A stretch of DNA of 64,000 nucleotides from a virus: the IMG/VR virus record IMGVR_UViG_3300023170_000009, positions 98,418 to 162,417 of that record; one strand, 5' to 3'. How positions within the stretch are numbered: the stretch's first letter is position 1; every line of letters starts with the position of its first letter. The notes below the pieces were generated by a model. The model was not told the DNA's origin. It ran no database searches and saw nothing but the letters and a program-made list of their open reading frames with translations. Shown here in pieces: positions 1-64,000 of the stretch. The position numbers and the translations under genes were made by a program.

Positions 1-1
1 A

Positions 2-364
2 GAGAAAGGACAAAACAAAAAAAATTATGAGTGTTTTTTAAAGAACACGAAAGACTACAATATTAGTCATAAGAAGATTCCTTACAGCTACCCAATATTT
101 TGGAACGAACACCGAGCCAGTAGAGGGACTTACGATATAGTGTATTATGATGCAGCACATGACAAAAACTCTACTTTTAATAGTTTAATCTACTGGTCGC
201 CTAAAGCAAGTTACATGGTTGTAGATGATTATTTTGAAGGTTTTGATAAACAACAATTATGGCAAAAAGAATGTACTATAGGTATTAATTTAGCAGCAGA
301 TTATTTAGGAAAAACAATAGTCAAACAATCTGCAACAAACAAAGTGATATATTGGGAATGTTAA
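2..364 (+). CDS. class I SAM-dependent methyltransferase-like protein, C-terminal part (5' end outside window)
   Basis: The frame is open from the left edge, so only the last 120 residues are visible. The end of the protein has the layout of the second half of a class I methyltransferase: a strand with an acidic pair followed by His (YYDAAHD), a helix, then a strand ending in VVDDY, and a Trp-containing helix. This fits the Methyltransf_24/macrocin-O-methyltransferase type, where the late acidic residues hold a metal or the substrate. The motif I that would prove SAM binding lies outside the window. A GTG at 140 is internal, not the start. The stop overlaps the start of the next gene (ATG at 358), so the two are translationally coupled. 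Family call is inference from pattern only. Confidence 0.5.
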   Translation, partial: EKGQNKKNYECFLKNTKDYNISHKKIPYSYPIFWNEHRASRGTYDIVYYDAAHDKNSTFNSLIYWSPKASYMVVDDYFEGFDKQQLWQKECTIGINLAADYLGKTIVKQSATNKVIYWEC

Positions 365-1041
365 ACATCTATACAGTTAAATGGGGAACAAAATATTCCC
401 CCAAGCACGTTGAGGCTATTTACAATAGTTGTAAAAAGTTTATAACCTGCGACTTTAATTTTTATTGTTTAACAGAAGATCCTAAAAACTTACACGAGGA
501 TATAAAAGTTATTCCATTGCCAAACGATAATAAATTAGAAGTTTGGTGGAATAAAATGTATTTGTTTGATGAGAATGTTGTAAGACAAAAAGGAGAAAAA
601 TTATTCTTTGACTTAGACATTATTATACAAAGAAATATAGATGAGCTTGTTAATTACGACCCCGAGGATTGTTTGTGCTTTTTAAAAACACATTGGCACG
701 ACATGGAAACGCAGTATAAAGAAACAAGGCATATACCTCATAAGTATACAGACTTAAACTCTTCTGTATTACGTTGGAACGACAATTTAAATACAGAAGA
801 AATAACATTGTATTTTAAAAAACATATAAAACAAATTTTATGGTATTATAGAGGAATAGATAATTTTTTCCACCATCGTGGTGTGGCTAGAATTAAATAT
901 TTTCCTATAGGATGGGCATATAGTTATAACGTAGGATATATATACCCACATGATATAGAAACACACGTCTATAGACAAATTCCCTACGTTTGTCTATTTG
1001 ACTCAATGGGAAGAAAAGAAGATGTCAAACTTGAACTTTAA
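358..1041 (+). CDS. GT-A type glycosyltransferase-like protein
   Basis: A 228-residue protein that begins with a Rossmann-like strand (LNIYTVKWG) and reaches a DLD motif at D85-L-D87 in the context LFFDLDIII. This is the DxD signature by which GT-A glycosyltransferases bind the metal and nucleotide sugar. The remainder is rich in His, Trp and Tyr, as usual for acceptor-binding regions. A TTG at 352 is also in frame, but the ATG at 358 starts at the conserved strand and overlaps the upstream stop. It forms a tight + strand group with the methyltransferases on either side, which suggests a sugar-modifying role. The closest functional parallel in the window is the protein at 2741-3475, which has a DCD motif in the same place. 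The substrate cannot be told. Confidence 0.6.
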   Translation: MLNIYTVKWGTKYSPKHVEAIYNSCKKFITCDFNFYCLTEDPKNLHEDIKVIPLPNDNKLEVWWNKMYLFDENVVRQKGEKLFFDLDIIIQRNIDELVNYDPEDCLCFLKTHWHDMETQYKETRHIPHKYTDLNSSVLRWNDNLNTEEITLYFKKHIKQILWYYRGIDNFFHHRGVARIKYFPIGWAYSYNVGYIYPHDIETHVYRQIPYVCLFDSMGRKEDVKLEL

Positions 1042-1699
1042 TTTTTTAAACAATTTAAAACATTGGGGAGATGGCTTAGCTAAGGTAGAACATGAAATGC
1101 CCCACAAGCATGATGACTTTAGACAGTCTCTGAACCCAAATACAATGGAAGGTGCTATTTGGTTAGTCGAAGAACTTAAAAAAGTTTTAGACGAACACTA
1201 TATGAAAGAAAGCGACTTTAATATATTAGTCCTTAATTCTTGGCTAGGTGTTCCACTTGTTCCTTTATTGTGTGAAAATTTATCTGTAGGACAATTACAC
1301 TTAGTTGATATAGACCCCGAGGCTTTAGAACTTTCTAAAGTATTTAACTCGCATTATATAACAGAAGAATTTATTAAAATACAACACTGGAACCTAGATG
1401 TTCCGTTTGCTTTTGATGAATTAAATCAACTGAACGTAGATGTTGTTATCTCTTTAGGGTGTGAACAAATGTATCCTTTACAAGAACTAATAACAGCTAA
1501 CAAACACGCAATATTTGCTTGTCAGTCTTCTAATGTTATTGAGGAAATGTACGGTATTAATTGTGTTGATACTACAGAAGCACTAATTGAAAACGTTGGG
1601 CTAGAAGAAGTATATAGTTCTGGAAAAACAATTCAATACTATTATTCTTGGGACGGTAAAAAGTTTTACGATAGATTCCAAGTTATTGGAAAAAAATAA
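1022..1699 (+). CDS. methyltransferase-like protein, paralogue of 54567-55187
   Basis: 225 residues with a Rossmann methyltransferase arrangement: a first strand and loop (LVLNSWLGVPLVPLL), then LVDIDPEALEL where the acidic residues would bind the SAM ribose, then VVISLGCEQMYPL. The C-terminal part (QSSNVIEEMYG... and a final DRFQVIGKK) matches the order of motifs in the protein encoded at 54567-55187, which has HIFGGWYGVLATLL, TVDIDPDCEEV, VINTSCEHINQM and SRYMIIGIKD, so the two are paralogues. An in-frame TTG at 998 would add eight residues, but GGAAGAAAAG just before the ATG at 1022 is a better ribosome site. The glycine-rich motif I is poor, so enzymatic activity is not certain. Confidence 0.55.
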   Translation: MSNLNFNFLNNLKHWGDGLAKVEHEMPHKHDDFRQSLNPNTMEGAIWLVEELKKVLDEHYMKESDFNILVLNSWLGVPLVPLLCENLSVGQLHLVDIDPEALELSKVFNSHYITEEFIKIQHWNLDVPFAFDELNQLNVDVVISLGCEQMYPLQELITANKHAIFACQSSNVIEEMYGINCVDTTEALIENVGLEEVYSSGKTIQYYYSWDGKKFYDRFQVIGKK

Positions 1700-1700
1700 T

Positions 1701-1708
1701 TATAAATA
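1701..1708 (+). promoter_or_regulatory. T4-type late promoter, TATAAATA
   Basis: Exact match to the T4 late -10 element, five bases (all T) before the ATG at 1714. T4 late transcripts start about 5-7 bases after the element, so the mRNA of the IscA gene would begin at or next to its AUG. There is no Shine-Dalgarno sequence between. Confidence 0.65.
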
Positions 1709-1713
1709 TTTTT

Positions 1714-2097
1714 ATGTCTAGCGTAATCGAAATCACAGATAATGCGATACAGAAACTTCTTGAAAAACAAGAAAAAGACGGCTTTAAAAACATCCGACTC
1801 GGAATTACAGGCGGAGGTTGCGCTGGCTTTGAATACGTTTTCGACTCTATTAATGATAACGGCGATGTGTCTGATGATATATTTGTTGATTATGGTAGGT
1901 TCGGCGTAGTAATAGATAAAGTATCTATACCTTACATAGTGGGAATGACATTAGATTGGCAAACAGAAGGTCTAAATGAATTTTTTAAATTTGTAAACCC
2001 TAAGGAAAAGGATTCTTGTGGGTGTGGGGTGAGTATAAACTTTGACTTAGAACAAGTTGAAATAGATACAAATAAAATTACAGCAATAAATATTTAA
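1714..2097 (+). CDS. A-type iron-sulfur cluster carrier (IscA/HesB family)
   Basis: 127 residues covering a whole HesB/IscA domain. The three cysteines of the family are all present: C36 in GGGCAGF and C102 and C104 in SCGCG near the C-terminus. Members of the family receive or carry [2Fe-2S]/[4Fe-4S] clusters and hand them to target proteins. HesB-like genes are known in marine T4-like phages. Several proteins in this window would need Fe-S clusters, notably the three radical SAM enzymes (40893, 45625, 53099), so a supply role is an attractive inference. The gene has its own TATAAATA element five bases before the ATG and no ribosome site, unlike its upstream neighbours. Its last four bases overlap the convergent gene at 2094. 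Confidence 0.9.
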   Translation: MSSVIEITDNAIQKLLEKQEKDGFKNIRLGITGGGCAGFEYVFDSINDNGDVSDDIFVDYGRFGVVIDKVSIPYIVGMTLDWQTEGLNEFFKFVNPKEKDSCGCGVSINFDLEQVEIDTNKITAINI

Positions 2098-2744
2098 CTA
2101 AACATCGAGGCGTCTTCCCCAGATATGTCCTCAATCATATTTCTCCACATATCTGCATTAGGAATAACAAACCCTAAAGTTACACGTGGCTCATGTGAGC
2201 CAGCACAATGATAATAAACTTTGTCTGGCTCTCTTCCCCTTCCGTAATAACCAACCTTAGCAGTCCAGCCAGGCTTATCTTTCATTGTTATTATTTCGTG
2301 TGTCAACGGATCTCTATATCTAAAAAATCCGTTTCCATTAGGAGTACAAGATAACAAAATATTATAACCATGTGCATTCCAATTATTATGCCATCCCATG
2401 AAACCATCTTTAGGATAAAAAACTTGAACTGCTTGATTTCTAGCACCTAAATAAGAACAAAGCTCTTGATTAAGTTTTTGACAGGCTTCCCTGTGTTCTC
2501 TAGGTGCTCTTCCATCCATTAAAATATCTATGGATCTAGTATGTTCTGGATATCCTATGTGTTCTCCATCTTTTTCTACAATCATTTTAAGATACTCTTC
2601 ACCGCAGGCAGTCTCTAAAGTTTCATCTCCTGCTCTTTTAGTATCTATAGATTGCTCTAGTTCAGTTAAGTCTTGAGAAAAGAACCAATCTGAATATGGT
2701 GTTAGAATTTCTAATAATTCTTCACCGACGTTTATCCATCTCAT
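2094..2744 (-). CDS. probable 2-oxoglutarate/Fe(II)-dependent oxygenase-like protein
   Basis: 216 residues. The central part has a phage oxygenase-like pattern: FYPKDGFMGWHNNW, giving H119-x-N121 where a 2OG oxygenase has HxD, then a jelly-roll strand region with FFRYRD, and finally H180 or H185 with R188 in the segment YHCAGSHEPRVTLGF, where the family has the distal His and the 2-oxoglutarate-binding Arg. Asn in place of the usual Asp is a deviation, so the metal site may be weak or altered. ATG overlaps the stop of the upstream glycosyltransferase gene as ATGA, so the two are coupled. Oxygenases of this type are frequent in marine T4-like phages near tail genes. The oxygenase call is inference from the motif arrangement. 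Confidence 0.5.
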   Translation of the reverse strand: MRWINVGEELLEILTPYSDWFFSQDLTELEQSIDTKRAGDETLETACGEEYLKMIVEKDGEHIGYPEHTRSIDILMDGRAPREHREACQKLNQELCSYLGARNQAVQVFYPKDGFMGWHNNWNAHGYNILLSCTPNGNGFFRYRDPLTHEIITMKDKPGWTAKVGYYGRGREPDKVYYHCAGSHEPRVTLGFVIPNADMWRNMIEDISGEDASMFS

Positions 2745-3475
2745 CTAGCATCCAAGTCCCATTGCGGGATAGTGTAGTGATACAAAACTCTTTCTGTATC
2801 TCCTAGTTCTTCAACCTTGTAACCGTTAACAAAGTTCCAACGAGCATCTGGCTCGTCTATAAATCCCCAATCTACTCCGTGATCACTGTAAGTGAGAAGC
2901 CTCCACATTGTAAAGGTATCCCACTTTATAGAGTCTCTTGGATAATGAGCAATGTCATAATCAGGTTCCTGTTGATGACAATACTCTCCCCACCAAGCAC
3001 TCATTAAAGCTAATGTTTGTGGTTTGTCATTGTATATAAACCAACCACAATGTGCAGTCATTTCTTCTGAATTAGAAAGTCTGGTTAATTTAGCATTGTA
3101 TGGACGTATCTTTGTAAATACTAAGTCCTTATCTCCTAGTAGTTTAAAGATATCCTTAATGTCCTCATGCTCGCAATACATGTCGCAATCTAGATAACAT
3201 GTAGTTTCATATGGTGTATGTTCCAAAGCCCATAGCTTTGCCCTAACGTGCCTAGGAACCTCCCATGTAATTACGTTCTCAAATAATTGATAATCCCCTG
3301 TCCCCAAAGCACACTCAGGACTAGTCTGGTCTATCCAACGCTCCTCAGTAAACAGAGTTATTCTTGCCTCGGGCCAAAAGTCTAAAATAGATTCAGCTAG
3401 TTTTACTGCCGCTTTATAGTATCCTACTCTGTTTGTTGCAACTAAAACAAACCCTTCGCCTTTACGCTTTGCCAT
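2741..3475 (-). CDS. GT-A fold glycosyltransferase (GT8-like)
   Basis: 244 residues. An N-terminal strand (FVLVATNRVGYYKAAVKLAESI) followed by ITLFTEE and then CYLDCDMYC, with D96-C-D98 as the DxD metal/nucleotide-sugar motif of GT-A enzymes. Later, the segment HCGWFIYNDKPQ and a conserved W/D-rich region resemble GT8-type or related transferases. The protein is complete for this fold. It overlaps the upstream gene by 14 bases and the downstream oxygenase gene by the ATGA junction, so the three genes 4112-2094 are one transcription unit starting at the promoter near 4145-4173. A likely job is decoration of virion or host surface sugars, but nothing here identifies donor or acceptor. Confidence 0.65.
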   Translation of the reverse strand: MAKRKGEGFVLVATNRVGYYKAAVKLAESILDFWPEARITLFTEERWIDQTSPECALGTGDYQLFENVITWEVPRHVRAKLWALEHTPYETTCYLDCDMYCEHEDIKDIFKLLGDKDLVFTKIRPYNAKLTRLSNSEEMTAHCGWFIYNDKPQTLALMSAWWGEYCHQQEPDYDIAHYPRDSIKWDTFTMWRLLTYSDHGVDWGFIDEPDARWNFVNGYKVEELGDTERVLYHYTIPQWDLDAR

Positions 3476-4112
3476 TGTCCAATGCCTTCTGCATAATAAT
3501 AGATGATATAATTAAAACCTCAGTAACGCTTTCTGCACTATGCAATCTTTGCTTTAGTTTATCTCTAGATGCTTTTATTTCTGGAATTTCTAAGGCATCC
3601 ATTTTTGCTTGTACAATGGGATCCTGCTTTCTTTCTTTATCTAATAACAAAGTTGTGAAAGCGGAAACTTCCATTGGGGACTTAGCTCTTCGGATAAGTT
3701 TTTTGTACTCTGTGTCTTTAGAGTTTTTAATTTCTGCAATCTCAAAGGCTTCAAGTTTAGCTCCAAATAATCCCTCTTGCTTTGCTCTTGCCGCTTCTGC
3801 TTCACGCCTTTCCATTGAGCGACGAACATTTTCGTTTCTTCTCTTTAAACCTTCATCTGTATTTTTATCTATCTGCTCAATAGTAAACTCTTCCATAATC
3901 CTTTGATAATCTGGATTACTGCCATCCTTATCCATTATAGATGCAAGATGACGTCTTCCATCAGGATGAACTATTGTAACAATAATGTGCTTGGCATCCT
4001 TATTGGACCAATAAGGATATTCGAATTTGAGAGGATCTTTATTTGCTTTTTTAGGATCGACTAAATCTACTTTGACATCTTTGATATCAAATTTCTTTTT
4101 TCGTCTTGCCAT
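3462..4112 (-). CDS. hypothetical protein, basic N-terminus and charged helical body
   Basis: 216 residues, not recognised. It opens with a strongly basic stretch (MARRKKKFDIKDVK), followed by a short beta-like region (HIIVTIVHPDGRRHLASI) and then about 130 residues of charged helix with heptad-like spacing. Two segments look like an internal repeat: AKLEAFEIAEIKNSKDTEYK and AKMDALEIPEIKASRDKLK, each followed by a helix. It is the first gene after a consensus sigma70 promoter (4145-4173) with GGAG before the ATG, so early or middle expression is likely, in contrast to the late tail genes upstream on the same strand. Function unknown. Confidence 0.6.
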   Translation of the reverse strand: MARRKKKFDIKDVKVDLVDPKKANKDPLKFEYPYWSNKDAKHIIVTIVHPDGRRHLASIMDKDGSNPDYQRIMEEFTIEQIDKNTDEGLKRRNENVRRSMERREAEAARAKQEGLFGAKLEAFEIAEIKNSKDTEYKKLIRRAKSPMEVSAFTTLLLDKERKQDPIVQAKMDALEIPEIKASRDKLKQRLHSAESVTEVLIISSIIMQKALDNGKA

Positions 4113-4144
4113 TTATTCACTCCATTATGTAGAATATAATTTAC

Positions 4145-4173
4145 ATTATATGATATATATAATGTTTTGTCAA
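4145..4173 (-). promoter_or_regulatory. sigma70-type promoter, TTGACA-17-TATAAT
   Basis: Minus strand TTGACA (4173-4168), exactly 17 bases, TATAAT (4150-4145). It points at the genes 4112-2094 and fills the gap after the tail-fibre gene. Full consensus in both boxes. Confidence 0.8.
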
Positions 4174-4180
4174 GTATTTT

Positions 4181-5527
4181 TTATGCTGTCCTTATCCAAA
4201 GCTTAATGCTAGATACTGTTTCAGTAGTTGCCTGAATCGTGTCACCTGCATAAGTTCCACTATAGTAACCTGTATAAGTCCCAGTATAACTTCCTGAATA
4301 AGCAGATGTTCCAACGTAGTGGCCTGTATATGTTCCACTATAGTATCCTGTATAAGTTCCAGAATAAGTAGAAGTTCCTACGTAGTTGCCTGTGAAATAT
4401 CCAGTGTAAGTGCCGGTGTAATAACCTGTATAAGTTTTAGGTCCTGTGTAATAACCTGTATATGTTCCACTATAGTATCCTGTATATGTAGCATGTGCAT
4501 ATCCAGAGTAATAAAGAACATAGTTGCCTTGATAAGAACCAGAGTAAGATCCAGAATACCCAGAAGTACCAACATAGTTACCTTGATAAGAACCGGAATA
4601 GTTGCCTGAGTAGTTTCCAGAATATGTTTTGGAACCAACATAACCACCAACATAGTTACCTGCATAAGAACCGGAATAGTTTCCGGAATATGTTTTCGCA
4701 CCTACGTAAGCACCTACATAAGAACCAGAATAATTACCTGTGTATGCTCCTACGTAGTTTTCAGATGCAACCTCTTGTCTTGTATCATCAAACTGTGATC
4801 CCATCTGTACCCAAGTTCCACCAGACGTCGGCGCCGTTGCTTGAACTTTATATGTGCCTACGCCGGTATCAATAATTCTATTTCTAAAGTTAGGAACCAT
4901 CTGCTCAATTTCTGCTGCTGTCATCTGTGTAATAGATGATCCATCTGTTTTAACAGAAGCTAAATCAGAGTTTGCAGATGATGTGGGTGCTGTTTTTTGC
5001 CAAAGATATGTGTTATTATTTCCGCCTTGTGCGGTATCTGTGATCGTATATCTAGAAGTCCAAGTACCACCTGTAGGGGCAGATGGTTGCAACACATACT
5101 GTCCAACAGTATAATCAGATTCAGAAACCATATCAGACAATGCTTTATCTAAAATATCTGTATCAATGGCAGAATCAGACATTTGTTTTACACCTGAATC
5201 ATAACCCGCAGGTCTTGCAGTAATACTTTCTGAGGCCGCAGATGTAACCTGTTTAAAGGTATATGTGTTACTACTTGTAGCTCCTGCTGTAGGATGTGAG
5301 CCTATCGAATCTTGTCTAATAGTATTTGTAAAAGTACCTATAGATGTACCAGAAGCACCATCAACATTTAATTCTCCTGTTCCTGTGCCATCTGTATCTG
5401 TAGCAAATTTGTTTGTTAAAACGTAAGAAAGATACTGTTGTATCTCTCCATCTGTCATTTCCTGCAATCCTGTAAAATTGCTTGATGTGATCGGTGTTCC
5501 CGATGCTTTAATTCTTAACGGCCTCAT
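4181..5527 (-). CDS. tail fibre-type protein with long Tyr-Gly-Ser/Thr tetrapeptide repeat
   Basis: 448 residues in two parts. The first 250 hold three imperfect copies of a module that starts with MTDGEIQQYL, MSDSAIDTDIL or MTAAEIEQMV and carries a Q-x-TAPT or QPSAPTGG-type turn. The rest, about residues 255-430, is almost wholly built of four-residue steps of the form Y-(S/T/V)-G-(N/S/T/Y), for example YTGYYSGTYTG, broken by K-T-Y and T-S-x-Y steps. A short ordinary tail (SSIKLWIRTA) ends the chain. Such strictly periodic Tyr/Gly sequence suggests a beta-roll or glycine-rich adhesive tip. It sits at the fibre end of the tail gene block, after the proteins at 5538 and 6053, so receptor binding or a fibre-associated role is likely by position. 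No homologue is recognised with certainty. Confidence 0.6.
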   Translation of the reverse strand: MRPLRIKASGTPITSSNFTGLQEMTDGEIQQYLSYVLTNKFATDTDGTGTGELNVDGASGTSIGTFTNTIRQDSIGSHPTAGATSSNTYTFKQVTSAASESITARPAGYDSGVKQMSDSAIDTDILDKALSDMVSESDYTVGQYVLQPSAPTGGTWTSRYTITDTAQGGNNNTYLWQKTAPTSSANSDLASVKTDGSSITQMTAAEIEQMVPNFRNRIIDTGVGTYKVQATAPTSGGTWVQMGSQFDDTRQEVASENYVGAYTGNYSGSYVGAYVGAKTYSGNYSGSYAGNYVGGYVGSKTYSGNYSGNYSGSYQGNYVGTSGYSGSYSGSYQGNYVLYYSGYAHATYTGYYSGTYTGYYTGPKTYTGYYTGTYTGYFTGNYVGTSTYSGTYTGYYSGTYTGHYVGTSAYSGSYTGTYTGYYSGTYAGDTIQATTETVSSIKLWIRTA

Positions 5528-5537
5528 TCATTTTCCC

Positions 5538-6041
5538 CTAGTTTATTCTCGAACCTGAACTATCATAAACAATAATATCATCAATGGTTACCCATTCTGT
5601 ACCAGATATGGCTACACATTGTAGCTTTGCTCCGGGTGATAAATCTTTTGCTACTCCAACGCCAGCGCTGTTTATTTCATCTGCGCTCTGAGGATAAACC
5701 TTAATATTGACGCTTGCTGAGGTATTATTAATTACAGTAACAACCTTACCTGTAACGGCATCCGGGAGTATAACTCCCTGATTAGCAGTACCACCGGTAA
5801 CTACATTAAAGCTGTCTGATAATGTAGTCGCATCATTTATATTTGACCCTGCTGCTGTAACTGCAGAAGCACTGAATGTTGTTTCGCCTGAAACGCTTAA
5901 ATCGCCGGTAGCTACGACATTTCCGACATTGACATTGTCTCCGGATTCATATTTGTCGTTGTTAAGGTTGGTAAAGTTAGAATCTACCTCATTGTTCGTT
6001 AAAGGGCTACCCTTAACCGATCTTAATGTAATTGTTGCCAT
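5538..6041 (-). CDS. tail fibre/virion structural protein
   Basis: 167 residues. The N-terminus (ITLRSVKGSPLTNNEVDSNF) is the capping motif found at the start of many marine phage fibre proteins, where it precedes a shaft or adhesin. It is followed by VATGDLSVSGETTFS-like short beta repeats typical of trimeric phage fibres and a compact beta-rich C-terminal domain that ends in a small jelly-roll-like pattern (AISGTEWVTIDDIIVYDSSG). AAGG precedes the ATG. It lies directly upstream of the Tyr-Gly repeat protein in the same operon, and the two may form one fibre. Confidence 0.6.
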   Translation of the reverse strand: MATITLRSVKGSPLTNNEVDSNFTNLNNDKYESGDNVNVGNVVATGDLSVSGETTFSASAVTAAGSNINDATTLSDSFNVVTGGTANQGVILPDAVTGKVVTVINNTSASVNIKVYPQSADEINSAGVGVAKDLSPGAKLQCVAISGTEWVTIDDIIVYDSSGSRIN

Positions 6042-6052
6042 CTCTTTACCTT

Positions 6053-6292
6053 TTAGTTAATTTTAGAAATTATTCTTGATAACAAAGCTTTTATCTCTGC
6101 TATATCATCCTTTAAGTTATTTATATCACCTACACAGCGTTCCAAAGTTTGCATATTCTGTTCAGCTATTCTTTTCTTTTCCTTATATGCCATCAATTTA
6201 GTTGTATTTGTAGACAATAAGGCTTTTGAATTAACGTCCCGAATATAATCTGCGTGCTCTGTTCTTAAGTGTGTAGTATTTATATTTGTCAT
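6053..6292 (-). CDS. small coiled-coil protein in fibre operon
   Basis: 79 residues when started at the ATG at 6292 (MTNINTTHLRTEH...); a longer frame runs back into the end of the DUF4815 gene but has no support. The C-terminal half has leucine/isoleucine heptads (LERCVGDINNLKDDIAEIKALL) and would form a coiled coil. It sits between the giant tail protein and the fibre protein. Function unknown; a linker or chaperone of the fibre is possible. Confidence 0.5.
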   Translation of the reverse strand: MTNINTTHLRTEHADYIRDVNSKALLSTNTTKLMAYKEKKRIAEQNMQTLERCVGDINNLKDDIAEIKALLSRIISKIN

Positions 6293-6296
6293 AATT

Positions 6297-9200
6297 TTAA
6301 GCCTGTAATGCAATAGCTCTAAGTTCTTTAATAGTAGGAACTTTTGCTGGTTGTGAGGATATTGGCACAATCTTCACTGCAAACTCTTTATAAGAGGTGT
6401 AAGTAATAGTTGTTTGACTTGCCGTTGCTGTAGCATCTACCGAAGCACCTCCTCCAGAAATTGTTACTGTTACGGTACCGCCTGTATATCCTCTTCCAGG
6501 ATTTACAATGTCTATGCCTGTTACTAAACCAGTTGCCGTATTAACATTAGCAACCGCTGTTGCTCCATAGCCATTCCCTGAGTGTTCTATTGTTACAGAA
6601 GGTTGTGAAGTGTACCCAACACCTGGTGTTGAAAGTGTTATACTATCAATAACATCTACATCATACTCAAACTTTAAGCTAGTTGGATTTAATCCGTAAG
6701 AATCACCCGGTGCTTTTTCAGGTATTGAATAAACATAATCCTGTTGAGCTCCTGTAACGTTACTATTCTCTCTAGCTAAATCGCCTTGGAGTTGTAAAGG
6801 TATCCAGTATGCATCTTCAAATAATTCACCACTATCCTGTCCGTTTAAGAACTTGCCATATACTTTTACATCTGTACCTGCTGGTAGAGAGTTGGATAGA
6901 TACACATTTAGATCTTCTGCATCTTGTCCTTCATCCAATATAACCTTCCTAGTTATATATCTTGAACGAGCATCTCCACCGCTTCTTTGATCTTCATTGG
7001 TATAAACATCATCAATATCATTTTTAAATATTAATTGATTTAACTGTAAGGTATCAACTAATGGAGATACATTAGGATTGTTTGTGCTTAAAACTAATTT
7101 TACAGCAACATCTCTAGCATCTGCATTGTCTCCTTCAGAAGTGTAAATATTAGAAATAGATCTAACCATTCTTCTTTCTAAAAGTTCCTCTGTTCTTCCC
7201 AGCTCAAACGCTGTCCAATTGGAATCCTGTGTTCCTGCAGTATCTCTTAATTTGTAATATGCTTGTACAGATGTGCCAGGTGGCTCTACTATAGATTTGG
7301 AAAGAGCTAATGCATCAATATATCTACTGTCAATGCTTTCTATTTCATCATTGGTGATATCAGATGTTCCAAACCAAGGTCCGATCATAATCTTATCTCC
7401 TGGTTCAAATGCTACGTCATTAGCCGCTCCACCGATATAACCTGTAAAGGAATTAATAGACCAAGTTTCCACCTCAAGATATTCTCTTAATGGATGAACT
7501 TGTATAATATCTCCATTAACCACGAATATATCTACGGTTGCATCTTGAGTAGCACCACCACCAGTAACGGTTGCTGTTAAATTGTCCCACCAAGCCACCG
7601 TTTCTGTTCCAGCGCTAATAACATTGACACCTGTCATCTCTCCTGTAACAGTATCAACTACCGCCTCAAGAGTAACTCCTTTATTTGTACCATCAAAGAC
7701 AGACTCTACAGTTATAGTAGGCGTGCTAGTATAACCGGCACCTGGACTTGTTACAGATGCCTTAACAGTATGTATCATATGGCGTGGTTGGATAGAATTA
7801 TACTTGCTAGGGTCACTAAGTTTTATATAATCTCTTGTCGCATTTCTTATGTGCAGTTCTCTACCTGAACCAACTTCAAATGAACACTTGTTAATTGCAA
7901 ACATCATATCTAAAGACTGTTGAGGAGTCCAAGAAACATTATTGGCAGATGTAAACATAATACCATTATGAGGTTGTTTAGCAATTCTTGTCTCTGTTCC
8001 TACTTGGAATTCTCCTAATTCTGAAATCCATATTTCCCAACCTGGGTTGTTGTTAGCGGGGATTGGAACAAAACAGTATTCTGTCTCGTTCAAAAGATAA
8101 ACGGGCTTATTAAATCTAAACATCGACGGTACAAACTGTACTGCACCCCCCTCAGATTCTTCAGACGGTGTAATCTCCCAGTTGCTCATAGTGCAACTTC
8201 CCAATACCTTCTCGCCAGGAACACCATTGACAACTTCTCTTATTTGTAAAGTTACTTCTGCCCATTCATATGCTGGATCTGGGACAGTTCTAAAATATAG
8301 TTGAACGTCCCGTAAGAATACGCCCCCAGATTCTCCGCTTACTCTAAATGTTTGTGCTAGAGGATCTTGATATCCCCAGCCCCAACCGCGTTCTCCACCA
8401 CCAATCCATAGGTCGTCCCATATTCTAATCGATAGATCTGGAATAACAAAAGACCAAGGTGTTTGAGCAGGCGCCGGAGGAATAACTGGCGGCTCTGGTG
8501 TGGCAGCTGGAGGTTCTGGTGTTGCTACCGGAGGCTCTGGTGTTGCTGGAGGAGGATCTGCAGGCCCTGCAGGTGGGGGAACAGGCTGTTGGGTTGTCTT
8601 ATTGTGTGCAACCATTCCGTTCGCCACGTAATTGTGCGAGCCATCTGTTTCAAAGTTATATACTTTTACTGTCTGCAGTCCCATCCATTGAATACTTGTA
8701 ACTTCTTTTTCTGAAACTGTGCCATCAAGTTCAATAGAAATAATTCTATCACCAACTTCTAACTTACTAACTTCTAAATTGTATTGTTCGTATACACCTA
8801 TTTCTTTTGTTATGTCTGGATTAATAGATTTCCATCCATCTGTTGTCATAAATGGGTGACCGGGTGTTACACCACCAACGCCGTTAATTTGAAATATATC
8901 CTGCGGCGCTTCTGTGATATGGTGAACCTTAACTACAGTATTTACTGTATAGTGCTTACCTGCTAACCCACTTATACCTGCGACTTTATCCCCCGCTTCA
9001 ATCTCTTCAATAGGTTTGACGCCATTCTCTGCCATTAAAATTTCTGTTCCCGCAATAAAACATAGTGTGTGCGTTCTTGGAGGAGGATCAATTCTAGTCC
9101 AATCCAAATCTGGATCAAAGGTTGCTGGTTCAAAAATAACAGTTGTTACCGGCCAAGGTACATAATTCGGAATAGGAATAGGATTAGGAATAATCTCAGG

Positions 9201-12200
9201 AGGAGGTAAAGGAACACCGCCACCCGCCACATATTCATATACTTTATCTGTTACTACTCTATCATCTGTAACCGTATTTTTTGTAACATTTACAGTTCTT
9301 GTAGAAACGATTGTGTTTTGTTTTGTCTGGGACATTCCAGAGCTTTGGAATGTTGCCTCACAAGACGTTGTCGTAAACCTATCTCTATTTAAACTATCGT
9401 CAGTAAACATCATAACCCTGACGCCTGTTTGGAAAACTCCTGCAGGTACCCTAAAGTATCCGTATAAAGAACCTACAGAATCCGTAACTAAAGAGCCACC
9501 TGGATTAGGATAAACCCAAGTTCTATCCGTACCCGGCAATGCCATTGTTGCGGGATCTTCTGCAGCAAATGTAGCATATTGTCCTGTATCTACAGACTGG
9601 CCTGATAACCTAATCGGTGTTTGCGGTTTAGGAACTCCTCCTTCTTTTAATCTTGCAGTGGCTCCACAATATTGTGAAACATTAACACCATCAAAGAAAG
9701 GATAAACTCTTGTGTTTGGTTTCATATTTTTCAAGTGGAAGTGAATTACTCTAGGCCTCATATAGCCCAAGATTGATGTATCTACTACCATGTTTCCTAG
9801 AGAATAAGATTCTAAACCTCCTTCAGAAACATCTATTGTTGTTCCACTTCTTGTTTGATTTTGGCTAGTAGTGTATGTAATAAATGAATCGGAACCGCCC
9901 GTTGCATTGTCAACCTGTCTTGTAATAGTTTCTCGGTCGGTCTCAACCTTTGTCATTGCTCCAACGTCCTCCCAGTCACCCCATTGAGTACCGAAAGCGT
10001 CTTCCATCTTTTTCCAAGCATCATAATTTCCACTAAACTCTACGGAAACTTCTGGTGCAGTATCTGTGTCTACCCAGTTATCTACTGAAGGAGACAAAGT
10101 ACAGGTTCCTCTGTAATTAAACAGTAATTCAGAAACTAGGTTCTTAGGTTGGCTGGCAAACATATTAGCTGTCAATCTTGTTCCTTCATATGGAATTGTT
10201 GCCCAAAGTCCAGAATCTCCTGACTCCCAAGCCCAGGCTGTTTGTGCTGTGGTATTTGTCCAATCCATGTCTGCGTCTAAAGATTCACTATAAAAATACG
10301 GACGCAAATGCTTCTTCTTAAAATCCATTGAGCAATGATAATCTGGATCTTCTACGGCTCCTACAGAGTGTCCTGTAAAATTATCTACAAGTATGCCGTT
10401 TTTAAATCTATTTAATCCACTGTTAGCGTTTGTAATTTGTAAAGATTCTGCTGCCTTTTCTAGCAAAGTTAATGTAGTGTAATATTCTAGATTTTTAATT
10501 CTTTTCTCTAAAACACCAATATCTCTCATTGTAAAACGTCTATTGTCTGACTGTTTTACAACAATATCGTAATCGTATCTGTTTAATCTCTTAGCTGCCT
10601 TTGCCGACAAACATGGATATTGCGGCAAGTTAAAGGAAGCCAACTTCATGCTTGCTTCTGGGGTTTGTGGGAACTTGGGACTAGCAGAGTAAGCTGACTC
10701 AATTACTCTAAACTCGCCATGTTCATCTAAAACAATAATTGCGTTTCTGCCTAGATAGTATTCTAAATCTGTTGTAAACTGTTCTGTTGGAATAGGATTA
10801 GTTAACCCTGTATTGGGTCTAAAAATTATTTCTACTTCCGAAGGATTTAAAGGCGCGCCCGCAAGTGTTGATGTTGGCGTAACAGTGCTTTGCATCATAG
10901 GCCTAAAATCAATACAGTCCCTAAGATCCATATTTCCAAAATACTTGGACTTATACAGTGGTATTTCTTCAGTTTTAATTCCAGTAGCTCCTGTATCATC
11001 TACGGGATAAGAATTAATACAGAAGAAAGATGCTGTACTATAAGAATGTGAGAAGTAATCAAATGTTACTTGTAAATAAGGATATGTTGAAAGATTTACA
11101 GACGCTGTTTTCTTTTTAACTAACTTTGCATGTCCATAAAAACTGTCCTTTTGTCCGTTGTCCATTGTAAATTGATTTGTAACATCTATAGGACTGCTAA
11201 AGTTTGAGTTGGCAGATGCATATACAGATTTAATTTGAAAACCATCTGCAACCCCTAGACTCCAAGGTCCACCGATTCCTTTAGGGTGGGCTGCAACGTT
11301 AAATGTTACAATTTTATCTGACTGTAAAGACTTAGATGCAGGAGTTCCATCAATATGTTGTAGATTTGCATATACTCGAACTTGGTTTGCTGATCCCGTT
11401 AAAACACCTAAATTAATTGTGATGTGCTTAGAGCTATTTAAAGTAAATGTTGCTCCAGATAAATCAATATGCTCACCTGCAGCATAAGTAATACCACCGA
11501 GGATTACCTGTTCTCTAGCAACTGCTAAGAAATTGTCTTCAATCACAGTTTGTGTGAAACTTGAATATGGGAATGTGTCGTTTGGCAAATTATACTGTGA
11601 GCTACTAGAGCTAATATCTAGTTCTACGTTACCAGAACTATCTGCAGTTACATCAAACTCTCTACTGTAGATAAAGGAGTAATCGTAACCACCGTTGTCT
11701 GTTGCCATGTTTTTAACAGCATTGTATGGAAGTTTCCATAACATTTTATTGAAAGAATTTTCTTTTAATACGGCGCTGTCAGGAGTACCATCTCCTGTTG
11801 TATCTTCTAAAATAAGATCTGCATAACCATCGGTTTGTGCGTGATCAAAATGCAAGCCTCTTACGGATGTAAAAGGGCCGTTGAGCATTTGAATATCATA
11901 CAAATATATTCTATATTTTGCTGATGCTAAACCAGGTGTTCCTTCTTCTAAAGCTATATGTCTTACTCTTGCTTTACCTACTACGCTTCCTGTGCTTGTT
12001 CCTGATGTAATAAACCCAGGTGCGGTGTCTAATAAATCTACTCTACCGCCACCATCGACATCAAACAATCCATAAACTTCATTTGCCAAAACATAATTGC
12101 CATATGCTGTTCCAATAGAAGCACCTTCAACATATTTGTATTCTGTTGATTTATTAATCTCTATTCTTTTTGTTTGCTCTAGTCTTCTAGGATACCCAGC

Positions 12201-13286
12201 AACAACAGCTTCACCCGCATCAATATTTACTAGGAGTTTTGTTGCATCTCCTCCTTCTGCAGATGTAAAGAATCCAGAATTTTCTCCGTCATTCAAGTGT
12301 TCTTGTACTGTAACTTTTAATCCTCTTACAACATAATCACCAGATTCGTTGTATGTTCTTTTTGCTAACTCTTTACCTAAAGCGTTAAAAGGATCAGTTT
12401 TTGTTTGTACTACAGTAGGCGAACCAAATTGGTATTGCCCATACTGTACAAAGTTTTCAGGCTGTATGATGCCTGTGTCTGCACCCCTAACGTTAGTGGT
12501 GAAAGATGTTAAGCCTATAGTATATCTAAGTCTGTCTGCACCCGGTGCGTTTTCGTTATAAGATCCAGCTGCCGGATCTAACAGCGAGCTGTCTTCACCT
12601 GAGTTTATAATTTCTTCATATAAAGTAAATCCAACATTAATTAATTTATCTTCGTGAGAATATCTGTGAAGATAAGTTGATATTTGGTTGGACTGTACAA
12701 AGGCACCGTTTATATAAATTAACCCGGGAGAAAGTGTTATTTTTCTTGATTTTCCGTAATAACTGTTTTCACTTACACCCGTTGAACTTCCAACCACCAC
12801 TGTTGAATTATTTAAACTAGAGGTATTAGAATAAATGTCTAATACTTCTCCTGGTTGAAATACTTGATAAGTTCCTGTAGTGTCGCCTGATGTGTATCGA
12901 ATATAAAACGTTTTTGTGTCAGGTGCTTCCGCCTGTGTGCCTGTTGCAACTTCTAGGACTTTGGCTTGTATACCTGTTGTTCTTCCTACAACAATAGCAT
13001 TGACATATCCAGCAAGAGTTTCATCTGCTAAATCTATACCATTAATATCTGTATCATTAATTTTAATCCAATCAATATCCGCTAAATCTTCTTTACAACC
13101 AGAGACAATGGTACCTTCTCTTAAAACATAGGTTCCTAATTGAGAAACTTGGTTGCTCAATATACTTTGTAGCTGTGTTAGCTCTCTTGCCTGTACAGCA
13201 ACACCTGGCTTAAAAAGAATCCTCTGAAACTTTTTACCTTCAGAGAAATCGTCGAAATATGGTGCTGAATTTAAATTAATTGCCAT
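6297..13286 (-). CDS. giant DUF4815-type tail/baseplate structural protein with internal Hint domain
   Basis: 2329 residues, by far the largest gene. The N-terminus (PYFDDFSEGKKFQRILFKPG, then VQARELTQLQSILSNQ) is the hallmark of the DUF4815 virion protein family of marine T4-like phages. After about 1400 residues there is a Pro-rich linker, then a complete Hint (intein-like) domain at residues 1409-1562, then a second Pro-rich linker made of PATPEPP repeats (about 1568-1607), then the DPLAQTF and GGVFLRDVQLYF segments that normally continue the family. The C-terminal 600 residues contain two copies of a Gly-rich module (PGAGYTSTPTITV and PGVGYTSQPSVTI) also present in gp8 and the 861-residue protein. 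AGGA precedes ATG. It probably forms a large appendage near the baseplate edge. Confidence 0.85.
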   Translation of the reverse strand: MAINLNSAPYFDDFSEGKKFQRILFKPGVAVQARELTQLQSILSNQVSQLGTYVLREGTIVSGCKEDLADIDWIKINDTDINGIDLADETLAGYVNAIVVGRTTGIQAKVLEVATGTQAEAPDTKTFYIRYTSGDTTGTYQVFQPGEVLDIYSNTSSLNNSTVVVGSSTGVSENSYYGKSRKITLSPGLIYINGAFVQSNQISTYLHRYSHEDKLINVGFTLYEEIINSGEDSSLLDPAAGSYNENAPGADRLRYTIGLTSFTTNVRGADTGIIQPENFVQYGQYQFGSPTVVQTKTDPFNALGKELAKRTYNESGDYVVRGLKVTVQEHLNDGENSGFFTSAEGGDATKLLVNIDAGEAVVAGYPRRLEQTKRIEINKSTEYKYVEGASIGTAYGNYVLANEVYGLFDVDGGGRVDLLDTAPGFITSGTSTGSVVGKARVRHIALEEGTPGLASAKYRIYLYDIQMLNGPFTSVRGLHFDHAQTDGYADLILEDTTGDGTPDSAVLKENSFNKMLWKLPYNAVKNMATDNGGYDYSFIYSREFDVTADSSGNVELDISSSSSQYNLPNDTFPYSSFTQTVIEDNFLAVAREQVILGGITYAAGEHIDLSGATFTLNSSKHITINLGVLTGSANQVRVYANLQHIDGTPASKSLQSDKIVTFNVAAHPKGIGGPWSLGVADGFQIKSVYASANSNFSSPIDVTNQFTMDNGQKDSFYGHAKLVKKKTASVNLSTYPYLQVTFDYFSHSYSTASFFCINSYPVDDTGATGIKTEEIPLYKSKYFGNMDLRDCIDFRPMMQSTVTPTSTLAGAPLNPSEVEIIFRPNTGLTNPIPTEQFTTDLEYYLGRNAIIVLDEHGEFRVIESAYSASPKFPQTPEASMKLASFNLPQYPCLSAKAAKRLNRYDYDIVVKQSDNRRFTMRDIGVLEKRIKNLEYYTTLTLLEKAAESLQITNANSGLNRFKNGILVDNFTGHSVGAVEDPDYHCSMDFKKKHLRPYFYSESLDADMDWTNTTAQTAWAWESGDSGLWATIPYEGTRLTANMFASQPKNLVSELLFNYRGTCTLSPSVDNWVDTDTAPEVSVEFSGNYDAWKKMEDAFGTQWGDWEDVGAMTKVETDRETITRQVDNATGGSDSFITYTTSQNQTRSGTTIDVSEGGLESYSLGNMVVDTSILGYMRPRVIHFHLKNMKPNTRVYPFFDGVNVSQYCGATARLKEGGVPKPQTPIRLSGQSVDTGQYATFAAEDPATMALPGTDRTWVYPNPGGSLVTDSVGSLYGYFRVPAGVFQTGVRVMMFTDDSLNRDRFTTTSCEATFQSSGMSQTKQNTIVSTRTVNVTKNTVTDDRVVTDKVYEYVAGGGVPLPPPEIIPNPIPIPNYVPWPVTTVIFEPATFDPDLDWTRIDPPPRTHTLCFIAGTEILMAENGVKPIEEIEAGDKVAGISGLAGKHYTVNTVVKVHHITEAPQDIFQINGVGGVTPGHPFMTTDGWKSINPDITKEIGVYEQYNLEVSKLEVGDRIISIELDGTVSEKEVTSIQWMGLQTVKVYNFETDGSHNYVANGMVAHNKTTQQPVPPPAGPADPPPATPEPPVATPEPPAATPEPPVIPPAPAQTPWSFVIPDLSIRIWDDLWIGGGERGWGWGYQDPLAQTFRVSGESGGVFLRDVQLYFRTVPDPAYEWAEVTLQIREVVNGVPGEKVLGSCTMSNWEITPSEESEGGAVQFVPSMFRFNKPVYLLNETEYCFVPIPANNNPGWEIWISELGEFQVGTETRIAKQPHNGIMFTSANNVSWTPQQSLDMMFAINKCSFEVGSGRELHIRNATRDYIKLSDPSKYNSIQPRHMIHTVKASVTSPGAGYTSTPTITVESVFDGTNKGVTLEAVVDTVTGEMTGVNVISAGTETVAWWDNLTATVTGGGATQDATVDIFVVNGDIIQVHPLREYLEVETWSINSFTGYIGGAANDVAFEPGDKIMIGPWFGTSDITNDEIESIDSRYIDALALSKSIVEPPGTSVQAYYKLRDTAGTQDSNWTAFELGRTEELLERRMVRSISNIYTSEGDNADARDVAVKLVLSTNNPNVSPLVDTLQLNQLIFKNDIDDVYTNEDQRSGGDARSRYITRKVILDEGQDAEDLNVYLSNSLPAGTDVKVYGKFLNGQDSGELFEDAYWIPLQLQGDLARENSNVTGAQQDYVYSIPEKAPGDSYGLNPTSLKFEYDVDVIDSITLSTPGVGYTSQPSVTIEHSGNGYGATAVANVNTATGLVTGIDIVNPGRGYTGGTVTVTISGGGASVDATATASQTTITYTSYKEFAVKIVPISSQPAKVPTIKELRAIALQA
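8601..9062 (-). other. Hint (intein-like) domain inside the DUF4815 protein
   Basis: This part encodes residues 1409-1562. Block A is CFIAGTEILMAENG with catalytic Cys1 (C1409), block B is GGVTPGHPFMT with the TxxH signature, block F is VKVYNFETDGSHNYV and block G ends VAHN with the terminal His-Asn pair. At 154 residues there is no room for a homing endonuclease. The residue after Asn1562 is Lys, not the Cys/Ser/Thr that protein splicing needs, which is the situation in bacterial intein-like (BIL) domains that cleave rather than splice. It is flanked on both sides by Pro-rich linkers. Known from the family: the Cys can make an N-terminal thioester and the His-Asn can cleave the C-terminal side. 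Confidence 0.85.
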
Positions 13287-13295
13287 TTATCGTTC

Positions 13296-14891
13296 CTAAA
13301 ATCTTATCAATGTTTTTATTGTTTCCACCTGATCTGATGATCTATTAATCGGCGGCCTATTTTCTAAATATATTACTTCACCGGTTTTAACATTAACCTC
13401 TGGAGTCGTAAGACTATTTATAACGAGATTTAGATCTCCTGTAGAATTATTCGTTAATGTTGATGTGTTTAATATAATTGGTACCATGGCTACTAAATAC
13501 ACGTCAAAAGTTCCATCACTTTTTTCTACTATTTGAGAAACTTGGAAAGTCCCGCCATCGCTGGTTACTATTTCATCATCAATATTATAATACTGATTGT
13601 CAGATACATTTACGACAAAACAAGGAGTTCCTGTTAGTTCTGTGAAAAGCGTTGCGCTGTCGTAACCGTATATATTCTTAATCAGTCCTACTTGTCTAAA
13701 GTCATTACCCTTGATTAAATCTGCGTTGGCATTATCAGAAAAAGATAATGTTAATCCCAATGTCTTTGCAAAAAGTTCTTTGGGAGCATTTGATCCGTGT
13801 CCCCCTTTAGGAGAAATGATAGCATTACAAATAGCCCCTTGTCCTATACCAACGCTGTTTTGAATTGTAATGTTTGCCCAAGTATATCCGGTACCTGCAT
13901 TCGTTACAATAACTTCAATTACAGAACCTGTAGCATCTGCAATTCTAACTGAGGCCTCTGCACCCGACCCATCTCCAGATATAACTACAGTGGCATCTCC
14001 TTCAGAATAATCTTGCCCTGTGGATACTATATCTATTCTATCAATTGTACCATCAATAGCTGAGCCTTCAACTAAACTCTGTAATGTTGGTAATGGATCA
14101 TCATCACCTAAACTTACCGTTGCTGTTGCACCATTACCTGAATCTGAATTTAAAGCAATAAATGCAAACGTATATCCTGTTCCAGGGGTATCAATTGTTA
14201 TGCTGTCAACTGTATCTCCGGACAAAGTTGCTGTCGCTGTAGCACCTTCGCCGTCTCCAGATATAACTACAGTAGGAGCAGAAATATAACCACTGCCCCC
14301 GCTTGTAACGCTAATTGAATCTAATTCACCATTGACATCGAATGTGGGGTTACCTGTTAGTTTCCTAACAGGTATGTGCCCAGCATCTAAATATTTGGTT
14401 TGATCTGCTGCAGAAACTTGATACATAAATTTCCAAATATATCCATCTGATAACTGCTCAGGGCTTGTGCCTGTGCCTGTTGGTTTTATTGTGCTATAAC
14501 TATTTCTATTATTGTCTAAGCACTTATAAACCTTATATTCATCTGTCAGGACATAAAAGTTTGCAGTAGATAAGGATGTGGCTCCCGAAAAAGCTGGATT
14601 GTTCGTATTATAATTATTATTATAGGAATCGTATATTGTTCCGTACGCCCAATCAATTCTTCTAACTAAAAGACATGCATCTGCAGAAGTAACTCTTTGT
14701 AGAAACATTAAACGTTTTCTAAAGTCGTTAACATAATAATCAGAGTCTATAGGAGACTCTGGATTATCTTCATCTTCCCAGCTATTAGTTTTACCAACTC
14801 CTACATAAAAGTAATCGTTAGTATTACGGATGTCTCGGTAATAGGATCGAGCTAACTCAACCCTACCCATGTCCCTTAGTATTAGAGCCAC
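13296..14891 (-). CDS. 8: baseplate wedge subunit, T4 gp8 homologue
   Basis: 531 residues against 334 in T4 gp8. The C-terminus (GEVIYLENRPPINRSSDQVE) matches the T4 gp8 end (GEMIYMENRPPI...DQTEEI). The N-terminal half has the gp8 blocks DYFYVGVGKTNSWEDED, KVYKCLDNN and SDGYIWKFMYQ. The extra length is an insertion at about residues 190-360 of Gly-rich modules (SGGSGYISAPTVVISGDGEG, PGTGYTFAF, NAGTGYTWANI), the same as seen in the 861- and 2329-residue proteins. gp8 builds the wedge that holds gp6 and gp7 and the fibre attachment area. The start is GTG at 14891 with AAAGG upstream. Confidence 0.9.
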   Translation of the reverse strand: MALILRDMGRVELARSYYRDIRNTNDYFYVGVGKTNSWEDEDNPESPIDSDYYVNDFRKRLMFLQRVTSADACLLVRRIDWAYGTIYDSYNNNYNTNNPAFSGATSLSTANFYVLTDEYKVYKCLDNNRNSYSTIKPTGTGTSPEQLSDGYIWKFMYQVSAADQTKYLDAGHIPVRKLTGNPTFDVNGELDSISVTSGGSGYISAPTVVISGDGEGATATATLSGDTVDSITIDTPGTGYTFAFIALNSDSGNGATATVSLGDDDPLPTLQSLVEGSAIDGTIDRIDIVSTGQDYSEGDATVVISGDGSGAEASVRIADATGSVIEVIVTNAGTGYTWANITIQNSVGIGQGAICNAIISPKGGHGSNAPKELFAKTLGLTLSFSDNANADLIKGNDFRQVGLIKNIYGYDSATLFTELTGTPCFVVNVSDNQYYNIDDEIVTSDGGTFQVSQIVEKSDGTFDVYLVAMVPIILNTSTLTNNSTGDLNLVINSLTTPEVNVKTGEVIYLENRPPINRSSDQVETIKTLIRF

Positions 14892-14903
14892 TAAATATTA
14901 CCT

Positions 14904-15362
14904 TTAGCTAATTGTTACAGTCCAGGTTACAGTCATTGTATCATCTGCACCCTTATTAACCACATTAAATGTAGTTCTGCAAAGCATAGTACCGCCTGTG
15001 CCTGCATTTAAAACGCCTGCCTCAGTTACAGCACCTGTGCCTGTGCCTGCGCCAAAAGTAGCAACAAACTCTATAGCATTATCAGTAACAGTATCGCTAC
15101 TTAATGATACTCTAGCTAATTCACTTTGCAATGTAGAATCGCCATCAGCAGGAGTAGAAGCACCATTGTTGCCATCACCCTGACCAATAGCCATGTGAGA
15201 CATTGCTGCATCTGCTGTGCTGTTCATTCTAGCTGTAATAAAATCTAAACCGTCTCCAACCACTAAGTTATTAACAGTAAAGTCCTCTTTTACAAAACCG
15301 TTTTTATCTGTGACTACTACATTTACTTTACCTGTAGCGCCAATCTTATTTTTATAAAACAT
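14904..15362 (-). CDS. small virion structural protein
   Basis: 152 residues, beta-rich. It begins MFYKNKIGATGKVNVVVTDKNG, has a Gly/Asn-rich loop MAIGQGDGNNGASTPADG and ends with alternating Thr/Val strands (NKGADDTMTVTWTVTI). Proteins with this start are common between gp8 and the large structural proteins in marine T4-like phages and are usually annotated as structural. GGAG precedes the ATG. Its place between gp8 and the 861-residue protein supports a baseplate or fibre-connector role, not proven. Confidence 0.55.
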   Translation of the reverse strand: MFYKNKIGATGKVNVVVTDKNGFVKEDFTVNNLVVGDGLDFITARMNSTADAAMSHMAIGQGDGNNGASTPADGDSTLQSELARVSLSSDTVTDNAIEFVATFGAGTGTGAVTEAGVLNAGTGGTMLCRTTFNVVNKGADDTMTVTWTVTIS

Positions 15363-15380
15363 TGTTAAATCTCCATATGT

Positions 15381-17966
15381 TTATGTAATTGTAGATGAAG
15401 TTCCTACATAATCCTCTTTAAAGAATCCTTGGGAATATGTTTCTAATACATAACTACCCGATTCTGCTGTAGTTGCTTCGTCTGTTTTTGTTGTTTGAGT
15501 TCCTTTAGAAACTACCTCGGTAGGTTGTAAAGAATCTGCTAATTGCTTATATCTATTTATAAAGCTTATTACGGTGCCTACGTAATCTTCTAGGAAATAA
15601 TCTTCAGAGACATATCCCTGAATGTTAAGTTCGACACCTTCAAAAGTTAATACTTCTTCATCATAAGGGTTGATATTGTTATGCAACCCTATAGAGTCTA
15701 GAACTGTTATACTTTCACTGTGAGCTCCTTGTGTAAAGGAAATGCTAGGAATCTCAGAAGTAGAAATTAATTCTGACTTATTTAAACTGAGATCAAAGCT
15801 ACTATCCTCAGACATATTTGCTGAGGTTGTAATAAACTTGCCTACCGATAAACTGTCTAGGTTTTCTGTAGCAAGATTATTTTCTGTAAAACTTCTAATA
15901 TAAGTTATTACATCTGAGTAAGAATCTATAGCATTTAAGCTTTCTGATCTTTCTCTATTATATGTAACCACTAATTCTGTTACATCTGCAATGTTTGTAG
16001 AATCAGTTTTTCTCAATATGAGATCAAATATCCTATCATTATCAGTTAAAGTAACAGAATCTTCTTTTGCTAATTGAGCATTAAATCTAAAGAATTCGCT
16101 AGTATTAACTACGTCTATTGGAATATTCTTAGTAAAGTCTAGTTCCACAAGTGCTGTTGCTGCATCTATAACATCTACAGTAATATATTTACTTAGGTTA
16201 TATCCATCTGTAACCACAGAAAGATTTGTAGAAAAATCTATCTCATGCTTTAAAAGAAGATCTCCGAAAACTTCCATACCCGCTGGGTGTACAAGTTTTC
16301 TTATATCATTGTTCCATTTAGATTGAGGAATGCCGGATTTTACAACATAAGAATATTTTTGGTATCTATAGTTATCTTGCAACTTGTTAGCATCAGACAG
16401 TTTTCCTCTATCGTCTAAATATTTTCCTGGATAAGAAAATAAATGTCCTGTCCTGATGGTTACATCAATTTGTTGTCCTGCTTTTGAAATAATAGGTATA
16501 ATAGTAGACGTTGAGAAGAACCCTCCTCCAGAGTTTACAATAGACCACCTGGTGGGTACATTGTTACTATCAACTTCTTCTACTTTAATATAACTCTTAT
16601 TATTACCTCCGATTATTACATAATTATCTTGGAAGTAATCTAAAGCATATCCTCTTCCATCATCACCCGTTTCGTTAACAACAAAGATATCACCTACACT
16701 AAATCCCATATTGGAACTATAAGTTCCCGTTGTTTCAACACTAACGAGTGTTCTATCTAGATACCCCTCTACATCTGTATAATGGGCACCTCTTAATAAA
16801 ATTTGTGTTTCAGTACCTTCTGTAACTATATCTATAAAAGGATTAGTATAATTCTCTCCTCCTTCCAATATAGTAACGCTGGTAATGACACCGTCTGTTA
16901 CATTTGCTCTTAGTACAGCCCCTTCGCCAATACCCGTGTCAAAAACTCGTAATGTTGGAGCCTGTATATATTCTTCTCCTCCTCCTAAGACAGTAACGCT
17001 ATCAATAACGCCGTTGTTCGTTGAAAGTGTAAAACTACCACCACTGCCCGGCCCAGGAATAGATGTTATTTTAGTGTCAAACTCTACGTTTAACTCATAT
17101 ATTGGAGGAAATGTATATGCTATTTTTGATACATTTTTTACAGTTGCAGGAATTGTTTCTAAAGTTGTAATACTACCTATGGTTCTACCATAAGTTATGT
17201 CTATTAGTTTTCCTTGAACATCTAATAGATCTTTTCCTTCTGCTGCTCTGGCAACAACCGCTTGCTCTTCTACCCATCTTCCGTCTGAAGGTACAAGAAT
17301 GAATTTTTGGGGATAGTATACCTCTACTTCTTCGTTATACAAAAGTCTAAAAAACATTTCTATGGATCTTCTAGATCCTTTTGTTTCATATAAATCTTTT
17401 ATTCTTTTGTAAATTTTTTTTCTATCTACAGCTAAAGATTCAGGAACATCTATAGCTAATTGTCTTCCCCAAAGTTTTAGGATTTGATCCTCATGTTCTC
17501 CTTCCGGAACATCTGGTGCAGAATCAATATCTAAAAATTTTGGTTGGTATAATGCAGAATTAGGTTTTAAATTCAACTCCATCCATTCAAAATATTTGTT
17601 GATGAATGCTAAAAACTTAGGATAATCTGTTTGAATAAATTCTGGAAGTTGTCTAGTAACTAATAAAGAAGGTTTTGATTCATACTCTGAACCAGTGCCA
17701 GCAGCAAAAGATAATGATGCTGCTAAATCTGCTCCAAAGCCACCCCCGCCCAATACAGTTATTGTCGGTGCTGTAAAATAGCCTGTTCCAATATTTGTAA
17801 TTGTAACAGTTTGTATTGAACCATTATATATGGTACACGTCGCAGTTGCACCAGAACCCCCGCCGCCACTAATTGTTAAAGTGGGTATTGAAGTATAGTT
17901 GTTTCCGCCATCTAAAATAGTTATCTTAGAAACATACCTATAATAGCTAGGAATATAATTCGACAT
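15381..17966 (-). CDS. large baseplate-associated structural protein
   Basis: 861 residues. The first 75 hold two Gly-rich beta modules (DGGNNYTSIPTLTISGGGGS and IGTGYFTAPTITVLGGGG). Then comes a well conserved marine-phage domain: TDYPKFLAFINKYFEWME, LKLWGRQLAIDVPESL, KGSRRSIEMFFRLLYNEEV. Two further Gly-rich modules follow (LGGGEEYIQAPTLRVF and EGGENYTNPFIDIV). The C-terminal 300 residues contain repeated weak blocks around EDSVTLTDND and ESLNAIDSYSD and two DYVGT endings (EDYFLEDYVGTVIS and FFKEDYVGTSST). It lies just after gp6 and before gp8, where T4 has gp7. It may be the functional gp7 or gp10 substitute, but sequence identity does not show this. Confidence 0.6.
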   Translation of the reverse strand: MSNYIPSYYRYVSKITILDGGNNYTSIPTLTISGGGGSGATATCTIYNGSIQTVTITNIGTGYFTAPTITVLGGGGFGADLAASLSFAAGTGSEYESKPSLLVTRQLPEFIQTDYPKFLAFINKYFEWMELNLKPNSALYQPKFLDIDSAPDVPEGEHEDQILKLWGRQLAIDVPESLAVDRKKIYKRIKDLYETKGSRRSIEMFFRLLYNEEVEVYYPQKFILVPSDGRWVEEQAVVARAAEGKDLLDVQGKLIDITYGRTIGSITTLETIPATVKNVSKIAYTFPPIYELNVEFDTKITSIPGPGSGGSFTLSTNNGVIDSVTVLGGGEEYIQAPTLRVFDTGIGEGAVLRANVTDGVITSVTILEGGENYTNPFIDIVTEGTETQILLRGAHYTDVEGYLDRTLVSVETTGTYSSNMGFSVGDIFVVNETGDDGRGYALDYFQDNYVIIGGNNKSYIKVEEVDSNNVPTRWSIVNSGGGFFSTSTIIPIISKAGQQIDVTIRTGHLFSYPGKYLDDRGKLSDANKLQDNYRYQKYSYVVKSGIPQSKWNNDIRKLVHPAGMEVFGDLLLKHEIDFSTNLSVVTDGYNLSKYITVDVIDAATALVELDFTKNIPIDVVNTSEFFRFNAQLAKEDSVTLTDNDRIFDLILRKTDSTNIADVTELVVTYNRERSESLNAIDSYSDVITYIRSFTENNLATENLDSLSVGKFITTSANMSEDSSFDLSLNKSELISTSEIPSISFTQGAHSESITVLDSIGLHNNINPYDEEVLTFEGVELNIQGYVSEDYFLEDYVGTVISFINRYKQLADSLQPTEVVSKGTQTTKTDEATTAESGSYVLETYSQGFFKEDYVGTSSTIT

Positions 17967-17969
17967 TTA

Positions 17970-19874
17970 TTACTCGTCTACTCTTGCAATCGTTTCTATT
18001 TTTATGCCTTCTCTTAATCCAGAAATTACATTGTATACACTATCATCTTTTGCTAATATTGTGTTTTTTGCTGGCAAAGGAACAACCGCAGATTGTGATT
18101 CTGGGTTTGTTCTAGTTAAGATATCGGTTGTTATGTCCTTAATAGTATCATGCGGTTCAACTGTTACATGTAATTTTGTAGCGTTACCATATAGAGATAT
18201 AACATTAAAGTCTGGTAAAGAAAGTTTTCCTAAATCATAATCAATGGTTCCAACTTCTGCTATTCGTCTATTATCTTCAGTTACTAAAAATAATCTCCCA
18301 GATCCGTTATAATTAGGAGCAACAACATTTCTATTAGGTTCATCTTCCAACCTAACTTTATAGATAACATTGCCAACATTCTTATCAAACCAATTAGTTG
18401 TAAGAGTTCTGGGGGTCAATTTATTATTGAAACTAATTTTAGTTGTTCCTATAGCATTAACTTCTGTTAAACTAAATCTTTTCTGTAAAGTAAAATTGAT
18501 TGTAACAGACTTCATTGCCTCTGAACTTCCATATACAATTTTGTGTAAATCTGAAAAATACAAATGTCTATTCAAATAATTTAAATTATTTTTAAAGTAG
18601 TTATCAATATTTACTTGAGCTCCTTGAATAATCTGTCCAGATGTTAATGTTGTCTTTTTAACATCGTAAGCTAATTTAGCTTTAACACCAACATATAGAT
18701 ATTCTGGATCAACAAATTCTGGTTGTATAGCAATAGGTGTTCTTGGTTCTATGATTTCCGTAACAATTTGATCTTTATCGCCTTGTGTAATAATAGATCC
18801 TTGATATGGATTTAAGGAAATAAAAACCTTCCCATATATGGGCGGATCGTTGTCCTCGCCTCCCCAGACAGAAACAGATTGTATGTTTTGATTTTTTGCT
18901 TTAATTAAGGAAACATAATCTTGAGCAGTTACGGCTCTTTCTTTTGTAGAGTTGTATCTAGGTGCATTTCTTTTTATACTAGAAACCGTTTCTCTAACTG
19001 CACCACCGTAAGATGGAGTTGTTGTTAAAGTAATAAGTCTTTCGTTATTTCCTGTTATAGTTGTTCTGCAAGTAAACTGCTCTGAATTATTAGCAGGAGC
19101 ACCATTTGTGTTCAAGTAATCTATTAGAACAATGTTGCCAGGATTTAATTTTTGCCCAACAACACCGTCTCCGAACAAAATTCTATATAAGCCATCAGAA
19201 CCTTCTTCTAAGAACCAAGCTCGATCTGTTGCCTTTACATCTGCAAATTTATCCTTATATTGAAAAGATTTTACAGCAAAATCTGTTCCAGAATTTTGAA
19301 CCCTAACTCTTAAAGTTGTCGTATCGACACCTTGATTGGGTATAATAAAAGGTCCAGATACAGTATTGGCATCTACAGAAAAATTGTTATTAACTCTAAA
19401 ACCCTCTTTTATCTCAATACCTGAGAAATAAAAGGCATCCCCTTGTCCAAAGTTTTGAAGGATTGTTGTTTTATCAGTCTGCGGGTAAAAGGAATATGTA
19501 ACTCCATCAATAGTAGATGTGAACTGTGTATTTCTAGTTAAAGTTAGAACTGTGTTTTCAAAAGTGGGATCAGGAAAAACAATTAACACCACTTCCGCCC
19601 TAGAAGCTCTTTTAGATGTTGGTGTGTAGCCAAGAGACTTTGCTATAGAAACTACAGAAGATCTCTTAACAGCGCTATCTAAAAAGGATTCGTTTGCCAA
19701 CATGTGAGCTAAGACAGCGTTGTAATGGGTGTTGTATGCCAAAGTGTCCAGCAAAACGCTCATAGCAGAACCTTCAAAATTGTAATCTGAAAATTCCTCT
19801 TGAGATTGAAGATACTGTTTGAGATTTTGTTTTATATTATCAAAATCTAATTCTGTTACCTTTAGCTGAGACAT
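17970..19874 (-). CDS. 6: baseplate wedge subunit, T4 gp6 homologue
   Basis: 634 residues (T4 gp6 is 660). The start VTELDFDNIKQNLKQYLQSQ and the block FEGSAMSVLLDTLAYNTHYN, followed by NESFLDSAVKRSSVVSIAKS and LGYTPTSKRAS, are the signature of the gp6/baseplate-J family. The central VSSIKRNAPRYNSTKERAVT and AQDYVSLIKAKNQNIQSVSV segment is also typical. gp6 forms the continuous ring of the inner baseplate that holds the wedges together. GAGG precedes the ATG, and it follows the small unknown gene at 19893 and gp25, in line with the wedge gene order. Confidence 0.92.
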   Translation of the reverse strand: MSQLKVTELDFDNIKQNLKQYLQSQEEFSDYNFEGSAMSVLLDTLAYNTHYNAVLAHMLANESFLDSAVKRSSVVSIAKSLGYTPTSKRASRAEVVLIVFPDPTFENTVLTLTRNTQFTSTIDGVTYSFYPQTDKTTILQNFGQGDAFYFSGIEIKEGFRVNNNFSVDANTVSGPFIIPNQGVDTTTLRVRVQNSGTDFAVKSFQYKDKFADVKATDRAWFLEEGSDGLYRILFGDGVVGQKLNPGNIVLIDYLNTNGAPANNSEQFTCRTTITGNNERLITLTTTPSYGGAVRETVSSIKRNAPRYNSTKERAVTAQDYVSLIKAKNQNIQSVSVWGGEDNDPPIYGKVFISLNPYQGSIITQGDKDQIVTEIIEPRTPIAIQPEFVDPEYLYVGVKAKLAYDVKKTTLTSGQIIQGAQVNIDNYFKNNLNYLNRHLYFSDLHKIVYGSSEAMKSVTINFTLQKRFSLTEVNAIGTTKISFNNKLTPRTLTTNWFDKNVGNVIYKVRLEDEPNRNVVAPNYNGSGRLFLVTEDNRRIAEVGTIDYDLGKLSLPDFNVISLYGNATKLHVTVEPHDTIKDITTDILTRTNPESQSAVVPLPAKNTILAKDDSVYNVISGLREGIKIETIARVDE

Positions 19875-19892
19875 TTGTTTTCCTCGATGTTA

Positions 19893-20279
19893 TTATGCTA
19901 CTGTCCAATCTTCATTGGCATCAACTGTTGAAACAGTAAGTGTAATCCCATGCTCTGTGTTATGTGCCTTTCTAGCTGTAAACAGCTCATGTTCTGGATC
20001 AGAAAAAATTACAGGATCTGCATCAGTGTGTCTTATATGAACTTCTTTTTCTACACCCCAATCCTCTGCTGTACTAATTACAAGTTCAGCGCCTAATCCT
20101 TCAACCTCTTCTGTAGTAGGCCAAGAAGGATCAATGTTCAATGTATCATTGATAACATGAGGATGAAGACCGGTAGTTCTAGGACCTTCAGAGTAATCCT
20201 GTTGGGACTCTAGAACATCCTCAAACCACTGAGCTTCTGAAGGCTTTTCTTCTCTAATTATAGTTAATTTTTTAGCCAT
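19893..20279 (-). CDS. hypothetical protein between gp25 and gp6
   Basis: 128 residues, not recognised. Acidic, with several His and Trp (TTGLHPHVINDTLNIDPSWP, VHIRHTDADPVIFSDPEHE). It probably has two small beta parts. Its ATG overlaps the gp25 stop as TAATG, so it is translated with gp25. Given its position it is probably a late, virion-associated small protein. No domain can be named. Confidence 0.5.
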   Translation of the reverse strand: MAKKLTIIREEKPSEAQWFEDVLESQQDYSEGPRTTGLHPHVINDTLNIDPSWPTTEEVEGLGAELVISTAEDWGVEKEVHIRHTDADPVIFSDPEHELFTARKAHNTEHGITLTVSTVDANEDWTVA

Positions 20280-20683
20280 TATCGTATTCTCCGTAAAAAA
20301 GCTCCTAGTTGCTGTGGCCCTTCGACTCCTACAACATAGAAGTTTATGGTTAGACTATAACCATTGTTATCGTAATCAGGGTCAGAAATAACTTTTATTA
20401 CTTTAACCCTGGGTTCGTAATTTTTCAACAGTTGAGTTACAGACTGCGATATTGCAGCTGATACTGTTGGGTTTATTGTTTCAAACAAAAGTCCTTGAAG
20501 ACCTGTTCCCAAATTTGGTTGAAATGGTCTTTCAAAATAGTTTGTTTGCAACAAAATTTTTATTGACTGCTTAACAGAATTCACGTCTATCTTTTTTGCA
20601 ATGTCTCCTGTTGCAGGATTTTTTGCAAAAGATAAATCTAAATCTTTGTAAACTTTTTCAAGTTTTAAATTCTGGGCTGCCAT
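20279..20683 (-). CDS. 25: baseplate wedge subunit, T4 gp25 homologue
   Basis: 134 residues, the usual length of gp25. The signature YFERPFQPNLGTGLQGLLFE is clear, as is the EPR motif in NYEPRVKVIKV that contacts the gp6 core bundle and the sheath. gp25 nucleates sheath assembly at the wedge and is conserved in all contractile systems. A TATAAATA element lies five bases before the ATG with no Shine-Dalgarno sequence, so this gene probably has its own leaderless late message beside the run-through transcript from gp48. Confidence 0.93.
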   Translation of the reverse strand: MAAQNLKLEKVYKDLDLSFAKNPATGDIAKKIDVNSVKQSIKILLQTNYFERPFQPNLGTGLQGLLFETINPTVSAAISQSVTQLLKNYEPRVKVIKVISDPDYDNNGYSLTINFYVVGVEGPQQLGAFLRRIR

Positions 20684-20688
20684 ATTCG

Positions 20689-20696
20689 TATTTATA
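20689..20696 (-). promoter_or_regulatory. T4-type late promoter, TATAAATA, before gp25
   Basis: Minus-strand TATAAATA, then CGAAT, then the ATG of gp25 at 20683. The five-base spacing is the same as at 1701 and 29860. Confidence 0.7.
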
Positions 20697-20701
20697 AAGG
20701 T

Positions 20702-22786
20702 TTAACCCTTTGGTCCTCCATAAAGTTTAGGTGCTTGGAAGTTTGTGAAAGAAGCAACTGTTTCTTTTTTCTTAGCTGAAACATCTATAATAAGTGTTGG
20801 TTTTGGCAACTCTGGAAGTTCATATCCTTTAATTAAATCGACGGCATCAAATTCAGGAATAGTTATTGGAGTAGCCTTAACTGATACAGACCCATCGTAG
20901 CTTTCAGAGACATTGGGTAACATTTTACATAAACTATCTAAATCTGTAGCACCTGTCCTCAATAACGTCTGCATTAATGTTATAACATCATAAAAAGTTT
21001 CTATTGGGTTGCCATCATTGTCTATAAGACCCCCCAAACCATCAATAATACCTTCCCACTTTGTTGCAAGAGTTTTCAGTTTTAAGGCAGCATTTATCGC
21101 GGCTTCACCTCCAGCTGCCACAACAGCAGCAAGCTCTAATCCTTCCTTAACTCCGTCTTCAAATGTTTTAGCTGCTCCTTTAAAGGATTCGGGTATCATA
21201 CTTTCTAAAGAACCCTTAACTTTATTTACCTCATTAGATACAATACTATTGATGCTGTCTAAAAGATCACCAATGCCATCAGTTGCTGTTGCTAATAAAG
21301 CATCTGTTGATGCTTCAACGGCTGCAAGTTTATCAGCCAAATCTCTTAATCCATCTCCTGGACCACAATCTGAGGCACCACTTAACGGTTGTATCTGAAA
21401 CGGGCCGCCTGAAAATGACGGAGCTGGGCCCGGTGGGGGACCCGATGTTGGAGGGGGACCCGATGTTGGAGGCGGTGCTGATGCTGTTCTTTCTGTTACA
21501 TTGAAAGTGTCTCTTGCTACTGCTGTTTCAGAAGAATAAGAATCTCCATTATCATCTGTATATACAAGATAAAGGGTTATTGTGTTAATATAAGTTCCTA
21601 ACCCGAAACCTCCTTGCTCAGCATCAAAGTTTTTAGCATATAATTGATAGTTACCGCCTACCTTTGCAAAACCACTATTGAGGGTTATAAGTTTAGACTT
21701 GCCTCCTTGTTTCTCTAGTCTCCAGATATATTCTAATTTGTAACGATCGTCTGTTGCAGGATCGTGTCCCAAAAACCCATTGTCTGGTAGATTTAGATTT
21801 ACTGCAATGCCCATAGTTGAATGGGAATATGTGCCGTCAGGATTAATTACTTTTTCAGGTTCTCTATAAATATTTGTGGCTAATATCGGAGTTGCAGGTA
21901 CTTTGCTTTCATTTCCTTGTGGAGGAGTTACATTTTCTCTAACAATTCTAAACCTAGCACCGTAAGCATTATCCCAACCACCATTAACTCCTAAAGCAGG
22001 ATCATAATATTCTTCGATTGGAATATCTGTTCCAGTTTCAACAATATAGTAGTTGAATGCTACCTGTTCTGGAGAAGTAGCCACCACACCGTCTGAATAG
22101 ACATAAGTTATAAGATCAGAACCCCGAGTAGGAAAATGTAAAGTGTTTATACCCTCACTAGGTTCATCACTTTGTTTTAGGAAAAACTCTCCTATCTTTT
22201 CTATTGTATCGCTGTTAGGATTGTAATCTTTTGTTAGAGGAATTCTAATAACATTATTATTAAAATTTCCTCCCTCTTCTTCTGTTGGGTAACCTCTATC
22301 ACCACGAGCATATGGTGGGTCTCTGTCAATAAAATAATTTTTTCTTAAGGCATTACCACCAATTGTATCAAAGTGAGGAAAAGACCAACTACCTGTTTTA
22401 CCTAGTGATGCCTCGTCAATGTTAAACGTATGTTTCTGTTGAGCTCCTCTTATTGCAGGGTCTTTATCTGTTAAAGTTATAACTAATTCATAGGTTTTCC
22501 CGTTAGCACTACCTGGAGGTAACAACATTGGAACTTTTTCAAAGGTCTCCAATGTAAATTTATCAACACCGTCTCTACCAGGTGAAATAGCAAGGTAGAC
22601 TAAATTATCACTATCAAAATCAATACCTTGATCGCTGTACCCTGCTGCTATATATGGCGAGTCGTCAGCAAATGCAATTGAATTGTCTTTATGTGTACTT
22701 CTTGTTTTTATTGAAACGGCTTCTGAGGCAGTAAGTCCCACACCCCCGGTGTCTGTAAAATATCTACCAAATATTTCTAATGCCAT
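20702..22786 (-). CDS. unknown virion structural protein between PAAR tip and gp25
   Basis: 694 residues, no named family recognised. The first 400 residues are beta-rich with short domains (LVYLAISPGRDGVDKFTLET, TYELVITLTDKDP, YKLEYIWRLEKQGGKSKLI). A Pro-rich hinge follows, with two PPPTSG copies and PPPGPAPS. The next 200 residues are helical with Ala-rich stretches (ELAAVVAAGGEAAINAALKL), and the end has PEFDAVDLIKGYELPELPKP. AGGAGG precedes the ATG. The location between the PAAR spike tip and gp25 suggests a baseplate hub or tip-associated protein, perhaps carried in the tail for delivery. That is inference from position only. Confidence 0.5.
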   Translation of the reverse strand: MALEIFGRYFTDTGGVGLTASEAVSIKTRSTHKDNSIAFADDSPYIAAGYSDQGIDFDSDNLVYLAISPGRDGVDKFTLETFEKVPMLLPPGSANGKTYELVITLTDKDPAIRGAQQKHTFNIDEASLGKTGSWSFPHFDTIGGNALRKNYFIDRDPPYARGDRGYPTEEEGGNFNNNVIRIPLTKDYNPNSDTIEKIGEFFLKQSDEPSEGINTLHFPTRGSDLITYVYSDGVVATSPEQVAFNYYIVETGTDIPIEEYYDPALGVNGGWDNAYGARFRIVRENVTPPQGNESKVPATPILATNIYREPEKVINPDGTYSHSTMGIAVNLNLPDNGFLGHDPATDDRYKLEYIWRLEKQGGKSKLITLNSGFAKVGGNYQLYAKNFDAEQGGFGLGTYINTITLYLVYTDDNGDSYSSETAVARDTFNVTERTASAPPPTSGPPPTSGPPPGPAPSFSGGPFQIQPLSGASDCGPGDGLRDLADKLAAVEASTDALLATATDGIGDLLDSINSIVSNEVNKVKGSLESMIPESFKGAAKTFEDGVKEGLELAAVVAAGGEAAINAALKLKTLATKWEGIIDGLGGLIDNDGNPIETFYDVITLMQTLLRTGATDLDSLCKMLPNVSESYDGSVSVKATPITIPEFDAVDLIKGYELPELPKPTLIIDVSAKKKETVASFTNFQAPKLYGGPKG

Positions 22787-22787
22787 A

Positions 22788-23090
22788 TTAGCCTCCTATA
22801 TACACCTTACTACAACCAGTATCTACAGTAGCTCCGCAGTCCACACTATCACCTATTCTTGCTGCAGCTTTATTCTCAATAAAAACATTTGATGAACCTG
22901 AAGATATTTTAGGTGCTCCTGATGTATTATGTGTGGTGCTGCCTTTGCTGTGTGCCGTTGTTGCGTCACCTACTCTAGCTGCAAGTTTACTCTCTATATA
23001 GGTTTTACTTGCGCCTTCTGTGATATCAAATGGTGAGGGTGACCACCCTTCGTGTACACATTTATCTTCCTTTCTACTAGCTATAGGCAT
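22788..23090 (-). CDS. PAAR-domain spike tip protein (T4 gp5.4-like)
   Basis: 100 residues with the two-lobed PAAR pattern: an N-terminal Cys/His part (KEDKCVHEGW), KLAARVGDATTAHSKG, then the mirrored KAAARIGDSVDCGATVDTGC and a final SKVYIGG. PAAR proteins bind one metal with His/Cys residues and sharpen the tip of the gp5 beta-helix so that it can pierce the outer membrane. It directly follows the gp5 gene and its ATG overlaps the gp5 stop, as expected for the tip. Confidence 0.9.
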   Translation of the reverse strand: MPIASRKEDKCVHEGWSPSPFDITEGASKTYIESKLAARVGDATTAHSKGSTTHNTSGAPKISSGSSNVFIENKAAARIGDSVDCGATVDTGCSKVYIGG

Positions 23091-24757
23091 TAGTTAATAT
23101 CCACCCTACTTGATCCATCAATGTCAACATTAGCACCTTTAAGTTTCCATGTATTCGTAACAGTTGAATCTATGCTCTTTGCAGTTTCTTTAATGTCTGT
23201 AGCCACCTTAACAATTTGATTTGCTTTTGTTTCTAATGTCATTGTTTGTTTTGATTTTATTGTAGACGTTTTACCTGCTCCCATACTGTACAACCCAGCA
23301 ACACCCAAATTATAATCACCACCTACAAGAGTTGTATAATTGCTCCCTACAGTTACCTTCATATCTGATAAATGCTTTTCACTAACTTTTCCTGAAACAG
23401 TTGTCCTTTTATCTTGTCCTACAGAATGTGTTTGATTGCCTACGATTGTTTCTGTGTCGTCTCCTGTTACACGACAACCACGTTGACCGTTTATCTGTGT
23501 GTTTTGGCTAGACAATACCTCTAACAAATCATTTCCGCCAACTTTTGTTACGCGGTTGCCTTTAATAGAATTAAATTGATTACCATCTACTTCTGTATAC
23601 ATATCACCTTGAACATACAATGAGGCATCTCCTGCAACATGTATATCACAGCTTCCACGTATCTCAACACGCTTGTCTTTTAATGTTATATCATAACCGT
23701 CACCAACAACCTTTGTTATCTTAGTACCGTCAGCCTGTATTTCTTCAAATGTTCCGGAGTTGTGGTAGTTACTTATTCTTCCATTGCCAGGAGTATCATC
23801 TACTTCAAAACAATGTCCTGTTTCTGTTTCCCAAACCTTATTAAAAGGATACATGGAAGTTTTGCCGTCTTGAATTAAATCACTTTCCGGTTTTGTGCCT
23901 ATAGGAACATAACCTTCCCACTCTGTAGTAACTTCATTATTTTCTACGTATCCTAACCCATCTTCACTTGGACCCATGTCACTAAATCTATGAGCAGGTT
24001 CTTGCCAAGTTCCTCTATCGTATCTTGTATTAGGCAATTTCTCAAATATGGAAGATACATTAGGAGCTGTTGCTCTAGGTATATCAATTAACCTTGTATC
24101 TCTTTTATTAATATTTACAAAGTGATGTTCTGCATCGGCACCTCTTGCCAATCTAGAACTATCGGGTTCTTTTAAGTAGTTAAATCCTGTGCCCTTTCCA
24201 TCTCTAGGAAATATTCCTCTAGGATCAACAAACCCTTGATAATCCAGAGCAATACCTGTAGTAGATGACAAATCCTCTATCTGCTTTTTTAATAAATCCC
24301 TTTTTTCTTCTAAAGCATCCCGTTGTAAGTCGTTTATATCTTCTGCCAGAGCTGTTTCTACTGATGCTAATTGTCTTTGTAATTCTGCTAGAGCCTCTTG
24401 TCTATATTCCTTCCATTTCTCATTAGATTCCTCATCTAATAGTGTTGGGCCTACCTGTGGCAAACTTGTAAACGAACCAAATATAATTGGCTGCTGTCCA
24501 TCTTCTCCATCAGCAAAGAAACCAATTACTGAAGATCCTTCTACCAAAGCGCTTGACTGCCCTACGCCTGAGATACTAGCAGATGTTACAGGCATAACAG
24601 GAACTGCCCATGGCAATTCATTTGTTGGTAGTATTGCTTTATTACCCGTATGGTAACCTAATATTCTTACTCTATATCTTCCTAAAAATTCTGGATCAGC
24701 TCTATCCTCAACAATTCCTATCCACCAAAAGAACTTTGGCACTGACATATTACTCAT
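23090..24757 (-). CDS. 5: baseplate central spike, T4 gp5-like, without lysozyme domain
   Basis: 555 residues. The N-terminal OB-fold is clear (FFWWIGIVEDRADPEFLGRY, then RVRILGYHTGN and SSVIGFFADGEDGQQPIIFG). A coiled-coil insertion of about 60 residues follows (ALAELQRQLASVETALAEDI region). The C-terminal 180 residues are V-x-G-x-x type octapeptides (VQGDMYTEVDGNQFNSIKGN, VGSNYTTLVGGDYNLGVAG), which form the triple-stranded beta-helix of VgrG/gp5 spikes. No lysozyme domain is present in the middle, unlike T4 gp5. It sits between gp27 and the PAAR tip, completing the hub set. Confidence 0.9.
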   Translation of the reverse strand: MSNMSVPKFFWWIGIVEDRADPEFLGRYRVRILGYHTGNKAILPTNELPWAVPVMPVTSASISGVGQSSALVEGSSVIGFFADGEDGQQPIIFGSFTSLPQVGPTLLDEESNEKWKEYRQEALAELQRQLASVETALAEDINDLQRDALEEKRDLLKKQIEDLSSTTGIALDYQGFVDPRGIFPRDGKGTGFNYLKEPDSSRLARGADAEHHFVNINKRDTRLIDIPRATAPNVSSIFEKLPNTRYDRGTWQEPAHRFSDMGPSEDGLGYVENNEVTTEWEGYVPIGTKPESDLIQDGKTSMYPFNKVWETETGHCFEVDDTPGNGRISNYHNSGTFEEIQADGTKITKVVGDGYDITLKDKRVEIRGSCDIHVAGDASLYVQGDMYTEVDGNQFNSIKGNRVTKVGGNDLLEVLSSQNTQINGQRGCRVTGDDTETIVGNQTHSVGQDKRTTVSGKVSEKHLSDMKVTVGSNYTTLVGGDYNLGVAGLYSMGAGKTSTIKSKQTMTLETKANQIVKVATDIKETAKSIDSTVTNTWKLKGANVDIDGSSRVDIN

Positions 24758-24758
24758 A

Positions 24759-26150
24759 TTATATCTCCTCTCCCAACGATTTACCTACGCCGTTTTTAAC
24801 AATCTCTAAAGTCATTGAATGTTTTGTAACATCAAACTTATGATGTATGGCTGTGATTAAATAAGGACCTGACAATATAGGATCAAAAGCATTATCAGGA
24901 TCCACATCAAACTCCTCTTCTTTTGCTTTGGGTGTTGGGAATAACAAATTAATAACCCTTCCAACTTCTATATCTGTTCTTCCAGGAACATCCATTCTAA
25001 ATTTAAATTGATTAAACGAATTTGAATAAGATGTTCTAAAAGAAACGTTTCCTATATAATCTTCTTGTAAACTATAGTCGTCAAATAAATGAGAATTTAA
25101 TGAAACAAAAGAAACATTAGAGTAAGGTGTTCTATCAACATAAGCGGGAATAGCTATACCTGCATCTGTTCTAATCATCTTTTTCATTTGCTCTCTAAAA
25201 TCAAAATTACTTTCAAATTGTTCTCTTGTTGTAAAATTGTAAGCCCTAACACCATTCGCATAAAATCCAGAATCCTGTCCTTCCAATATGTCCATTGTTT
25301 TAGGAATCGTAATATCTTCAATTTTTGTGAATTCTGGAGGAAGGCTAACAGAATTGTAAACATAACTTCCTTGTCGTCTTACGAGATTAATACCCACGGG
25401 CTCATATACATATTCATCAAATAGCCCTTGTTTTAATTGCATAGCAATCAACCATTCTAAAGTACAAAAATAAAAAAACTTATTCGACTCAAAAAATTGA
25501 AAGTCTGTAGAATTTAGTGTTGCTCCTTTAGCATATTTAGAAATAAAGTTTATATTTCTAAAGGGAGTCCAAAAATTTGAAACATATCTAACATTAGAAA
25601 TATGATCTGTATCACCAATAACAAGTCCCGTGGTGCCTACTTCTCTAGGCTCAAAAACGTTATCAGATACTTCTGTATTTTCTATTAATCTTGGAGTTTG
25701 TAAATACTCTGTATATATTTTGTCTACGATGTCAGAAGTTACACCTTTAAATGATTTAGAAATTGGAGAACATTGATCTACCAATCCCTCTCTAGACATA
25801 AAACAAAGTCTATAGTCTTGTTGTCTATCAGTAGCTAATACCCTATCTTCAATCGCATATAATTGAAAAGTTTTTTGTATTATTTGTGTTGGATTGTCTT
25901 CAAACGTGGGTGTTCTAAGTTTTAATGTAAGCAACTCGTTACCTAATATTGGAAACTCAGTTATAACATTCAAACCGTCAGATATGATAACATTACCAAA
26001 CATAACAGGAGAAAATACATCTTCAAATAGATTTATTTCTGCAGTGAAGTTTTTTAGATTTAAACTATCGCCAGAAATCAAATTAGTTAGAAATATTTCT
26101 TCTAATCTATAATCACCGGCCTTTAGTATTCTTTCTTCATCTATTGACAT
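24759..26150 (-). CDS. 27: baseplate hub subunit, T4 gp27-like
   Basis: 463 residues. The start LEEIFLTNLISGDSLNLKNF and the following FEDVFSPVMFGNVIISDG are typical of the first tube-like domain of gp27 in marine myoviruses. SFKGVTSDIVDKIYTEYL and the Trp/Phe-rich block NFISKYAKGATLNSTDFQFF and FFYFCTLEWL are the hub's central part. The end (SGPYLITAIHHKFDVTKHSM) is the second tube domain found in hub proteins of contractile tails. gp27 forms the trimeric torus that links the gp5 spike to the tail tube. It lies between gp53 and gp5. Confidence 0.85.
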   Translation of the reverse strand: MSIDEERILKAGDYRLEEIFLTNLISGDSLNLKNFTAEINLFEDVFSPVMFGNVIISDGLNVITEFPILGNELLTLKLRTPTFEDNPTQIIQKTFQLYAIEDRVLATDRQQDYRLCFMSREGLVDQCSPISKSFKGVTSDIVDKIYTEYLQTPRLIENTEVSDNVFEPREVGTTGLVIGDTDHISNVRYVSNFWTPFRNINFISKYAKGATLNSTDFQFFESNKFFYFCTLEWLIAMQLKQGLFDEYVYEPVGINLVRRQGSYVYNSVSLPPEFTKIEDITIPKTMDILEGQDSGFYANGVRAYNFTTREQFESNFDFREQMKKMIRTDAGIAIPAYVDRTPYSNVSFVSLNSHLFDDYSLQEDYIGNVSFRTSYSNSFNQFKFRMDVPGRTDIEVGRVINLLFPTPKAKEEEFDVDPDNAFDPILSGPYLITAIHHKFDVTKHSMTLEIVKNGVGKSLGEEI

Positions 26151-26156
26151 AATATT

Positions 26157-26666
26157 TTACTTTTGAATTAATGACTTATATTGTGATACAAATTCTCTTA
26201 GATAATCTTTCTTTAATAAAAATATTTGTCTCTTTTTGTCATTTAGTTCTTCTTCATATTGATAGTTTGTTACATCTAAAATTTCACCGGTTGCATATTG
26301 TCCTGGATCGTAATCAACAATAATTTCTTCTTCACCTCGAAGTTTGTAATGGTGTACATCTGTTGCGTTTCCTGTACCGTATTTGCTCTCACAAAATTCA
26401 AACAAATCATTGCTATGTATGGGCCATTCTTCTGTGACATTTACAATATCATTATACAATAATATTACCCAGTGATATTTACTAGAGCCGTAATAATTGT
26501 GTGCAATATGCTCAGGCTTCTCTCCGTCTTGTACAAAATAAGCAAAGGAAAAGGCTCTATTCTTTTTGCCTAAAGGAAAGACTCCCACTCTTCTGTGTAT
26601 ATCTGTTACATAAAAATTTTCATCACCAAATGGATAAACAATTTTTGGAACGGATTTAAAATACAT
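26157..26666 (-). CDS. 53: baseplate wedge subunit, T4 gp53 homologue
   Basis: 169 residues. FSFAYFVQDGEKPEHIAHNY and YGSSKYHWVILLYNDIVNVT form the LysM-like region of gp53, followed by EWPIHSNDLFEFCESKYG. The C-terminal lysine-rich helix (LNDKKRQIFLLKKDYLREF) is also usual. gp53 completes the wedge and bridges neighbouring wedges around the hub. GGAGG precedes the ATG, which lies right at the end of gp48. Confidence 0.9.
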   Translation of the reverse strand: MYFKSVPKIVYPFGDENFYVTDIHRRVGVFPLGKKNRAFSFAYFVQDGEKPEHIAHNYYGSSKYHWVILLYNDIVNVTEEWPIHSNDLFEFCESKYGTGNATDVHHYKLRGEEEIIVDYDPGQYATGEILDVTNYQYEEELNDKKRQIFLLKKDYLREFVSQYKSLIQK

Positions 26667-27778
26667 TATAATCCTCCTTGTTTGATTCTATCTGCGGTTA
26701 GTGTTTCTAGTTCTGTGAAGGATAAATTCATTTGAATATCATTAGGAGCACCTTGTGTTCCTTGTATTGTATTAAATGTTCCGTCAGGTGAACCATATGT
26801 TACTTGCATATCTGTTAAAACACATGAGGATATTTTAGAAACATATTGGTTTTCCTCATTCATATAACGATATTCAATGTTAAACTCAGAAGGATAAATT
26901 AAAAAGAACCCATTACTTCCTTTGTCTGGGTGCATGTGGTATTTAAACAATTTAATAATATTCATAACATTATTAAACTCTGAAGGATTCTTTGGCATAA
27001 ATCTATATTCAAACCCAAATTTTCTAAATCCCATAGACTTAAATAATTGTTCTTTGTATGGGTTAGATACTTTCTTTGAGGTTGCCTCTATTGCAGCACC
27101 GATATTTTCTTGCCCCAAACCTAGTTCTTTAGGAACATTAGCTGCCGCACCAATAACACCCCTAGCTAAGTATTCTGCTCCACCTAGAATATCAGATAAA
27201 CTAGCTCTACCACTTGCTAATAAACCCACTGCTGCACCTAAACTTTCTTCGTTCCAGTTTGCCGTATATTTTGCTGAAGGTGCAGATTGAACATGTAATT
27301 GTATAACCGATAAAAGACGTAAAGTTGTGCTTGTGTTTACAAGTGATCCTGTTACAGCACCCGCTGCAAAAGCTGTGCCTGCAGCTAATAAAGGAACAGC
27401 CAAGGCGGAAGCATTGTCGCCTGTTAATTTACTTCCTGCTGCAACAGTTGCACCTAATGCAGCTACGGCTGCTGCCCCACCTAAAACGGTGTCTGCTTGT
27501 TCTGATTTTGCTCTGTTTTCTGCAGAGTATTGATCCTCTAAATCTGACTGTGCAGCTCTCCAATCTGCTGCTGTTCCGGCACCATTGGCATCAAATGCTG
27601 CGGATCCGGCTGCTGACGTAGATCTAGCATTAATATAAAATATAACACTATGCGGTTGTCTTGTAGTGTTAAGTTCACTAGGATAGCTGTAGACATCTAA
27701 ACTTGTAGAAGGTTCAAAGACTTGATTGTCAGAGTTTATTACTAACTCCTCTGAATTGTCGTTGAAGATAATTGCCAT
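26666..27778 (-). CDS. 48: baseplate tail-tube cap, T4 gp48-like
   Basis: 370 residues. The C-terminal domain shows the tube-cap pattern: FGFEYRFMPKNPSEFNNVMN, IIKLFKYHMHPDKGSNGFFL, IYPSEFNIEYRYMNEENQYV and ISSCVLTDMQVTYGSPDG, ending with LSFTELETLTADRIKQGG. These fit gp48/gp54, which cap the hub and start the tail tube. The middle is an Ala/Gly-rich stretch of about 80 residues (VLGGAAAVAALGATVAAGSK) that is membrane-like or disordered. It is the first gene of the leftward tail block and lies behind a minus-strand TATAAATA at 27809-27816. gp54 cannot be fully excluded; the name gp48 rests on pattern and place next to gp53. Confidence 0.75.
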   Translation of the reverse strand: MAIIFNDNSEELVINSDNQVFEPSTSLDVYSYPSELNTTRQPHSVIFYINARSTSAAGSAAFDANGAGTAADWRAAQSDLEDQYSAENRAKSEQADTVLGGAAAVAALGATVAAGSKLTGDNASALAVPLLAAGTAFAAGAVTGSLVNTSTTLRLLSVIQLHVQSAPSAKYTANWNEESLGAAVGLLASGRASLSDILGGAEYLARGVIGAAANVPKELGLGQENIGAAIEATSKKVSNPYKEQLFKSMGFRKFGFEYRFMPKNPSEFNNVMNIIKLFKYHMHPDKGSNGFFLIYPSEFNIEYRYMNEENQYVSKISSCVLTDMQVTYGSPDGTFNTIQGTQGAPNDIQMNLSFTELETLTADRIKQGGL

Positions 27779-27785
27779 ATAAATA
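27778..27785 (+). promoter_or_regulatory. late promoter TATAAATA for the rightward structural block
   Basis: Exact TATAAATA on the plus strand, 45 bases before the ATG at 27830. It overlaps the first base of the gp48 start codon on the other strand. AAGGA stands before the 27830 ATG, so this message has an ordinary leader. Confidence 0.6.
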
Positions 27786-27808
27786 GTCCCAGTTATTAGC
27801 GTTTAACT

Positions 27809-27816
27809 TATTTATA
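27809..27816 (-). promoter_or_regulatory. late promoter TATAAATA for the gp48-gp53-gp27-gp5 operon
   Basis: Exact TATAAATA on the minus strand, about 30 bases before the gp48 ATG at 27778. With the element at 27778-27785 it makes a compact pair of late promoters firing across each other at the divergence point of the two structural blocks. Confidence 0.65.
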
Positions 27817-27829
27817 AGGATTATTTGAC

Positions 27830-29434
27830 ATGAAAAGAATTGACCGTGAAATAATTATTCGGTCTATAGACTACGATGGATATGACTATGATCAGCTATG
27901 CTCTTTAGTAGATAGATGGAAATATATCCTAGTTTCAAAAGGATTACAGCGAGGAGATAAGATTGCAATCTCCATTGTGCTTGTCAATCCGAATCAAATT
28001 GCACTTACAGTAGCAGCCGGAGAACTAGGTCTGCAATTATTTATTATTGATTACCCAATCGCCTACGAAACATTAAGCAAAACAAAACTAGGTTTATTTG
28101 GGCCGGTTGATCTGTCTATAGAGTGTGATCACCTAGCTAGCAAACCACTACATAAAATAATGATAGCCAATTATTCTAAACAGGTTATTCCAGAAAGCAC
28201 AATAGAGAATAGTTTTAATACTTGTCACGAATTTTGGGGACAGGAAGATGATCCATTTCTAATTGCATCTACAAGTGGCACAACAAAAGAATCTACACCC
28301 ATAGTTTTCACACAAAAACAAATATATGATCTGTCTAAAAGAAATATAAAAATATTTAAATTTTTTAAAGACACACGAGTAGGGCATACAAAAAATATGC
28401 ACCACGCTAGTAGCATAATAACAGATCTTATTCCATCTCTAATGGCATCAGATTTTCATAGATCTTGTTTGTTCTCTATGCTAGATGACGAATCTCTAGA
28501 GAGAGATGTTGTTCCCATTATTAGAAAATATAAACTTGAAAGAATATTAATGTATAATACATATACTCTTCAACAATTCTTACAAGCATTGGGTAAAGGT
28601 AACGACTGGACTATTTTGGTAAACATGAGCGGATTTACGGTACCTGAAAACTTTATTAAGATATGTAAAGAGTATAATGTAGAGTTCCTATCTCATTATG
28701 GATCAATAGACACAGCAATTCCTTTGCTTGTAAACCATGTAACAGAAGATACAAAACACATTCCAAACAGTCTAGGCATTTTACCAGATGATTTTAATAA
28801 AGTAACAAAAGTAGAAGAAGGGTATCTTATAAAATCACCGGTGTGGGAAGATGAGAGATTAATGCAGGATAAACTAGAGGAAAAGAATGGAGTTTGGATA
28901 CACCATGGTAGATTACAAGAAGACGTATTATTAAATAAAGTATCTGCACAATTAGGCTCTGTAGACTTTACCATTGTTGTTGATAATGATAAACGCTATT
29001 TGGCATTGTGGGATGATGTAGATTGTCCTGAGTATTTAACACTATTATTTGATCAAATAAAGAAACTTCATAAACCAATGTTTATGCCTGAAACAAAAGT
29101 TAATATGGATCAACTAAGAGGGTTTTTTCAGTCCTGTAAAATAGACAATAGAGAGATATTTAATATATGTATTAAGCACAATCCACTAGTGCCTGGAAAA
29201 ATATCAAAAGAAATACAAGAGTACATGCACGAGTTATTAAATAAAGGTTATAGGAATTATGATATAGATAGATATCATAAACTTCATGATGACTATAGCA
29301 AAATTTTTATTATATCACATAATAAGGATGTTTTAATAGACTTTATAGAAAATGAAAAAGATTTTTATAATGTTTATTTTCAATTGAAAAAAGAAAATTA
29401 CAACCCTAAGGTTCTATATAATCATGCCCTATAG
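27830..29434 (+). CDS. ANL-superfamily adenylate-forming enzyme (AMP-binding domain)
   Basis: 534 residues. The AMP-binding core is recognisable: LIASTSGTTKESTPIVFTQK is the phosphate loop (motif A3), LSHYGSIDTAIP corresponds to motif A5 (YGxTE), and WIHHGRLQEDVLLNK is motif A8 (GRxDDxIK). N-terminal helices (LVDRWKYILVSKGLQRGDKI) match the usual ANL start with KGL..GDKI. The A3 loop is off-consensus (Lys for Gly after GTT), and the Asp of the TGD motif is missing before HGR, so activity may be altered. Family members activate carboxylic acids as acyl-AMP. No acyl-carrier domain is fused. It is oddly placed inside the virion gene block, just upstream of gp4, with AAGGA before the ATG. Confidence 0.75.
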   Translation: MKRIDREIIIRSIDYDGYDYDQLCSLVDRWKYILVSKGLQRGDKIAISIVLVNPNQIALTVAAGELGLQLFIIDYPIAYETLSKTKLGLFGPVDLSIECDHLASKPLHKIMIANYSKQVIPESTIENSFNTCHEFWGQEDDPFLIASTSGTTKESTPIVFTQKQIYDLSKRNIKIFKFFKDTRVGHTKNMHHASSIITDLIPSLMASDFHRSCLFSMLDDESLERDVVPIIRKYKLERILMYNTYTLQQFLQALGKGNDWTILVNMSGFTVPENFIKICKEYNVEFLSHYGSIDTAIPLLVNHVTEDTKHIPNSLGILPDDFNKVTKVEEGYLIKSPVWEDERLMQDKLEEKNGVWIHHGRLQEDVLLNKVSAQLGSVDFTIVVDNDKRYLALWDDVDCPEYLTLLFDQIKKLHKPMFMPETKVNMDQLRGFFQSCKIDNREIFNICIKHNPLVPGKISKEIQEYMHELLNKGYRNYDIDRYHKLHDDYSKIFIISHNKDVLIDFIENEKDFYNVYFQLKKENYNPKVLYNHAL

Positions 29435-29864
29435 TAAAAGAGTATATACAGGATTATTTAGACCTAAAAACCCTTCCAAATATAAAGGGGATTGTACTAA
29501 TATAATATATCGATCTAGTTATGAATTAAAGTTTATGAATTGGTGTGATCTTAATAATGAAATATTAGAGTGGGGATCTGAGGAAATATCCATACCATAT
29601 AGATCACCTTTAGACAAAAAAATTCATAGATATTTCCCAGACTTTTATATAAAAATAGGTGATAAGAGATATCTTGTTGAAATAAAACCCTATAGGTTTA
29701 CCCAAGAGCCCATTGTTCCTAAAAGAAAAACACAAAGATTTATTAATGAAGTTATGCAGTGGGGTGTAAATACAGCCAAATGGAAATGTGCAGAAGAATT
29801 TTGTTTAGACAGAGGCTGGGAATTTATGCTTATTACTGAAAAAGAACTCGGGCTTTCATTATAA
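29424..29864 (+). CDS. 4: head completion nuclease, T4 gp4 homologue
   Basis: 146 residues, the T4 gp4 length. It has the TnsA-like PD-(D/E)XK layout: SSYELKFMNWCD (Glu), then IPYRSPLDKKIHRYFPDFYI (Asp of the PDF motif), then YLVEIKPYRF (ExK). The family trims or finishes packaged DNA ends and prepares heads for tail joining. It overlaps the end of the ANL gene by 11 bases, so the two are translated together. Confidence 0.88.
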   Translation: MPYSKRVYTGLFRPKNPSKYKGDCTNIIYRSSYELKFMNWCDLNNEILEWGSEEISIPYRSPLDKKIHRYFPDFYIKIGDKRYLVEIKPYRFTQEPIVPKRKTQRFINEVMQWGVNTAKWKCAEEFCLDRGWEFMLITEKELGLSL

Positions 29865-29867
29865 ATA
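29860..29867 (+). promoter_or_regulatory. late promoter TATAAATA before 29873
   Basis: TATAAATA, then CTCGT, then ATG at 29873. It overlaps the gp4 stop. The spacing again predicts transcription starting at the AUG. Confidence 0.7.
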
Positions 29868-29872
29868 CTCGT

Positions 29873-30427
29873 ATGGCGAAACCATTCGAGAACATACGAA
29901 CGTCTGCAGGAGAGCAAGAACGTTCCTTTAATTGGTATATGTCAGCCGTAAGAAGGCTGGCAGGAAATATCACAAACGCCTCATCAACGATGAAAAGTGA
30001 TATTGGTGAGTTAAAGGGATCTCTATCTGTAGGAAGTCTTTACATGTTTTTATATGATCCTAAAACAAAACAGGATCTTCCTTATTATGATCAGTTTCCA
30101 TTATGTATACCTTTTGAAAATGCTCAAGGTGGTTGGTATGGATTAAACTTACACTACCTTCCTCCAATGTTAAGAGCTCAACTATTTGGAAAACTTTTAG
30201 ACTTTCAATCTGAGGATAAGCTAGATTTGTCCTGGAATATGTTACAAAATGTCAGCAGGTTTCCGGGCGTGAAACCGACTGTAAAAAGGTATCTAGTTTC
30301 TCAAGTGAAATCTAGGTTTCTTAAAGTTAATCCTGAGCACTGGAAGGCATCTATATTTTTGCCAGTACAAAATTTCCAAGGTGCATCAGCAAACAAAGTC
30401 TGGAGAGACAGTAGGGAAATGCTATAA
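29873..30427 (+). CDS. conserved T4-like neck or DNA-end protein (gp2-like candidate)
   Basis: 184 residues. The core SVGSLYMFLYDPKTKQDLPY, then YDQFPLCIPFENAQGGWYGL and NLHYLPPMLRAQLFGKLLD, is a pattern strongly conserved in marine T4-like phages. It ends with a basic part (VKRYLVSQVKSRFLKVNPEH). In T4, gene 2 (DNA end protector) lies beside gene 4, and this gene directly follows gp4. The gp2 assignment is from position and memory of annotation practice, not from a motif, so it is tentative. The gene has its own leaderless-type late promoter. Confidence 0.5.
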   Translation: MAKPFENIRTSAGEQERSFNWYMSAVRRLAGNITNASSTMKSDIGELKGSLSVGSLYMFLYDPKTKQDLPYYDQFPLCIPFENAQGGWYGLNLHYLPPMLRAQLFGKLLDFQSEDKLDLSWNMLQNVSRFPGVKPTVKRYLVSQVKSRFLKVNPEHWKASIFLPVQNFQGASANKVWRDSREML

Positions 30428-30960
30428 TGGCAATGTTTAAATATCAAGATTTTTTAGCTAATGTAAGAGGGCAATTTCTTCCTCGAAGCGATAGGTTCGA
30501 AGTTATGGTTACGTTTCCTAGCGTATTAAACCTACCTGAGGAAGTTAAAAGACAAACAACACTATTCTGTGAAGAGGCTCAAATACCAGGACTTTCAGGA
30601 GTCAACGTTCCTTTAAGAATAGGTAACTGGACAGAATACAGAAATACTAACGTAGAATTTTTAGGTGCAGAAAGTGTTTTTACATTTGTCTGCGATCAAG
30701 GTTGGAAGATTAGAGAAGCCTTTGAAAGCTGGGTATATGCCACAGCAGATCCGGTTTCAAAGGAAACAGGCTGGCAGGAGTCAGTACAAGGATCATTTGA
30801 AGTTTTTTCATTAGACGTAAAGGATGAAGTTATTGCATCCTGGAGATTTTATGAGTCAGTACCAAAATTGGTTAACTTGGTTCCTGTATCATCGGGTAAC
30901 CCCTCAGTAATTAGGCTGTCAGTTTCAGTGGCATCTAATTATTGGGAAAGAACAAAATAG
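30427..30960 (+). CDS. tail-tube-fold protein (gp19/gp54-like)
   Basis: 177 residues. It shows the tube-fold pattern: SDRFEVMVTFPSVLNLPEE, then QTTLFCEEAQIPGLSG, then GNWTEYRNTNVEFLGAESVF and TFVCDQGWKIREAFESWVYA. The same order of a beta-hairpin, a Cys-containing strand with IPG, and a Trp helix is found in gp19-type tube proteins and tube initiators. It lies directly before gp26, the frameshift frame and the tape-measure candidate, which is the classic order tube-chaperone-tape measure. Whether it is a second tube protein, an initiator (gp54 role) or a terminator cannot be told. Confidence 0.6.
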   Translation: MAMFKYQDFLANVRGQFLPRSDRFEVMVTFPSVLNLPEEVKRQTTLFCEEAQIPGLSGVNVPLRIGNWTEYRNTNVEFLGAESVFTFVCDQGWKIREAFESWVYATADPVSKETGWQESVQGSFEVFSLDVKDEVIASWRFYESVPKLVNLVPVSSGNPSVIRLSVSVASNYWERTK

Positions 30961-30969
30961 GAGTAAATT

Positions 30970-31662
30970 ATGGCTTTACCGGTAATAGACACACCGACAT
31001 TTGAATTGGAAATTCCTTCTTCTAAGAAAACCCTTACATTTAGGCCTTTCTTAGTAAAAGAGGAAAAACTTCTAACGCTTGCAAGTGAGACAAACGAAAT
31101 GCCTGAGATGGTAAACGCTTGTCAACAAATTGTATCTAATTGTAGCTTTGGAAAATTAGATGCAAAAGAACTTGCAATGTATGACTTACAATGGCTGTTC
31201 TTACAGTTAAGAGCAAAGTCAGTTAGTGATAAACAAGCTTTCACATTAATTTGTGGACATTGTAAATCTAACTTGCCATGGGAAGTTGACTTAAATGATT
31301 TTAAAATTGTGGGCTTGGATGAAGCAACAAATAATAAAATTGAAATAAGTGAAACAATGGGTCTTGTATTAAAGCACCCCTCATCTACAATTATGGCTAA
31401 GGCAGATAGTTTGGACGATGCTGATCTTATTACAGAGTCAATTGATTACATATACAATGAAGAAGAAGTTTTTAGTCCAAAAGAACAAACAAAAGAAGAG
31501 TTGAAGGATTTTATTGAAAGTATGCCTATAACATCTATTTTACAAATTAAAGAGTTTTTTGAGAAAACACCTATTGTAGAAAATGTTATTGAGTTTACTT
31601 GCCCAAAGTGTGAGGGCAAAAATGTTGTTTCCGTTAATGGGTACGAACATTTTTTCGATTAA
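30970..31662 (+). CDS. 26: baseplate hub/assembly protein gp26-like, probable frameshift donor
   Basis: 230 residues. The start PTFELEIPSSKKTLTFRPFL and VKEEKLLTLA is the gp26 pattern of marine T4-like phages. Two Cys pairs, ICGHCKSN and FTCPKCEGKN, probably form a zinc ribbon. The last codons are CAT TTT TTC GAT TAA, so the heptamer T TTT TTC lies in frame six bases before the stop. A -1 slip there joins the frame that reads through to 31835. GGAG precedes the ATG. Confidence 0.85.
   Translation: MALPVIDTPTFELEIPSSKKTLTFRPFLVKEEKLLTLASETNEMPEMVNACQQIVSNCSFGKLDAKELAMYDLQWLFLQLRAKSVSDKQAFTLICGHCKSNLPWEVDLNDFKIVGLDEATNNKIEISETMGLVLKHPSSTIMAKADSLDDADLITESIDYIYNEEEVFSPKEQTKEELKDFIESMPITSILQIKEFFEKTPIVENVIEFTCPKCEGKNVVSVNGYEHFFD
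31650..31656 (+). promoter_or_regulatory. predicted -1 programmed ribosomal frameshift site (T TTT TTC)
   Basis: The heptamer fits X XXY YYZ in the gp26 frame (codons TTT and TTC). The new frame has no stop until 31833. A possible stem (TTCTC at 31667-31671 with GAGAA at 31683-31687) starts ten bases downstream. Confidence 0.65.
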
Positions 31663-31835
31663 CTCTTTCTCAGGATTCGTTAGAGAATTATTATAAAACG
31701 AATTTTTTATTGATGCAAGAACATCATTATAGTTTAACAGAGTTAGAAAATATGATGCCCTGGGAAAGAGAAGTTTATATTGCTATGTTAATAACTCATT
31801 TAAAAAAGAAGGCTGATAAAAAGCAACAAGGTTAA
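31656..31835 (+). CDS. -1 frame extension of gp26 (tail assembly chaperone T-type domain, gp51-like position)
   Basis: The frame is open from 31638, after a TAA at 31635, to the TAA at 31833, and gives 59 residues after the slip. It is alpha-helical, with the segment HHYSLTELENMMPWEREVYI that resembles the short second part of tail assembly chaperones. The only ATG in frame (31713) would leave 40 residues and has no ribosome site, which speaks against separate translation. The gene stands between gp26 and the tape-measure candidate, where T4 has gp51 and siphoviruses have the frameshifted T domain. Not seen as an ordinary gene because it lacks its own start. Confidence 0.6.
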   Translation, partial: RLTLSQDSLENYYKTNFLLMQEHHYSLTELENMMPWEREVYIAMLITHLKKKADKKQQG

Positions 31836-31839
31836 ATAA

Positions 31840-34284
31840 ATGGCTAGCAATTACGAAAAAGAAAAAGCGAAACTAGATAAACTTCTAGCAGATTCTGTTG
31901 GATTGTCTGGAGACAAAGCTAAAGAACATAGGGAATTAATTCGTAAGCAACAGGACGTTGTTCGCAGAGAAATGCGTCAAATGGCAGGACAAGAAGATCC
32001 TACCAGAAACGTTACTATGGGTGCTAGAGATGAATATACTTTAAGGGATTCCTCAGCATTAACGTTACAGTCCGATAGAAGAAATAGAGCAGAAGAGGTT
32101 GTTTCTGATCAGTCAGAAAAAAGAGTTAGAGAAGACGTTGTCAATAGAATGGACAAAGTCAAAATAGGTGGTAAGTCTACTGTAAGAAAAGAAACAGACA
32201 AACAGGGTAGAATAAAGTACAGAGATGAAATAAGAGGCACATACGCTAAAGAAGAAGCGTATGAGGATAGCGAAAACCGTATAGAAATGCTAGGTAACGC
32301 TATTAGAGCAGGCAGTAACATAGGTGCTCAAGGTGAAACTACAAACGCATTACAATTTGGTACTGCTAAAGCCTCAGCAACAATGTCTAAAAACATTGGA
32401 CAAAATGCAGGAGCTCTTCAAGAAATATTTGAAAAAGAAGGTGACGAAACACAAGCAGAACTTAAAAAACTTGTAGAGTTAATGGCTAAGGCACAAAACT
32501 TAACAGGTAAAGATGCAGAAAAAGCCAAAAACGAAATAAGCAAACAAACAGAAAGATTAAAGATTACTGCTGGAGATAGTGGAGATAAAATAAGTGAACT
32601 CCTCGGTTTAGATAATGTTAAAAAAGATTTAAGAGGCGGTAGTCGTTTTAAAGAAGCTCTTAACATCGATCAAGATGCTACAGGTCTCAAAGCAGTAAAA
32701 CAAGCATTCAGCCCTACACGTTTATTTGGTGATCCTAACACAGGAGGTTTATCTGGCGGTGGTGGGCTTATAAGCAGAACCCTAGGCAATGCTTTGGGTA
32801 CGGGCGACAATGCTGCAGATGCTTTTGCAGCCAAACAAGCCAGACTGGAAATTGCTCAGGAAAGACAAGCTGAGGGACTAACTACAGCAGTTGGTGAAGA
32901 GGGACTTCAACTAACAGGCGAGTCTACACCTCAGTTAATAAAAGAAAACAAACAGAAGGACTCTGAGAAGCTCTCAGAAAGTAGTTCTTCTACAACAAAC
33001 AATAACGAAAGTAGCACTAATACTGTATTTAAATCCGGTGTAGACAAAGAGCCTTGGGCTGAAAAGAACAATGAAGTTTTAGAAGATATTCTCGACACAT
33101 TAAAGAGGATTGAAGCTAATGGCGGCATGGGCGGCGGTGGAGATGATTCTCTTCTTGATACCGCAGGTGATATGATGATGACCCGCGATGGCAAAAATAA
33201 ACGAAAAAATAGAAAAGGTAAAAAACCTGGCAAGAGTAGATTTAAGTTACCTCGTATGGGCGGTGCGATGAAGTTAGGTGGTGCTTTGGTAGCCGGCGGT
33301 ATGGCGTTATATGAAGGTTATCAAGGATACACAGCCGCAGACCAATTAGTAGAATCGGGTGCCACCAATGAAGAAACCGGTCAAAAGTTTACACAAAGAG
33401 ATGAAAAGGCAGGCAAAACTGAAGCAGTAACAAAGGCTGCTGGTGGTTTTGGGGGAGCACTGGGTGGAGCAGCTGCCGGAGCTGCCATTGGTTCTGTTGT
33501 TCCTGTTGTTGGTACAGCTATAGGAGGTTTAATAGGTGGTGCTCTGGGTTATTTCGCAGGCGGAGCTGCAGGTGAGGCAGTAGGAGATGCTGTAACAACA
33601 ACATCTGGAGAAGCAGCACTAGATGCAGCTAAAGAGAGCGGACTATATAACAAAAACTGGATTGGAAATAGTGAAGTAAATCTAGAATTACTAAAAGAAG
33701 CAAACGACCCCGCACAATTAAACGCCATCTTAGCAGACAACGATATAAGCGATGAACAAAAAGCTGCCGTAATAGATCAGTTAGGAAAAATCGAAAGTGG
33801 ACAAATCGAAAAAGCAGATATGTCTTACTTGGAGGGAGACACTAACAACACAACAACAACAACATCAAACGAAGATAATACTGAGGTTAAAGTGGGCGGA
33901 GTTGTTGTAGAGAGAAACGGCGAAGCTGTACCATTATCACAAGAAGATTACAATATGGCAAATGCTAGTATACAAGCAAATGTGGCAATGGGCAATAAAC
34001 CACAATATGACCTTTCTAAGAATCCTATTATAGGACAAGACGCAACCGCTACGCAGATAGAACAAGCAAGTGCAGAAAAAGGACAACCTGTACCTACAGG
34101 CACGGCGTTAGAAAATATGAATGATGCTGCAGGCGTGGGTGATTCTGCTCCAGTAATTGTAAACAACAATTCAACACAATCTACTCCTCAAGAGCCCCCA
34201 ATCCAAATTCTAACAAATCCGCCTTCGCCAAGGCCAAATACAACATCCATAGAAAGATATCAAGACAGAAGATATCGAGGATAG
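31840..34284 (+). CDS. tape-measure candidate / tail hub protein
   Basis: 814 residues. The first 420 are charged helices, and there are low-complexity Gly and Ser/Asn parts (SSSSTTNNNESSTN). Near residues 470-580 are hydrophobic Gly/Ala segments (GGAMKLGGALVAGGMALYEG; GGALGGAAAGAAIGSVVPVV; GGLIGGALGYFAGGAAGEAV) like the membrane-active part of tape measures. The last 200 residues are Asn/Gln/Thr-rich. It follows the chaperone frame directly, the usual place for a tape measure, and would be the gp29 counterpart. No gp29 identity motif was seen, and 814 residues would suit a T4-like tail of about 100 nm or more. Confidence 0.55.
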   Translation: MASNYEKEKAKLDKLLADSVGLSGDKAKEHRELIRKQQDVVRREMRQMAGQEDPTRNVTMGARDEYTLRDSSALTLQSDRRNRAEEVVSDQSEKRVREDVVNRMDKVKIGGKSTVRKETDKQGRIKYRDEIRGTYAKEEAYEDSENRIEMLGNAIRAGSNIGAQGETTNALQFGTAKASATMSKNIGQNAGALQEIFEKEGDETQAELKKLVELMAKAQNLTGKDAEKAKNEISKQTERLKITAGDSGDKISELLGLDNVKKDLRGGSRFKEALNIDQDATGLKAVKQAFSPTRLFGDPNTGGLSGGGGLISRTLGNALGTGDNAADAFAAKQARLEIAQERQAEGLTTAVGEEGLQLTGESTPQLIKENKQKDSEKLSESSSSTTNNNESSTNTVFKSGVDKEPWAEKNNEVLEDILDTLKRIEANGGMGGGGDDSLLDTAGDMMMTRDGKNKRKNRKGKKPGKSRFKLPRMGGAMKLGGALVAGGMALYEGYQGYTAADQLVESGATNEETGQKFTQRDEKAGKTEAVTKAAGGFGGALGGAAAGAAIGSVVPVVGTAIGGLIGGALGYFAGGAAGEAVGDAVTTTSGEAALDAAKESGLYNKNWIGNSEVNLELLKEANDPAQLNAILADNDISDEQKAAVIDQLGKIESGQIEKADMSYLEGDTNNTTTTTSNEDNTEVKVGGVVVERNGEAVPLSQEDYNMANASIQANVAMGNKPQYDLSKNPIIGQDATATQIEQASAEKGQPVPTGTALENMNDAAGVGDSAPVIVNNNSTQSTPQEPPIQILTNPPSPRPNTTSIERYQDRRYRG

Positions 34285-34296
34285 TAGTGATACTCA

Positions 34297-34665
34297 TCAC
34301 ACTCTTGAAAGTATCTTTTCAATTTCAGCAAGTCCAATCTCCAACCAGTTTGTGTCTTCTGGCATTAGTATAATTTGACCATCAAATTCTTCTTGCTCTT
34401 TAATTCTATTATACACTCCACCATTCGCCATTGTCAAGCGATAAGTGTCTTTGTGACAGCGATAGCAACTGCCACTGTATCCATAGAATTCGTAATAGTC
34501 ACCGTCTTGTTTAACTTCGGTAATACCTGAATTAATACGCCAACTATCACCATCGAGGTATCCTCCACTCCAGCCGGCGAGAACCTTGTAGATAGGGAAT
34601 GCACCTTTGCCTGGCTTAATTTTTAGGACTACCCAATTATCAGGAATATATTCACTCATACTCAT
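34297..34665 (-). CDS. hypothetical small phage protein with Cys pair
   Basis: 122 residues, not recognised. Beta-rich start (NWVVLKIKPGKGAFPIYKVL and GWSGGYLDGDSWRINSGI), a CYRCH motif that could bind metal, and a helical acidic end. It overlaps the 34652 gene by 14 bases, so the two are coupled and may work together. Five-base inverted repeats in the short gap before it (around 34287-34300) may end the + transcript. Confidence 0.5.
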   Translation of the reverse strand: MSMSEYIPDNWVVLKIKPGKGAFPIYKVLAGWSGGYLDGDSWRINSGITEVKQDGDYYEFYGYSGSCYRCHKDTYRLTMANGGVYNRIKEQEEFDGQIILMPEDTNWLEIGLAEIEKILSRV

Positions 34666-34864
34666 ATCCTAAATGTTCACCTGGAGCAAAATGATACCCC
34701 ATTGCTTTCATAAAAGTTTCTAACACTCCAACCATATCATCACGACTCAAATCTTTTTCCATTACATCAATCGTTATTCGTGTATTGACTGAACTTTCAT
34801 ATTCGTATGGATTGCATATCAGTGTAATATACGGTTTATCTGTTGCTAATTTTACATCAACCAT
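34652..34864 (-). CDS. hypothetical small acidic protein
   Basis: 70 residues, not recognised; a beta segment (KPYITLICNPYEYESSVNTR) and a helix (GVLETFMKAMGYHF). It starts just behind the tRNA cluster and overlaps the 34297 gene. Small genes of this kind are common in T4-like early regions. Confidence 0.45.
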   Translation of the reverse strand: MVDVKLATDKPYITLICNPYEYESSVNTRITIDVMEKDLSRDDMVGVLETFMKAMGYHFAPGEHLGYEYE

Positions 34865-34883
34865 TATTTACCTTTACTCTATT

Positions 34884-34959
34884 TGGTAGGACTGAGTGGA
34901 GTTGAACCACTGACCTTCCGCTTATAAGACGGATGCTCTAACCATTGAGCTACAGTCCC
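34884..34959 (-). tRNA. tRNA-Ile(TAT)
   Basis: Minus strand. Seven-base acceptor GGGACTG/CAGTCCT, D arm GCTC/GAGC, anticodon arm TCCGT-CTTATAA-GCGGA with anticodon TAT, and an encoded CCA (comp. of 34884-34886). It reads AUA, common in AT-rich phage genes. TAT could also be a CAT misread only if edited, which the sequence does not suggest. Confidence 0.92.
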
Positions 34960-34964
34960 ATATT

Positions 34965-35051
34965 TGGTGCCTCGGGCCGGACTCGAACCGGCACACCCAA
35001 ACGGGCGAGAGATTTTAAGTCTCTTGTGTCTACCAATTTCACCACCGAGGC
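34965..35051 (-). tRNA. tRNA-Leu(TAA)
   Basis: Minus strand, class II with long variable arm. Acceptor GCCTCGG/CCGAGGC, anticodon loop CTTAAAA with anticodon TAA, T arm GCCGG-TTCGAGT-CCGGC, ACCA at the 3' end encoded. Reads UUA. Confidence 0.92.
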
Positions 35052-35052
35052 G

Positions 35053-35129
35053 TGGCGCGCCCTGGAGGATTCGAACCTCCGACCTACGGTTTAGAAGACC
35101 GTTGCTCTAATCCACTGAGCTAAGAGCGC
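35053..35129 (-). tRNA. tRNA-Arg(TCT)
   Basis: Minus strand. Acceptor GCGCTCT/AGGGCGC (one G-U), anticodon arm CGGTC-TTCTAAA-CCG with anticodon TCT, T arm GGAGG-TTCGAAT-CCTCC, CCA encoded. Reads AGA. Confidence 0.92.
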
Positions 35130-35135
35130 ATTAAA

Positions 35136-35696
35136 CTATAATTTGTATTCTGCTACTAGATTATCAATGTAGCTATTAAAGGTTCTTTTGTCCTTGTGTT
35201 GATTTATCCATGTTGGATTATGCCGTTTGTTGTTGAAATAATCCTCATACCATATTGGTTCTATATTGTTCTTTTCTAAAAACAATGTGTATATTTTACA
35301 CGTTACTGCCATCTTTGTCAAGTCTTCTAATTTAAAATTGGTTAACTCACCGTTGCCAATTCTTAGCCAATAATCTAGTATACTTGATAAAATGTTCCTT
35401 TTGTTTTTTCGCAAAAGATAATAATCGCCATATGGCATTAATTGTAGAAAGTTATGATTACTTAGAATTATGTAATCCTTAGAATTTGTAATATATTCAA
35501 CCATTTCATGTGAGCGTAGTGCTTGATAATGGCTGGGTCCTACTTCATGATGTGTAAATTTTATTTTTGCCCAAATAGAATATAGCTCTTCTAAATTCAT
35601 TATGTCCAAATCGCCAACAAAACGTTTTCCGGTCTCTTCGGCCTTGTCCATACAAAATTTAGTTCCACCACATCGTGGCATAGATATTACAATCAT
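35136..35696 (-). CDS. sulfotransferase-like P-loop protein
   Basis: 186 residues. The start MIVISMPRCGGTKFC is a phosphosulfate-binding loop like the PRSGTT motif of PAPS-dependent sulfotransferases, with Cys-Gly instead of Ser-Gly. Later YIILSNHNFLQLMPYGDYY, LLRKNKRNILSSILDYWLRI has the R..R.N..S pattern of the 3'-phosphate site. PAPS sulfotransferases add sulfate to sugars or other acceptors. Proteins of this type are seen in marine phages. A second, unrelated-looking member is at 60759-61298. The acceptor is unknown. Confidence 0.6.
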   Translation of the reverse strand: MIVISMPRCGGTKFCMDKAEETGKRFVGDLDIMNLEELYSIWAKIKFTHHEVGPSHYQALRSHEMVEYITNSKDYIILSNHNFLQLMPYGDYYLLRKNKRNILSSILDYWLRIGNGELTNFKLEDLTKMAVTCKIYTLFLEKNNIEPIWYEDYFNNKRHNPTWINQHKDKRTFNSYIDNLVAEYKL

Positions 35697-35730
35697 AAAA
35701 TAAGGGGGGAACTAGTCCCCCCCTAACTCC

Positions 35731-36639
35731 TTAGTCTTCTGCTAATTTAGAAAAGTAGGAAAGTGTATCATCTTCATCTGTATCATCAGAAACAGCTGAT
35801 ACTTTTTGAGCTGAGACAACCTTCTCCATGAAGTGATCATCTTCAGCATCGTCTGTAAACTTAGACACTTGTTCTGCTGTACCGACTGTAGCGCCTGCTC
35901 CTAGAACCATGTTAAGTTTTTTCTTTAACTCATCATAAGACTTAAAGTTTTTAGGATCAACAATCTCTTGTAAAGAATGCTGTTTGTTCCAAATTGCTTC
36001 AATAGCCTCATCTGAATCAGCGATCGCTGTAGGTGCATCAAACTCAGACTTGTCATAGTTTCTGTAACCTTCAACCTGACGAATCTTAAGTTTAAAGTTA
36101 GCGCCTTCCCAAAAATCAAATGGGTTCATAGGTGCTTCGTCTTCAAACTGCGGTTGCATAACATCTTTAATTTTGTCAAAGATCTTTTTACCGAATTTAA
36201 AGAGAAATACCTTGCCATTGTTTTCAGGATTGCCTGAATCTTGAACAACAAGAATATTGGCATAGTAAGCTAGTCTACGCTTTTGCTTACGTGCAACTTC
36301 CTTGTTTGCCTCTACACCACTGTTCCACAATTCACTGTTCAATTCAGAAACAGGATCATTCTGGTTCAATGTAGTGAGAGAGTTCTCGATGTACCACTTT
36401 CCTGTAGGTCCTTGGAATCCATGATTCCATAAACGTACCCACGGAAACTCTTCACCCTGGGAGGGAGGAAGGAACCTAATAACAGCATAGCCGTTTCCTG
36501 CTTTGTCTACTGTTGGTTTCCATTCCCTGTCATCACCAGAATTGCTCTGGCTAGGGTTTGCGATTTTTTCGACCTCGTTCATTAACTTGTCGAAACCGCC
36601 ACGTGATTTACGTAGCTCAGATAGTGAATTAAAAGCCAT
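35731..36639 (-). CDS. 32: single-stranded DNA-binding protein, T4 gp32
   Basis: 302 residues. MAFNSLSELRKSRGGFDKL, the block NGYAVIRFLPPSQGEEFPW and VRLWNHGFQGPTGKWYIENS and TTLNQNDPVSELN are typical of gp32 in marine T4-like phages. The KLAYYANI-like region (KRRLAYYANILVVQDSG) and NGKVFLFKFGKKIFDKIKDV follow. The C-terminus is acidic with DDTDEDDTLSYF, the protein-recruiting tail. The Cys of the T4 zinc site (H/C/C/C) are absent, a usual feature of these phages. Next to gp59 and gp33, in T4 order. Upstream leader holds three tandem ten-base repeats. Confidence 0.92.
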   Translation of the reverse strand: MAFNSLSELRKSRGGFDKLMNEVEKIANPSQSNSGDDREWKPTVDKAGNGYAVIRFLPPSQGEEFPWVRLWNHGFQGPTGKWYIENSLTTLNQNDPVSELNSELWNSGVEANKEVARKQKRRLAYYANILVVQDSGNPENNGKVFLFKFGKKIFDKIKDVMQPQFEDEAPMNPFDFWEGANFKLKIRQVEGYRNYDKSEFDAPTAIADSDEAIEAIWNKQHSLQEIVDPKNFKSYDELKKKLNMVLGAGATVGTAEQVSKFTDDAEDDHFMEKVVSAQKVSAVSDDTDEDDTLSYFSKLAED

Positions 36640-36650
36640 ATATTTTCTCC

Positions 36651-36680
36651 TTGTATAACGTTGTATAGCGTTGTATTTTA
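36651..36680 (-). repeat. three tandem ten-base repeats in gp32 leader
   Basis: Minus strand reading TAAAATACAA CGCTATACAA CGTTATACAA just before GGAG and the gp32 ATG. In T4 the gp32 mRNA leader contains a repeat-rich AU operator used for autogenous control. A parallel role is inference. Confidence 0.55.
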
Positions 36681-36875
36681 ATTGTATTTATGCTTATGTT
36701 CTTCATAGTAAAGTTCATCAGCAAACTCATCATATAGTTCATCGGTTAAATCATCAACCGACTCTATATTATTTATAAGACCACGGTACTTATCAAATTT
36801 AGATTTTACCGTTTTTCCTACTTTTTTAATACGCCTCTCTTCTTCAGTTTGGCGTCGTGATTTGGACATTCCCAT
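36678..36875 (-). CDS. small basic/acidic hypothetical protein
   Basis: 65 residues, lying between gp59 and gp32. A basic N-terminus (KSRRQTEEERRIKKVGKTVK) and an acidic helix (DDLTDELYDEFADELYYEEH). Overlaps the gp59 end by 32 bases, so coupled. Not recognised. Confidence 0.5.
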   Translation of the reverse strand: MGMSKSRRQTEEERRIKKVGKTVKSKFDKYRGLINNIESVDDLTDELYDEFADELYYEEHKHKYN

Positions 36876-37452
36876 ACACCTGTTTCAATCTATGCTTATG
36901 TGTTTCAAAAACACGTTCTTTATCAAATTTAACAAAGGGCCTATATTTAGAAACGAGTAAGCATATATCTTGTAAAACAAAGTCATCCTTATATTGAGAT
37001 ATAAATGGTAAAAGTTTTTCAAGAACTACTAGCGTCTCTAATTCGATTTCACCACCCATGAACATCTTTAAAATAAGCGGGTGCCCATCATCATATATTG
37101 CAGAATTTATATTGTCTTTTTCCATGCGGAATAGGACTTTATCTAAGTCTGCAGAAACATTATATAACAATCTTTCCTGTTTTGTCAACCATCTTTTGTA
37201 CCGTTCTGAGGACTCTGCATCAAACATTCCTCCCCAACGGTCACCACTAACAAAGTTAGCAACAAGAAGATCTATAATTTCACTTCTTTTGTAATCCCGT
37301 GCTAGTTTTCTAATTGACGTTAAGTCCTTTCTTTTTAAGAAAGTTTCTTTTTTGCCTCTTACAGCACCTTTATGTTTTTGTATATCATAGCCTTCAGTTG
37401 TAAAGTGAAGTTTTAGAGCTAGATATAACTTGTAAACATCGAAGGGATCCAT
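36844..37452 (-). CDS. 59: replicative helicase loader, T4 gp59
   Basis: 202 residues (T4 217). Start MDPFDVYKLYLALKLHFTT is the gp59 family start. VANFVSGDRWGGMFDAE and RYKRWLTKQERLLYNVSADL follow. It loads gp41 on gp32-coated fork DNA. Gene order 33-59-32 as in T4. Confidence 0.88.
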   Translation of the reverse strand: MDPFDVYKLYLALKLHFTTEGYDIQKHKGAVRGKKETFLKRKDLTSIRKLARDYKRSEIIDLLVANFVSGDRWGGMFDAESSERYKRWLTKQERLLYNVSADLDKVLFRMEKDNINSAIYDDGHPLILKMFMGGEIELETLVVLEKLLPFISQYKDDFVLQDICLLVSKYRPFVKFDKERVFETHKHRLKQVYGNVQITTPN

Positions 37453-37453
37453 T

Positions 37454-37750
37454 TTAAATAGGTAGTTGATTTTCCTTTTCCTTTAGCATGTTAAGGCTTT
37501 GAGCTTCTGCTTTAACCTTTTCTTTTAACGAACTGCTAAGAAGTTTATTTACACTTTCAACTTCAATCTCATTACGTTCACAATAGTCAAGTATCACATC
37601 CATACAAGTAAGTCCTGTTTGGTATGATTTCTTTTCAATGAATTGTGAAAATTCTGTAGATGTTTTGAATTCCTTTGTAATAAGAAAAACATCTGATATT
37701 CTTGTTTCTTTCAAATCTTCTTTTTTATTGTTCACGATTAGCGTGATCAA
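37454..37750 (-). CDS. 33: late transcription co-activator, T4 gp33
   Basis: 98 residues as the longest frame. The part TCMDVILDYCERNEIEVESV and NKLLSSSLKEKVKAEAQSLN is the conserved gp33 core that binds RNA polymerase beta flap and helps the gp55-directed late promoters. The start is not settled: TTG at 37750, GTG at 37735 and TTG at 37714 are in frame, and none has a good ribosome site. The last part of the epimerase gene overlaps it by 26 bases if the longest form is used. Its presence fits the TATAAATA sites seen in the window. Confidence 0.75.
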   Translation of the reverse strand: MITLIVNNKKEDLKETRISDVFLITKEFKTSTEFSQFIEKKSYQTGLTCMDVILDYCERNEIEVESVNKLLSSSLKEKVKAEAQSLNMLKEKENQLPI

Positions 37751-38603
37751 TTGGGTTCTCCTTGATCCAATGTCTTATATAGGCATGTACATCTGTTGGG
37801 CATTCTATATAAGGGGTTTCACAAAAAGTTCTTTGAGCCTCGCCAGGTCTATCAAAAGCATTTATAACAGTACAAGGAAAACATTCTGCAATAGAATTGA
37901 TAGTAACAGGATACCCCTTGCCTAGATGTACTTCCTGAAGATCTCTCTCGTCTACTAACAATTGCATGAGACCTTGAACAACATCAAAGACATGTGTAAA
38001 GTCTCTTTCTTTTTTTCCTGTACCATATACCGTTAATGGATTTCCTGCTAAGTAATCCATTTTAAACTTTCTTACGACTGTGCTATATTCACCGTAGTCT
38101 GCTTCTCTAGGTCCATATACATTGTAAAAGAATAGCTTTGTATAAACTAAACCGTATGTTTCCTTATACAATTCTAATAAATCCTCACAAACAGACTTGC
38201 TCCAAGTATATGGATTTTTAGATTCCTTATACTTTGTGCTAGATGAAGTCGCAAAGAACAACCTACAATTCATAACCCTAGCCCAATCAGATACGACTGC
38301 TGTTGTTACAACATTATTAGCAATTGTTTCTGTTGGATAGTCTAACGAACGTCTAACCCTCGGACTATTTGCCATATGAAATATAGCAGTTGGTGGTTGT
38401 ACATTAGACACATAAGGATTGAATTTAACTACATCGCAGAAGTGATATTTAACATTAGGATGATTTATAACCGTCCTTCCGCTTCTTTGATCGTCAATAA
38501 CTGTAACAACAAAGCCTTCATAAAGAAGTCTTTCCACTAAATGGGATCCTATAAATCCACACCCGCCGGTTACAATGACGTTGGGTACTTCTGAGTAGTT
38601 CAT
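37725..38603 (-). CDS. NAD-dependent sugar epimerase/dehydratase (extended SDR)
   Basis: 292 residues. GGCGFIGSHLVERLL nucleotide-binding loop, FATSSSTKY strand with Ser, YTWSK for the catalytic Tyr-Lys, and FFYNVYGPREADYGEYS near the substrate site. These enzymes act on UDP- or dTDP-sugars. A promoter with -10 TATAAT at 38610-38615 lies just before it, and gp33, gp59 and gp32 follow, so this sugar gene may share a message with replication genes. Confidence 0.85.
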   Translation of the reverse strand: MNYSEVPNVIVTGGCGFIGSHLVERLLYEGFVVTVIDDQRSGRTVINHPNVKYHFCDVVKFNPYVSNVQPPTAIFHMANSPRVRRSLDYPTETIANNVVTTAVVSDWARVMNCRLFFATSSSTKYKESKNPYTWSKSVCEDLLELYKETYGLVYTKLFFYNVYGPREADYGEYSTVVRKFKMDYLAGNPLTVYGTGKKERDFTHVFDVVQGLMQLLVDERDLQEVHLGKGYPVTINSIAECFPCTVINAFDRPGEAQRTFCETPYIECPTDVHAYIRHWIKENPIDHANREQ

Positions 38604-38609
38604 GTTGAT

Positions 38610-38638
38610 ATTATAATACCTATTGGAGTATTAGTCAA
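38610..38638 (-). promoter_or_regulatory. sigma70-type promoter, TTGACT-17-TATAAT
   Basis: Minus strand TTGACT (38638-38633), 17 bases, TATAAT (38615-38610). The -35 box overlaps the stop codon region of the SleB gene. Drives 38603 onward to gp32. Confidence 0.75.
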
Positions 38639-39137
38639 ACGTTTTATAAAAAATATGGTTGCCTACCTTTCCCGTTGTCTGCATATAATTAGCCCACCTA
38701 GGATTAGAATAATCGGCGTGGTAATGAGTTGCTTCATGTGCTATTGGTTCTTGTAATTTGCCATGAATTAAGAGTTCAGCCAACATAAAGCAATGCTCCC
38801 ATGTTTTCATATCAAGTATTTTTTCTGGCTTGCCGTCGCAATACCAACTAAATTGGCATCTATTCCTAGCTGGAACGGGATTCCCTGTTTTCCAACTTGG
38901 TTTATATTCTGCCTGGTAAACGACACCACAAACTGTATTAGGATAGTTACTAGATCTAACTCTATTCATTGTAACCTGTCCTACTGCAATCTTTCCTCTT
39001 AGGGATTGATTTCTTGCCTCAAAATAAATGTTTCTTGCCAAACATTCTATTTCATTATAGTTTACACTTGTAACCTGTGCCGAACTAGAACATGGCGCTG
39101 CTACTATTAGAATTAAAAATGATAAAAAATACTTCAT
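38631..39137 (-). CDS. SleB-type cell wall hydrolase (Hydrolase_2), probable endolysin
   Basis: 168 residues. Signal peptide at residues 1-20 (MKYFLSFLILIVAAPCSSSA). Then LARNIYFEARNQSLRGKIAV, VGQVTMNRVRSSNYPNTVCG, VVYQ, and RNRCQFSWYCDGKP and later YHADYSNPRWANYM, the pattern of SleB/CwlJ glycosidases that cut peptidoglycan. With a signal peptide it could be exported by Sec and act with or without a holin. The central spike gp5 has no lysozyme, so this is the only wall-cutting enzyme seen in the window. Confidence 0.88.
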   Translation of the reverse strand: MKYFLSFLILIVAAPCSSSAQVTSVNYNEIECLARNIYFEARNQSLRGKIAVGQVTMNRVRSSNYPNTVCGVVYQAEYKPSWKTGNPVPARNRCQFSWYCDGKPEKILDMKTWEHCFMLAELLIHGKLQEPIAHEATHYHADYSNPRWANYMQTTGKVGNHIFYKTFD

Positions 39138-39159
39138 TTTTTTCTCCTTTCTAGAAAGA

Positions 39160-39178
39160 GGCCCGTTATGGTGGAGCC
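39160..39178 (-). terminator. hairpin with T-rich tail after 39193 gene
   Basis: Minus strand GGCTC-CACCATAAC-GGGCC then TCTTTCT. Five-base stem, one G-T pair. Weak by itself. Lies between the 89-residue frame's gene and SleB. Confidence 0.4.
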
Positions 39179-39192
39179 TATACCATTACTAC

Positions 39193-39411
39193 TTACTTAG
39201 ACGAAACAAATCTATTAATATCATTTGCCATAACTTCAATTTCTTTGAAGCTAGGAAAAGCAGGCATAGATGGAAAATCTGGACTAAGCCCCGAATCTAC
39301 ATCTGCATGATATTTGGATATTAGATTATCTCGTTCCATGTGATACTGTTCAGTTAGCAAAGATTTTGCTTCAGTAAACATAGAAAATCTAAGTTCGAAT
39401 GGATTTGACAT
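39193..39411 (-). CDS. small conserved phage protein
   Basis: 72 residues from the ATG at 39411, which has a perfect AGGAGG at the right distance; the frame is open further upstream into the tmRNA end but that is not used. It begins MSNPFELRFSMFTEAKSLLT and ends FPSFKEIEVMANDINRFVSS. The NPFELRF start occurs in many marine T4-like phages. Function unknown. Confidence 0.65.
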   Translation of the reverse strand: MSNPFELRFSMFTEAKSLLTEQYHMERDNLISKYHADVDSGLSPDFPSMPAFPSFKEIEVMANDINRFVSSK

Positions 39412-39444
39412 AATAACCTCCTGTGTGTATGTGTGTGTCAAATT

Positions 39445-39472
39445 GGGCCCGTTTGATAACAAGGTGGAACCC
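39445..39472 (-). terminator. hairpin after the tmRNA coding piece
   Basis: Minus strand GGGTTC-loop of 16-GGGCCC (two G-T pairs), then AATTTGACAC. It could mark the end of the tmRNA precursor or a pseudoknot stem of it. No clear T-run. Confidence 0.4.
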
Positions 39473-39474
39473 TT

Positions 39475-39605
39475 ACCCCGTCTAGCTTAAGCAGCCAGAG
39501 AAAATACCTCATCGTTGGCATTTATTGTGTTTCATTACGGTTACGGTCGCTTGCACACCGATCCTCCACTTTCCTACTGAGCACTTGTCGAACCTGTTCA
39601 CCCCC
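39475..39605 (-). ncRNA. ssrA: permuted tmRNA, coding piece (5' half)
   Basis: Minus strand. The mature 5' end is GGGGGTG at 39605, pairing fully with CACCTCC of the acceptor piece (7 pairs, one G-U). The TTCGAC D-arm motif follows. The tag frame GCC AAC GAT GAG GTA TTT TCT CTG GCT GCT TAA (39519-39487) gives ANDEVFSLAA, the usual LAA type. P5 is TCTGGCT/AGCTAGA (39499-39481) with the TAA in its loop region, as in standard tmRNA. The 3' limit is approximate. tmRNA rescues stalled ribosomes and tags the unfinished protein for decay. Confidence 0.85.
39487..39519 (-). other. tmRNA tag reading frame, ANDEVFSLAA
   Basis: Ten codons and TAA inside the coding piece. Resume codon is GCC. Stop is in the P5 loop. 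The tag matches the ANDE start of E. coli's ANDENYALAA and the LAA end. Confidence 0.85.
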
Positions 39606-39695
39606 ATCAGATATGCACTTACCACAATTTGTTCCAATTAAGTGATACTTTTCTGTATCACCCTCTCTTACATTGTTACAAATACACAAATACAT
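39522..39695 (-). CDS. Bfd-like [2Fe-2S] mini protein overlapping the permuted tmRNA
   Basis: 57 residues from the ATG at 39695. MYLCICNNVREGD and IGTNCGKC give C4-x-C6 and CxxC (C25, C28), the cysteine layout of bacterioferritin-associated ferredoxin (Bfd), which binds a [2Fe-2S] cluster and helps free iron from bacterioferritin. The middle is about 10 residues shorter than E. coli Bfd. The first 30 residues are coded by the intervening segment between acceptor and coding pieces of the tmRNA; the rest overlaps the tmRNA 5' half. No Shine-Dalgarno. Real expression is uncertain: the precursor RNA would have to be translated before or without processing. Confidence 0.5.
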   Translation of the reverse strand: MYLCICNNVREGDTEKYHLIGTNCGKCISDGGEQVRQVLSRKVEDRCASDRNRNETQ

Positions 39696-39698
39696 ATC

Positions 39699-39758
39699 TG
39701 GTGGAGGTGGTGGGAATCGCACCCACGTCCAAATACCTTTTCAGTCCGTTTCATCAGA
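39699..39758 (-). ncRNA. ssrA: permuted tmRNA, acceptor piece (3' half)
   Basis: Minus strand. T arm GTGGG-TGCGATT-CCCAC (39726-39710), acceptor CACCTCC, A, CCA ending at 39699. In a permuted gene this half comes first, followed by the intervening segment (39698-39606) and the 5' half. ACTGA here can pair with TCAGT in the coding piece (P2). A TATAAATA lies at 39771-39764 and predicts a start near 39758. Confidence 0.85.
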
Positions 39759-40421
39759 TTAGTTATTTATAACTTCAGTCTCATAACTGTCTCTAGCGTT
39801 GAGCAATTTTTCTACATAGTTATCACGTTTTTCAACATGCACTATTGGCTCTTCGCCTTCAACAGCCATAAGAATGACTGATTGAGAAACAGGTATTCCT
39901 GTTCTTTCCTCAAACATTATAGCATAGGCAGAGCATTGAATAAAATAATTTTCGCACTGACTTCTGCTTTTTGGTTTCATTGACGTTTTAAAGTCAATTA
40001 CAGATAGTTTACCATTATATTCTGCAATACAGTCAACCTGTCCTGCAAGACGTAAATGATCACTATACATTTTTGCCTCGATTGCTCTGATATTATCAAT
40101 ATCATCTAACAAAGGGCGAAACTTACGAAACATTTCCTTATCAATATAATTGAGGTTTGTATCCTCAGTCAATTCATTATTAAGAATGTCTTCGCAAAGT
40201 TTGTGAATCTTTGTACCACGAGTTGTGGCACGTCTACTAATTTTATCTGCTTCTTTTTCGCCTATTCTTTTACGCCAAGCTTGAATGTATGGCTTAGACT
40301 TATGAGATAAAATAGTTGTAACAGATGGATATTGAGTCCCGGACGGAGTAACATATCTCCGCCCGTTCTCAGTATTAACCTGTTTAAGTTGTGGTATCTC
40401 TACCAAATTATGTGTAAACAA
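39759..40421 (-). CDS. PD-(D/E)XK exonuclease
   Basis: 220 residues. TPSGTQYPSVTTILSHKSK, then RGTKIHKLCEDIL, then LAGQVDCIAEYNGKLSVIDF, KTS. The GTxxHxxxE motif, the Asp of GQVD and the DFK of the active site show a Cas4/RecB-like exonuclease of the MGME1 type that is common in T4-like marine phages. Starts at TTG (40421), immediately after the stop of the upstream gene, so likely by termination-reinitiation. Confidence 0.8.
   Translation of the reverse strand: MFTHNLVEIPQLKQVNTENGRRYVTPSGTQYPSVTTILSHKSKPYIQAWRKRIGEKEADKISRRATTRGTKIHKLCEDILNNELTEDTNLNYIDKEMFRKFRPLLDDIDNIRAIEAKMYSDHLRLAGQVDCIAEYNGKLSVIDFKTSMKPKSRSQCENYFIQCSAYAIMFEERTGIPVSQSVILMAVEGEEPIVHVEKRDNYVEKLLNARDSYETEVINN
39764..39771 (-). 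promoter_or_regulatory. late promoter TATAAATA before tmRNA
   Basis: Exact element on the minus strand inside the last codons of the exonuclease gene. Its start site would fall at the acceptor piece, so the tmRNA may be a late product. Confidence 0.55.
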
Positions 40422-40781
40422 TTAAATAAAACTCCCGTCTCTTGGAGTTCCTGCCATAACACCTGAACAGTAACCAGGTCCGTATTGTAGCCTACTGTTC
40501 ATTTCATAACCTTCGAACAAGTTACCTCTAGCTTTGTTAAGAGCTGGACCTGCCCAACTCTGAGCTAAAAGTACATCGCCTTCTTTGAACTTCTCATGGG
40601 CTAAGTTAATAAAACCCCAAACAGATCTGGAACCACCTCGGTCCTCTCTGATGATTTTAATAAACTTTCTACCAGCCTTGTAAGTACAATTAAAGCCAGT
40701 TAAGGTAGGATATGATTCGTTATGTTGTGCTACGATATCATCACAAAGTTTCTGTACAGCTAATTCTAGTTTGTTTTCCAT
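40422..40781 (-). CDS. conserved hypothetical phage protein
   Basis: 119 residues from the ATG at 40781, with GAGG before it; the ATG at 40808 lies just behind the -10 box and has none. The pattern FIKIIREDRGGSRSVWGFIN, then EGDVLLAQSWAGPALNKARG and NLFEG is widely conserved in T4-like phages. Beta-rich. Function unknown. It starts the message with promoter 40815-40843. Confidence 0.6.
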   Translation of the reverse strand: MENKLELAVQKLCDDIVAQHNESYPTLTGFNCTYKAGRKFIKIIREDRGGSRSVWGFINLAHEKFKEGDVLLAQSWAGPALNKARGNLFEGYEMNSRLQYGPGYCSGVMAGTPRDGSFI

Positions 40782-40814
40782 TTTTAAGTCCTCACTTTTA
40801 TTTTTCATACTACT

Positions 40815-40843
40815 ATTATAGCACTAAATCTATCATTTGTCAA
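40815..40843 (-). promoter_or_regulatory. sigma70-type promoter, TTGACA-17-TATAAT
   Basis: Minus strand TTGACA (40843-40838), 17 bases, TATAAT (40820-40815). A T-rich stretch on the + strand (40849-40873) adjoins it. Confidence 0.8.
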
Positions 40844-40892
40844 GCATTTTTTTGACTTTTTTTGACTTTTTTTTCGTTATATAATCAATAAC

Positions 40893-42008
40893 TTAGGACT
40901 TACCGTAGTCTCCCTCGCCAAATATACTGTTCATGAGGGTCTTTTTCTGCTCATTTACACCGCACAAATTCCAACAAATAGCACATTTTTTCTCTTGCCA
41001 AGAGTCTTCAAACCACTGGAAAGGTTTGCTTTCTAGGATCTCTTTGAGGGGTCTTTTGTGTAAAGACAGCTCATGCTTGTCCATGTAATGTTTGATTTGA
41101 ACTTTTAGGATCTGTGAGGACTTAAATCCTATTCTTGTAAAAGCTCCTATGTGGCAACATGGGTGTACATCTCCCCAGGCACTGATTCGTATTTCCTGAT
41201 TTCCACTTCTTGCAGAAAAACATTTAATCTCTCCTGGCTCATCCTTATATCTAGTTTCATATTGTTCCTTCATATTCTCGTAATTCAGATCTTCTGCCAT
41301 ACCTATGAATACAATAGGACGTTCAGTAAAGGTTACTGATGTTGGAGCGGGCTCTACTTCATAAAGTGTATTACCTTCCTTATCCTTAGCAATTAAATTT
41401 CCTTCTCCGCCCATGCCATTAGCATTTTTGGCATAGAACTTTGTAAAGCCAAGTTCGTCAGCTAATTTTTTAGCTTCTTCTACTTGATGTACATTGTATC
41501 CAAAGATTAAAAAATCCCATAAAGCACTAGCGCCGGTATCTAAATAAGCCTTAACATTTTCCATCACCTTATCCCACTTTACCTTTCTTCGATATAAGTG
41601 ATTGGTGTCTTCTAATCCGTCTATGGAAAATGTAACAGTACGTCTAGAATCTTTTTTCATTACATTGCCAAGTTTTGTCCAAAAATCAGTATTTTTCATT
41701 CCACCGTTGGTACATAAATTTACAACCATTGTTGGATTGGCTTCAAAGATATATTCTAGTATTTCTATAATTTCTGGGTTTGTCATAGGGTCTCCGTAAT
41801 CCCCAGAAAATGTTATGTGATTGATCTTTGAAAGAAATTCTATAGATAGCCAATTTTTAAAGTCTTCTGCTTTAATATAGGTTAGTGTTATATTAGGATT
41901 TAAATTTGGAGAACCTCGATCCTCAAATCTAGCACAAAAAAGACATTCGGCATTACAGAGACTAGATGCTTCAATGTTCAAAGACGTTATTTTATCATAT
42001 TCCCACAT
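40893..42008 (-). CDS. radical SAM enzyme with C-terminal SPASM/twitch-like cysteines
   Basis: 371 residues. CNAECLFC (C18, C22, C25) is the radical SAM CxxxCxxC motif. ITFSGDYGDPMTNPEIIEIL is the GGE-type SAM-binding region with GDYGDP, then VVNLCTNGGM and VTFSIDGLEDTNHLYRRKV. At the C-terminus are CFSARSGNQEIRISAWGDV, HPCCHIG, and CAICWNLCGV, further Cys that may bind an auxiliary cluster as in SPASM proteins. The stop overlaps the SDR gene's end at 42008. The product is unknown. Confidence 0.85.
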   Translation of the reverse strand: MWEYDKITSLNIEASSLCNAECLFCARFEDRGSPNLNPNITLTYIKAEDFKNWLSIEFLSKINHITFSGDYGDPMTNPEIIEILEYIFEANPTMVVNLCTNGGMKNTDFWTKLGNVMKKDSRRTVTFSIDGLEDTNHLYRRKVKWDKVMENVKAYLDTGASALWDFLIFGYNVHQVEEAKKLADELGFTKFYAKNANGMGGEGNLIAKDKEGNTLYEVEPAPTSVTFTERPIVFIGMAEDLNYENMKEQYETRYKDEPGEIKCFSARSGNQEIRISAWGDVHPCCHIGAFTRIGFKSSQILKVQIKHYMDKHELSLHKRPLKEILESKPFQWFEDSWQEKKCAICWNLCGVNEQKKTLMNSIFGEGDYGKS

Positions 42009-42616
42009 TATACTTCCATTATACTTTTGGTTTCGTTGATGACCTTGCCGTTGAATTCTTCATCCAATTCAAATAAAACTTTAGCAACATGTTTGGCATA
42101 ATTCTCATGTAAAGTAACACGATGTGGCTCGTAACCAACATGTATGCCTTCCGAATGTTTCGCAAAAGAAAACATAAGGTGCATTATAGTAGATTTATAG
42201 CTAGCATACCCTGCCATTTCACTACCACCAAACGATTCCCTATTTTTTATTCTTGTAAAGGGAGAGGTCACCCAAATAGTTTTATCAGATTTTATTTCAC
42301 GTGATATACGATACGGCAAGTAGCAGTTTATTGACAGTCCTGTTGTCCATTCTTGTTCTAAAGCAATAAAGGCATCGAAGGCTCCTTGATTAGGTCCTCC
42401 CCAACAGTTTTGATTATAATAAACTAAATCGTATTCACTATCAAGCTCTTGTAACAATTCCTCAATACAAATATCCTGCCAATTGACTTTAATTATCTTA
42501 GCTTGTATATCTGGATCAGAACTTGTAACAATGTGCAGTTCATTGTAATATTCTTTTAGGGCGTGGGCTAAGTACAATCCAGACTTAGACCCACACCCAA
42601 GAAGCAATGCTTTCAT
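42008..42616 (-). CDS. short-chain dehydrogenase/reductase-like protein
   Basis: 202 residues. GCGSKSGLYLAHALKEYYNE is a nucleotide-binding loop (GxxxGxx), then DLVYYNQNCWGG, IWVTSPFTRIKNRESF, and YASYKST with Tyr-x3-Lys. Short SDR. It is first in the message with the radical SAM gene and has both a sigma70 promoter and a TATAAATA just upstream. Confidence 0.65.
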   Translation of the reverse strand: MKALLLGCGSKSGLYLAHALKEYYNELHIVTSSDPDIQAKIIKVNWQDICIEELLQELDSEYDLVYYNQNCWGGPNQGAFDAFIALEQEWTTGLSINCYLPYRISREIKSDKTIWVTSPFTRIKNRESFGGSEMAGYASYKSTIMHLMFSFAKHSEGIHVGYEPHRVTLHENYAKHVAKVLFELDEEFNGKVINETKSIMEV

Positions 42617-42638
42617 ATTTTACCCATCCTAAAAAAAT

Positions 42639-42667
42639 AATTATATACTCTTTTTATTTATATGTCA
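42639..42667 (-). promoter_or_regulatory. sigma70-type promoter, TTGACA-17-TATAAT
   Basis: Minus strand TTGACA (42667-42662), 17 bases, TATAAT (42644-42639). The 17-base spacer itself begins with TATAAATA. Confidence 0.8.
42654..42661 (-). promoter_or_regulatory. late promoter TATAAATA within the sigma70 spacer
   Basis: Minus strand, directly after the -35 TTGACA. The same site may therefore serve both early and late transcription of 42616-40893. Confidence 0.45.
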
Positions 42668-43417
42668 AGTCTCATGAGCATCTTCGTATGCCATTCTTGC
42701 TTCAATATATTCTCTAACCATATCAGATCTCACAATGTCCTCAGGTGTAAATTCTAATAGATTAAAGGACGGCATATTCTCTGCAATTTGAATAAACTTC
42801 TTTAGTCCAGACATATCGTTTCTTTTGTATAAGTCTGTCTGCCTAAAATCACCGCAAAAGATAATCTTAGAATTGTGTCCTAGCCTAGTCATTATAGAGT
42901 TGATTTCCATGTCATTCATATTCTGACATTCGTCAACAATAATAATGGCATTGTCTAATGTAATACCTCTAACAAAAGATGTACACATAAACTCTAAATG
43001 CTTTTGCTCTAACAATCTTTGATAAGGTTTTTCTTTTTGAGGAAAAAAGTCCTTACACATTTGTTGATATGGCAATGTGTATACTTCTGTTTTTTCCTCT
43101 TGATCACCAGGTAAGTGCCCAATCTCTCTAGAAGGTACTGCGGATCTAACAATGACTACTTTATTGTTAGATGTACCTTTCATCAAGACTTGTTCTAATG
43201 CTCGGTACAAGGCAATAAATGTTTTACCTGTTCCTGCGCAGCCGTGTAATAAAAAAGCGTCTTGATGTTTGTATAATGAGAAAAATTGTCCTTGCGTTTC
43301 AGTCATTGCATCGAATGTTGCCATGTCATCAATTTTCATCTTACAATGATTGTTGACAGGGGGTTCTCTTCTTATATCATTATTAGGAACGACTGAAAGT
43401 GGTTTTCTTTTCGGCAT
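42665..43417 (-). CDS. phoH: PhoH-like P-loop ATPase
   Basis: 250 residues. Walker A GCAGTGKT (residues 59-66), FVRGITLDNAIIIVDECQNM with Walker B (IIIVDE), and KIIFCGDFRQTDL. This is the PhoH family, frequent in marine phages of all kinds. Its role in infection is not settled; an RNA-related or phosphate-linked helicase/ATPase role has been suggested. It ends before the sigma70 promoter for the SDR gene. Confidence 0.92.
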   Translation of the reverse strand: MPKRKPLSVVPNNDIRREPPVNNHCKMKIDDMATFDAMTETQGQFFSLYKHQDAFLLHGCAGTGKTFIALYRALEQVLMKGTSNNKVVIVRSAVPSREIGHLPGDQEEKTEVYTLPYQQMCKDFFPQKEKPYQRLLEQKHLEFMCTSFVRGITLDNAIIIVDECQNMNDMEINSIMTRLGHNSKIIFCGDFRQTDLYKRNDMSGLKKFIQIAENMPSFNLLEFTPEDIVRSDMVREYIEARMAYEDAHET

Positions 43418-43446
43418 CTGGATCTCCGTCTAGGTTATGAAAGAAA

Positions 43447-43475
43447 GGCGACAAAGCACTAGACTATGTCGCCTC
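43447..43475 (-). terminator. Rho-independent terminator
   Basis: Minus strand AGGCGACA-13-TGTCGCCT, eight perfect pairs, followed by TTCTTTC. It lies between the 43518 gene and PhoH. Confidence 0.75.
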
Positions 43476-43517
43476 AGTTTACGTTGTTGTTATAAGAGTT
43501 GTTTATAACTCTTTCCT

Positions 43518-43832
43518 TTACTCTGAAGAATTGCCTAATTTCTTCTTAAGTTTATTAGTTACTTCTCTCACTTTCGCAGACTTGGCATCCTTTTTACCCC
43601 AAGTATTAGCTAGGTCGCTGGTTGGGTTAGCTTCGGCTACCTTTGATAAAACATCCTTAAAACCCGATGGTGGCTTTGTACGATCTCCTGTTGCTTGTAC
43701 GAGACCGGGGGCCTTTAATATAATAGACTCCATATTAGGATTGTCTACTAAAAATTGTTCTTTGTCTTTCCAGCTCATCCAATGTTCTTCGACTTCGCCG
43801 GTTTCGTTATTAATAAAATTATATATTGGCAT
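43518..43832 (-). CDS. FmdB-like small protein without zinc ribbon
   Basis: 104 residues. The start MPIYNFINNETGEVEEHWMS, then WKDKEQFLVDNP, is the FmdB/zinc-ribbon-like N-terminus, but the Cys pairs are lost. Common in marine T4-like phages under different names. End is basic (KLKKKLGN). Function unknown; the ATG overlaps the stop of the 43832 gene. Confidence 0.55.
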   Translation of the reverse strand: MPIYNFINNETGEVEEHWMSWKDKEQFLVDNPNMESIILKAPGLVQATGDRTKPPSGFKDVLSKVAEANPTSDLANTWGKKDAKSAKVREVTNKLKKKLGNSSE

Positions 43833-44131
43833 TAACCTGTCTTCTCGTCATATATTTCTTCAATATTTTCTAAAATTGTTTTTAAAAGTTCTAAGGCTGT
43901 ATGAGATAACAATCTTGTATGCCTTAATTTTTGTAAGCACTGTTTTATATAGTTAGGTTCAACACCCTTCAGTGTTTGTCTTGTGTACCTAAGTTCTCTA
44001 AATCCAAACATGTTGAGAGCAAGTAAAGCTAAGTCTATTTGTTCCTCAGTATAGAAAGACATCCGATACCCGATAATCTTTTTCGGAATCTCTTTTGCCC
44101 GTACCGGTTTAAACTTTAATACTTGTCCCAT
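43832..44131 (-). CDS. hypothetical helical protein
   Basis: 99 residues from the ATG at 44131. A longer frame starts at a TTG (44152), but the ATG has AATAAATA five bases before it, a one-base variant of the late element. Helical, basic (LRYTRQTLKGVEPNYIKQCL). Not recognised. Confidence 0.5.
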   Translation of the reverse strand: MGQVLKFKPVRAKEIPKKIIGYRMSFYTEEQIDLALLALNMFGFRELRYTRQTLKGVEPNYIKQCLQKLRHTRLLSHTALELLKTILENIEEIYDEKTG

Positions 44132-44136
44132 AAAAT

Positions 44137-44144
44137 TATTTATT
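44137..44144 (-). promoter_or_regulatory. possible late promoter variant AATAAATA
   Basis: AATAAATA-ATTTT-ATG on the minus strand, one base from consensus, at the same five-base spacing as the other three. Weak by itself because of the AT-rich gap. Confidence 0.3.
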
Positions 44145-44191
44145 TCTTTCAAAAATTGTAAAATGCTTATAAATATATTTGAAAAATAATT

Positions 44192-45643
44192 TTAAAAAAC
44201 TTTTACTTTGTAATGTTTCTCAAATTCTATAGCATCAGCTTTAGTGTTTACAATAGGTTGTCCTTTGATATTCAAACTTGTATTCAACAACATAGGACAT
44301 CTTGTTTTAGTTTTCCACTTTGTTAATAACTTATAAAGCCCTGGATTCTCATCCTTTGTAACTGTTTGAACTCTGCTAGTTCCGTCTTGATGAACAATAG
44401 CAGGATACTTTTTAGGTCTCTTTGCAGTTACAATATATTGCATATATGGAGACTTAAATCCTTCCTCAACATTAAATTCTTTGTGAACATCTTCAAGTCT
44501 AATAACAGGAGCAAAGGGTCTATACTCTTGTCTGTTTTTAATCTTGTTTACTTTATCTTTCATTTCCATGCCTCTAGGATCAGCGAGCAGAGAGCGATTG
44601 CCCAAAGCACGAGGCCCAAATTCAGCACGGCCGTTTGCCACCCCGCAGATCCCAGTGGTAACCAATTCTTCCAAAACTTCACTTACAGGATATTCCCCCT
44701 CAATGTTGTAACCTAGATAAGGACCTTGCCAATTTATTTTTTCTCCTTTGTTTGCTAGTATAGCACCCAAAGATGAACCAGCATCACCTGGGTTAGGCAT
44801 AATCCAACTTTCATCAAAATATTGTGATATCAATCTGTTGGCCAAACAATTTAAAGCACACCCTCCCATTACAACAATGTTTTTCTCGCCTGTTATTTTC
44901 TTTGTTTCTTTTAATAACGCTGTAAATTTAAATTCATAAAATTTTTGTACAGAAGCGGCAATGTCAAAATATTCTTGTTCTGTATATAACTCAGCACGCC
45001 AAGGCCTAATGCCCCTATGAAAATTTAATCCAGAATTCCAAAGATATTCAACGTCTTTATAATACTTATTAGGGTCTCCGTAAGCAGCCATACCCATTAA
45101 AATATATTCGTCTTCGTTTGCCTTTAGCCCTACCCTATCAGTAAATGCAGAATACATCAATCCCAATGACTTTGGGTAATACCAACGTTTTTTACATTTC
45201 ATTTTATTGCCGTTGGCTTGCCATATAGAAGTGGTTGTAAATTCTCCTATAGCATCTATTACTAATATTGCTGCTTTATCAAATTTAGAAGTATAGTAGC
45301 CTGCCGCTGCGTGGGATTTGTGATGATCACCCCATTCAATTTTTGTTTTTGTAATGCCATATTGTTTCATGTAAACTGCAGGATTTAACCATCTGTTTTT
45401 CTGTCCAGCATAAACTTTTCTTAAAAACTTCCAACTAGGATCTTCGTACCAATGTATTTTATCAGGATACCCAAACTTTAGTGCATCCTTTACAATAACA
45501 TTATTTAAATCTTTATCGTTTTTAACTCTACTGTATCTTTCCGAATGAGATGCAAATACGATCTCATCGTCCTTAACTACTGTAAGAGAACCGTCATGCG
45601 TGCCTGCTGCTACGCCCCATTCTATCATTGATATTTTCTCCAT
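44192..45643 (-). CDS. carbamoyltransferase (NodU/TobZ family)
   Basis: 483 residues. WGVAAGTHDGSLTVVKDDEI and GDHHKSHAAAGYYTSKFDKA give the metal/ATP site of the Kae1-like domain, VVMGGCALNCLANRLISQYF and EFGPRALGNRSLLADPRG the second domain. The family makes carbamoyl-AMP from carbamoyl phosphate and transfers the carbamoyl group to a hydroxyl of a sugar or antibiotic. Usual family length is 550-600, so the protein is short, mainly at the ends. It overlaps the radical SAM gene by 19 bases and is last in the operon. Confidence 0.88.
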   Translation of the reverse strand: MEKISMIEWGVAAGTHDGSLTVVKDDEIVFASHSERYSRVKNDKDLNNVIVKDALKFGYPDKIHWYEDPSWKFLRKVYAGQKNRWLNPAVYMKQYGITKTKIEWGDHHKSHAAAGYYTSKFDKAAILVIDAIGEFTTTSIWQANGNKMKCKKRWYYPKSLGLMYSAFTDRVGLKANEDEYILMGMAAYGDPNKYYKDVEYLWNSGLNFHRGIRPWRAELYTEQEYFDIAASVQKFYEFKFTALLKETKKITGEKNIVVMGGCALNCLANRLISQYFDESWIMPNPGDAGSSLGAILANKGEKINWQGPYLGYNIEGEYPVSEVLEELVTTGICGVANGRAEFGPRALGNRSLLADPRGMEMKDKVNKIKNRQEYRPFAPVIRLEDVHKEFNVEEGFKSPYMQYIVTAKRPKKYPAIVHQDGTSRVQTVTKDENPGLYKLLTKWKTKTRCPMLLNTSLNIKGQPIVNTKADAIEFEKHYKVKVF

Positions 45644-47130
45644 AAATCAGTGAACTCTGGAAACACCTCTAAAAAATCTGTGTCTCTTCTTTGATCATGC
45701 TGTGTAAAAAATCTAACTAAGTTTTTTCTAGCAACAACAGCATCTTCTTGAGAAATATTATTTTCTCTCATCCACTCTAAGTTTCTTTTAACCTTTGCAA
45801 TTTCAAAATCATAAAATCCTGCAAAGTTATCCACATTAGAATTTTCCTCCATAAACTTAATAGCTTCTTCTAAATATATCTCAAACTCTTGTGGTAGAGT
45901 ATTAATACATTGCCAAGAAGGGTTTCTCAATAGAGGAACATCAAACCATATTCTTTGTCTGGGGTGTATTTCATAATCTGGATGTGTATTGTATTGATCA
46001 TAGATAGGAATATATTTAACTCCCTGGTTTTCTCGACTATATGCCGTTCTTAATTCTAAAATATACTCCAAAAATTCTTTAAAGCTAGTTAAACTGAGGC
46101 TATTAAAAGTATTAATAAAGGTTAAAGTTGTATTGCATGTCTCTGACATTACTCTTTCAACGTTGTCCTGTAATAGATTATAATCCATACCATTTCTAAT
46201 ATACTCTGCTTGTTTGCCGGCTCCATCTAAACTAACAAACACTGCAAAGTTTTTAACAGCCATGTTCACATACCAATTATTACCTGAACCTGGGTTCCAA
46301 CGTTCACTTTTCCAAATTTGTATCTCTTCTAGCTTTCTAAGTTTTTCAATAAACTTGTCCATCAATTTATCTTTAGGAGGACACATGTTGCTTGTAACAC
46401 TAACTTCTAACCAAGCATTAGGATTTTCATAAATGTAATCTAATACCTTAAAAGTATTGGAGTCCATTAATGGTTCTCCCCCGGTCATTCTAAAAACTTC
46501 TAGTGTCTTATAAAGCTCGGGCCACCATTTCCAAAAAGCCTGAATATATGGATTGTCATCCTGTGCCTCTTTAATAGGCATTAAATCTATTAAGTGAGAA
46601 GTGTCATTATGTTTTGTTGGCTGTCCTTTATCATCTAAAACATGATAAGGCCCGTGTTGTTTTATTTCTTTTTCCCACGTATTGGATAAATGTGGAGAAC
46701 AATACGAACATTTAAAGTTACATGCTTGATTAAAATTAACCTCAACATAACGAGGATTGATGTCATCAACATTCAATGCTTGTATAATATCCTTCCTAGC
46801 ATTTTGTGCCCAATACTCACCACTTCTATAGATTCTATCGCTTCTTCCGCCAACGTCCTCAATCTTCCAACAATATGAACAACCCTCAGGACGCTTTCCT
46901 TCAAGCATCATCTTACGTTCTTCTTTTTTCTGTTTTGTGTTGTGAAGTGCTGACGGATTGTCTTGTATTTCTTTAACGTCTATTGCGTGTGTAGGTGGGT
47001 GATAGCAGCTATGTGTTCTGCCATTTGTTAAATGCAAGGAAACTTGTGCCCATTTAGCATAGCACATAGTTTTAGAAATGTTTCGCAGTTGTCTCTCAGC
47101 TACATCTGCAGAGACATCATAATCACTCAT
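45625..47130 (-). CDS. twitch-domain radical SAM protein
   Basis: 501 residues. Motif CNFKCSYC (C137, C141, C144). RMTGGEPLMDSNTFKVLDYI is the GGE motif, followed by VSVTSNMCPP and FAVFVSLDGAGKQAEYIRNG. Before the core are C23, SCYHPPTH (C42, H44, H48) and CSYCW (C84, C87), which could hold a further cluster. It is a paralogue of 53099-54589 with the same order of motifs. Both are in the same operon as the carbamoyltransferase, epimerase and SGNH genes. Reaction unknown. Confidence 0.85.
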   Translation of the reverse strand: MSDYDVSADVAERQLRNISKTMCYAKWAQVSLHLTNGRTHSCYHPPTHAIDVKEIQDNPSALHNTKQKKEERKMMLEGKRPEGCSYCWKIEDVGGRSDRIYRSGEYWAQNARKDIIQALNVDDINPRYVEVNFNQACNFKCSYCSPHLSNTWEKEIKQHGPYHVLDDKGQPTKHNDTSHLIDLMPIKEAQDDNPYIQAFWKWWPELYKTLEVFRMTGGEPLMDSNTFKVLDYIYENPNAWLEVSVTSNMCPPKDKLMDKFIEKLRKLEEIQIWKSERWNPGSGNNWYVNMAVKNFAVFVSLDGAGKQAEYIRNGMDYNLLQDNVERVMSETCNTTLTFINTFNSLSLTSFKEFLEYILELRTAYSRENQGVKYIPIYDQYNTHPDYEIHPRQRIWFDVPLLRNPSWQCINTLPQEFEIYLEEAIKFMEENSNVDNFAGFYDFEIAKVKRNLEWMRENNISQEDAVVARKNLVRFFTQHDQRRDTDFLEVFPEFTDLWRKYQ

Positions 47131-47133
47131 AAT

Positions 47134-47301
47134 TTACTCGTATATAAAAGGATCTCTTTTTCTTAATTCTTCAATTCGCTTTCTAATTGCTTCTTGTTCA
47201 GCATCAAGAGTTTCACCCTCTTCACCAACTCCAGGATTGCCGTCAGAATTTAATTCTGTCATATCCTTTTGTTTGTCTTTATAGTTGTTTTCTTTATTCA
47301 T
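47134..47301 (-). CDS. small acidic/helical protein, 55 residues
   Basis: Begins MNKENNYKDKQKDMTELN and ends with IRKRIEELRKRDPFIYE. GGAG lies eight bases before the ATG. The ending is of a kind seen in small marine phage proteins. The ATG overlaps a TATAAT box, so the message from that promoter cannot carry this start; an upstream message could, or the internal ATG 14 codons in may be used. Function unknown. Confidence 0.55.
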   Translation of the reverse strand: MNKENNYKDKQKDMTELNSDGNPGVGEEGETLDAEQEAIRKRIEELRKRDPFIYE

Positions 47302-47328
47302 TATAACTCCTTTTTATTCATTTGTCAA
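47300..47328 (-). promoter_or_regulatory. sigma70-type promoter, TTGACA-17-TATAAT, overlapping a start codon
   Basis: Minus strand TTGACA (47328-47323), 17 bases, TATAAT (47305-47300). Drives the radical SAM and carbamoyltransferase genes separately from the upstream operon. Confidence 0.75.
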
Positions 47329-47332
47329 GAAA

Positions 47333-48121
47333 TTAGCGTACTGTTACGCTATGAACATACTGATATTTATATACTGCCAATAAGTCTGGTTTGTGATTTA
47401 GTTTTCCCAATCCTAAGTGTCCTATAGCCAAACGTTTATCATCTATATCATAAGGCAATTTATCTTGTATTTGCTTACAATAATTTTTGACTTTATTTGT
47501 TAATGCCTCCCTTCTCCAAGGCTTTCCATCTCTTCCCAACCAACAAACCAATGTGTTCTTAAGTAGACTTGTGGGTTTGATATGTTCCTTAGGCACATCT
47601 AAATCTTGATCATAATATATTTCTAATAAATGTTTTCCTATATGAGGATAGTTCATATAAAGATGATCTTTCATGTATATTGGATTGAACATTTTATAAT
47701 CTTCATCTTGTAAAGGTTCGCCGTCATCATTTTTTGCAGCTAACAAAAACCAAGGATCTTTAACCTTACCTCTTTCAAAATCTTCTAAATGGTGTAAGTA
47801 ATAATTAAAAGAACTTAACTGTTCCCTTAATTCTCCTTGAGCTGTTTTCATCATATCCGGAAAATTAACATGTAATGTATTTAGATCATCTGCATCTTTA
47901 AAAACCTCAGGACAAAGTTCTTTTATTTTATCAACACAAGAATACATATTACTTTCTATTTGTTCTTTTGTTTCACCTAAATTATGGAATTGTTCTCTAC
48001 TTACAAACTCCTGATCAAATGTCTTAAATCTTTGCCATATTCTTTCTGCCACACGATTATCAAACATATTATAAGATAATGTGTACTCTGCATTTTTTCC
48101 TAGATGTACATCTAATATCAT
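47333..48121 (-). CDS. hypothetical protein of the sugar operon
   Basis: 262 residues from the ATG at 48121 (ATGA overlap with the upstream stop). No domain recognised. Parts: LDVHLGKNAEYTLSYNMFDN, RVAERIWQRFKTFDQEFVSR, LNTLHVNFPDMMKTAQGELR, FNPIYMKDHLYMNYPHIGKH and RLAIGHLGLGKLNHKPDLLA. Rich in Tyr, His and Asp, probably mixed alpha/beta. The longer frame upstream lies inside the SGNH gene and is not used. Coupled to the two SGNH genes, so it likely acts in the same pathway. Confidence 0.55.
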   Translation of the reverse strand: MILDVHLGKNAEYTLSYNMFDNRVAERIWQRFKTFDQEFVSREQFHNLGETKEQIESNMYSCVDKIKELCPEVFKDADDLNTLHVNFPDMMKTAQGELREQLSSFNYYLHHLEDFERGKVKDPWFLLAAKNDDGEPLQDEDYKMFNPIYMKDHLYMNYPHIGKHLLEIYYDQDLDVPKEHIKPTSLLKNTLVCWLGRDGKPWRREALTNKVKNYCKQIQDKLPYDIDDKRLAIGHLGLGKLNHKPDLLAVYKYQYVHSVTVR

Positions 48122-49038
48122 AACAAAGGTGATAACTTCATAGCCAAAGCTTTGGCTGTATGTTCCATAGTTTTTGTTCCAGGATGTTGGCAATCTCTAG
48201 CCTTTGCCCATTTATCATGTTCTTCAGATAACCAAGGAACAAAAGTTGATCTTGTAGCGTGGGCTGATTCCTGAAACCAACTCCATTGAAACTCAGGTAT
48301 ATCACCACACATAACTTTAGCAAATTTTCCCCATTGATTAGCCTTTCCAATCTCATTGTATGGATCTAAAAATAAAGTTAAGTATTGTTCTGTTCTATTA
48401 ATACCGTTTGAAGAAACATTGCTCCTAGCTGGGTATTCTGCTATATCCCAAGGTCCAACGTTATAGTGCATTCCTTTCTGATAATAGATTGCTCTATCTG
48501 TTGTTGTCCAGCCAATACAAATTGCTTTTGGTTTTTTAAAGTAGGTTAATAAGTTTGCTAAGATCAAACAAATTAGTTCGTTAGAACCACCAGGTACACC
48601 TAAGTTAATTACAGGGTGCCCTAGCTCCTTGGATAGAAACTTGTCAAGTGTTTCACTATCATCTATCCCAACACCATATACACAAGAACATCCTAGTAAT
48701 ACTATGGAGTTCCCCCAATCTACATCTTTCCAGTCAGGGGCTCTAAAACCGCTTGAATTTAAAATATAATTAACTTTTTCTTCTCTATACTTCCAGTCTT
48801 CAGGTGCATCTTTTAATCTTGTTTCAAAATCCTCTTCAGTATCACCAACACACCATTCAAAAGAATCTCTTGTTATTGACTGATTGAATGTTAGGGGAAA
48901 ATCTTTTTCCAATAATATAGATCCCGGAAAAGGACGTTTAATATAATAACTTTTATTATCTCCAACTTCTCCCCTCTTTTTATTGGGGATAATATCTAAT
49001 AAATCATTAAAACTATGTGGGTTATATTCTTTGTTCAT
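48118..49038 (-). CDS. SGNH/GDSL hydrolase-like protein (first of three)
   Basis: 306 residues. IVLLGCSCVYGVGI holds the nucleophile Ser (GCS for GDS), VINLGVPGGSNELICLIL the Gly/Asn blocks, and DCQHPGTKTMEHTAKALAMK the catalytic Asp-x2-His. These enzymes act as esterases or acyltransferases on sugars. It is neither secreted nor anchored by a visible signal. It overlaps both neighbours (49022 and 47333). Confidence 0.7.
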   Translation of the reverse strand: MNKEYNPHSFNDLLDIIPNKKRGEVGDNKSYYIKRPFPGSILLEKDFPLTFNQSITRDSFEWCVGDTEEDFETRLKDAPEDWKYREEKVNYILNSSGFRAPDWKDVDWGNSIVLLGCSCVYGVGIDDSETLDKFLSKELGHPVINLGVPGGSNELICLILANLLTYFKKPKAICIGWTTTDRAIYYQKGMHYNVGPWDIAEYPARSNVSSNGINRTEQYLTLFLDPYNEIGKANQWGKFAKVMCGDIPEFQWSWFQESAHATRSTFVPWLSEEHDKWAKARDCQHPGTKTMEHTAKALAMKLSPLL

Positions 49039-49993
49039 TTCTTAATTTCTCATAAATTGCTTTTGCGAATACGCGGTGTCCTTCTACGCCAGGATGCGAG
49101 CAGGGTGTTATATATCCTTTAGGCGAACCTTTACCGTTTAGTCCCCAATAACCTAATAAAGGTAAGCCCTCAGTTGCTTCAACATATTCTATAAATGTGT
49201 GATGTCCCCCAGGTCTAAAGTGTGCTTCCCAAGGGAACATATCAACCATTTCTTGTTCAATATACCATTTTGATAACCAAACACCTCTATCGTATGCTCT
49301 ATCATATGCAGGAGTCATTATAAAATGATGTTTTTTAATATTCTTCATCCAAGACATAAGGTAATGTATATTATATATTTGTTCTTGGATAACCATTCTT
49401 GGACTGTAAAGATACTCCGCATAACTATCCCACAGTGGTTTTCTAGGATCTTCTTCAGGTTGAGCATCCTTATGGGGCCACATTGTAGTATGGGTAAAGT
49501 GTCCTGTATCTGGCAAGTCTTTTCTAGCAAAATCAAATCGATCCATTCCTGCAGGAGTGTATATGACAATAACCTCATCTATAAGATCTAATCTAAGATC
49601 AGGATAGTGCCAAAGATTATTAATACTTGCTCTATTACCATTACCCCTCATACCAAAATTGATGTGAGTCCATCCATCCAAAAATTCTCTACATAAAATT
49701 CCACTGTAGTTGTTTTGTCTTTCTATTGGAGCCATGTTAATAAAGACATTGTCTTTAGAAGGACCATATGGACAAAGTTCTGCCCCATACTTATCTGCGA
49801 TTTCCTTTTTGTGCTCATAAGGCATATCGTTCCAGGAAACCATAGTAAAGTCTTGTTGAGGTGGTGCATAGTTTTGATATATTTCAAAGGGCACGGCGCC
49901 TTGTCCCTCTGCAAAGGAGCAACCAAAACAAATAACAGCTCGTCTTGTTTTTTTAAGACTTTCGTTAATTGCGGGAATCTCTTCTTTAAACAT
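49022..49993 (-). CDS. SGNH/GDSL hydrolase-like protein (second of three)
   Basis: 323 residues. VICFGCSFAEGQG (Ser), INFGMRGNGNRASINNLW (Gly and Asn), VIVIYTPAGMDRFDF and PCSHPGVEGHRVFAKAIYEK (His). A large insertion with Trp and Tyr-rich sequence sits between blocks II and V. It overlaps the glycosyltransferase-like gene end by eight bases and the 48118 gene by 17 bases. Confidence 0.7.
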   Translation of the reverse strand: MFKEEIPAINESLKKTRRAVICFGCSFAEGQGAVPFEIYQNYAPPQQDFTMVSWNDMPYEHKKEIADKYGAELCPYGPSKDNVFINMAPIERQNNYSGILCREFLDGWTHINFGMRGNGNRASINNLWHYPDLRLDLIDEVIVIYTPAGMDRFDFARKDLPDTGHFTHTTMWPHKDAQPEEDPRKPLWDSYAEYLYSPRMVIQEQIYNIHYLMSWMKNIKKHHFIMTPAYDRAYDRGVWLSKWYIEQEMVDMFPWEAHFRPGGHHTFIEYVEATEGLPLLGYWGLNGKGSPKGYITPCSHPGVEGHRVFAKAIYEKLRNEQRI

Positions 49994-51350
49994 TAAAATA
50001 TTCCTTATAATATTGTATTAAAGTTTCCATAGATTTAGGAACATAATCCTCAGAATTTTTTCTTAAAACCTCTCTATTATGTTCTAATATAGGCGTCAAA
50101 GATCTAAACCATGACATTTTGTCTTCAATGGCATCTATGCGTTTTATCTCTTTTATAATAGCTTCCATTCTAGCCCATGTAGAAAGTTTGTCGTAACTTT
50201 CATCAATAAAACCTTCAAATGTTTTATAGCCAAAGTCTTTTAAATAATGTAGCGAGTTTTTATTTCCTAATATAATAAAAGGATGAAACTCTGCAATAGA
50301 CTTAAATGTTTTTTCACTTAAAAAGCATGTATTGTCATGATCAGAAAAAGATGCCTCACTAACAACACTAACAAAGGTGTCTTTTATTGTTTGATCATTA
50401 AATCTTGTAATATAATACCCATCATCTTTTTCGTTATTTGGAGTATTATAAGCCAACAACGGCAGATCCTTATTTAATAATTCAGATTCATCATGCGGAA
50501 TAAACCTATCTTCCATATGTGTAAAATTAGGATCCCAGGAGTTCATACTACAAACTCCTTTGTCAAGTAAGTTGGCGTCTCTTAAATATTTGTAAAACCA
50601 AATTCTATGTGCCCTTGTTCTTTTTTGTAGTGCATTAAATGTTTTTAATTTTTCTAAATTATTTCTTTTATATTCCAACTGATCCAATAACGTTGGTAAA
50701 GGACGCCCTTGATGTCTCAATCTATTTACAGCACCCACATGTATCATATTTTCAAAGTGAGTATGTGGAATGACTTTTAATCTTTCTTTAATACCTAAAG
50801 AGTTTGCCCAAATTTGATATTGTTCATCAGCTAAACAATTTCCTGTTACATAGATAATTGCTCGTGGGGAAACATTATTCGCCTCACAATCATTATGAAA
50901 CCAACTCCAAAGCCATTCTGTTTGATATCCCTCATGGCTTTGATCCAATAACAACAAAGCCTTTCCTTCCCTCAAATCTTTAAGGTATTTTTTATTTAAA
51001 AGGGACAGTGGTGTTTTTCTATTTGGAAAGTTTTCGTTCTTTGCTAGTCCTTTGTTGTCTTCTCCACACCAATCTATAGGACTATGATTTACTGCTGTTG
51101 AAATAATATAATTTGTATCGTTATCATTTTCGTTTTGATAGTGATACACTTCCCATTTCTTTTGCTCCCACTTCTCACCCATATTACGTTTAACACCTTC
51201 TCTCTCACCGGATAGATTGTGATTGCGGTGCATCATAAGAGTTGTTGTAATTGGACACGGTGTAAAGCGATTTAATCCTGATGTATTTTTATCAGGATAA
51301 TCTATAAAGTTTTCAAAGTCTGGTTCTATTTTCTCAAATGCAAACTTCAT
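49986..51350 (-). CDS. glycosyltransferase-like protein
   Basis: 454 residues from the ATG at 51350 (TAATG overlap with the epimerase stop; an in-frame ATG at 51371 lies inside the epimerase gene). The C-terminal part has FVSVVSEASFSDHDNTCFLS, EKTFKSIAEFHPFIILGNKN and LHYLKDFGYKTFEGFIDESY. The order SE....EK..K.I....PFI..G......LK..G..TF is that of phage-type fucosyltransferase-like or exostosin-like glycosyltransferases. N-terminal domain gives no clear clue. Neighbours: epimerase and SGNH enzymes. Confidence 0.5.
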   Translation of the reverse strand: MKFAFEKIEPDFENFIDYPDKNTSGLNRFTPCPITTTLMMHRNHNLSGEREGVKRNMGEKWEQKKWEVYHYQNENDNDTNYIISTAVNHSPIDWCGEDNKGLAKNENFPNRKTPLSLLNKKYLKDLREGKALLLLDQSHEGYQTEWLWSWFHNDCEANNVSPRAIIYVTGNCLADEQYQIWANSLGIKERLKVIPHTHFENMIHVGAVNRLRHQGRPLPTLLDQLEYKRNNLEKLKTFNALQKRTRAHRIWFYKYLRDANLLDKGVCSMNSWDPNFTHMEDRFIPHDESELLNKDLPLLAYNTPNNEKDDGYYITRFNDQTIKDTFVSVVSEASFSDHDNTCFLSEKTFKSIAEFHPFIILGNKNSLHYLKDFGYKTFEGFIDESYDKLSTWARMEAIIKEIKRIDAIEDKMSWFRSLTPILEHNREVLRKNSEDYVPKSMETLIQYYKEYFNV

Positions 51351-52354
51351 TACATTAATCCATCTTTCCAAGTTTTGGGAGTTTTTTCATTTATAATCTC
51401 TACAGGCAAATTATAATTAAAGGGTTTTGGTCCTCGTAATTTTATATATTCTACAGTAGATTTAATCATCATAAGTAAATCAGAATTGGGGGTGTAGTTT
51501 AAAAGTTTTTTTGCCTTTTCTGCAGAACAAGTTGCGTGTTTAACTTCTTGTGGTCTGCCTTCCATATATATTGGAGCCTCATTACACCTAGTAATTGAGG
51601 AAATCATTTCTGCTAATGTATTAATTGTTACTTCGCCTGAGTCAGGCCCAATATTAATTACCTCACCATTAATATCTTTTCTATAAATCATTTGTTCTAA
51701 ACAGTCAACACAATCATCTACGTAGGAAAAGCATCTTGTTTGTTCCCCGTCTCCGTAAATAATAGCAGGCTTGCCCATTAGGTTTCTATTAATCATTATG
51801 CTCATAACATTTCTAAAAGGATCGTCATATCTTTGTCTGGGTCCTACAATATTATGCGGGACAGCTATAACATAATCCATTCCATGAACTTTAGATAATA
51901 TTCTTAGGGTATCTTCGGCAGCTACTTTAGCAATAGCATAAGGATCAACAGGCTGAGGCGTCATGTCCTCTGTAAAGGGTGCTTCTTGATCGCCATATCT
52001 TGCCATTGAACTACAAAAAATAAATTTCTTAACTCCCCTTGCTATGGCAGCACTCATTGTTGTAACACTGGCATCATAAATGTTTTTAGTAATAAATGAA
52101 GGTGAAAAAACAGACAGTCCTTCGTGTGCAGTGGCGGCTGTATGTATTACAACATCAACTCCCTCAAGAATTCTATACATTCCTTCATAATCACAACAAT
52201 CAACCTTATAACGACTTACTCCTTCAGGTATATTATCAACATACCCGCCTAACAAGTTATCGTTTCCAATAATTGTGTGATTTGTATTCTTTACAAGTCT
52301 TTCGCCTAAATGACTTCCTAAAAAACCCGCGATGCCTGTAATTAAAATTTTCAT
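51350..52354 (-). CDS. NAD-dependent sugar epimerase/dehydratase
   Basis: 334 residues. ITGIAGFLGSHLGERLV (GxxGxxG), HTAATAHEGLSVFSPSF, FCSSMARYGDQEAPFTEDM, YAIAKVAAEDTL (Tyr-x3-Lys) and VIAVPHNIVGPRQRYDDPF. Typical NDP-sugar epimerase such as GalE-like. It overlaps the 52351 gene by ATGA and the 49986 gene by TAATG. Confidence 0.88.
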   Translation of the reverse strand: MKILITGIAGFLGSHLGERLVKNTNHTIIGNDNLLGGYVDNIPEGVSRYKVDCCDYEGMYRILEGVDVVIHTAATAHEGLSVFSPSFITKNIYDASVTTMSAAIARGVKKFIFCSSMARYGDQEAPFTEDMTPQPVDPYAIAKVAAEDTLRILSKVHGMDYVIAVPHNIVGPRQRYDDPFRNVMSIMINRNLMGKPAIIYGDGEQTRCFSYVDDCVDCLEQMIYRKDINGEVINIGPDSGEVTINTLAEMISSITRCNEAPIYMEGRPQEVKHATCSAEKAKKLLNYTPNSDLLMMIKSTVEYIKLRGPKPFNYNLPVEIINEKTPKTWKDGLM

Positions 52355-53109
52355 AATTGATGTTCCTGAGCAAGAGCTCTTGCAAATAGTGTATGTCCTA
52401 AACGAGTGGGATGACCTCTTTCGTGAAAATATTTTTCTAAATTTTGATGTTGAACTTTTTTGTTAATAAGATCAAAGGTGGTAATTTCCTCTTCAAGTAA
52501 CAAAAGCTCTTTCACACACCAGTCAAACATATTAGAATGACCACCAACAGTAATTATATCTGTCCATTGAATTGATGTATATAGGTGATTATCAAAATAA
52601 AGAAATTTTTCCTGTTTATACTCGTTTGTAAAAGAGGGAAAAATCTTATAATTCAATATCCCGTTCGCATGACAAAATTGTTTAAGTAATTTATAAGACA
52701 GTAAAAAGTTTGTATTCTCAGATCTTTGAGAACTTATCTTAGCCCAGATTTTACATAGTTCTTGATGTTCTTCTCCGTGAACATTGGGGGGTTCTGAATT
52801 AGGAAAAATGGTTAAAAATTCATTAAAAGTTTTTTTCGGTTTAGGAACCCATTTAGGATTTAAATAGTCTACCCTGGATAAAGCTGTTGGCATCCAAATT
52901 AAATACTTTTCTTGATAATCACTCAATCCTAAGTCGTACATGAATAAATTCAAAACAGAACCAAGATTGCCAACTCCCTCTGTACCTAGGTTAATATAAT
53001 CTGCATTACAAATGTTAGCATATTGAGCTAGAAAAGATGCTTCTTCACCCCCGGCTTCTGCACCCTGTATAAAAGAATCACCTATTCCTATAATAAGTCT
53101 ATCCGACAT
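52351..53109 (-). CDS. SGNH/GDSL hydrolase-like protein (third of three)
   Basis: 252 residues. IIGIGDSFIQGAEAGGEEAS is a classic GDS block, YINLGTEGVGNLGSVLNLFM blocks II and III, and HERGHPTRLGHTLFARALAQ the catalytic His in a RGHP setting. This has the best GDSL pattern of the three. Overlaps the radical SAM gene by 11 bases. Confidence 0.78.
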   Translation of the reverse strand: MSDRLIIGIGDSFIQGAEAGGEEASFLAQYANICNADYINLGTEGVGNLGSVLNLFMYDLGLSDYQEKYLIWMPTALSRVDYLNPKWVPKPKKTFNEFLTIFPNSEPPNVHGEEHQELCKIWAKISSQRSENTNFLLSYKLLKQFCHANGILNYKIFPSFTNEYKQEKFLYFDNHLYTSIQWTDIITVGGHSNMFDWCVKELLLLEEEITTFDLINKKVQHQNLEKYFHERGHPTRLGHTLFARALAQEHQL

Positions 53110-54589
53110 TGACTACCTCTATTCTAGTATTGTTTTCTTCTTCCGCTAAGTGTTTACATAGATTCCAAAATGATTCCATATCTGGAAATGTTTCTAAAAA
53201 GTTTGTATCCCTTCTTCTATCTATTTCTGTAAACCATTTATAAAAATCTATTCTTCCTTGTTTTACTTTTTCATCATCATACTGAACTTCGGCAAAATAA
53301 TCTCTAACACGTCTAAATCTTTCATATTCTATATCACTAAATTTTTTAGTGTCCGAGTCGTCTCTATTATCATCAATAAACTTTAAGATGTTGTCAAAGT
53401 GAGGCAAATATTCTTCTTTAGGAAGAATGTGCATATCATATTGTAAAGGCTCTTTTAAATAAGGAGTATCAAACCTTATTTTTCGATCTTGTGGATTTCT
53501 AGGATCCAATACAGGAATTACATCATCATAAAGTTCACGCCAATCTAAAATCTTTTGTAAATACTCTGTAAAAGAAGTTACTGACAAGATATTGAATGTA
53601 CACATGTGCGTAATATGGGACTTAACTCCTCTAACATAAATGTCCTGATTCTTTTCCCACTTATTTACATCTAATCCTGTTCGCAAATACTCAGCACGTT
53701 TACCCCAAGTATCCATGCTTGTAAACATCTTAAACTTTCTAATTTTTTTACTGTCTAAAAGATCATTTATAATAGGCACTAGTTTTTCCACGTGCCTATG
53801 TGTCATACCGAGATTGCTATTAACATTAATTTCTAAATCAGGCTTAGGATTTTCTTTTAGATCATTAAATAACCGCCACGTGGATTTGTGTAACAGTGGC
53901 TCTCCGCCAGTAATACGCAAGATGTTTAATGTCTTGGACATCTCGGGCCACCATTCCCACCAAGCCTTAATAAAGGGATTATTGTCTTCATCTTTCAATG
54001 ATGATAACAAAGAGCTCTGTTCAATGTAGTCTATATCTAAGGCATGGTTTTTAACCATGTTGTATGGACCAAACTTTTTAATTTCATTATAGAAGCTTGT
54101 GCTTACAGCAGGATGGCAGTAACCACATTTAAAGTTACATTCATTGTGAAATGCAACTTCTATATATTCTGGATTAACATTGTAATCCCACGGCATGCTT
54201 TTAATTTCTTCTATACGCTCAGGTGTAAAGATACTAGCATTACGAATTTTTCTATCGCTAATGTGTTGCTGTTCCCAAGGTGTTTCATCAGTATCTAAAC
54301 TTTCAACGTTCCAACAATACTTACACCCATCTGGTTTTTCACCAACAAGCATCTCTGCTCTTTCTTTTTTCTTTGTGCTTGTATTATGCAGAGCTGCTGG
54401 GTTTACTTTGATTTCTTCTACAGAAATATCATGGGGTCGTGGGTGATAACAGCTATGCGTTTGCCCAGAGTACATGTATATTGAGGTGTGATGCCATTTA
54501 GCCAAACAGAAGGTTGGACTAATTTGTTCTTCTAGTTGTTTTGTAGTCTGACGAATTTGTTCTACATCAGACTCGTATTTCGTACCCAT
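53099..54589 (-). CDS. twitch-domain radical SAM protein, paralogue of 45625
   Basis: 496 residues. CNFKCGYC (C151, C155, C158), RITGGEPLLHKSTWRLFNDL, and FKMFTSMDTWGKRAEYLRTG. The preceding Cys blocks C28, SCYHPRPH (C47, H49, H53) and CKYCW (C89, C92) match those of the 45625 protein one for one. Two copies in one operon suggest two related steps or a hetero-pair. Overlaps the 54567 gene by 23 bases. Confidence 0.85.
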   Translation of the reverse strand: MGTKYESDVEQIRQTTKQLEEQISPTFCLAKWHHTSIYMYSGQTHSCYHPRPHDISVEEIKVNPAALHNTSTKKKERAEMLVGEKPDGCKYCWNVESLDTDETPWEQQHISDRKIRNASIFTPERIEEIKSMPWDYNVNPEYIEVAFHNECNFKCGYCHPAVSTSFYNEIKKFGPYNMVKNHALDIDYIEQSSLLSSLKDEDNNPFIKAWWEWWPEMSKTLNILRITGGEPLLHKSTWRLFNDLKENPKPDLEINVNSNLGMTHRHVEKLVPIINDLLDSKKIRKFKMFTSMDTWGKRAEYLRTGLDVNKWEKNQDIYVRGVKSHITHMCTFNILSVTSFTEYLQKILDWRELYDDVIPVLDPRNPQDRKIRFDTPYLKEPLQYDMHILPKEEYLPHFDNILKFIDDNRDDSDTKKFSDIEYERFRRVRDYFAEVQYDDEKVKQGRIDFYKWFTEIDRRRDTNFLETFPDMESFWNLCKHLAEEENNTRIEVVNVG

Positions 54590-55187
54590 CTTTAATGCCT
54601 ATAATCATGTATCTAGAGAAGTTTCCACAATCCAATTCACCAGAATACAATATGTTTTCATGCCCGCATTGTCCTTCAAACTCTTGTAAAGACGATGCTG
54701 TTCTGATGTGTTCACCTATTTCCAAATTGTTGCTTTGTACGACAAACCATGTACCCATAGGAACATTATCCCACCATCTGTAATACGACATTTGGTTAAT
54801 GTGTTCACAAGAAGTATTTATTACTAGCTCAGGAGTGTCATTATAAACATACTTCATCATATCACATGTAACAGCATTAATTTTATCTTCTTTGGTTGTT
54901 ATTCGCCTTACAACCTCTTCGCAATCTGGATCAATGTCTACAGTTGTAATATCGCCCAGAATTTGAAAGTTATCTTTTAGGAGAGTAGCTAGAACGCCGT
55001 ACCATCCTCCGAATATATGAACGTTGTTGAATTTTCTGCAGTCGGAATACAGTCTTAGTTTTTCAATTAACCAACTTTTACTATCTAGTTGACTAGAATA
55101 AAAACAATCTGAAAATCTTTGGCTTAGATGATTTTGATATCTTACATAGTCCATATACAAGGACAGTCTCTCTTTTGTTATCTTCAT
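54567..55187 (-). CDS. methyltransferase-like protein, paralogue of 1022-1699
   Basis: 206 residues. VHIFGGWYGVLATLLKDNFQ corresponds to motif I, TTVDIDPDCEEVVRRI to motif II, LVINTSCEHINQMSYYRWWD to motif IV. Ends in GNFSRYMIIGIKDG. First gene of the sugar/radical-SAM operon after the small membrane protein. Acceptor not known. Confidence 0.6.
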   Translation of the reverse strand: MKITKERLSLYMDYVRYQNHLSQRFSDCFYSSQLDSKSWLIEKLRLYSDCRKFNNVHIFGGWYGVLATLLKDNFQILGDITTVDIDPDCEEVVRRITTKEDKINAVTCDMMKYVYNDTPELVINTSCEHINQMSYYRWWDNVPMGTWFVVQSNNLEIGEHIRTASSLQEFEGQCGHENILYSGELDCGNFSRYMIIGIKDGYEIRV

Positions 55188-55489
55188 AAGAAAAAGGATC
55201 TCAATAATGAGCCAAACAGCATAATACCGATAACACCGTTTAGCAGGACAAGTGCTCTATCTTTCCACATAAAGCCAACAACAAACCATCCCATTGCACC
55301 TGCCCAGCTTAAAAAGACGTCCCAAATATGTAATTCTGGAACACCCGAGCTTCTAAATGCAACGGCAAAAAGAACAGAAATGCTGGATAACCATTTAATA
55401 TACCAGTCAATTGTTCCTTTGGGTGTTTGGCTTTTTTGTATTCGTTTGCTTTTTTCTAATTCTTGTTTAGAAAAATCATTAGGTGCCAT
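55184..55489 (-). CDS. small membrane protein
   Basis: 101 residues. After a charged N-terminus (KQELEKSKRIQKSQTPKG) come hydrophobic stretches: WLSSISVLFAVAFRS, VFLSWAGAMGWFVVGFMW and VLLNGVIGIMLFGSLLRSFF, giving three membrane segments. Small membrane proteins of this kind are common in marine phages. Not a clear holin, but a holin-like role cannot be ruled out. It overlaps the next gene by four bases. Confidence 0.55.
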   Translation of the reverse strand: MAPNDFSKQELEKSKRIQKSQTPKGTIDWYIKWLSSISVLFAVAFRSSGVPELHIWDVFLSWAGAMGWFVVGFMWKDRALVLLNGVIGIMLFGSLLRSFFL

Positions 55490-55492
55490 TAA

Positions 55493-55699
55493 TTATTCCA
55501 CCTTTGTAATAGGCGTAATTGTGGAAGTGTCGTTATAATCTCCGTTATCCATATAATCTCGTCTATGGATTTCACGAACTAAGAACCCGTTCCTAACTTT
55601 AATAACGGTCATCTCTCTCATCAATACACCTTCCTGCAAGTCCTCACCGATTGAGTCTGCGAAAGGCCCCTCAGCAAATGGTACATTTCTTACAGTCAT
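55493..55699 (-). CDS. small hypothetical protein
   Basis: 68 residues from the ATG at 55699, which has AAGGAG before it; the ATG at 55762 lies inside the upstream gene. MTVRNVPFAEGPFADSIGED and VIKVRNGFLVREIHRRDYMD. Beta-rich. Not recognised. Confidence 0.5.
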   Translation of the reverse strand: MTVRNVPFAEGPFADSIGEDLQEGVLMREMTVIKVRNGFLVREIHRRDYMDNGDYNDTSTITPITKVE

Positions 55700-55721
55700 T
55701 TTTTTCTCCTTTTTAAAAAAT

Positions 55722-56075
55722 TTATCTACGCATTCTTGCAATATCTTTTGCATGTTGATCATCTATAATTGGGACGGCATTGGATTTGTGCATTGTGGCA
55801 ATACCCTTAATAAGAGTACCTGTATAACGCATAGGTTCTTTTTTAGAGCCAACGCCGCCATTTTTGTTAAATGTTCCATCCGCGACTTGCTTCTCCATAA
55901 GTGAAGGATACTTTTCGCGATGGTCCTCGTCCCGAACATATTTGTTCGTTGGCACATACTCTTTGAATTCTGATTTTTTGCGGCGGGGGGTAGATACGGC
56001 TTGGGACTTTTTCTTTCTTCTTTTTCGTCCGGACATGTCGTAACGTAGAGAGTTTTGTAAGTTCAAGTAAGCCAT
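55722..56075 (-). CDS. conserved basic phage protein
   Basis: 117 residues. SGRKRRKKKSQAVSTPRRKK is strongly basic. EKQVADGTFNKN, then KKEPMRYTGTLIKGIATMHK and SNAVPIIDDQH is conserved in marine T4-like phages. A nucleic acid-binding role is likely but unproven. First gene after the divergent promoters at 56159-56201. Confidence 0.55.
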   Translation of the reverse strand: MAYLNLQNSLRYDMSGRKRRKKKSQAVSTPRRKKSEFKEYVPTNKYVRDEDHREKYPSLMEKQVADGTFNKNGGVGSKKEPMRYTGTLIKGIATMHKSNAVPIIDDQHAKDIARMRR

Positions 56076-56158
56076 AATATACCTTCCTTCTCTCTCATAG
56101 AGATTTATAAGAGTTTTTACTAAAAAATAATATCAATTTTACCGTATATGCCAATTAA

Positions 56159-56170
56159 TATTTATAAATA
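56159..56170. promoter_or_regulatory. palindromic late promoter, TATTTATAAATA
   Basis: A 12-base palindrome that reads TATAAATA on both strands (plus 56163-56170, minus 56166-56159). It stands between divergent genes at 56075 and 56249 and can serve both. Confidence 0.65.
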
Positions 56171-56172
56171 CA

Positions 56173-56201
56173 ATTATATAAAATTTTTACATACATGTCA
56201 A
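56173..56201 (-). promoter_or_regulatory. sigma70-type promoter, TTGACA-17-TATAAT
   Basis: Minus strand TTGACA (56201-56196), 17 bases, TATAAT (56178-56173). Start for the leftward operon from 56075. Confidence 0.8.
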
Positions 56202-56248
56202 GGAAATTGGAGGTGAAAACACAAAAAAAATAACTCTAGGAGACCAAA

Positions 56249-57238
56249 ATGCGTAACTTTATAATTATGTTCGCCGCTGTTTTGTTGGCCTTCCCTGTTT
56301 TTGCACAAGATGCAGATTCTAGTAGTAGTGAGACTACCACCAATGTTAATACCACCAATACTACTAACACAACCAGCACATCAACGAACACCAACACCAA
56401 CGTCAACACGAATAATAATAACACGACTGTAAATAGTACGTCAACTAACACGAATACCAATACGAACACAAATAATACCACTATTAACAGTACGTCTAAT
56501 AACACAAATACTAATACGAACACAAATAATACCACTATTAATAGCACATCGAATAATACCAATACGAATAATAACAACAATAATACCAATATTAATAGTA
56601 ACAATGTGAATACCAATAATAACAATACAGTAAGCAACAACACCAACACTAACATTAATAATAGCACTTCCAATAGTACGTCTAATAACACAAATACGAA
56701 CTATAGCGAGTCTGATAGTAATGTTACAACAAACAACACCAACAACAATAGAAACGAGAATATAAATCGTAACGAGAGCACATCAACACAAAAGATTGAG
56801 CAGGAAATTAAATCTCCACCTCCATCTGCAATCGCTCCTAGTATAGGATCTTCTTATTCTCAAGACCTATGTACAACAGGTGTTTCTGGAGCAATACAAA
56901 CTCAAATTCTAGGTTTGTCTGCAGGAAAGTCTGTAAGAGATATGAACTGCGAAAGAATTAAATTGTCCAAAACTTTATATGATATGGGAATGCGTGTCGC
57001 TGCTGTATCTACAATGTGTCAGGACGAAAGAGTTTGGAAAGCCATGATGATGGCAGGCACTCCTTGTCCTTTCGAAGGTAAAATCGGCGATGAGGCATTA
57101 GAAGCGTGGGTAGAAAATCCTCAGCTAATTCCTGATAACGCATTAGACGAAGTTAAAATGAAAGACGAGGAAGAAGATGATAAAACAGGCTGGTACGCTG
57201 CTGGCGGGGCTGCTGCTTTACTTTTGCTCCTCTTATAG
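56249..57238 (+). CDS. secreted Asn/Thr-rich protein with conserved Cys domain and C-terminal hydrophobic tail
   Basis: 329 residues. Signal peptide about 1-20 (MRNFIIMFAAVLLAFPVFAQ). Residues 21-185 are nearly only Asn, Thr and Ser (NTNTNTNNTTINSTSNNTNT repeats). A 90-residue domain follows (SYSQDLCTTGVSGAIQTQIL, SVRDMNCERIKLSKTLYDMG, with Cys in CQDERVWKAMMMAGTPCPFE). The end GWYAAGGAAALLLLLL is a membrane segment. AGGAG precedes ATG. An exported, membrane-anchored protein with a low-complexity spacer is likely. Its end overlaps the start of the next gene by 62 bases. The Leu-rich opposite-strand frame is only its mirror image. Confidence 0.65.
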   Translation: MRNFIIMFAAVLLAFPVFAQDADSSSSETTTNVNTTNTTNTTSTSTNTNTNVNTNNNNTTVNSTSTNTNTNTNTNNTTINSTSNNTNTNTNTNNTTINSTSNNTNTNNNNNNTNINSNNVNTNNNNTVSNNTNTNINNSTSNSTSNNTNTNYSESDSNVTTNNTNNNRNENINRNESTSTQKIEQEIKSPPPSAIAPSIGSSYSQDLCTTGVSGAIQTQILGLSAGKSVRDMNCERIKLSKTLYDMGMRVAAVSTMCQDERVWKAMMMAGTPCPFEGKIGDEALEAWVENPQLIPDNALDEVKMKDEEEDDKTGWYAAGGAAALLLLLL

Positions 57239-59567
57239 TTTAGCAGAAGAAACACAGGTAATGAACGGTGTTGATGATGGCACCGTTCATATCAATTTAG
57301 GGCACACTTTTCCATACTACGGGGGTATCTTTACTGATGCCTGGATGTCTAGTAATGGTTTTATTTTACTATACGACCCTGTATCACAATTCGGTAATCC
57401 TAGCACTAACAACAACGGATGCTGTAGCGGGTTCAATCCTTCTGGTTATAACTATGCTGGAAACAGTTTCAGTTACATGCTTGCTCCTCTGTGGACAGAC
57501 TTGAGACATAACACTAGCATACTAGATTCAGGTTACTTTTATGAGACAGGGACAGACGGCACCGCATTTCTTTGGAAGAACATAACAGAATACGGCACTA
57601 ACAATCTAAACACATTTGGTGTTCAACTATGGCCCGATGGTTCTTTTGATTTTCATTATGCAGATGTTAATGTCACTCAACATAGTGTATGGATTGGATA
57701 TACAGGTGACACGACAAGTTTAAATGGAAACGTCTACGATGAAGTAACCGAATTGTTTTATGGACAAGGTAGTTTGTCAATGGATGATGTGGCTTCTTTT
57801 GCATCTGAAACGTATGAAATAGAAGGTAACACATATTACGCATGGTATGGGCAAGATGGTGGTTATGAAAGTAATGCTGGTCCTGACTGCTCTAATCCTT
57901 TAAATGATCCTTCTTGTGAAGGTTATGACGAAGCATATTTTAATCAACAATGTGAACAAAATCCATTATATGATCAAGGCTGTTCAGGGTATGAAGAGGC
58001 ATATTATAACCAACAATGTTCAGAGGATCCTTTATACGATCAAGGCTGTTCAGGGTATGAAGAGGCATATTATAACCAACAATGTAATAACGACCCCTTA
58101 TATGATAGTGGATGTCCAGGATATGAAGAGGCATACTACGATCAACAATGCTCATATGATCCGTTATACGATTCAGGGTGTCCAGGATACGCTGAGGCAT
58201 ACTACGACCAACAATGCTCATATGATCCATTATATGACAGTGGCTGTCCAGGTTATGAGGAAGCATATTATTCACAGCAGTGCAGTTTAGATCCATTATA
58301 TGACAGTGGCTGTCCTGGTTATGAAGAGGCATATTTTGATCAACAATGTAGCTTAGATGCATTGTATGATGAACAATGTCCAGGTTATACGGAAGCTTAT
58401 TTTGATCAACAATGTGAATTAGATGCTCTGTATGATCAAACATGTCCTGGTTATGAAGAAGCAAATGCAATACAAAATGCAACAGGACAAGATTTTGTGT
58501 TTGGTGATGAAATTAGTGATTTTTATGACATGGGTGTTGAAGAATTTGATGCCACAACAACAGATATGGGTGTAACCGATGAATCTATAGGGTTTGTTGA
58601 TGAAACAATGTCAGATAGCGGTGAAGTTTTTATAGAAGAGGCAATTATAAATGAATCTTTGCCTGAAGAAGAGCAATTTTTGGAGGAAACACTCGTAGAA
58701 GAGGTTTTTGAAGAGCCAATAGATGAGGAAACGTTGGTTGAGGAGGAAATTTTTGAAGAAATTACTCCTATGGAAGAGGAAGTAAGTAATTTAGAAGAAG
58801 AATTACTCATCGAAGAAGAAATTGTTGAGGAAATTGTTGAGGAAGAGGAAGAATTTGTTGAAGAGTTTGAAAAAGAAGAAGAGCCTGCAGCTAAATCTGA
58901 AAAAATATCAAGAAATACGCTAGAATTAGTTCTTGACATAGTACAAACAGTCACCATAATCCAAAATGCTCCAGAAAGTGCTCAAAGTGAGGAGTTATCG
59001 CAAGAATTAGAAGCAAAAATAGACGCTTTAGAGCAAGATCTAGCACAAAATCAACAGTCGTCGGTACAAGATAGTGGTGAAACACCGCAGGAGAGTATAG
59101 AATCATTTTCATCTAGCTCAATGGAAATGGAATTTGAACAAAACTTTAATGATGCTATTGCAACAGGGCAAAACATAGGTGAATTTTTAAGTGGAACACA
59201 GCCAAACTTTCAAGCGTTTGATGTAAAACCACCCAGCTCAGAAGAGCAGGAAACAATGGCAAAGGCTGAGTCAGTATTATCCGAGATATCACAACAAGAC
59301 TTGGAAGATGCTCTACAAAGTTTTGCAGAAGAGATTGAAGAGTCCGGGGGTTTTGAAGGAGACCAGCGGATAACATTATTATTGATGTCATATGTCAAAG
59401 GTTTTGATATGTACACCGAGGCACAATTAAGAGATCAACTTAATTGGTATCGTGTTAAAAAGATATATGAAGGAAAGAACATAAGGGATTCCAGAAGTAG
59501 ATCGCTAAGGCTAATGTATGGTGGTCAAAAACTTCATGAGGATCTGGTTAATTTACAATACGAGTAA
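57177..59567 (+). CDS. secreted repeat protein, NIDO-like domain and nine Cys-rich 22-residue repeats
   Basis: 796 residues. Signal peptide about 1-23 (MIKQAGTLLAGLLLYFCSSY). Residues 30-220 look like a NIDO-type extracellular domain (GGIFTDAWMSSNGFILLYDP, then SYMLAPLWTDLRHN, SVWIGYTGD). About residues 237-428 are nine repeats of the form C-x3-PLYDxxC-x-GYEEAYYxQQ with two Cys each. Then an acidic stretch (LIEEEIVEEIVEEEEEFVEE) and a coiled coil follow to the end. ATG at 57177 has GAGGAAGAAG before it, and it lies inside the previous gene's end. Such architecture suggests a surface or periplasm-acting adhesin-like protein. Phage role not known. Confidence 0.65.
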   Translation: MIKQAGTLLAGLLLYFCSSYSLAEETQVMNGVDDGTVHINLGHTFPYYGGIFTDAWMSSNGFILLYDPVSQFGNPSTNNNGCCSGFNPSGYNYAGNSFSYMLAPLWTDLRHNTSILDSGYFYETGTDGTAFLWKNITEYGTNNLNTFGVQLWPDGSFDFHYADVNVTQHSVWIGYTGDTTSLNGNVYDEVTELFYGQGSLSMDDVASFASETYEIEGNTYYAWYGQDGGYESNAGPDCSNPLNDPSCEGYDEAYFNQQCEQNPLYDQGCSGYEEAYYNQQCSEDPLYDQGCSGYEEAYYNQQCNNDPLYDSGCPGYEEAYYDQQCSYDPLYDSGCPGYAEAYYDQQCSYDPLYDSGCPGYEEAYYSQQCSLDPLYDSGCPGYEEAYFDQQCSLDALYDEQCPGYTEAYFDQQCELDALYDQTCPGYEEANAIQNATGQDFVFGDEISDFYDMGVEEFDATTTDMGVTDESIGFVDETMSDSGEVFIEEAIINESLPEEEQFLEETLVEEVFEEPIDEETLVEEEIFEEITPMEEEVSNLEEELLIEEEIVEEIVEEEEEFVEEFEKEEEPAAKSEKISRNTLELVLDIVQTVTIIQNAPESAQSEELSQELEAKIDALEQDLAQNQQSSVQDSGETPQESIESFSSSSMEMEFEQNFNDAIATGQNIGEFLSGTQPNFQAFDVKPPSSEEQETMAKAESVLSEISQQDLEDALQSFAEEIEESGGFEGDQRITLLLMSYVKGFDMYTEAQLRDQLNWYRVKKIYEGKNIRDSRSRSLRLMYGGQKLHEDLVNLQYE
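57889..58462 (+). repeat. nine tandem 66-bp repeats in coding sequence
   Basis: Period 66 bases (22 codons). Two neighbouring units share a perfect 48-base block (57972-58019 and 58038-58085), so recent duplication is likely. Confidence 0.8.
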
Positions 59568-59578
59568 AGGAGAAAATA

Positions 59579-60028
59579 ATGGCAGAAATAGAAATAGGAG
59601 AAATGAAAATAACCGGGGGAAAACTTCTGGTTATACTTCCTCTTCTAGGTACTTTATTCGGGGCTCTTTGGGCAGGGTTTGAACTGTATCAAAGATTATT
59701 GACAGCTGAGGAAGCTATTGTTAATTATGTTTCCCCGGACTTCTCACATTATGATGAAAATCTAGCAGTATTGCAGACACAGTTAGAAAATATCGAGGCA
59801 GATATAGATGAAATTATGGACGATATTAATTCTGTGGAAAAGCTAGCTAGAGATACAGATGATAACGTAGCTGAAACTCAAAGGGAACTAAGAGATGACG
59901 TTTACGCTTTAGAAGAGCGAGTCAACGATTCCTTGAGAGAAACAGACAAGAGTGTACGTGAACTAAGAGAAGACTTAGAAGAAAGAATTGAAAAGATTTT
60001 AGACAATCCTCTTAACAACGAGGACTAG
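59579..60028 (+). CDS. membrane-anchored coiled-coil protein
   Basis: 149 residues. One membrane segment (LLVILPLLGTLFGALWAGFE), then about 90 residues of heptad coiled coil with mainly Glu/Asp/Arg (VAETQRELRDDVYALEERVN). AAAGGAG precedes the ATG. Could be a spanin-like or envelope-interacting protein, not proven. Last gene of the + cluster, before the strong terminator. Confidence 0.55.
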   Translation: MAEIEIGEMKITGGKLLVILPLLGTLFGALWAGFELYQRLLTAEEAIVNYVSPDFSHYDENLAVLQTQLENIEADIDEIMDDINSVEKLARDTDDNVAETQRELRDDVYALEERVNDSLRETDKSVRELREDLEERIEKILDNPLNNED

Positions 60029-60040
60029 GGCATGTGTACA

Positions 60041-60064
60041 ACGGGGAGCATTAGCTTCCCGTTT
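60041..60064. terminator. bidirectional terminator between convergent genes
   Basis: AACGGGGAGC-ATTA-GCTTCCCGTT, ten pairs with one G-T, then TTAA. Sits between the stop of 60028 and the stop of the HNH gene at 60063. The strongest hairpin in the window. Confidence 0.8.
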
Positions 60065-60713
60065 AACACTTCAAAGTCTTTCTCCCTGGCGATCTATAGT
60101 CTTCGTATAATGCTGTTTTAATTGTATGACAACAAACACAAAGTGTTTGTAAATTTTCCTGATTGTTGTTGGAGGGATCTCCATCAATATGATCCACATG
60201 TAACAATCCGTTCCATGCAGGATCCACATTAGTATTTTGTTCAAATATTTTAGGATGAGATTGAGGATTGATAATTGTAGTCGTACACTTAAACCCTAAC
60301 CTACCGTCAATGTTTTCACAAAATGTTTTTCTATACTTCAGGTATTTATGACTTGCTTTAGATCTGTCGCCGTGAGATAAGAAACCGGCATCTTCTGCTA
60401 ATTTATTTTTGTATTCTTTTGTATTACTAAACCCTTGCCTGTCTGCTCTGTCTTTCTTACAACATTCAGAACACCACATCAACCAATAATAACCTTGCCT
60501 TTCTCCGCCCTGTACAGATGGCTTATTATGACAGCCTCTGGTTTGACACACTTTAGGTCTATCCTTGTGTTCACTAGCTGCCTTAGAAGTATCAAAAACA
60601 GGCAACCCGTGCTTATTAACCCTTCTAACAGACTTGGTTCTTTTGTAGTTACTAGCGTTGTCTAGTATATACTGTGGTACCTTTTGCTTAGATGCGCTAA
60701 CTTTCATAGTCAT
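60063..60713 (-). CDS. HNH endonuclease
   Basis: 216 residues. LHVDHIDGDPSNNNQENLQT and LCVCCHTIKT is the HNH core: DH, N in the middle and the final His. Cys pairs before it (CQTRGCHNK, WCSECCKKD, CENIDGRLGFKC) may bind zinc. Could be a homing-type nuclease or a host/competing-DNA nuclease. It stands free, not inside an intron. Drives from promoter 60734-60762; GAGGAA precedes the start. Confidence 0.85.
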   Translation of the reverse strand: MTMKVSASKQKVPQYILDNASNYKRTKSVRRVNKHGLPVFDTSKAASEHKDRPKVCQTRGCHNKPSVQGGERQGYYWLMWCSECCKKDRADRQGFSNTKEYKNKLAEDAGFLSHGDRSKASHKYLKYRKTFCENIDGRLGFKCTTTIINPQSHPKIFEQNTNVDPAWNGLLHVDHIDGDPSNNNQENLQTLCVCCHTIKTALYEDYRSPGRKTLKC

Positions 60714-60733
60714 TTCCTCATTTTGTATATAAA

Positions 60734-60762
60734 ATTATACGACAAAACGGTACAAAAGTCAA
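60734..60762 (-). promoter_or_regulatory. sigma70-type promoter, TTGACT-17-TATAAT
   Basis: Minus strand TTGACT (60762-60757), 17 bases, TATAAT (60739-60734). It starts the HNH message after the stop of the 60759 gene. Confidence 0.75.
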
Positions 60763-61298
60763 GCATTTCTTTGTTTTTTAAGTTCCTGATATAACTGATA
60801 ATCTTTTTCGTAATACTTGATTATTTGTTTTTCAAGCCTATCATCCATCTTTGAAAGAACCCAATCCTTCACTTGACGTCTCATCCACGTAGAATCCATA
60901 CTGTTTATCCTTTCCGATTTAGGGAAAAGGCTGGGAATGTCTTCAAACAAATAAAATTGATTTACTGTAAAGTTTTCAAAAAACCTATGTTGCGGTGCTG
61001 TGTGAGCATCATACTCTATCTTGTTGTATAGATCATCGTAAGTTGGCTGATTTGCAATTACAAAGTACCCTCCCGTTTTTCTTGATAGATATTCGGACAT
61101 GCCGGACACCCACCTATCCACGGGGTCTCTTATAACGACAGTAAGTGGGTAATTGAAAATTGTTTCATTGTATAAAAGACCGTCATGCTTTGACAGTTCT
61201 CTTAATAGTGATGAAGCATTTTTAGGTATAGTCAACCAAGCAGAGCCTGATATGAGACAGCAAGATCCCAATTGGTGTTCGTGTATAAGAGTTGCCAT
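60759..61298 (-). CDS. sulfotransferase-like protein (Sulfotransfer_2 type)
   Basis: 179 residues. WLTIPKNASSLLRELSKHDG is the 5'-phosphosulfate loop (P-K-N-A-S-S), and LTVVIRDPVDRWVSGMSEYL the 3'-phosphate site (RDPxxR..S). This pattern is that of carbohydrate sulfotransferases. Later KYYEKDYQLYQELKK is the typical C-terminal D-Y-x-L/Y helix. Sits beside glycosyltransferase and FkbM methyltransferase genes, pointing to sugar sulfation. Confidence 0.78.
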   Translation of the reverse strand: MATLIHEHQLGSCCLISGSAWLTIPKNASSLLRELSKHDGLLYNETIFNYPLTVVIRDPVDRWVSGMSEYLSRKTGGYFVIANQPTYDDLYNKIEYDAHTAPQHRFFENFTVNQFYLFEDIPSLFPKSERINSMDSTWMRRQVKDWVLSKMDDRLEKQIIKYYEKDYQLYQELKKQRNA

Positions 61299-61346
61299 CA
61301 GTCGAAATCAAAACGCAGTTGAGCTTCCTCAACAACAGAAAATGGT

Positions 61347-61607
61347 TTAAGATCTCTGCTTTTGTTTTCTTCGATAGTAATTGTTTCGGTGTTTCCCAGG
61401 GTTACGGACGTTATTATTTCCGGGTACACTTTTAGCCTCCCCTACAAGCTCTTCTAAAATACCAAAAAGTTCTGACGCAATAAAAAGTCCTGCAAACATT
61501 TTTACCATAACATCTGGTACTGCTAGTAGTAAAAAACCTGCGAGTATTCTTAAAAACGACTTAATCAATGATATGTGAAAATGTGTTAATTGATCTTCTG
61601 TTCTCAA
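61347..61607 (-). CDS. small membrane protein
   Basis: 86 residues. A hydrophobic part (FLRILAGFLLLAVPDVMVKM and FAGLFIASELFGILEELVGE) gives one or two membrane segments; the tail is basic (KHRNNYYRRKQKQRS). Overlaps the glycosyltransferase end by four bases. Unknown function. Confidence 0.5.
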   Translation of the reverse strand: MRTEDQLTHFHISLIKSFLRILAGFLLLAVPDVMVKMFAGLFIASELFGILEELVGEAKSVPGNNNVRNPGKHRNNYYRRKQKQRS

Positions 61608-62968
61608 AATAAATCCTCCAATGATGTAGTTTCTTCAACCATAGGGTTGAATTCACTTCCTTGTTTAGTTATATATGTATCTTCCAATAATTGTGTTAAA
61701 GTTATTTGACTTTGTTTCTTATAAACAGTATGAACATCATCTATTGCAATACTTTGTCTTTTTAATATGTTCAAATAATAGTGTAACAATCCAAAACTCT
61801 GTTCACTTTCATCTACTGCTTTTGTAAGAGCATTTTCCACATTACTTTGTCCTGCATAGGAATCTGTTTCTACAAATTCTTTCCAGGATTTTATAGTATA
61901 TTGATCTATGCTATATAGGGTTCTGAGTCGCCCCTCATACATTAGATCATCTGTGTTATATGCACTTTTTAATTCCTCAACATAGTCGTTGCCTAGTGGA
62001 ACTACAAGTCCTGCAAAGTTGTTCCACCAATCATACTTTTCCAAGCAAAAGGTTGGGCAAGAGTGTAAACTCTCAAAAGCACTAAAGCCAAATGACTCCA
62101 ACTGTGCTGGGTGAAATGCTATTTTAGCACTTCGTATAAAGTCTACCTTCTCCTGCCCAATTATGCTTGCCCGTATTTCATACTTGGTAAAGTTATGCTC
62201 TTTAAAGTATGCCTCAAACTTTTCCTTACCTTTAGCATTTGTAAGTACCTTAGCTGGGACGTCCATTTCTATTACGGCGTCACAAAATACTTTGGGGTTC
62301 TTGCGTGGTTCCCAACGTCCTGTGAACAACACCCCTTCCTTTTCAACGTCGACATTGAACAAAAGCTGTAGTTCTGGAACCCGCATAGGCAAAGCTACGG
62401 ATTTGAGGTTAAAGTTTTCCTGAATGTGCTTGGTGTTTAGTGAAGTTTGTGTTCCGATTGTTAAACCGGGTAATTGTAGGAGATTCTGCATATAATATAC
62501 GCATGCCTCACTAAACACCTTATTAGCACCTTTTTCTAAAAAGATAAAGTTTTCTGAATGAGTGTAAAAGACTACAGGTACAAAGCGCTGTAAGCCTAAG
62601 TTGTAAATTGTGGATACAGCATCAGGGCTGTTAATTAACACCATATCATATATGTTACGTTCTAAGGCATCTAACATATTGGCCCTAACGTTTAACATAC
62701 GTTCAAAGTTCATTGTGTCTTCAAACACGAATGTCTTGTTGTGGTTGGTGTATTGCTGTGTTCCTTGACTGTAAAAAAGGTTGACGTTATCTTGTTCTTG
62801 TAAGTAATCTACTAAGCTACTTTTAGCAGGAGCCTTATCCAATATAATATGAACAGCCCATTCTAGTTCTTTTGCCATATCGACAAAAGATTTACAGAAC
62901 TGTCCTATGCCACCGTGAGGAATACAATGTTGTGCTGTTATAACAAAGGCTATTTTTCTTTTGAACAT
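61604..62968 (-). CDS. glycosyltransferase, GT-B fold (GT4-like)
   Basis: 454 residues. AFVITAQHCIPHGGIGQFCK is a GT4-like N-terminus (GGIGxF). The C-terminal half has GVLFTGRWEPRKNPKVFCDA, IAFHPAQLESFGFSAFESLH, with the E-x7-E pattern (ESFGFSAFE) that holds the donor nucleotide. About 100 residues of unknown helical part follow. Part of the 63684-60759 sugar group. Confidence 0.85.
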   Translation of the reverse strand: MFKRKIAFVITAQHCIPHGGIGQFCKSFVDMAKELEWAVHIILDKAPAKSSLVDYLQEQDNVNLFYSQGTQQYTNHNKTFVFEDTMNFERMLNVRANMLDALERNIYDMVLINSPDAVSTIYNLGLQRFVPVVFYTHSENFIFLEKGANKVFSEACVYYMQNLLQLPGLTIGTQTSLNTKHIQENFNLKSVALPMRVPELQLLFNVDVEKEGVLFTGRWEPRKNPKVFCDAVIEMDVPAKVLTNAKGKEKFEAYFKEHNFTKYEIRASIIGQEKVDFIRSAKIAFHPAQLESFGFSAFESLHSCPTFCLEKYDWWNNFAGLVVPLGNDYVEELKSAYNTDDLMYEGRLRTLYSIDQYTIKSWKEFVETDSYAGQSNVENALTKAVDESEQSFGLLHYYLNILKRQSIAIDDVHTVYKKQSQITLTQLLEDTYITKQGSEFNPMVEETTSLEDLF

Positions 62969-63684
62969 GCTATATAATCGTCTCCATTAATACGTTTTAC
63001 TTCATAGTTTAACATATCTAACCATTCTGTCAAGCCTGTCCAATACCAATCCCACATTTCAAACAGTATAACAGGTTTATCTCGCTTTATTATTTGTATG
63101 GCACCTTCTAATACTTTCTTTTCCATACCTTCTACATCAAGTTTAATTACGGAGACATTCTCTATTTCATCAATATATTGATCCAATCTCTTTGACTTGT
63201 ATATTAATGTATCACGAGCACCCATTTCCATAGGTGTTCTTTTTGTGTACCCTTGCTTTTCCAGTATTCTTTGCCTAAGTTCCGTATCAAAACACATGGC
63301 ACCTGAATTGTATTCAGCATCATCACCACTGTATTTTACCTTGGGAGCGTGTAATATGATGTTAGGTTTATTGGATAATACTTGATTGTATGCTTTGAAG
63401 TTGTTGAGCTCATTAAGTTCGGCGTTTGCAATTAGCTCTTTAAATACTTCAAGCTGTGGCTCAAATGCTATAAACTGGGTATCGGGAAACTGAACGGCCA
63501 AAGGAATAACAAAGGATCCAAAATTAGATCCAATGTCCAACACCGTTGACTTAGGCGTAATATACTTTTTAGCAGACTTCTTTACTTTCGGTTCAAAGTC
63601 ACCTGTTTTGTCAATAAAGCCAAATATTAAATCTCTACGCGGCAGTACATGCCACTTAATACCTTTTCTCTTAATTGTTTCCAT
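62950..63684 (-). CDS. FkbM family methyltransferase
   Basis: 244 residues from the ATG at 63684; the frame is longer but overlaps the coding end at 63701. VLDIGSNFGSFVIPLAVQFP is motif I, FIAFEPQLEVFKELIANAEL the FEP segment of FkbM, and VSVIKLDVEGMEKKVLEGAI the KLDVEG motif, followed by KPVILFEMW. O-methylates sugars or related acceptors in other systems. It overlaps the glycosyltransferase start by 19 bases. Confidence 0.88.
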   Translation of the reverse strand: METIKRKGIKWHVLPRRDLIFGFIDKTGDFEPKVKKSAKKYITPKSTVLDIGSNFGSFVIPLAVQFPDTQFIAFEPQLEVFKELIANAELNELNNFKAYNQVLSNKPNIILHAPKVKYSGDDAEYNSGAMCFDTELRQRILEKQGYTKRTPMEMGARDTLIYKSKRLDQYIDEIENVSVIKLDVEGMEKKVLEGAIQIIKRDKPVILFEMWDWYWTGLTEWLDMLNYEVKRINGDDYIACSKEK

Positions 63685-63700
63685 AATAAATTCAACGCAG

Positions 63701-64000
63701 TTATCGCGAAGCGCTTGGCTCGTCCGTAGTAATAGTAACCGTTCCACTCAAAAGATCTTTTAGTCCACCCACCTTTTCGTCCGTAGTAATAGTAACCGTT
63801 CCACCCATCGTTAAATCAGCATCAGCAGAGTCGGTTACATTAAAGTTATAATTAGCATCAGAGGCCCAATCCATGGGGAGTTCATATTGCAAAGGAACAG
63901 TAACTAAATCAATATGGTCATCCACCAGAACAGTAGTTGGTTCATCATCATCGTTATCCCATTGCCAATCATTTTCTTCCCAATCATTGTCACTGTCTTC
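63701..64000 (-). CDS. acidic protein with GTVTITTDE repeats, C-terminal part only
   Basis: The frame is open to the right edge, so the 5' end is outside. About 99 residues seen. Begins with an acidic part (DNDWEENDWQWDNDDDEPTT) and ends with two copies of GTVTITTDE, 19 residues apart, and then PSASR. The DNA repeat at 63720-63747 and 63777-63804 is perfect over 28 bases. Could be a virion protein end, but nothing shows it directly. Confidence 0.5.
   Translation of the reverse strand, partial: EDSDNDWEENDWQWDNDDDEPTTVLVDDHIDLVTVPLQYELPMDWASDANYNFNVTDSADADLTMGGTVTITTDEKVGGLKDLLSGTVTITTDEPSASR
63720..63747 (-). repeat. 28-base perfect repeat, copy 1
   Basis: Identical to 63777-63804, period 57 bases (19 codons), coding for GTVTITTDE. 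Confidence 0.8.
63777..63804 (-). repeat. 28-base perfect repeat, copy 2
   Basis: Identical to 63720-63747. Confidence 0.8.

Follow-up and report, generated by a model that had tools for sequence, protein, structure and literature searches.

We describe a permuted tmRNA gene of a T4-like phage in which the spacer between the two tmRNA pieces probably doubles as a protein gene, encoding a small Bfd-like protein (mini-Bfd). This reading is built on three features legible in the sequence, namely the tmRNA architecture, the selection on the coding content of the spacer, and a predicted helix, adjoining the acceptor stem, that takes in the start codon. The gene lies in a stretch of 64,000 nucleotides (hereafter, the window) of a 162,417-base IMG/VR virus record, where it is surrounded by T4-like genes, including gp32-type and gp59-type genes, an exonuclease, and a T4 baseplate protein; the record and these neighbours support the phage origin given in the original prediction for this DNA.

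The permuted tmRNA gene is real, and all of its described elements are present (Table 1). ARAGORN reported a tmRNA* at 39396-39791 on the minus strand, with the tag ANDEVFSLAA, and the Rfam model tmRNA_permuted (RF04321) matched 39760-39487 on that strand with 110 bits (cut-off 47, E 1.4e-20). The 3' half comes before the 5' half over about 39760-39440, the acceptor consists of seven pairs including a G3.U70-type wobble and is followed by CCA, and the tag frame has a ClpX-type LAA end with its stop inside a hairpin. The two-piece tmRNA originally predicted from the letters is thus borne out by both programs, and its T arm, seven-pair acceptor, CCA, GGGGGTG/CACCTCC pairing, TTCGAC, ten-codon tag, and P5 hairpin with the stop in the loop were all found in their expected places; the piece ends at 39699 and 39605 are right as sequence positions. 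The covariance-model search that had been suggested as a check gave scores above the cut-off for tmRNA_permuted and for alpha_tmRNA (70.2 bits, cut-off 50), with beta_tmRNA falling below it (80.5 bits, cut-off 84). What the prediction missed, while correct about the tmRNA elements, is the open and conserved reading frame between 39699 and 39605.

Table 1. Features of the permuted tmRNA locus, in window coordinates.
Feature	Position	Strand	Basis
TATAAATA, T4-type late promoter motif	39764..39771	-	exact match, 64 nt upstream of CCA end
tRNA-like 3' half (acceptor piece)	39699..39760	-	RF04321 match and sequence
T arm GTGGG/CCCAC	39726-39710	-	sequence
Acceptor 3' strand CACCTCC	39709-39703	-	sequence
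A + CCA	39702-39699 (CCA 39701-39699)	-	sequence
Intervening spacer (ITS/IVS), 93 nt, hairpin stacked on acceptor stem	39606..39698	-	fold
tmRNA 5' half (mRNA piece), 3' end approximate	39440..39605	-	ARAGORN, Rfam, sequence
Acceptor 5' strand GGGGGTG	39605-39599	-	sequence
TTCGAC	39592-39587	-	sequence
Tag frame GCCAACGATGAGGTATTTTCTCTGGCTGCTTAA = ANDEVFSLAA + TAA	39487..39519	-	ARAGORN
P5-type hairpin CTGGC-TGCTTAA-GCTAG, tag stop in loop	39482..39498	-	sequence
Spacer-encoded ORF, 57 aa	39522..39695	-	sequence, homologs, codon selection
Upstream exonuclease gene (PHROG 298), conserved neighbour	39759..40421	-	relatives L020-L034

Comparison with related virus contigs, whose tags read ANDEVFSLAA, ANDEVFALAA or ANANDYALAA, reveals changes that preserve pairing. 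The tag-stop hairpin has CTAGC in relatives and CTGGC in the window, an A-U to G.U replacement that keeps the pair with GCTAG, and the T arm shows a compensating change between GTGGG/CCCAC and GCGGG/CCCGC. The T loop of the window tmRNA (39721-39715, TGCGATT) has a G at the position of U55, a residue that is nearly universal, and this G is common to several related phage tmRNAs. In relatives L020-L034 the exonuclease gene adjoins the tmRNA or lies upstream of it within about 1.1 kb. Related phages (L030-L034) keep the tmRNA and have no spacer ORF; three of them (L030, L031, and L034) are identical upstream of the tmRNA and have clearly different T-arm/spacer/acceptor blocks (74, 109, and 76 nt), as if the tRNA-like module had been exchanged like a cassette, and the sequences downstream of the tmRNA in L031 and L034 match at 98% too.

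The spacer ORF begins with an ATG 3 nt past the CCA and ends with a TAA right before the resume codon. Its first 30 codons (39695-39606) are encoded by the spacer and form the conserved domain, MYLCICNNVREGDTEKYHLIGTNCGKCISD, after which the frame reads through the mature tmRNA 5' piece to the stop, giving the tail GGEQVRQVLSRKVEDRCASDRNRNETQ. The domain carries the motif CxC...CxxC, in which C4, C6, C24, and C27 are invariant in 43 sequences, and a family profile matched Bfd structures with E 8e-6, covering the full domain. Like Bfd (Fer2_BFD, PF04324), the mini-protein starts MYxCxCN and has four cysteines in the order CxC...CGKC; unlike Bfd, it lacks about 14 residues of the stretch that separates the cysteine pairs, and the alignment to Bfd 4e6k accordingly has a 14-residue gap there, leaving the helical segment incomplete. 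Because the window ORF as a single sequence scored 10.7 bits against Pfam Fer2_BFD, below the cut-off of 26 (the best family member reached E 1.2e-5), we call it Bfd-like and do not file it as Bfd. An AlphaFold model of the window ORF was too poor to serve as a search query (mean pLDDT 48). We infer both the expression of the ORF and the function of its product: most likely, the mini-protein is a small redox peptide or adaptor that holds a [2Fe-2S] cluster or zinc. PHROGs holds no family for it, tblastn found no match in annotated phages, and the window's record has no further copy of the mini-gene.

The first 27 residues have relatives across many virus contigs. Stand-alone mini-Bfd ORFs have 31 codons and up, and several share sequence with the stop codon before them (TAATG); in other contigs the mini-Bfd is fused at the N terminus of a UvsW helicase (L058) or of a T5orf172-domain protein (L057). 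The spacer ORF shares up to about 85% identity over 27 residues with such stand-alone or fused genes. The mini-Bfd also stands upstream of other permuted tmRNAs (L156, L158, L163, and L165) and inside the spacer in four lineages, namely the window clade, L055, L105, and L081, which differ in their tags (ANDEVF[SA]LAA, ANDDVYDYAMAA, ANDDNYYQEFALAA, and AANDAFFDGEVLPLAA); in all, about eight lineages have it within a permuted tmRNA or upstream of one. The ATG lies 3, 3, 3, and 7 nt from the CCA in the four spacer lineages, a distance that was limited by one search pattern but not in two other homolog searches, and none of the four has a stop in the spacer.

Codon by codon, these comparisons indicate that purifying selection acts strongly on the mini-Bfd domain (pN/pS 0.06-0.15). 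Over 30 codons, 9 of the 11 differences between the window and L023, which has the ORF in the same clade and position, fall in third positions (permutation p 0.0006, pN/pS 0.08). The 30 spacer codons gave a similar picture against L055 (10/13 third-position, p 0.0008, pN/pS 0.06) and L105 (16/24, p 0.0001, pN/pS 0.15). The tail, where the frame overlaps the mature 5' piece, showed no consistent pattern of codon selection and is wholly different in sequence between lineages, which places the end of the protein domain at about the end of the spacer.

The same nucleotides are predicted to form a long helix. The stretch from the T arm to TTCGAC (39734-39586) folds with -57.4 kcal/mol (z -6.4; none of 200 shuffled sequences did as well), and in the predicted fold the spacer helix continues the 7-bp acceptor stem, with the AUG and the next codons pairing to those that specify the end of the domain. 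In L055, L105, and L081 the predicted layout is the same, with L081 pairing mainly its leader and first ORF bases. A further spacer ORF, compared between L251 and L290, shows a compensating change within the helix (GATATG/CATATC to GACATG/CATGTC). Since the window ORF has no Shine-Dalgarno sequence before its ATG and its start is buried in the predicted helix, its translation may be weak; probably it is translated weakly, and perhaps from nascent or freshly cut RNA. As the spacer contains no stop, a spacer that is fully excised would be a nonstop message.

Protein-coding spacers are not limited to the mini-Bfd. The methylophage Melnitz has a spacer ORF with GGAGAA shortly 5' of its ATG (MFKWLSKTRLVVITRDYFRERNRKADAKIPKYLSGTRSVYDGG...), which is unannotated and has relatives in 18 virus contigs (L171-L188). 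These Melnitz-type ORFs show a third-position excess (to p 0.0003) with pN/pS of about 0.2-0.5, and in L185 and L186 the ORF has its own stop within the spacer; PHROGs has no family for the Melnitz spacer protein. In the MDEQ-type family (L312, L313, L316, and L318), the ORF runs from or near TAAGGATTGTATG to a TGA at the spacer end, with Shine-Dalgarno and stop present and pN/pS of 0.15-0.48. An MDEQ-type ORF lies outside an intact tmRNA in L317. In L314 and L315 it is found between CCACCA and a TGATGAGCCTG remnant, with no ARAGORN tmRNA and with a further T-arm-like start downstream, which suggests a decayed copy.

When permuted tmRNAs in viral contigs were surveyed without regard to spacer content, 52 distinct spacers measured 64 nt or more. 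ATG ORFs filled the spacer in 13 of the 52, against 7.0 expected from shuffles, so that a bare spacer ORF is weak evidence; spacer ORFs with a Shine-Dalgarno sequence numbered 4, against 0.48 expected. Most short phage spacers hold no convincing ORF. Further candidates are single membrane helices (L223, L251/L290, and L291) and a zinc-finger-like peptide (L275). With at least three unrelated families, together with the membrane-peptide and zinc-finger-like candidates, it is tempting to speculate that the spacers of phage two-piece tmRNAs generally harbour small protein genes expressed late, in which case the precursor RNA would choose between rescue RNA and mRNA and the two outputs would be coupled during late infection; we hold this broader proposal as tentative, and somewhat doubtful.

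The timing of expression is suggested by the TATAAATA motif upstream of the tmRNA. The window holds 17 copies of TATAAATA against 10.2 expected, and thus a single copy alone is weak evidence. Among 83 sequence clusters of phage permuted tmRNAs, the motif occurs at most 200 nt upstream in 15, as compared to 1 of 83 in a reverse-strand control, and in 11 of these 15 clusters it is placed 64-78 nt from the CCA end. The authors of the Melnitz study inferred an early promoter (PMC9004378), whereas the placement of the motif across clusters makes late expression the better inference for this group. The suggestion that the phage copy rescues ribosomes late in infection accordingly gains support in its timing part.

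We postulate that transcription from the TATAAATA promoter would take place late in infection and that the fate of each transcript would then depend on what happens first. If the transcript folds first, host RNase P and 3' nucleases would cut out the two-piece tmRNA, which would work with host SmpB, and the ORF would be silenced. If a ribosome loads first, the mini-protein would be made, since translation of the frame, which crosses the TTCGAC region as well as the acceptor strand, would block folding of the tmRNA. Reasoned from this geometry, tmRNA and mini-protein would be largely mutually exclusive per molecule.

The simplest challenge to a protein-coding spacer is that this is an ordinary phage permuted tmRNA whose spacer is non-coding, with a frame open by chance and conservation arising from the RNA hairpin only. 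Such spacers do form a helix, most short ones lack a convincing ORF, and the number of spacer-filling ORFs exceeds that in shuffled sequences only modestly (13 vs 7.0). Against this stand the third-position excess with pN/pS of 0.06-0.15, the resemblance to stand-alone or fused genes in unrelated contexts, which reaches about 85% identity across 27 residues, the Shine-Dalgarno spacer ORFs (4 vs 0.48 expected), and the finding that L186 and L312 hold complete genes that include a stop, and we consider a non-coding spacer very improbable. The converse, a relic tmRNA in a locus that persists for its protein alone, would fit the G at U55 in the window clade and several relatives, but it is hardly credible given that relatives preserve the tag, acceptor, TTCGAC, and hairpins and show compensating changes, that L030-L034 retain a tmRNA without the ORF, and that the late promoter motif has a set placement.

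Granted that the spacer is coding, its bond with the tmRNA could be regulatory or positional only, and we give the two similar weight. The mini-Bfd may be a passenger gene that recombined into the spacer, translated and useful yet functionally unlinked to the tmRNA, with the spacer being a tolerated landing site in a late transcript; we put this at close to an even chance. Unrelated proteins share the spacer position, the same genes occur outside the spacer and upstream of the tmRNA (L158, L156, L165, and L317) as well as far from any tmRNA found, and the T-arm/spacer/acceptor block varies between phages with identical upstream flanks. On the other hand, about eight lineages joining mini-Bfd and tmRNA would, by an informal argument, exceed chance for a rare gene. 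A more intimate connection would be a self-targeting nonstop gene, in which the excised spacer serves as a leaderless nonstop mini-mRNA and this same tmRNA tags the resulting protein for destruction; if so, the protein would appear only when trans-translation fails. The ATG 3, 3, 3, and 7 nt past the CCA and the lack of a stop inside the spacer in all four mini-Bfd lineages are what such a gene would look like. Yet the ATG of the excised spacer stays in the predicted hairpin, the other spacer families have their own stop, and the ATG distance was limited by one search pattern, though not by two others, and we regard self-targeting as unlikely.

A two-piece phage tmRNA is a known kind of gene, and its protein-coding spacer is the new part. 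The statement in the original prediction that no permuted phage tmRNA is well described is outdated, as Melnitz has one and the same paper lists 53 two-piece tmRNA predictions in phages (PMC9004378). The window gene resembles the permuted tmRNAs of RF04321 and RF01849-RF01851 in gene order, acceptor and T arm, TTCGAC, LAA-ending tag, and stop in a hairpin, and differs from them in that its spacer encodes a selected protein domain. Melnitz ssrA (MZ577097) is likewise a two-piece phage tmRNA, downstream of a PD-D/ExK nuclease, and has the late motif upstream of its CCA, at 77 nt (64 nt in the window); it differs in its tag (ANDNYVPVDYALAA) and in its spacer protein, which has a Shine-Dalgarno sequence and is unannotated in the record. 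Its neighbourhood is similar to that of the window gene, and downstream of it follow genes for a late-transcription coactivator, a gp59-type loader, and ssDNA binding. A glutamine riboswitch in Melnitz (L170:46398-46446) lies at the 3' end of the tmRNA gene, outside the spacer.

Among open PMC papers we found none on protein ORFs in the spacer of a permuted tmRNA. In the passages of the 2025 tmRNA database paper that treat the intervening sequences of permuted genes, the only contents named are a tRNA-Ala gene and a repetitive element, with no protein genes (PMC11915505). A Sinorhizobium small-ORF paper was considered as a precedent and rejected because it concerns the tag itself. The tmRNA genes with group I introns, as presented in that paper, likewise carry a protein ORF, for a homing endonuclease, in a segment absent from the mature tmRNA (PMC11915505). 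Theirs, however, is a self-splicing intron in the T loop, whereas the phage ORFs occupy a processing spacer and do not resemble endonucleases. A looser parallel concerns coding regions that end up without a stop codon, as that of the window can. In this respect it resembles arfA, a host nonstop gene under trans-translation control, although arfA is a separate host gene and its link to the window would be hypothetical. The "processing waste" of two-piece tmRNAs thus carries selected protein genes in phages, including the cultured Melnitz, in whose record only the tmRNA is annotated at the spacer locus. Such spacer genes are a new kind of overlap between structured RNA and protein gene, show one way in which annotation misses small phage proteins, and suggest a link between trans-translation and the expression of small phage proteins late in infection.

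The tmRNA had also been expected to point to the host group, which it does not: the scores of the clade models are not decisive, and the tag matches no host. ANDEVFSLAA, in any codon spelling, had no cellular copy in 84,980 bacterial and archaeal genomes, with the exception of one 7,902-base contig (L002, NZIJ01000043.1) in a Halieaceae MAG bin, which has the same tag, is also in IMG/VR, and is likely a phage contig inside that bin. In searches for DNA similarity to known phages, the tmRNA gave only short, apparently spurious matches and the flank gave none. No SmpB gene was found in the phage record, so host SmpB would have to serve. Relatives of the tail protein are found in distant T4-like phages, at about 25% identity at best. 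Elsewhere in the window, the phage encodes a radical SAM/SPASM protein and a carbamoyltransferase (40893-42008 and 44192-45643), as well as three clustered tRNA genes (Ile-TAT, Leu-TAA, and Arg-TCT; 34884-35129).
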